Shown here: one piece after another, positions 1 through 24,884 of the stretch | How positions within the stretch are numbered: the first letter of the stretch is position 1 | Layout of the letters: each line of letters starts with the position of its first letter | Source: Phoronis ovalis | Taxonomy: Eukaryota; Phoronida; Phoronidae | Length of the DNA: 24,884 bases | Direction: 5' to 3' | NCBI GenBank assembly: GCA_028565635.1 | Contig: JAOXYB010061945.1 | Location: 1-24,884, forward strand | Program-made: the position numbers and the translations under genes | Notes under the pieces: model-generated | What the model was told of the DNA's origin: nothing | Seen by the model: the letters and a program-made list of their open reading frames with translations, nothing else | Databases searched by the model: none

Positions 1-2301
1 TTAAAAAGTATAGTAAGTTTTAGCATTTTAAAATATAACGTAGTTTGCTACAGTTATGCTGTATTAACATCAGAACTAAAGAGTATGGCAAGTTGGAAAA
101 ATACATTTAGATCATACAAGTGTTCTCCTTCATTATCGAATATCCTTGTTAAATATGTGCGACAGTACGCCACCTATATTTTATTACACCTGTAGAGAAT
201 CTGTATATCACTGTACAGTCTTCTATCATTAGAAAATTCATCATAGATTTAGTTTAGAATGAGCTAGAGTCAGTTTTCACTTTGACTTTACGGAAAATAA
301 AGCGGCAACAATTTTTTACGTAATAGGTTATTTGCACGCACTAGGTAAAGTTAATGGCACGGACTTTATTAAACATCAGTATAAGTCTGTGCCTTGTGAA
401 TGAAACGCTCGAACGATCGTCTGATTATCCTATCTTACTATCAACATTTTGTTTCTGTATACATTTGCAAATTACGGATAGCCTTTTAGCAAAAGCAGGG
501 TTGCTGCTGTTGACTTCAGTGAGTTTTGCATGATCTCTAAGTGACTTTTCATCATTATTTTTGATATCTGCATTAAATATTAAAAATTCATTACTTTGAC
601 ATGTTATTTTACAACTGAATTATCTAGGCTTATTAGAATATGAACATTATTTACTTTTTAATATATGCTCTACGTATTGTCCTTGATATAACATTGAAAC
701 TGGGAAAAATATACACTCTGTTTATTGTCTGTAAATGTCAATTGAATTAGTAGATTAAGTCATAATTATCGGAATAAATCAGAATTTAAAAACTTATCAA
801 TCCACGCACTTCAGTTTTTTAGCTGATAGTACAATTGCGCATCAAATTCAAAAAAGAAAAACGTTACTATTAAATCAGAATACTGTTTAGCCTATTTGAT
901 ATCTTTTTAATTACATGGATATGAATCTGCATACAAACAATGGCCGGCATCTATTTTTATACACAAAAATTAAATGCAACAGACTCTGTGTCAATCTAAT
1001 CCTATGGATCAGACTACTATCGATCAATATCTTCTCAGTTTTTATCGATTTCCTGTCTTGCGCATGCGGTACTCATATATGTACTCATATAATATCCTAT
1101 AGACAGTGTATAATGTATTCTTGAAGCACAAGCAAACCATTGCAAAATGAAGACGTTCTTATCTGAACAGTGGCATTAAAAACACGTACTGTCATGTCTG
1201 CAGTAATAGAAGAAGATATTTTGATAACAGGTAAATCAGATTTATAACCAATATTTAACTTTGATACATGCACTCTGAAAATTCCCTGCCACAAAGCTTA
1301 CAATTTAGATTTATGCATATAATTGGTATATTTAGTCTTTGATTGATTGCATGTTTCGCAAGGTCGTTGCATTACGTAAATACAGCTAAAATAAGACCTA
1401 CTAATATTTTGATATCTCGACTGATCTAAGCATTTTCGTACATATACTTGCTAGCTACAATTGTTCTACGAATATACAATAGGATACGCATACAAAATGC
1501 AATGAACGTTTTTTAAAGTGCATACCCTGTGTGCCCGTATCTGATTGCTTTAGTAAATCCACTTTATATTACGACTAGTCTGCTTCTGCAGCATGTATAA
1601 ACCTAGTGACTTGCTCACCTGATATCAAACGAAATCTGTGCTAAATAGTTGTGGACTTTTAAGAAATGTTATTGATTATAAGTTCAAAAGAGAAAGAAAA
1701 TTCCCTGAAGCAGCAAATGTATCCGGAAGTTATTTATAAATCAAGTATATTTCTTTTAATAGACACGTTTGTAACATAACATATTGGCTCTGGTTATTTC
1801 TTCCCTGAAATTATGAGGTGTTTGCATAATCGATTGCCACATACAGCTGGGAAGCAGCACGATAACCAAAACTTTTCTTGCTTGCTAATCTAAAAAATAT
1901 AATTGACTAGACCGATGTTGTTTTTCTGTTACTTGTAAAATATATCTCAAACAAAATATCCTATCAATTTCTCGGCCACATCACTACTAATCCCTATGCT
2001 ATCCCAGTAGAAAATCACTAACATTTCCAAAAAGGTTTTCTATATTCTTAACTGTGTGATGTAATAAGGAGATGCTTGCAAATTTCGAATATTTCTGACA
2101 AATTTCCGACAATTTTCCTTTTGTGAAAAGCCCCTTTTTCCTTGAATGTTTCAGCAGCTTTTTCTCTATTAGTACGCGCCAGAACAAGAGATGTTTTACA
2201 TCTCATATCGTATCTGTTGGCTAATAATAGATAATATATTTTGGCATGTTGAAGTAGACAAATATAGTTTCTTTCTACATTTTTCTTTTTTTATTTCACA
2301 G
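1..2301. other. No gene seen; probably intron of the plus-strand gene
   Basis: This AT-rich stretch precedes the first recognisable exon, a 16-nt microexon. Open frames inside it are short and of biased composition. Since the microexon needs an upstream exon ending in phase 1, most of this region is probably intron, but no upstream exon could be placed with confidence. Confidence 0.5.
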
Positions 2302-2317
2302 GGGAAACTCTTATAAG
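2302..2317 (+). CDS. 16-nt microexon of the prenylated-protein gene
   Basis: A long T-rich tract ending in CACAG is followed by 16 nt and then a consensus GTAAGT donor. The next exon (4163) starts in phase 2, which forces this one to start in phase 1. In that frame it has no stop and encodes xG-E-T-L-I-S, the last Ser codon being split AG|T; reading it from phase 0 gives a stop. Phase agreement plus two strong splice sites support a real microexon. It probably supplies five or six residues just before the acidic segment. Function unknown; no transcript evidence. Confidence 0.5.
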
Positions 2318-4162
2318 GTAAGTTGTATTTTCTTTCATCTTTTATTAACTGGAAGAGAACTAGGATTAAAGATGCGGTAGCTAGGTTTAGGATGAAAGTA
2401 ATGATCTATAGCCGTCCTGCCTCGACACCAATGTCACTCAAACAGGTAGCCTGAAATAGTAAACACAAATTATTTGCGTATCATCGTATCATGAACGAGC
2501 TGAGTAAAGTACGTGCATATATATTTTTCGAAATTTAAGAAACATTATGCTAGGTTACACACTTGAAGGAAAACATAAGTAGTTTCAAACATTTAAAGCA
2601 AAATTTGGAATAATTCGTCTTTAGTTCAACGCCTAATTGCCTACACGTATATTTAAAGCTCTGAAAAGAGGAAGTAACGGAACCAAAAATGCAAGTTACA
2701 TTTTAATTGAAATATTTGTAATTTTGTATTTCGATCGACTCAACGGAACAAGTAGCCATAAAGTCATAAACTCTTGATGAGCCTGCTGTTACTTCTGTAA
2801 TTGTAATTGCAAAATTGGTTGAGAGGTTTTAGCAATTAAGTAAATGTTACATTCATCTTATTTGCCGGTAATTTAACTGGGTAGACAACTTTACAAGAAT
2901 GTAAGATTGAAAGTACAGTACGCCTGAAATTAGCTTTGAGTTATAGAATACCAGCTGATTGGCTGTACAAGTGAACTATAAAAAAATGAAAACAATTTAA
3001 TACTGCGCTTATTTATAGAATTTTTAACCACTAGCTAGCATTCTAGTAAATGCAAATGATGAAGCAACACAGAAAGGCGCTAAAATCGTGTTAGTGATAA
3101 ATCCGGGTGACAAATACAAAAATTAAGAAATCCCCAATCATCCCGGAAATCATGGATCATGTCTATTTTTAAGTTATAACAGGGTTTATTTTCAATCGGG
3201 GTCATTTATATGATCAATGAGGCCGGCACTTTTATAAAGTACAAAAACATTGATTTTTTTAGCCCCAAAACGAAGGTAACTGAAACATTACCAATAGAGT
3301 TACATCTCGAGGTTACTGTCCCGTTACCGTTCCGGGGTTACTGCAAAATACCTGTAGATTTTGTACACTTGACCTTATTATATTGTATATATAGATACTG
3401 AGCACCGCAAATACGTGACAGGAATATTTTAGATAAAATAAATGTATAAATGCCTTCATAAACACCGGCACAAAAGATCATAATTCATATATCATTCGCT
3501 TACGTTATGTGTTTAGATGCGTATAAGTTGTATGCTCCATATACGCATAGCGTACTGTAACGACTGTACCGGTGAAACTAGTGTTAGCACTCATGAATAC
3601 TCCAGCAGAGCAGGGAGAACCTTGCATGAGCACAAACAGGTATTAGGGATTTTTTAGGCGAACAGTTTCTTACAAACAGTGGACTGAGCAAATGAGATCA
3701 TTTTAATTTTTTTTATAAGGAACTAAAAAATGTTTATAAACCCTACGACACGATTTAGTAATGTTGCCAAGGCGGAAAGGAAATGAATTGTTTCGCATTC
3801 AAGTATATATTTTTAGAGTTTCCAGTTCATTCATTTCAAAATATTTTTGATGAAGATTTTTCAAAATAAACAGCTGCTACCATCAGCTAAATCTGGTTTC
3901 ATTTTCTTTATGCCATGTTTTGCGTGCATGGCATCCGAACTTCTTGTAACAGCATTCCTTTGGGAATTCTCAGTAATTTCTCCTAACACATAACAACCCC
4001 AGTAAAATCCTTAGCTTTTTTATCAAGATTGCTTTTGACCAGGCTTTTACACCAAGATTGATTCGTACGTACACCTATGGGTACACATGTAAATGCTGTC
4101 TAGATCCCGGTTTATTCGCATGTGTTAATTGCATTGGATATATTTACATTTTTATTTTTCAG
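2318..4162 (+). other. Intron between the microexon and the acidic exon
   Basis: It starts with GTAAGT and ends with a T-rich tract and CAG. No gene, RNA or clear mobile element was seen inside. Confidence 0.45.
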
Positions 4163-4324
4163 TGATCTGGGAGCTGATCCATTAGCAATAGTGAAAAAAA
4201 GTCATAAAAATGTAACTTTCTCGGAAGAACACCCTGCCCGGGAAGATGAGTCAGACTCAAATTCCGACAATGAATCATTAGATGAAAATGTCAATGTAAT
4301 AAAAAATCTCCGACGAGCTGCCAG
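4163..4324 (+). CDS. Acidic internal exon with a PP1-docking-like motif
   Basis: A 162-nt exon, phase 2 at both ends, with acceptor TTTTTATTTTTCAG and donor CCAG|GTAGGA. It encodes about 54 residues: a short start (DLGADPLAIVKKSHK), then KNVTF at 4206-4220, an acidic Ser/Asp/Glu/Asn-rich stretch, and a basic end (KNLRRAA). KNVTF fits the known RVxF docking consensus for protein phosphatase 1, and acidic residues follow it, as in many such regulators; binding is inferred only. Without splicing the frame stops at once (TAG 4326-4328), so this is an internal exon. The split last codon AG| is compatible with acceptors at 4458, 5586, 8482 and 11061. Family not recognised. Confidence 0.6.
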
Positions 4325-4457
4325 GTAGGACATACAGTTACTAGTATATTCCTATTGTACATAAGGGGATTTACAGTGGGTCTACTTCTGTACCTTTTTA
4401 CCTAGTTTTTGATGTGATCTAGGAGTAAAATAACTAAGGGATTTATTCTCCACACAG

Positions 4458-4469
4458 GGCCCAGATCCG
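4458..4469 (+). CDS. Possible 12-nt microexon, or start of an alternative 3' exon
   Basis: A good acceptor (TTTATTCTCCACACAG) lies only 133 nt after the previous exon. Incoming phase 2 gives R-A-Q-I and a split CG codon at a modest donor, CCG|GTACAA, which leaves phase 2 and lets the reading continue into any later exon of this gene. If the donor is not used, the frame stays open to a TAG at 4558-4560 and would add a hydrophobic tail of about 34 residues. Which is used, if either, cannot be decided from sequence. The intron before it would be short but workable. Confidence 0.3.
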
Positions 4470-4560
4470 GTACAAAATTATATTAAATGAGAACTTCTTT
4501 ATGTGGAAAGTAATGTACAATTTTAGATCTATGCTCCTTCACAAAAATGTATTTGTTTAG

Positions 4561-5585
4561 ATATAATAACAATCTTATTACAATATTAAATCGTTAATTT
4601 TTTTACAATACAATAATTAAAATTTGATAATATTCATGTCTTGAACACCGCCATCTATTGGAAACTAAAAGTACAATACTGATGTCCCTGGTTTGCTAAA
4701 AGGTAACTAAAGGATGATGTACATGATAAGCCTACTTGTTTAGTAAAACAAGGTTTCGTGTACATTTCATAATTCTATATTTCGATCATTATAAGCTACG
4801 TTACTACATATCCAATGATGAGGAAGACATTACGAAAGGCAACATAGAAAAACAAGACGTGCGTATAACATATTCTTGCTGAACTTTTCCCGACTTGTGG
4901 AAGGCAGCTGCAGGGTGTTAATCAGCTTTTTAATATTCTATGTATATCATTAGTTAAAATGAAGCATAAATAAGATAGACGTTATCTGCAAAATTAACAA
5001 GAATTAGTAACAGAGAGCAAGCAGTTACGTAATCTTCTGTTGTATTTAGTGAAATATAATTACAAAATAATGCAGAACGTTATCAAAGGTAGAATTCCCA
5101 GGTATGAATTATTTTAAATATTTTTTCATTAGAATTCTCAGGTATGGATTATTTTACATATTTGGTGCAATAGAATTCCTAGGTATGGATTATTTTAGAT
5201 ACTTATTTAATTTGTTTTAGCAATCATAATCGCTTTTTCTTATAAAACGTTCAAGTTGTTTTTTTTTAATTTTAATTCTAAATTGTGATTCTTCAGTGAA
5301 GGGATGCTCATGTGATGATTTCAGAAAGAACTGGAAACAATCTTGACAAGAAACCGGAAACTCTAAACTGCTACTGCAAAATAAAATTTTGGATGAACTG
5401 CAAATTTACTTAATAAGCCCATTGTCCGCCAGGCGTCGCCTACAAATCCAACCTACCTGAACACCAGATATTTTCAGCCAAATTCAAAATAATGTGAAAA
5501 TCTGGTAGCAAACTCTGGAAAATGATGATGGTGTGCGGGTGATCTGAACCAATACATTGTTAATTTAGTTCTTAATTTGTTTCAG
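4561..5585 (+). other. Non-coding stretch with a 40-bp tandem repeat
   Basis: Probably intronic. Apart from the three-copy repeat at 5091-5211, nothing recognisable was found. Confidence 0.4.
5091..5211 (+). repeat. Three-copy tandem repeat, period 40-41 bp
   Basis: Copies begin at 5091, 5131 and 5172. Each starts AGAATTC, has an AGGTATG core and ends with ATTATTTTA and AT-rich sequence. The copies differ at a few positions, so the array is not recent. It lies in a presumed intron. Confidence 0.75.
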
Positions 5586-5727
5586 AAAGCGGTATAAGGA
5601 GTTAGAGCTAGAAGCCCCTGTAGAAACAGGGCACGTTATGCACGTTACTCCTTATTACTCAAACGAAACCCGACACACTGTATTTGTGTGTGAACTTATT
5701 CCTATACAAGACCAGTATGTTTTGTAG
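5586..5727 (+). CDS. Possible alternative 3' exon (or 6-nt microexon 5586-5591)
   Basis: The acceptor TTCTTAATTTGTTTCAG is strong. Entering in phase 2, as after the acidic exon, the frame runs 47 codons from RKRYKELELEAPVE to a TAG at 5725-5727. The start is charged and the end mildly hydrophobic; no domain is recognised. Read to the stop, it would give an isoform lacking the CaaX tail. A second reading uses the donor AAAGCG|GTATAAG, making a 6-nt microexon that adds Arg-Lys and keeps phase 2 so that the CaaX exon can follow. Both are inferences; the open frame is only moderately longer than chance in this base composition. Confidence 0.3.
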
Positions 5728-8481
5728 TTGGCTTTTGCATTTTTTCTGTAAAACTGATATTTTTCGTCAGCTTTAATCTTTATCAAATAACATAAATCAA
5801 AAAGTAAAAGAATCTGAAATTTTGTCGATTTTTGATTCTTCATACAACCATTGCCAACTGTCTATTTACATTAGCAATCGGTTATTACAAAGGCAAATGT
5901 AATAGTATTTATATTATTATTTACACACCCGGTAGCTAAACAAATACACGGTGTCTAATTATTATGGGCAAGTGAGATATTGAACTATTCTTGGGCGGGC
6001 ACTAAGCACGTTATAAATTACCCTGGTATAAAAATAAGAACTACATATAAAGGACAATCGTACGTCAATCCAGATCGTTATTATTTACCTATTTACTTAT
6101 AAAAAGTATGTAACGTTAAATTGTTTTAACTAGTAAAACGTAAGTATTATAAATAAGATTCCCGGTACTTTGACAATATGTTTATTTTATTACTTGTCGT
6201 TTTTTATATTAGTTATACTAGACTGTAACAAAATGTTAAATTGTCATTATTAAGTGTACATGATAATGGTTTGTAGAAATGTATACACATATTGATCGAA
6301 TTCCTTAGAAAAACGAAGCACTTATTAATGCAGAAAACACCATGAATACCCATTATTACAATTATTATAGAAGTTAACCCTCCACCCCTTAATATGTCAT
6401 AGTGGTTTTATCCGTATTGGATTATGTACAAAGTAAATTGACCTACATATTTCTCTCTATACGTTAACAACGCCCCGGAGTTCTTCACTTTAAACAGCAT
6501 ATATTAAATAGTATATATGCACTTTTACTGAAATTTAAAGAAGAAAATGGATAATACACCAGAAGAGAGGTAATTTTTAGTTAGACTACAATAACAATTT
6601 GTTTGATATCTTATCGATAAGTAATCATATAACACACTACTGCGTGCACTCACTATGTAATGGTTATTCCAGAAACTCGAATGAATGCAGGGCCTGTTTA
6701 TGTCTGTCAATGAAAATCAAATAATGATGCATTTAATTCAATGTTATTTAGTTTGTAGTCTGTTAAAAAGCGAAATTTAATATCCGTCTGAGGTTACTAC
6801 AGTTTAATTACGCTTACATCATAAATTTGCTGAACGGTGATTACAGTGAGAAATGGCGGATGATAAGCTGCCGGCTTAATAGGGCCGGTGATATCTTCCT
6901 AGGTTTTATATTCGCTATTACTAATTAGCAGCAAGTTTGAGCTAGTTATCGTAATTAGAAAAAACATCACAATGTATATCAAACCAGCAGTTTGTAACGT
7001 TTGTAACCTGCAGTATGACAAAGTAACTGCAGTCTTTGGACTTGATAACCTAAATTTGTTATTTTCTGTGTGATTCTCATTCACATTTGGTTAGGAATCT
7101 TAGGAGATTCTTGTCATTAAAATATGCTCTGGAATGTTATCCAAAGTGTGCATGTAAGCTGTGGGGGCTGCCAATTGATTGATTGGCCATTAAAAACTAC
7201 AATTAGGTCCTCGATAACGTCCCTATTTATATAAACGTGGACCAGCGGATGTTGAAGCATGTACATCATTAGAGCTTGAGATTTATATGTCAATGTGATA
7301 GCCCTGGCGACCCCACGACCCGGGGGAGACCTTGAACACGGGAACACCAACATTCCAAAAAACATGACCACGTATAAAAATACCAAAATGAATAATTGTT
7401 ACTTTGAGATCTGGTCTCTAATATAAAAGTTAACACATACAGATCACATGCAGGTACGGTATCAATATTAGATACGATTAGGAACGGCGTACTGGTCTAG
7501 TTGCGATTATAACGAGTCGACGACATGTCACCAAACACGAATGTGACCGATATATAAGACTAAACAGAACACTGTTATTATGGCAATAACTCAATAGTAA
7601 ACGTCTCGTGAGCTTTGGTTCTGATTCATATTTCCGATGTGTCTGCCTGGATTGTCTGCTAAATAAAATACTCTCAGTCTGGGATTAAGACATCAATAAT
7701 TCAGGTATTTTTAAATATGTTTCCTAATGATTTTTATAAGTGAAATACCTGCATTTACGCCTGTACTGTACGATTCAGAGTACTACTTCTTTATTTAAAT
7801 ACGCAGTGAATATGAGTTGCATTGGTCATTCTTTTCAAAGTCCACACCAGTCGCTTGTGGTATTTGCATTGACAGCGTTTGTTTTTGTTCTTTGTGGGTC
7901 TACATCGATTTGTATTGATAGTTTTTGATAGTATTGTGGTGACACTGACATCCATAAACTATAGTCTGTTATAAACTCTATAAGTTGTGTGAATGTAATA
8001 TTGGCTTGATTATATTACAAAGAATAAACCACAAAATATGAAGCATCTGTATAAAAGTATTCGACAGAAATAGAAAGTTGCTTACGTTGAATTATTCCTT
8101 AGCAACAGGAGTACTGTGCTAGAGTTCCCATAGCTTCATACACCTAATTATCTAATAAGTTTAAAAATAAAAAGCGCATAATGTTCATGTTTACTGCTGT
8201 TATTTTGTCATTCTTATCTTCATTGGGGATGTAGTTAACTTATCAGATTTAATACGGCTTCATCCAGTAAAATTCATTGATCAACACATTTGCAACATTT
8301 ATTTATAAAGACACTGGGTGGCACTTATATCAAAATTATTTCCACCAGCTTACAGCTTTAATAAAGAAACGGGTTGCCCAGTACTTTGCTGAATCGTATT
8401 TGTATCAATTAATGTATTTGATATATGGATTATTGCATAAATAAAGTGATATTTAATTGATTTCTCCCATTTCCTCTGCAG
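5728..8481 (+). other. No gene seen; presumed intron
   Basis: Long AT-rich stretch between candidate exons. A slightly GC-richer patch near 7290-7340 carries a minus-strand frame without recognisable content. No RNA gene or mobile element could be supported. Confidence 0.4.
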
Positions 8482-8560
8482 GGCGCAGCTTGATGCACAG
8501 TTAAACGGTTTGATAGAGATACGGTTGAGTTACTTTAAACTACAATGGACAACTATCTGA
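8482..8560 (+). CDS. Possible short exon or alternative 3' exon
   Basis: It has one of the best acceptors in the window (TTTCTCCCATTTCCTCTGCAG). In phase 2 the reading is RAQLDAQLNGLIEIR and then either stops at TGA 8558-8560, with an AATAAA at 8564-8569 right after, or leaves at a weak donor ATACG|GTTGAG (8523/8524). The latter makes a 42-nt exon, phase 2 at both ends, that continues into the CaaX exon. The encoded segment could extend a helix. The acceptor is convincing; the 3' boundary is not. Confidence 0.4.
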
Positions 8561-8563
8561 TGT

Positions 8564-8569
8564 AATAAA
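8564..8569 (+). promoter_or_regulatory. AATAAA directly after the 8482 frame's stop
   Basis: The hexamer begins 4 nt after TGA 8558-8560. It would allow a very short 3' UTR if the 8482 exon is used as a last exon. AATAAA is frequent by chance in this AT-rich DNA. Confidence 0.25.
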
Positions 8570-9034
8570 TCAAATGCTATCGAAAAACTGAGTTTCAAAG
8601 AGCAACTCGAGTGACATTTTTCCCTTGATATATTAATTAATATTAAAATTTATGAAGTAGATAAATGACTTGTTATATTGTTGTTTGTATATTCCACACG
8701 CATTCTATTACCGTACATGCGCGCCGTTGAAGTAGATATCTTTTGGTAAACATTTCTTTTTAAATACCGTTTGACAGAATGCTTTTCTAGTACATCTTTT
8801 AGTATTTAAAATACTTCGCATATGTACCAGACATGTTAATCACAACGGACTTGTTTTGAAATTAGAGACCTTGATTTGTTCTTGGGAATTATTTTTTAAG
8901 TCTGCTTTACAAATTTCCATTTTTCGTGTCATCGCTTGGAATATAGGAAAGTTAATTTAGTTGCTATATGAATCATGTATTTCATTCCCCTGTGTGTAGT
9001 ATATAGACATATATCGGTAAAGTACATTGCAATG

Positions 9035-9078
9035 CATATATGCTAGCTTAGGGTCACATACATGCTAGCTTAGGGTCA
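9035..9078 (+). repeat. 22-bp direct duplication, two copies
   Basis: Two adjacent copies of CATATATGCTAGCTTAGGGTCA-type sequence (9035-9056 and 9057-9078) differ at one base. No known function. Confidence 0.75.
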
Positions 9079-9499
9079 CTATTGGGTAGTGTAATATGAT
9101 ACTACTGGTCGCGTGCCATATAATTGCGGGCGTCTAATAAAGCGTGACCAAAATCTGTAATTAATTGATCGAAAGGTCCGATTGTTGGTCGCAGGGTTAC
9201 ATAATAAAGAGAAAATCTGGGAAAAATACTTATGAATGTAACCAAAATACCGGCCTTTACCAAATGGAAAACGAGTCAATTAGATTTTAATAACATCAAT
9301 TTAATCATACGAAACTATATCCTAAGTTTAACATGTGAATTGTTAAACTTTCAATGATTTTAATCTACAGTTTTTAGCAATAAAATTTATAATCGTAAAT
9401 TTCAATTGGATCTTTTTATAGCAAATCAGCTCTCTCTTGACAACATGATATTTACAACGAAAGCACCCCTGAGCCCCGGACTGAGCCACCTCATGGGAC

Positions 9500-9516
9500 A
9501 ATAAATAAATAAATAA
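9500..9516 (+). repeat. Short AATA microsatellite
   Basis: About four AAAT/AATA units follow a GC-richer stretch (9462-9499). Such tails occur at 3' ends of some retroposons, but no promoter boxes or target duplication were found, so it is recorded only as simple sequence. Confidence 0.5.
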
Positions 9517-10439
9517 TCTCCGTGTTATTTTATAAGATGAAGCCTATTTGAAGATCTTTGACATGAAAGAAATATTTTGAAGTAGAGTGCTTGAGTCCTT
9601 GTGCATAGTTATTTTATGTCGCGACTTTAGGAAGTACCATGTATTTTATCAAAAAAAATATGGTTTGTGTTACATATGCCAACTCCTAAACCAGGCGATG
9701 CCACTAAATGAGCTGGATATTTAAGTATTGGCTTACAGTTGAAATAGCTGCAAGTGTGGTATTTATATTACAGTTCATAGTAACTGCGCATGCCCAGTAG
9801 TCACAAAACTGTTTTGCCATTCAATTAGCAGAACGGTAGCTTCTGGTAAATATCTGTTCTAGAAAAATTCAAGTTGTCATGATTGGAAGACTTTTATAAG
9901 TGTTTGTAGTGGACAGAATAATTGAATTGATACAGAGGAATTTCTTGTTAGAATGACACGACGGATTATATTGACGGGCTAGTAGGTGTATTTTTCTAAA
10001 TGGATATCATATAAACTCTGTTTTGCATTTTATGATTTTATACTTAGATTGCTTTATATGGCTTTATAAAGTAAACCATGACGTTTACAGGGATTTTATA
10101 GTTGTGGTTCGAAGTTACACCCTGTGTCATTGCAATCACTTTATTGCAGTTCTGATTTTCCTATGAACAGTACTGTTTAGGGTTCTAACAAGTGAAACTG
10201 CCTAGTGGTCGCTTCATAGTAGAACTACTTATGAACCCGTGATCTGTCTCAATAATTGTTTGTTTCATAAATAGTCTAAGATACCTATGCACCATGACTA
10301 GCTGACTCATTTTATAATCAAATAATTATGTTTTATTTTGATGTATCGGCCTGTATTCCATGGTGTGTAACATCCGTCTAGACTGGTACTAGTCCTTTAC
10401 ATTAGTGTAAAGAATAGTGGCATTTTGTGAGAGATGTGT

Positions 10440-10501
10440 AAAAGTAACTATTACTTGCTTCCAACAAACAAATACAGTTTGTAGTAATAGTAGCTACTTT
10501 T
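10440..10501 (+). repeat. Imperfect foldback (inverted repeat)
   Basis: The left arm AAAAGTA-ACTATTACT pairs with the right arm AGTAATAGT-AGC-TACTTTT, with three extra bases on the right. Inside the loop a second stem, ACAAAC with GTTTGT, abuts the right arm. The whole 62-nt unit could fold as a nested hairpin. No target-site duplication was seen. Confidence 0.5.
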
Positions 10502-11060
10502 TCTGCCAAAAAATGTTTCAGACAAATAGTATTGATTCTAATGAAAATAAAGTTTTGGTATATTGTATGATTTGATATTTGATTCAGCTATCAATCGTAG
10601 AGCGTCTAGTAATGACAAGCATACATTTTACTTATACCGATGTTACATGTATATATGTGCTAATATGGATGAACTTCAAGCTTGCACTTTGTGGATATTG
10701 ATTAAAATCATTTTTCGTTTCAAGAAACACGTATAAATCAAGTTTAATTCATTTTTATGATTAAGAGTCTTCATTTGAGATTTTTTCCAGATGCCCGAAG
10801 TTTCAATGTAAATCTTTATAACTCACAAAAAATAACCAAATCATATTTAAGCTTGTAGAACTTTCCTGCTAAAAATACAGAAAACATAGTAGCATATTAT
10901 CAATGCAATGTTTTATTTTTTTCAACATGTGACGAAGACTACACAGTCATATTGTAGTCGAGAACACTTACTTATCTTAAGGGAGTTGACAATACCACTG
11001 GATAACACTGAACAGTGATGGTCAGGAATTGCGTACTTATGAGCTATATTTTTTTTTCAG

Positions 11061-11463
11061 CACGGAAAGCAGGGATAATCCTTTCCAGCCTGAAGGAGAC
11101 ATAAGCCAAGAAGTGAACTTAATTTTACGACATTCAAAAATCTCAGCTTCAGAAGTCGTAATAGTTGACCCTTCCAGTCCTAATTATAAAAATACCAATA
11201 GTCAGCAGCAAACGAATAGTCATGAAATATTGGAAGAATCAGTTAGTCCTAAAGTAAATTCTCCTGTCAATACATCTCCAGGAAGTCCCCAAGTAGATAG
11301 TCCAACGAAAGACGAGAAGGTAAAAAATGGTAACTTCGAAGAGACTGTTACACCGGAACAAGTGCAAGTTAGTGAGTCTTCCCCGGGGCAAACGACATCG
11401 CCAGAAGTAGAAGGTAGTCAGAATGAACCAAAGAAAAACAAGAAGTGTTGTACCATTCTTTAG
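11061..11463 (+). CDS. Last exon: phospho-site-rich tail ending in a CaaX box
   Basis: A T-rich tract and CAG precede 133 codons and a TAG at 11461-11463; incoming phase is 2. The start holds an NPF tripeptide (11077-11085), the known EH-domain ligand, and a conserved-looking segment with VNLILRHSKISASEVVIVD. A disordered stretch follows with nine Ser/Thr-Pro sites. The protein ends in a Lys/Asn basic cluster and CCTIL. CTIL is a CaaX box; a final Leu normally directs geranylgeranylation, and the Cys before it could be palmitoylated. The protein is therefore probably anchored on the inner face of a membrane. Paralemmins also end basic-Cys-CaaX, but the rest does not let me assign that family. 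Confidence 0.75.
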
Positions 11464-11710
11464 CTACGATAAACTACGTTAATTCTACGTATTTGATATT
11501 AGTATACTTAATATGTTGCCATATTGATCTGTGCTCAAAGATGAAATTTTAAGTAAATGAGTAAGATGAGTTGAGGCATATTTGGAGATGATATTGGATA
11601 CCACGATTACAACCTATGTCATTAGTCCAAGATGGAATGACGGAATGAAAATTATTGGAAATATGTTATGTTCAAATCTTTCACGGGAAAATATTAGCTT
11701 TCTGCTTGTG

Positions 11711-11716
11711 AATAAA
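11711..11716 (+). terminator. Polyadenylation signal of the CaaX-protein gene
   Basis: AATAAA lies about 250 nt after the TAG stop, in GTGAATAAAGC, and is the first such hexamer downstream. It gives a 3' UTR of plausible length. Confidence 0.55.
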
Positions 11717-11959
11717 GCTAATTTACTCACAATTGTAGTGTCATACAATGGTAAAACATAAAAGTGCAAAACGTAATCGCAATGGAGTTCATTATATTAG
11801 ATAAAAAAACTGATGCTTTCCTCGTGTTTTCAAAAATGATAATTTATGTGTCATTTTTGCAAAATCAGTTTCGTGTATGGGCATGCACATGTTGTAAATA
11901 TGATGAAGAACTGTGTGCTTCACCAATAGTGGAAAGTCATTATTTAGAAACTAGCTTAT

Positions 11960-11974
11960 TTGGCAAATTGCCAA
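11960..11974. promoter_or_regulatory. Perfect palindromic NFI-type site
   Basis: TTGGC-N5-GCCAA, the known nuclear factor I full-site consensus, sits in a slightly longer inverted repeat (TTTGGCAA-A-TTGCCAAA). It is downstream of a gene rather than in an obvious promoter, so function is unproven. Confidence 0.3.
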
Positions 11975-14845
11975 AAACTAGATTTTGGTCTACCATAGTA
12001 ACGACATCTCTTATCAGTAGAATCTCATAAACAGTTTGTTTTGTTAAACAACTTTAATGTTTCTATGCTCAATGTGCCCAGTTATAGCTTAGGGAAGAGT
12101 CCAGGGTATCGTTAAGCTGCATATTTTTAGGAAACAATATATTATTGTCAACATGTATATAACGCAATTCTTTAAATACCTGACTAATTTCGTGCAATTT
12201 ATAAGATTTATACGTTACTGTCGCGGCATTTGCTCTTTTTTCATTGACAAATCCCTAAAATTTTCCTCAATTCTTAACAGAATTCTAAAGCCTTCATGAT
12301 TGTGTTAATTGTCGAAATGTGTCTGATAACATTGTATAGCTTTTCCATCACTGGCCATTTTTGCTAATCTGTCTCAATCGCAGGCATAACATAGTACTTC
12401 TTGTCTATTATTCCAGTTAAATTGATAAGCAATATATAACTGTTCACATATTAACCTCGAATATTTAAGTTTTAGTGTTGTGGCTATTTTACTTAGCTCT
12501 CAAAGAAATGTGTAACGCTTCACTGTGTTAGGGCTGTTCCGCTTATAGTTGTACAAGGACAGGGCAGTATGCAATATTTTGTAGCATAGTGTATGTACAC
12601 GAATTGATAGGTTACTAAGTGCCTCTCTCGTACTCTGTTCAAGTAAAAGCGGGACAGTCTCTAGCATTCTTTACAAAATATTTGAACAACAGACTTGTAT
12701 AGGAACCGACCCTGTAATTTATTCTGTGAAGAATAGTACTTTTTGTTACATAGGAACAGTTTGTTTTTGATAATGTTAATTTGGAAACTATAATTGTTGC
12801 AATTAGCCATTTTTTTTGGATTATTTTGTTTTCATAACCTTGGAAACATAAAAATAAATGTCAATGAATTTGATTGAGAAGTAAAATTTATATTTAACAT
12901 CTGTTTCCCGCTATCGATCATAATGAGGATAAGGGTGAAATTGATACGAATTTACTAACTTTCTACTACTTTTTGATATTATGTTAATAGGCAGTAAAAA
13001 ACACACCTGAAATCTGTATATTTCGTGTCAATAGCGGTCTTGCCGTTGTGCCGTATTATCGTTAACAATATGTGGTGTGGCGTTATTGAACACTTCGTAG
13101 CGAGGCGTTTACATTCAAACGTGTTTTGCTTTATAATACAGGTATCACTGTGCTCGAAATTGACGTCACGGTGAACTGAGATAGAATATAAGAGTCTAAT
13201 CCTGTCATGTTATTGAATGTTGTTACGAGACTGTTATAAGCTACCTGTGAAAATAAGCTTATTTTACGCAGCTAATGTTGTTACTGAACTGAAGCATCCA
13301 ACATATAGGTGCCAGAAGAATTAGATGTATGGGCGAGTTAACATTCAGCTCTAAGCAGTTCCTATGTTTTGAAGAAGTATTATGAAAATTAGATATGACA
13401 CGATACTGAATCTATCCACTTCCACTTGAGGAGTAAATGTTATTTACACGTTACATGATGCAGCTATCGTGACTCGAGCCACCGTTACAGTTTATTTTGC
13501 AAATGTATATTATGTTTTGTAGGTAGCATGACACGAGCCTTGTACTCTTTCTTTTATCCAAGTTTTATAATTATTGTTATCATTGTTTTTATTTATTAAT
13601 ATTACAATATACAATTTGTGCATGATAAATTGAATAGTCTTCTTTTTTCTGTATTTGGACCAATTTATAAAGCGACACCTTTTGGTGGATAAATACAGCT
13701 ATCAGAAGATTTAAGGCTAAGCTAGACCTCGTCCCTGTTTAAATATAAAAATTTTGCATTACATTTTTTTACACAAAATCAATGTTTTTTTAAATCTTAA
13801 AGTTACAGAAAACATCTATTTTGTGCGAAAGAAATGTAACAAGGAGTTTTCACGAACATTTATTTAGACAGTAACGAGAGTTTATCTTAGCCGGCCTTAA
13901 ACAGTGGATGGTACACACAATTATGCAAGAAGCTGATCACAGGTAGGAAATTATATGTAGGATACAAAAGCACATGCTTTGTTTCAGCAAATGTGAATAC
14001 ATCTACGTTGACCCCCTGTGTAATTACCACACTAGTGAAACAAATATTTGATTAAATCTGGACATAATTTGCAAAAAAAATATAAAACAAGTTTCTTCTA
14101 ATTTTGTAAAAAGATGATTTATTTCGCAGTTATTCGTTATTTACAGTCACTATTGCACTGTACAAGTCCCTCAATCTAAACGGCCCGGCCTGCTTGAATA
14201 AGGTATGTACGTGTATCTATCAAGTGCTGAACACTTTCATTAGACATTATTTCAGAATAAAAAAAAAATATATATATATAGTTTCCATCAGCTGTTTTTG
14301 ATGCCTCCAAAGCTAAAATTATTAGAGATATTCATAAAAATTCCATTTTATGACGTAACAAGATGTGACTAGTTTATATATTTTGTATTCAGTCTCATGT
14401 ATTCAGTCTCATGTATAGACATAGCACTGAATTATCTCTTTGTACTTTAAAATAAGCACGGCAGATCGCTCAACATTGGTCTGCATGCTTATCAAATGTA
14501 TACACCTGTGTTTGTGTGTGTATAAAAGCTGCAAATTGTCTTCAAACGTTTAATAGACATCCATAGCTATTTCCTTTGCACTATATTCACATCTAATTTA
14601 ATGGCAGGACTGAAAAGAAAAACGTTCAAGACCTGAAGTGTATAGCTATCTGTCACGAATGTCTCAAAATAATCATAAATATGACACGTATCTTTTCGTT
14701 AGATTTAAATTTAGAACGTTTGAGTGGAAAAACGGAAATATTTTTTATCAGCGTAATTGATATAGTGACCAACAGGATTTCAAATTTTCCGAATTTTTCA
14801 ATGTCTTGTTCTTGAGAATCCTCGTTATAAGTTCATGGCTTGACC

Positions 14846-14940
14846 TCAGCGAGTAGAGGTATAATCAGCGAGTAGAGGTATAATCAGCGAGTAGAGGTAG
14901 AATCAGCGAGTAGAGGTATAATCAGCGAGTAGAGGTAGAA
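14846..14940 (+). repeat. 19-bp minisatellite, five copies
   Basis: Five head-to-tail copies of TCAGCGAGTAGAGGTATAA, followed by a partial TCAGC. Copies 3 and 5 carry TAGAA where 1, 2 and 4 carry TATAA, so a two-unit expansion step is likely. There are no spacers. It lies about 280 bp beyond the Cys-rich gene's last assigned stop. Confidence 0.9.
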
Positions 14941-15223
14941 TCAGCCGTAATTCAGTAAGAAAACCAAGTATTCGCATATGTAGCATTGCGTCACGCAAAA
15001 TATGTGTGTAGGGTTCCAATTCGATATTTATGCACAATATAAATACCTGACAGAACGTGTTCAAAGACTATCATCATTGTATCATAATGTTATTACCATT
15101 TTTTTAGTAATGCCTAAAGGTATAATTAAAGATCATACAGTTTTCAAATGAGCAGTGTGATCAAATTGTACTTGCCCATGTGGAACAATTTCGAATGCCG
15201 CTCTTATTGTCAGTAATTGAGAA

Positions 15224-15495
15224 TTATAACGCTGTTAATCGATTTTTTGTATAAAGTATGTTACTGACTGTAAGATCTTTCTTGTGCTTACCATTAACAG
15301 CGGGGTTCTCATTAGAAGCCAGTATGCACTTTCCTAGGCATTTCACACCAGCTAGGCCGACATACTTAATCCAACATCCAGCACTTTTACCACATTCCTG
15401 ATGCCATTGCGCAATTTGGGTAGCGGATTTACTTGCACATTTCGCCATGCACAAGACGAAGGAAACTGGTCCATCAACCATAATTTCGCCGTTCT
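15224..15495 (-). CDS. Exon 11: domain C3, probable last exon
   Basis: The acceptor is TTATTTAG before a phase-1 codon. The domain begins ENGEIMVDGPVSF and keeps all six Cys, but LGKS after the second Cys, seen in C1 and C2, has become ASKS. The frame continues past the domain for about 21 basic residues (starting KHKKDL) to TAA at 15224-15226. A donor at the same place as in C1 and C2 is kept (AATG|GTAAGC, exon end 15292). If used, another exon must follow; one option is a short exon from 15113 giving about ten residues. Confidence 0.7.
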
Positions 15496-18400
15496 CTAAA
15501 TAACAAAAAGCAAGTCATATTCTTATTTAAAAATTAGAAAATAAAATTTCGTGGTCGACTATAGGAAGTTCATTTTATTAAAAGCAGAAATTAAAAGCAG
15601 CAACACTTTTTATTCTGGGTTTTGAGCAGTTTCTAAGTTGGCTTTTTTAGTGTGTTGTTGGTATATTTTAAGTTACTACCCGTCATTTACGCACTATAAA
15701 AGTGTAAATATACAAAAATATATAAACTGAAAACAAAAAGCAAATATTTATAGTCTTGCAGGGTTGCTGTTTATCAACAAACATGTAACAAATATATAGA
15801 TACACGTAAATAGTCATATACCAGCTAATTCACGAATTTCGTCTTCATTCGCTCTACCGCAGACCATAGCATCGAGAGTAATGCATTCTCCTGTACATTT
15901 CAATCCTCTGAGGCCTACTTTTCCGACCCAGCATTTCGCAGATTTGCCACATTCAGAGTACCATTCCTCTACTTCAGCTAACGATTTGCCTAAGCATTTA
16001 GCCAGACAAGATAAAAAATTCTGAGGTTCGTCAACGGCGTCTAAGAAAAAAAACACATTCTACGATGGAAAAAAACCAATTAAAGTAAACTTTGTCAACA
16101 CTAAATGTCAACAGTTACGTAAGTTTGAACAAACCAGGTACATAGACTGATTTCTAAAAAGAATCACTGAATATAACACTTACCAAGCAGCACCTCGAAA
16201 TCAACCTCATTGCCTTCCGTTACATCTAACAAAATATATTTGCCGGCACATTCCAGTCCTTTAAGACCAACTTTCTTACCCCAACATTTGGCATTCGTGT
16301 GGCATTCGGAATACCACTTTCTAACTTGAGTCAGAGACTTTCCAACGCATTTGACCATGCATGTCAGAAAGCTAGATGGTTTTTTAACTTCTTGCTTCAT
16401 GAAAGTGGTATCTAACAGAAATAATAAGCACAGTTCAGTTTTTCGAGACAATTTACTTGGCACTCATATGCTGGGTCCTTACTGACAGCTAACATTTCCT
16501 TCCATTAAGATTTATACAGTTCTAGAATACAGTTCGAAAATAAATATTAATCAAGTGCAGAACATATTGGAGAGCATAAGATTCCTAGATACGAGCGACG
16601 AATGACGAGTAACAAGTGATTTTTCATATATGTATAAATGCAGACTAATTTTTTATACTTCTTGCTTTAGCAGTCGTGTCAGACGTACATATTTTATTCG
16701 TTACTCGTATCTTAGTGTCGTAGTTAAGAATTTTTATAAGCGCCCCTATTATATATTAAGCTAACAACCAAAGCTTTCAACCAGCTTCAACAACATCGCA
16801 CCAAATCTTTATTAGCTTCGGCGACATCTGGTGTAAGCAGGGACCTGACGATGCACTGTTTATTTGTAAATTGGGATTTTGTTACTATTCAGAATATCCG
16901 TTTTCTTTTAATGTTCGAGAAGGAAATATTGGAGATGTTCTCTCACTAAAGCAAATCTCGCGTTATAAAAATGTTAGTGATTTTTAAATGTTTCGTGAAC
17001 GTTTAATTTCCAACATTACCTCATCATTTGAAAAGCAAATTTATAATGTCTTGTTTATTCAGTTGCAAAACAACGTTTTCCTCGTGTTTGCTCACCTTCG
17101 ATGATAACTGGCTCATGATCATTTCGTTTCTCATCATCTAGGACACATTTCCCTAAACATTTCACGGCAGCTAAGCCGACATGTTTGGTCCAACACCCAG
17201 CACTTTTGCCACATTCCTGGTGCCATTGTGCAATTTGAGTAGCGGATTTACCTAAACATTTCGCCATACAAAAGACGAAGGACACTGGTCCATCAACCAA
17301 TACGTCACCATTGTCTAGATAATAAATAAGCAACAGTTAACTTAAAACTTGACAGTTAACCAGAATAAACATATCGATTGAATACTATTATTTTACACTG
17401 ACAAAAGTTGTTGAACTGCATTGGGTTTATACCGACAATGTGCTTTAACTAAACTGGGCTTTGTGAAAAATTGTAGATAGATTATAGTAAAACCTTGGGG
17501 TTGTTGGAACTTAAATAAAACAAAGATAAAGCGCAATGGGTAATGTACCAGCCAAATTATTGAATTCGTCTTCAATCCCTCTATCACAGACCATAGCATC
17601 GAGAGTAATGCATTCTCCTGTACATTTCAATCCTCTGAGGCCTACTTTTCCGACCCAACATTTCGCAGATTTGCCACATTCAGAGTACCATTCCTCAACT
17701 TCAGCTAACGATTTGCCTAAGCATTTAGCTAGACAAGATAAAAAATTCTGAGGTTCGTCAACGGCATCTAAGGAAAAAAACATTCTACGATGGAAAAAAC
17801 AATTACAATGAACTTTGTCAATTGAACAGTAGACGTAAACAGTTACGGAATTTTTGCATAAATCGGGTACAGAGATTCGTTTCCAAAAAAATAGAATCAA
17901 TATTCAAAATACATTTCAGCTACTGACACCACTGAATTTAACACATACCAAGTAACACCTCGAAATCAAGTTCATTGCCTTCCATTACGGCATCTAGCAG
18001 AATACATTGGCCGGCACATTTCAGTCCTGTAAGACCAACCTTCTTAGCCCAACATTTGGCATTCGTGTGACACTCGGAATACCATTGTTCAACTTGAGTT
18101 AAAGACTTTCCAACACATTTGACCATACATGTCAGAAAGCTAAGTGGTTTATCAACTTCTTGCTTCATGAAAGTGGTATCTAACAGAAATAATTGGTACA
18201 GTTCAGTCTTTAGAGACCAATTTACGCATTTCAACAGTTGGCATTCACATGCTAGGTGACTAATGACTTTCCGATCCATTTTGCCAAACCTCATAGAAAG
18301 CTAACATTTTCTACCATGAATATTCATTCAGTTCTAGAATAACTTCATTAGAAATAAATATTAGTTAACTGCCGAGCATATCGGAAGCAAATGTTAGAAA

Positions 18401-20648
18401 TGTTTTCTGACCAAAATTTTAATGATGTTTAAATATTTAGCATTCATTTAATTTCTAACTTTATCTCCTTGTTAAAAATGCCTTACACGAACAAAATTAG
18501 TCGTGTTTATTCAGTTGCAAACACCGTTTTTCTCACTATTTGCTCACCTTCAATAACTGGCTCAATTCGTTCCTCATCACCTAGGACACATTTCCCTAAA
18601 CATTTCACGGCAGTTAAACCGACATGTTTGGTCCAACATCCAGCACTTTTGCCACATTCCTGGTGCCATTGTGCAATTTGGGTAGCGGATTTACCTAGAC
18701 ATTTCGCCATACAAAAGACGAAGGACATCGGTCCATCAACCAAAACGTCACCATTGTCTAGATAATAAATAAGCTACCAGAATAAGCATATCGATTGAAT
18801 ACTATTATTTTACACTGAAAAAAATTGTTGAACTACACTGGATACAATAAAGCAAAAGCGTACATATCGACAATATATGCTTTAACTGAATTGGGTTCAA
18901 TGAGACTTTCTAGACTATAATAAAACCTTGCTGGTACTCAAAGAAAAACATAGGTAAAGCACAATGGTTAATATACCAATCAAACCCTTGAATTCGTCTT
19001 CACTTCCTCTACCACAAACCATGGCATCGAGAGTAATGCATTCTCCTGTACATTTCAGTCCTCTCAGCCCTACTTTTCCAATCCAACATTTCGCAGATTT
19101 GCCGCATTCAGAGTACCAAGTTTTTACATCGGCTAAAGATTTGCCTAAGCATTTAGCCAGGCAGGATAAAAAATTCTGAGGCTCATCTACGCTGTCTGTG
19201 AACAAATAAATATTCTGCGTGAAAGAAACCAAATTGAAAGCAGTTACCTGTTTTTAAATATAAAAGATACACAGGGCGGTTTCTACAAAAACAAAAAAAA
19301 GAATCAATATTTATATACAGTCTTTTCAGAAGACAGTTTCAATATCATGTTGTACAGTGACATTTATTTGATATTTAATATTCTTGGTTTTACCTCGAAT
19401 TGAATACAATATTTACCAAATAACGCATCTAAGTCAATGTCTTTCTCTTCCACAATGGCATCTGACAGAATACATTGTCCGGCACATTTCAGTCCTTTAA
19501 GACCAATCTTCTTAGCCCAACATTTGGCACTGGTATGGCACTCGGAGTTCCACTGCTCAACTTGAGCTAAAGATTTTCCAACACATTTAACCATGCATGT
19601 CAAGAAGCTAAGTGGTTTGCCAACTTCTGAAATAAAAATATCCTAATATGTTTATAGCTACAGTATGCATAACTATGTTTTAAAACAAATAATAATCTTT
19701 ACTTCTTATGAAATTAAAAAAGTTACTGCATGAATACAATGATGGCATCGTTAACGGTTCCGTCGTTACTGAATACATTTTAGTATATATGTCTAAATAT
19801 AAATTAAATTATTAAATGTGCTAAAACATAATCAATACGCTTGAAAAAATGTATACAATTTTATAAACTAGTAAATATAAATATGTTTATTTTAAAGAGT
19901 AGTATACATACATAAGATTAGTTACATTTGATATACTTTATTCGACAGCTACATCTTGTACACATGTCACATGTGAATGCTGCAAGTTGATTTTATAATG
20001 GTTTAATCATTATAAAGATTAATATAATTCGGGCAAAGTATTGGGTTCCAACTGGATGCACGCGCATTGCTCTTAATAAATTTTACCTTTGTTTAGTTCG
20101 GTATTTTAGCGACTATGGAAACAGTACATATTTTTCAAATAATGGAATTGTTGCAACTGACAAATTTTTAATTAAACATGTAAAGATGAATAGTAACTGA
20201 ATTTCGGGGAAAATTAAACTTACCTGTTTCATAGCGGTCTGCTCCATATAAGACCGGATCTGAAATTTAAATCATTTAAAATCTCTTGAATAAATTAATA
20301 GCGTTAACTAGATTTCAATTTAAAATGATTTTACACTAAGGAGTCTAAATGCAGAATGAGAATGCTGAATTACAATTTCGTATATTTTCGTAAATTATAT
20401 ACAGGAATAACATTACGAACAACCGGTTATTTTTTGTAAACAATGTGTTATTTCCGAACTTAAAAAAGCCTGCAAATACTATTTGTATAGTCATCGGTGT
20501 GTCGGCGATTTCGTGCTAAAGAGAACGGGTGGCTAGATGGCTTGGATGATGCTTCGCTTTAAAAACTGTTATGAATGAAACAATACTTACTAGCTAGTGC
20601 ACCACAGATTACAAAGGTGAAAATAACAAAACCGGTTAAATGTCTCAT
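15224..20648 (-). CDS. Secreted protein with nine tandem six-Cys domains (whole gene, 11 exons)
   Basis: The exons join in one frame to about 706 residues: a 19-residue signal peptide, a 12-residue linker and nine domains of 68-77 residues. Every intron is in phase 1, so each domain exon can be duplicated without breaking the frame. Every domain has the pattern C-x3-C-x14-C-x5-C-x11-C-x3-C (one lacks the last Cys), with a Trp before the third Cys and another after the fourth. Three sequence types follow in the order A-B-C, three times. The protein is probably secreted and disulfide-rich. The spacing suggests a helical hairpin closed by the two C-x3-C motifs, plus a small C-x5-C loop (inference). 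It does not match CS-alpha-beta defensins, which need C-x-C. Family not recognised; role could be structural, immune or binding. The 3' end is uncertain. Confidence 0.8.
15822..16040 (-). CDS. Exon 10: domain B3
   Basis: 219 nt, phase 1 to phase 1, acceptor TTTTTTTTCTTAG, donor GCTG|GTATAT. Begins DAVDEPQNFLSCLAKC and is almost identical to B2 across the Cys core. It carries a seventh Cys in AMVC, after the sixth, as in every B domain. The C-terminal linker is acidic (ANEDEI). Confidence 0.85.
16184..16411 (-). CDS. Exon 9: domain A3, lacking the sixth Cys
   Basis: 228 nt, phase 1 to phase 1, acceptor TTTCTGTTAG, donor CTTG|GTAAGTG. Begins DTTFMKQEVKKPSSFLTC. The final conserved Cys is Tyr here: CAGKYIL against CAGQCIL in A1 and A2, a TGT to TAT difference. 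Splice sites and frame are otherwise intact, so this is not a dead exon. Confidence 0.85.
16574..16925. mobile_element. 352-bp insertion with 10-bp flanking repeat, in the C2-A3 intron
   Basis: The 10-mer ATATTGGAGA occurs at 16564-16573 and 16926-16935. Intron sequence on both sides resembles the homologous intron of the next cassette upstream (about 18333-18460), which lacks the intervening 352 bp and has a single copy of the site. The left part contains AGATACGAG and CGAGTAAC, which pair with GTTACTCGTATCT further in (16700-16712). This looks like a small non-autonomous transposon, class unknown; no coding capacity. Confidence 0.5.
17096..17314 (-). CDS. Exon 8: domain C2
   Basis: 219 nt, phase 1 to phase 1, acceptor TTATTATCTAG, donor GAAG|GTGAGC. 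Begins DNGDVLVDGPVSFVFC. It is nearly identical to C1 through the core but has a linker three residues longer (the NDH region). All six Cys present. Confidence 0.87.
17549..17767 (-). CDS. Exon 7: domain B2
   Basis: 219 nt, phase 1 to phase 1, acceptor TTTTTTCCTTAG, donor GCTG|GTACAT. Six core Cys plus the B-type seventh (AMVC). The domain core matches B3 and differs at several positions from B1 (for example AEVEEW against ADVKTW), so B2 and B3 are the closest B pair. Confidence 0.87.
17949..18179 (-). CDS. Exon 6: domain A2
   Basis: 231 nt, phase 1 to phase 1, acceptor TTTCTGTTAG, donor CTTG|GTATGT. Begins DTTFMKQEVDKPLSFLTC; all six Cys present; linker ends LDFEVLL. It shares the six-residue TTFMKQ lead with A3 but not with A1. 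Confidence 0.87.
18548..18757 (-). CDS. Exon 5: domain C1
   Basis: 210 nt, phase 1 to phase 1, acceptor TTATTATCTAG, donor GAAG|GTGAGC. Begins DNGDVLVDGPMSFVFC with all six Cys. C domains have HQEC before the third-Cys loop where A and B have YSEC or NSEC, and VDGP in the lead. Confidence 0.87.
18977..19195 (-). CDS. Exon 4: domain B1
   Basis: 219 nt, phase 1 to phase 1, acceptor TTTGTTCACAG, donor ATTG|GTATAT. Begins DSVDEPQNFLSCLAKC. Six core Cys plus the B-type seventh. This is the most divergent B copy. Confidence 0.87.
19417..19626 (-). CDS. Exon 3: domain A1
   Basis: 210 nt, phase 1 to phase 1, acceptor TTTTTATTTCAG, donor TTTG|GTAAAT. Begins EVGKPLSFLTC. It lacks the TTFMKQ lead of A2 and A3, because its acceptor lies where those exons have an internal CAAG|AAGTT. 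It carries Asn where the others have Tyr before the third Cys (NSEC). All six Cys present. Confidence 0.85.
19627..20223 (-). other. Intron between linker exon and domain A1
   Basis: Starts GTAAGT and ends TTTCAG on the minus strand. AT-rich; nothing recognisable inside. Confidence 0.6.
20224..20259 (-). CDS. Exon 2: 36-nt linker exon
   Basis: Acceptor TTTAAATTTCAG and donor ACAG|GTAAGT, phase 1 to phase 1. It encodes NPVLYGADRYET with Asn and Gly/Glu codons split at the edges, right after the signal peptide. It could be a short propeptide or the N-terminus of the mature protein. Strong splice sites and phase agreement support it. Confidence 0.75.
20591..20648 (-). CDS. Exon 1: start codon and signal peptide
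   Basis: ATG at 20648-20646 in the context CCAAAATG (A at -3). It encodes MRHLTGFVIFTFVICGALA: basic start, hydrophobic core, and an A-L-A end typical of signal peptidase cleavage. It ends with one base of the next codon at a consensus A|GTAAGT donor, so in phase 1 like all other introns of the gene. A TATA box 55-62 nt upstream fits this start. Confidence 0.85.
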
Positions 20649-20702
20649 TTTGGTAAATACATGGATTGCCGCTTAACTGTGCAGGAACATTCGTGTGAGT
20701 CA

Positions 20703-20710
20703 TATTTATA
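20703..20710 (-). promoter_or_regulatory. TATA box of the Cys-rich gene
   Basis: Minus-strand TATAAATA. A start of transcription about 30 nt downstream falls at CACAGTT (around 20680-20678), giving a 5' UTR of about 30 nt before the ATG. Such TATA-driven core promoters are usual for tissue-specific or inducible genes. Confidence 0.65.
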
Positions 20711-21281
20711 GCTTCCTATAGCTTTATCTGCTGTCATCATCTGTCACGGTGCAAACTACATAATAGTATCTGAGAAAATCTAATAATTATTTTCAAAACC
20801 TCACAAGTTCTCGGGTCATGAGATTTATCTTAAATTTAAACAATAGGATCTAATTTTACAACAAGGAACTATTTTTCAATCTGCTGTAATACCTGATTAT
20901 TGGTTAATTATACAAAGCTATTACATATCATCGGTACTCGAGGAGATTAAACACACGGAACCAAAGCTATCACAATGGCTAAACAAATTATTATCATTAT
21001 TTTTGAAAATTCAGGGAAGAAAATAAAGAATTGTCATTTCCAATAGTTCCATTATACTAGCCTTTTACCAAACGTGTGTTTGAGTGCGTCAGAAGAATCT
21101 CCTTTTGTAAGGAATGCAATTGTGTATATGTGTATGTGTAATTTATTATTAATTCAGCTGCGAAAAATATAAAGATTGACATTCCTATGCATTATTTTCT
21201 TATTTTTAGGTGAATTTACAAAATCGTTTTAGATTCGTTGAATAAAAAATGAATGCTGTAGGCAACAGTTTCAATACTTTT

Positions 21282-21427
21282 ATATCAAACATAAATTTTA
21301 GTCCAAAACTGAATCATACTTATTAAGCCATGAGAGCTTTCGGTCTTATCACAAGACCTTCATCAGTCCTACTAACTGTGGCTTAATAAGTATGATTCAG
21401 TTTTGGACTAAAATTTATGTTTGATAT
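21282..21427. repeat. Perfect 49-bp inverted repeat with 48-nt loop
   Basis: Arms 21282-21330 and 21379-21427 are exactly complementary over 49 bp. The 48-nt loop contains its own 6-bp stem (GGTCTT with AAGACC). A perfect long arm implies a recent origin, or upkeep by a mobile element. No flanking target duplication was evident. Confidence 0.95.
21325..21366 (-). ncRNA. Hammerhead-ribozyme-like motif in the hairpin loop
   Basis: On the minus strand: CTGATGA (21366-21360), one extra A, a 6-bp stem closed by GTGAT, then GAAA (21341-21338) and a possible 3-bp stem III (AGC with GCT, then T). This is the core order of a hammerhead: CUGAUGA, stem II, GAAA, stem III, UH. Stem I does not form next to CUGAUGA, and the extra A before stem II is atypical, so it may be inactive. 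Penelope-like retroelements are known to carry such motifs. Confidence 0.4.
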
Positions 21428-22424
21428 CTTTTTACTGAATTGAAATAAGATCGAATGAACATTTATGCTAATACTTTTATAGTTTTGGTTGTAACGTTAA
21501 ATATTGTATTTCAAGATTTCTGAAACTGATCGACTGATCGACTAATAGAAATGCAAGTCCAACTTCCGCCAGTTTATATCAACATATTTAAGGTATAAGA
21601 CTGTAATACTTTTAAATGTGACTAGGATTTTACAGAGATAAGCACTAATATTACTATTTATGTCATTTTATTTGAGTTCTCGGCACTTTTAAAACAATGA
21701 ATAAATAACAGAAATATAGTAACAATAAAGTAAATGCATTATCAAAATATTAAAATACGGGCAACTGTATTTACTATACTTTTTATTTCAAAACAAGAAA
21801 TAATGAAATGCTATTGGAAAAGAATGTTTGCTATGTACTGCACTTCTAAAGCAAATGGCGGTCGTTATTTGGTTAAAACGTGTGTTATCCTATCCAGTAC
21901 ACATTTTGCAATAATTTCAAAAGGAAACACAAACTTGCAAGTAGTAGGAATGTTAGTACAGTTTCTATAGTATTGCACTTTGGAAAATCTTTATAGTCTA
22001 CAAATCACTGCTCAGCCCATATTGTATAAAGAATTTTGAGGAAATTAAAATATTTTCTAAAAACACTTCCAATAAAATGCTAAAAATATTTAAGTGGGAA
22101 ATTTTTAGATTGCAAAACAGCTTGCTCATTTAGTTAGTCCACTTTAGGCCTGTAAATCCGCCTTCAAATTGGTTAACATTTATCGATTCATATTAGATAA
22201 TTACTTCTTTTTTTCCTCTAGTATGCTGGTAGGTGTATTTGGAAGAGCAATTCATTTTTCTTAAAATTATCACAGAGTTTTGTTATTTGTACACTACGGG
22301 ATGGATGAACAGTATCTTAATTAAGTAATTACATTTAAAAATACAAATGCAGGAGTAACGGAAGTATTGCACTCTTTATAGTAGATGGTTATACTAAATG
22401 AACAGAATTTAACAAAGCCACTGT

Positions 22425-22430
22425 TTTATT
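22425..22430 (-). terminator. Polyadenylation signal touching the stop codon
   Basis: Minus-strand AATAAA begins at the base right after the TGA stop (22433-22431). The mRNA would have a 3' UTR of only some 20-30 nt. Confidence 0.55.
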
Positions 22431-23254
22431 TCACTGAATATTGTTGTCCAGGTGGAAACTTGTAGACAACTGCTGTACAACTCCACCGCGTTTAGTACGA
22501 ATTTCCTTAAATTGGCTACGAGAGGATGGCTCCGTTCTCGTCTGTTGGTGTATTTTCTTTGTACTATCGAGTGCCTTTCTAGTTTCAGTTATTTCACGGT
22601 CGAGTATGCACAGAGAAGATAAAATATCAGAATCACAAGTACAACAGCAAGAATTCTTGTTGTTATTATTGTTGTTATTGCAGTTAGTGTTATTTTTATT
22701 GTTGGCTCTTTTTGCATCAGTCGCATTAGGGGGGACGAGAACGCAGTGTCCACCAACACGTCTTAAGGGCTTGTGTGCAGATCTAGAGACACGGTGGCTA
22801 TTTCCCCCAGGTCCCCATCGTCCGCTGGCCATGACGTTTGCTACCACTACTTGACCTGGCGATAAATTCTTTGTCGTAGTTGGTGTAGTAGATTCAGTAG
22901 GATTTTTTCCTTCGGCAGCTAATTTTTCGAACAGTTTCCTTAAATCTTTAGTATTAACTGCAGGTTTATCACTCTTTGTATCTCTTTTAGCATCGTCTGT
23001 TTTTGCAGGACGTTCTTCGATTTGTTTTGGATCTTTTTCAAGTTTTATCTGAACTAAATTATTAGGATTTCTACCGCCAGGTTCCGCTAGTGCTTTCAAA
23101 CCACGTACGTCAGTGGTATTGTAATGAATATTAGCATGTGTGCTTGGCACATTTGTTTGTGGAGGGGCTCCCTGTTGATAATTCCTTCCCCAGGGTGGAG
23201 GTCCGAATTGATTTGACTGTCCCAGAAAATGTAAAGGGTTGTGCTGCATCATAC
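22431..23254 (-). CDS. Last exon of a Pro/Gln-rich disordered protein
   Basis: The acceptor ATATTTTAG is entered in phase 1, matching the donor at 23617. The exon encodes 273 residues: a PPPWG/Gln/Pro-rich start, a segment with DVRGLKALAEPGG, a Lys/Asp-charged region, a likely helix (TKDLRKLFEKLAAEGK), a Gly/Arg-rich part (GRWGPGGNSHR), a poly-Asn tract, a Cys cluster (CCCTC) and a charged, possibly helical C-terminus. Mostly low complexity and probably disordered. Composition recalls RNA-binding or translation-related scaffolds such as eIF4G N-termini, but no diagnostic domain is seen; family not recognised. Confidence 0.7.
22658..22706 (-). repeat. AAY codon repeat encoding poly-Asn
   Basis: Interrupted AAC/AAT run within the last exon; Asn is broken by Lys, Thr and Cys. 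Such trinucleotide tracts vary in length between alleles. A long plus-strand Leu-rich frame over it is only its complement. Confidence 0.8.
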
Positions 23255-23616
23255 CTAAAATATGACAAATGGTTATTTCAAGTCTAGATCTTCCTTCGAT
23301 ACACTTGATGCATTTCTTTTGAATACAGTTACTTAATCTAGAAGGCATTGCCGACGTTTACATATGTTGCAGCACCATTAAGGGTACCCACAAGGCACCT
23401 ACATAAAATAAGTCCATTCACTACAGTGATCTAATGCAGAAAGATCATAATTTGAAATAACTTTTCGGAATAGTACTAATGATTACATTGCATTGTTCAC
23501 TGTCACATGTGGTATTTTTAACAGTAGAAGAATAAAAAAAGGGCACCATAAATTCTGTAAATTTTCGTCTAAAGATTCGCTGTCATTCACTGTTATCTTT
23601 ATTATGTTGCTACTAC

Positions 23617-23813
23617 CTTGATTGTCGTGCACTATGGCCGGGTAAACAAAGCGCTGCTGCTGATATGTCTGTGGCCGAGGGTGCTGTGATGTTGCTTGAG
23701 CTGCCTGTGCATATTGCGCTCGATACATGCCAACAGAGGGAGCTTCGCCGGGTCGAACATATTGCTGCCATCGATAATGAGGCGGACAGTGAGTTGGTGC
23801 CACTACTGGCTGC
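23617..23813 (-). CDS. Penultimate exon of the Pro/Gln-rich gene
   Basis: 197 nt, phase 2 in and phase 1 out; acceptor CACTGTATGCAG, donor CAAG|GTAGTA. Encodes QPVVAPTHCPPHYRWQQYV and a Tyr/Gln/Ala-rich stretch ending IVHDNQG. The phases agree on both sides, which fixes the frame. The same frame runs on past the donor for about 45 codons, which I take as intron. Confidence 0.65.
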
Positions 23814-24196
23814 CTGCATACAGTGAATGCAATAATTTAATTATCCTTAAAACAATTATTTCTCTTTGTCATAATAATAAAATTTATGACTACGCAGCTT
23901 GGATTTTTTTCAAACAATTCTAGTGAGTATATGAATTGCGACGTTGAATTAACAAAGTTGACGTTAATAGAAATAAGGTTAGCTCGCTTGTCGATCGTAT
24001 AGTTTGATTTATTTACATTTCACAAAAAAATAAACTAGAAACTGAGAATTACATGCAAATTTGCAACGGTTGCGGTAACTATGTACTATAAAAGATGCAG
24101 CACAGCATCTGCAGATTTTTTAAAAATTATGATCAGCGTGATTCGTGAAGAGGATATCTGCTTCTTGTATACTAAGGATCACGTGGAATAACATAC

Positions 24197-24405
24197 CTTA
24201 CATTTGGTACCTGTTGGTAATTATTCGTTTGTTGGGTATTCATAGCCCACTGACTAGCTTGAACAAACTGTGGATGTGCAAACAGAGATGGCGGAGGGTA
24301 GTGAGTGTCCTGGGCAGAGAAAACTGGCTGCTGTGGAGGAGGTCGGGCCCATGCATTCTGAAATCCGGGGGGTGGCTGGGCGGCTTGACTATGAGTGGTA
24401 GGAGC
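24197..24405 (-). CDS. Internal exon of the Pro/Gln-rich gene
   Basis: 209 nt, phase 0 in and phase 2 out; acceptor CATTTTTTTTCAG, donor GTAAG|GTATGT. Rich in Pro, Gln and aromatic residues (QPPPGFQNAWARPPPQQPVF, then YPPPSLFAHPQF), with no stop. Pro-aromatic spacing of this kind is typical of disordered RNA-granule or adaptor proteins. No domain assigned. Confidence 0.7.
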
Positions 24406-24669
24406 CTGAAAAAAAATGGTGGCATGGAGTAAAATAAAACATATATTTTTATCATGCTAGGCATTCATGTGCGCACCCACTGGTTTTGTTTTATCCAGCG
24501 AGAGATACAAGCGGTGTAAAATCGATTACTCGCTTTGTCATGTGACTTGTTAAAATTCCATTGACAAGTCAGACATTTTTACGTCAATCTGTATCCTTCA
24601 AAATGTTATGAAAATTATTAGACAATGACAGTGGTCTGAAATTAAGATAAAATCCTATAAAATGGTAAC

Positions 24670-24841
24670 CTGTTGTCCTGGCGCGGGGTAAGGTCTCAAA
24701 TGTATCATCTGCTGCATAATATGTCCTGGATTTCTGTGTATCTGTCCTACATTCTGTCCGGCAGGCGGATAGGCATGATGGGTTTGCCAGGTTGTTGATA
24801 TTAGATTGTGCTCGGTTTTAGGTGAAGTGCAGGTGTTTTCT
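24670..24841 (-). CDS. Internal exon of the Pro/Gln-rich gene, 5'-most visible
   Basis: 172 nt, phase 2 in and phase 0 out; acceptor CAACTTTCAG, donor ACAG|GTTACC. 57 codons, with HHAYPPAGQNVGQIHRNP and IMQQMIHLRPYPAPGQQ. The frame joins that of the next exon without a stop. The gene continues beyond the right edge of the window, so its start is missing. Confidence 0.65.
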
Positions 24842-24884
24842 CTGAAAGTTGAAGGTAAATGTCACGATTACACACACACGTGTA

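Follow-up and report, generated by a model that had tools for sequence, protein, structure and literature searches.

Class 1-1 exon-shuffling modules are flanked by phase-1 introns, and the available part of PMC8001218 describes the most used of these modules as mainly beta, mainly-alpha ones making up a negligible fraction. Progranulin, as far as it is treated in the excerpts of PMC4527844, is a secreted chain of Cys-rich modules in which near-identical tandem modules recur and the number of modules changes through exon duplication and loss, and the A-band super-repeats of titin (excerpts of PMC3859903) provide a repeated higher-order unit made up of several domains. We found likenesses to all three in a single gene of Phoronis ovalis, located on the minus strand of a stretch of DNA of 24,884 nt (hereafter the window), which encodes nine Cys-rich domains in a row. 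With the class 1-1 modules this gene shares the phase-1 introns that flank the domains, a phase-1 intron after a signal-like leader and the likely secretion of its product; unlike the most used of those modules its domain is predicted to be all-helical, and it was met here solely in this gene and five relatives built of the same domain. Progranulin differs in that its granulin module (same excerpts) has 12 Cys and is encoded by two exons, and no sequence match to it appeared in our Pfam scans; titin differs in that it is a muscle protein built of Ig and Fn3 domains, with which no sequence kinship is claimed. By analogy, progranulin would offer the best comparison for the evolution of such a protein, and the class 1-1 modules that for its gene structure.

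The gene runs from position 20648 to about 15224 and consists of a signal-like exon 1, a short exon 2 and nine domain exons (exons 3-11), all on the minus strand. Exon 1 (20591-20648) holds the start codon and a hydrophobic signal-like leader, MRHLTGFVIFTFVICGALA, and ends in phase 1; it is from this leader, judged by eye to be a signal peptide, that we infer secretion. Exon 2 (20224-20259; 36 nt, phase 1-1) encodes a short spacer peptide and is followed by the domain exons A1 (19417-19626), B1 (18977-19195), C1 (18548-18757), A2 (17949-18179), B2 (17549-17767), C2 (17096-17314), A3 (16184-16411), B3 (15822-16040) and C3 (15224-15495). A first-pass annotation had placed nine domain exons within 15224-19626 and these were all recovered; the start of the gene, however, lies further upstream at 20648, with the signal-like exon and the 36-nt exon preceding the domains. 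All introns had been described as being in phase 1, and this is indeed the case for the ten introns from exon 1 through exon 11 (all with GT/AG borders), so that every module is bordered by phase-1 introns, C3 at least at its 5' side. C3 either continues as far as the stop at 15224 or is spliced after 15292, where a donor-like GTAAGC sits at the position of the C1 and C2 donors, so that a further terminal exon may follow; the gene end at 15224 represents the read-through reading and the C-terminus of the protein possibly lies in that further exon. Protein searches of the 77.4-Mb genome (an assembly that may be incomplete) with A1, C2 and an Owenia fusiformis domain hit the same nine places each time and otherwise a single row with an E of 1.87, which makes this the one gene with the domain detected there.

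The Cys spacing 3-14-5-11-3 is complete in eight of the nine domains. In A3 Tyr replaces Cys6, which leaves five Cys, and B1, B2 and B3 each have seven Cys, with seven residues separating Cys6 and the seventh; the identical spacing claimed earlier for all nine domains is therefore true of eight, and had to be amended for A3 and for the extra Cys of the B domains. For every domain in the window the nearest partner belongs to its own class. This partner lies exactly three places away in 9/9 domains by multiple alignment and in 8/9 by pairwise alignment, the exception being C3 (70% to C1, six places off, versus 67%), in agreement with the earlier observation that each domain is closest to the one three places away and not to its neighbour. 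Identity ranges from 66 to 92% within classes (9 pairs) and from 41 to 59% between classes (27 pairs), and the A/B/C split ranks first among all 280 partitions into three trios. The nine same-class pairs have dN/dS values of 0.14-0.34, and inside the duplicated block (see below) the exons are more similar than the introns; such low dN/dS values indicate constraint on the protein.

A full-length protein search, with scoring confined to the 7,997 candidates that had most words in common, returned two proteins with tandem copies of the same domain: LOC135487723 of the nemertean Lineus longissimus (P0001; 682 aa, E 3.2e-144) and a protein of the annelid Owenia fusiformis (P0002; 573 aa, E 8.9e-103). 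A single-domain profile added one ENA protein without a name (P0003) and a four-domain profile two more (P0004 and P0005); the 19-row domain profile was built without A3 and B3 of the window, Lineus domains 3-5 and Owenia domain 3. The profile searches, of a kind advised in the first-pass annotation, returned these three unnamed proteins. On the strength of these matches the gene is not an orphan, its nemertean and annelid relatives being labelled 'uncharacterized' or 'unnamed', and the extracellular toolkit would gain a module that has no curated Pfam model and is shared by one nemertean and one annelid at the least. By prediction this module is all-helical, in contrast to the mainly-beta build that PMC8001218 (available part) gives for the class 1-1 modules used most. 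P0001 and P0002 resemble the window protein in the tandem domain, in the 3-14-5-11-3 spacing (8/9 domains of P0001 and 7/7 of P0002), in a hydrophobic start and in linkers that sum to net acidic, and are unlike it in the absence of the seventh Cys and of an A-B-C alternation in the tree. Cys1-5 and the Trp after Cys4 are conserved in 33/33 domains and Cys6 in 32/33, of which the Trp alone is a free observation, since the rows were chosen by Cys pattern and the Cys counts are therefore partly built in. The five relatives have no credible second domain (P0001 gave a PF08306 row covering 62/326 profile positions).

A tree was built from 33 domains belonging to five proteins, with P0003 (which has no Cys1) and the two incomplete terminal domains of P0004 set aside. 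In it A, B and C each form a clade (UFboot 96/100/96); good support is limited to four of the 26 inner branches and the deep forks are tentative. Neighbouring domains of the window, whose union in a tree the first-pass annotation had named as evidence against its view, are thus kept apart. Neighbours do group in Lineus (domains 2-5; 86/90) and in Owenia (domains 2-3; 99/98), indicating that the three-place pattern, seen solely in the Phoronis ovalis genome, is not family-wide, and that single domains were likely copied in the other two species.

The nine-exon array records its own growth, with intron homology ordering the copies. Its most similar stretch runs C-A-B and comprises intron-C1-A2-B2 (17549-18976, minus strand; 1,428 bp) and intron-C2-A3-B3 (15822-17548, minus strand; 1,727 bp). 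Among the 36 intron pairs compared, the shuffle z is 18.6 for B1>C1/B2>C2, 10.5 for C1>A2/C2>A3 and 12.0 for A2>B2/A3>B3, and introns homologous between blocks imply that genomic blocks were copied and not single exons. Weaker values were found for B2>C2/B3>C3 (z 3.4), A1>B1/A2>B2 (z 3.4) and A1>B1/A3>B3 (z 4.4), and a z near 4 has little meaning because unrelated pairs reach 4.5 (first intron versus A1>B1). The C2>A3 intron exceeds C1>A2 by 316 bp (window positions ~16571-16968), and this added DNA matches only itself in the 77.4-Mb genome. The dS of the close pairs is 0.14 (B2-B3), 0.19 (C1-C2) and 0.34 (A2-A3), and that of the other six same-class pairs 0.50 (A1-A2), 0.58 (B1-B2), 0.72 (A1-A3 and B1-B3), 0.82 (C1-C3) and 1.11 (C2-C3). 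Third-position identity between C1A2B2 and C2A3B3 is 88.9% (95% interval 84.3-92.6), whereas the two A-B-C registers reach 78.1% and 79.4%; between B1C1A2 and B2C2A3 it is 82.9% (77.8-88.0), an interval that overlaps the former.

Since the most similar stretch, introns included, runs C-A-B, the newest duplication likely took place in that register, with C1-A2-B2 and C2-A3-B3 as the close pair. The three-exon block with phase-1 borders that had been proposed as the unit of growth is hereby retained, but not its A-B-C register for the last event, as the last block spans the border between apparent A-B-C cassettes. Along exon B, compared in steps of 40 columns, B2 and B3 are closest over the first 160 columns, with a near tie over the next 40; past this region B1-B2 becomes the closest pair and the alignment of the B3 intron is poor, apart from two deviating steps of which one is just five columns long. 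Close to the 3' end of exon B, then, the pair of nearest partners changes from B2-B3 to B1-B2. The simplest account would be that A-B-[C-A-B]-C became A-B-[C-A-B]-[C-A-B]-C, the block arising from one unequal exchange that had its ends close to where exon B finishes (3' end) and that followed an older doubling of the A-B-C set. Gene conversion could leave the same traces as a recent C-A-B duplication, and B2 and B3 are indeed more alike than A2 and A3. Contrary to the nucleotide data, the protein tree, which is based on short protein cores, joins C2 with C3 (97/75) and not with C1; A2 is found with A3 at 80/0 only. For work on the evolution of repeats and modules the gene is of interest as a clean case for testing multi-exon repeat growth and the tuning of domain number between species.

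None of the nine window domains, scanned singly, reaches a Pfam cut-off (best DUF4787, PF16029, with 13.4 bits), and the 19-domain profile has no match among PDB sequences. No paper came up in text searches of the literature for the Lineus locus name, the CMAKCLGKS motif or DUF4787, and the listings and abstract openings of papers matching more general terms describe no such domain. To that extent the earlier suggestion of an undescribed secreted repeat protein is supported. P0004 and P0005 gave 17 and 16 Pfam rows, respectively, none over its cut-off. Whole multi-domain proteins did give rows above cut-off: PF05241 (EBP) for the spliced window protein (28.7 versus 25.7 bits), PF02938 (GAD) and NCBIfam TIGR02675 for P0001 (29.8 versus 23.4 and 37 versus 21.35, the other 12 NCBIfam rows being below their cut-offs) and PF23282 for P0002 (26.2 versus 24), in none of which a stretch passes alone, and PF08306 for P0001 (27.6 versus 23), with the one stretch mentioned above. 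We take these rows as weak matches summed over repeats or, for PF08306, possibly as chance. The database records of P0001 and P0002 carry precomputed Pfam labels (PF02938 and PF23282, respectively), which are likely such sums as well. Small Tims (twin CX3C proteins) are mitochondrial, have no signal peptide and contain two CX3C pairs and no further Cys, a pattern from which the window domains depart. Similarly, a granulin needs a 12-Cys module and the window modules have five to seven Cys. Nemertean cytolysin A and parborlysin are, in the available part of PMC11126048, cytolysins of about 10 kDa.

Structure prediction of one domain, another of the checks proposed earlier, gave three helices, with a pLDDT of 86-91 in the core blocks of a model that rests on 10 sequences. 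The multi-domain prediction for P0005, a low-confidence model, consists of helical domains divided by stretches with a pLDDT below 50 (pTM 0.23), and thus no fixed domain arrangement is predicted; the linkers are predicted to be poorly ordered. The charges of the cores add up to +40 in the window protein and those of its linkers plus tails to -47, the corresponding sums being +46/-31 for P0001 and +27/-28 for P0002, a contrast that is not general, as P0004 has +10/-4 (three intact cores) and P0005 -1/-5. On the basis of sequence and models we tentatively favour, at a probability of about 0.4, a secreted beads-on-a-string protein with an undescribed helical module, which may serve as a flexible multivalent extracellular binder or scaffold. 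Nine three-helix domains on flexible linkers, each likely held by paired disulfides, would bind or cross-link extracellular partners in a multivalent manner. The weakest step in this proposal is that the seventh Cys of B1-B3 and the leftover Cys of A3 might join chains together or to other proteins.

An uncut multivalent secreted chain is favoured over a polyprotein store, from which proteases would free cationic Cys-rich helical peptides that the acidic linkers hold inactive beforehand, comparable to granulins and progranulin. Cationic cores and acidic linkers are present in three of the five multi-domain proteins, and the release of Cys-rich modules from progranulin (PMC4527844, excerpts) is a precedent. 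Dibasic pairs occur in the linkers of P0004 (2/2 counted) and P0005 (2/4), but in just 1/8 window, 0/8 Lineus and 1/6 Owenia linkers, which disfavours prohormone-like cutting in these three. Moreover, defence effectors often change fast, unlike the domains of this gene with their low within-gene dN/dS, and we regard such a store as unlikely. Equally unlikely, in our estimate, is a structural mucus, tube or matrix protein with chains disulfide-joined via the odd Cys of B1-B3 and A3. It would account for the seventh Cys in 3/3 B domains and the five Cys of A3, and Lineus has a near-identical domain array (domains 2-5); however, the Lineus and Owenia domains lack the odd Cys, so that any cross-linking role would be lineage-specific, and it could also remain free or pair with A3 within one chain.

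Slightly less probable again is that the window protein represents a divergent, tandemly expanded branch of DUF4787, a family of unknown function to which C17orf67 presumably belongs, and shares the role of that family. The weak matches do have one register in common, with Cys3-Cys6 on positions 3-35 of the 63-position profile. They are limited to three of the nine window domains (A1 13.4, A2 11.8 and C3 12.3 bits, with no match for the other six) and to 4/19 alignment members at an E up to 1, the highest scores in relatives being those of Owenia domain 1 (20.1 bits, E 0.0007), P0003 (16.8) and Owenia domain 4 (16.6). Every match is thus below the curated cut-off of 27 bits and about half of the profile is aligned, which speaks against membership of the family. 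Very doubtful, finally, is the wider idea of a spiralian all-helical class 1-1 module without a curated model that would build extracellular polymers, in arrays grown per lineage (by single domains in Lineus and Owenia and by three-exon blocks in Phoronis) and with the odd Cys of the B domains as a periodic disulfide cross-linker.

Several other features were observed in the DNA around the gene. At 21282-21427 a 48-nt spacer separates the arms of a perfect 49-nt inverted repeat; the element is MITE-like and matches many contigs of the genome (98 rows, some of which represent both strands of one place), and a 19-nt tandem repeat of about five units, with a T/G variant, lies past the 3' end of the gene (14846-14945). 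On the minus strand, 22431-24456 contains open frames that include Pro/Gln-rich stretches and a poly-Asn tract, without an above-cut-off Pfam match in the three that were scanned. On the plus strand, an open frame of 157 residues (10990-11463), likewise without an above-cut-off Pfam match, has the CAAX-like end KKNKKCCTIL and is possibly the last exon of a gene for a prenylated protein.
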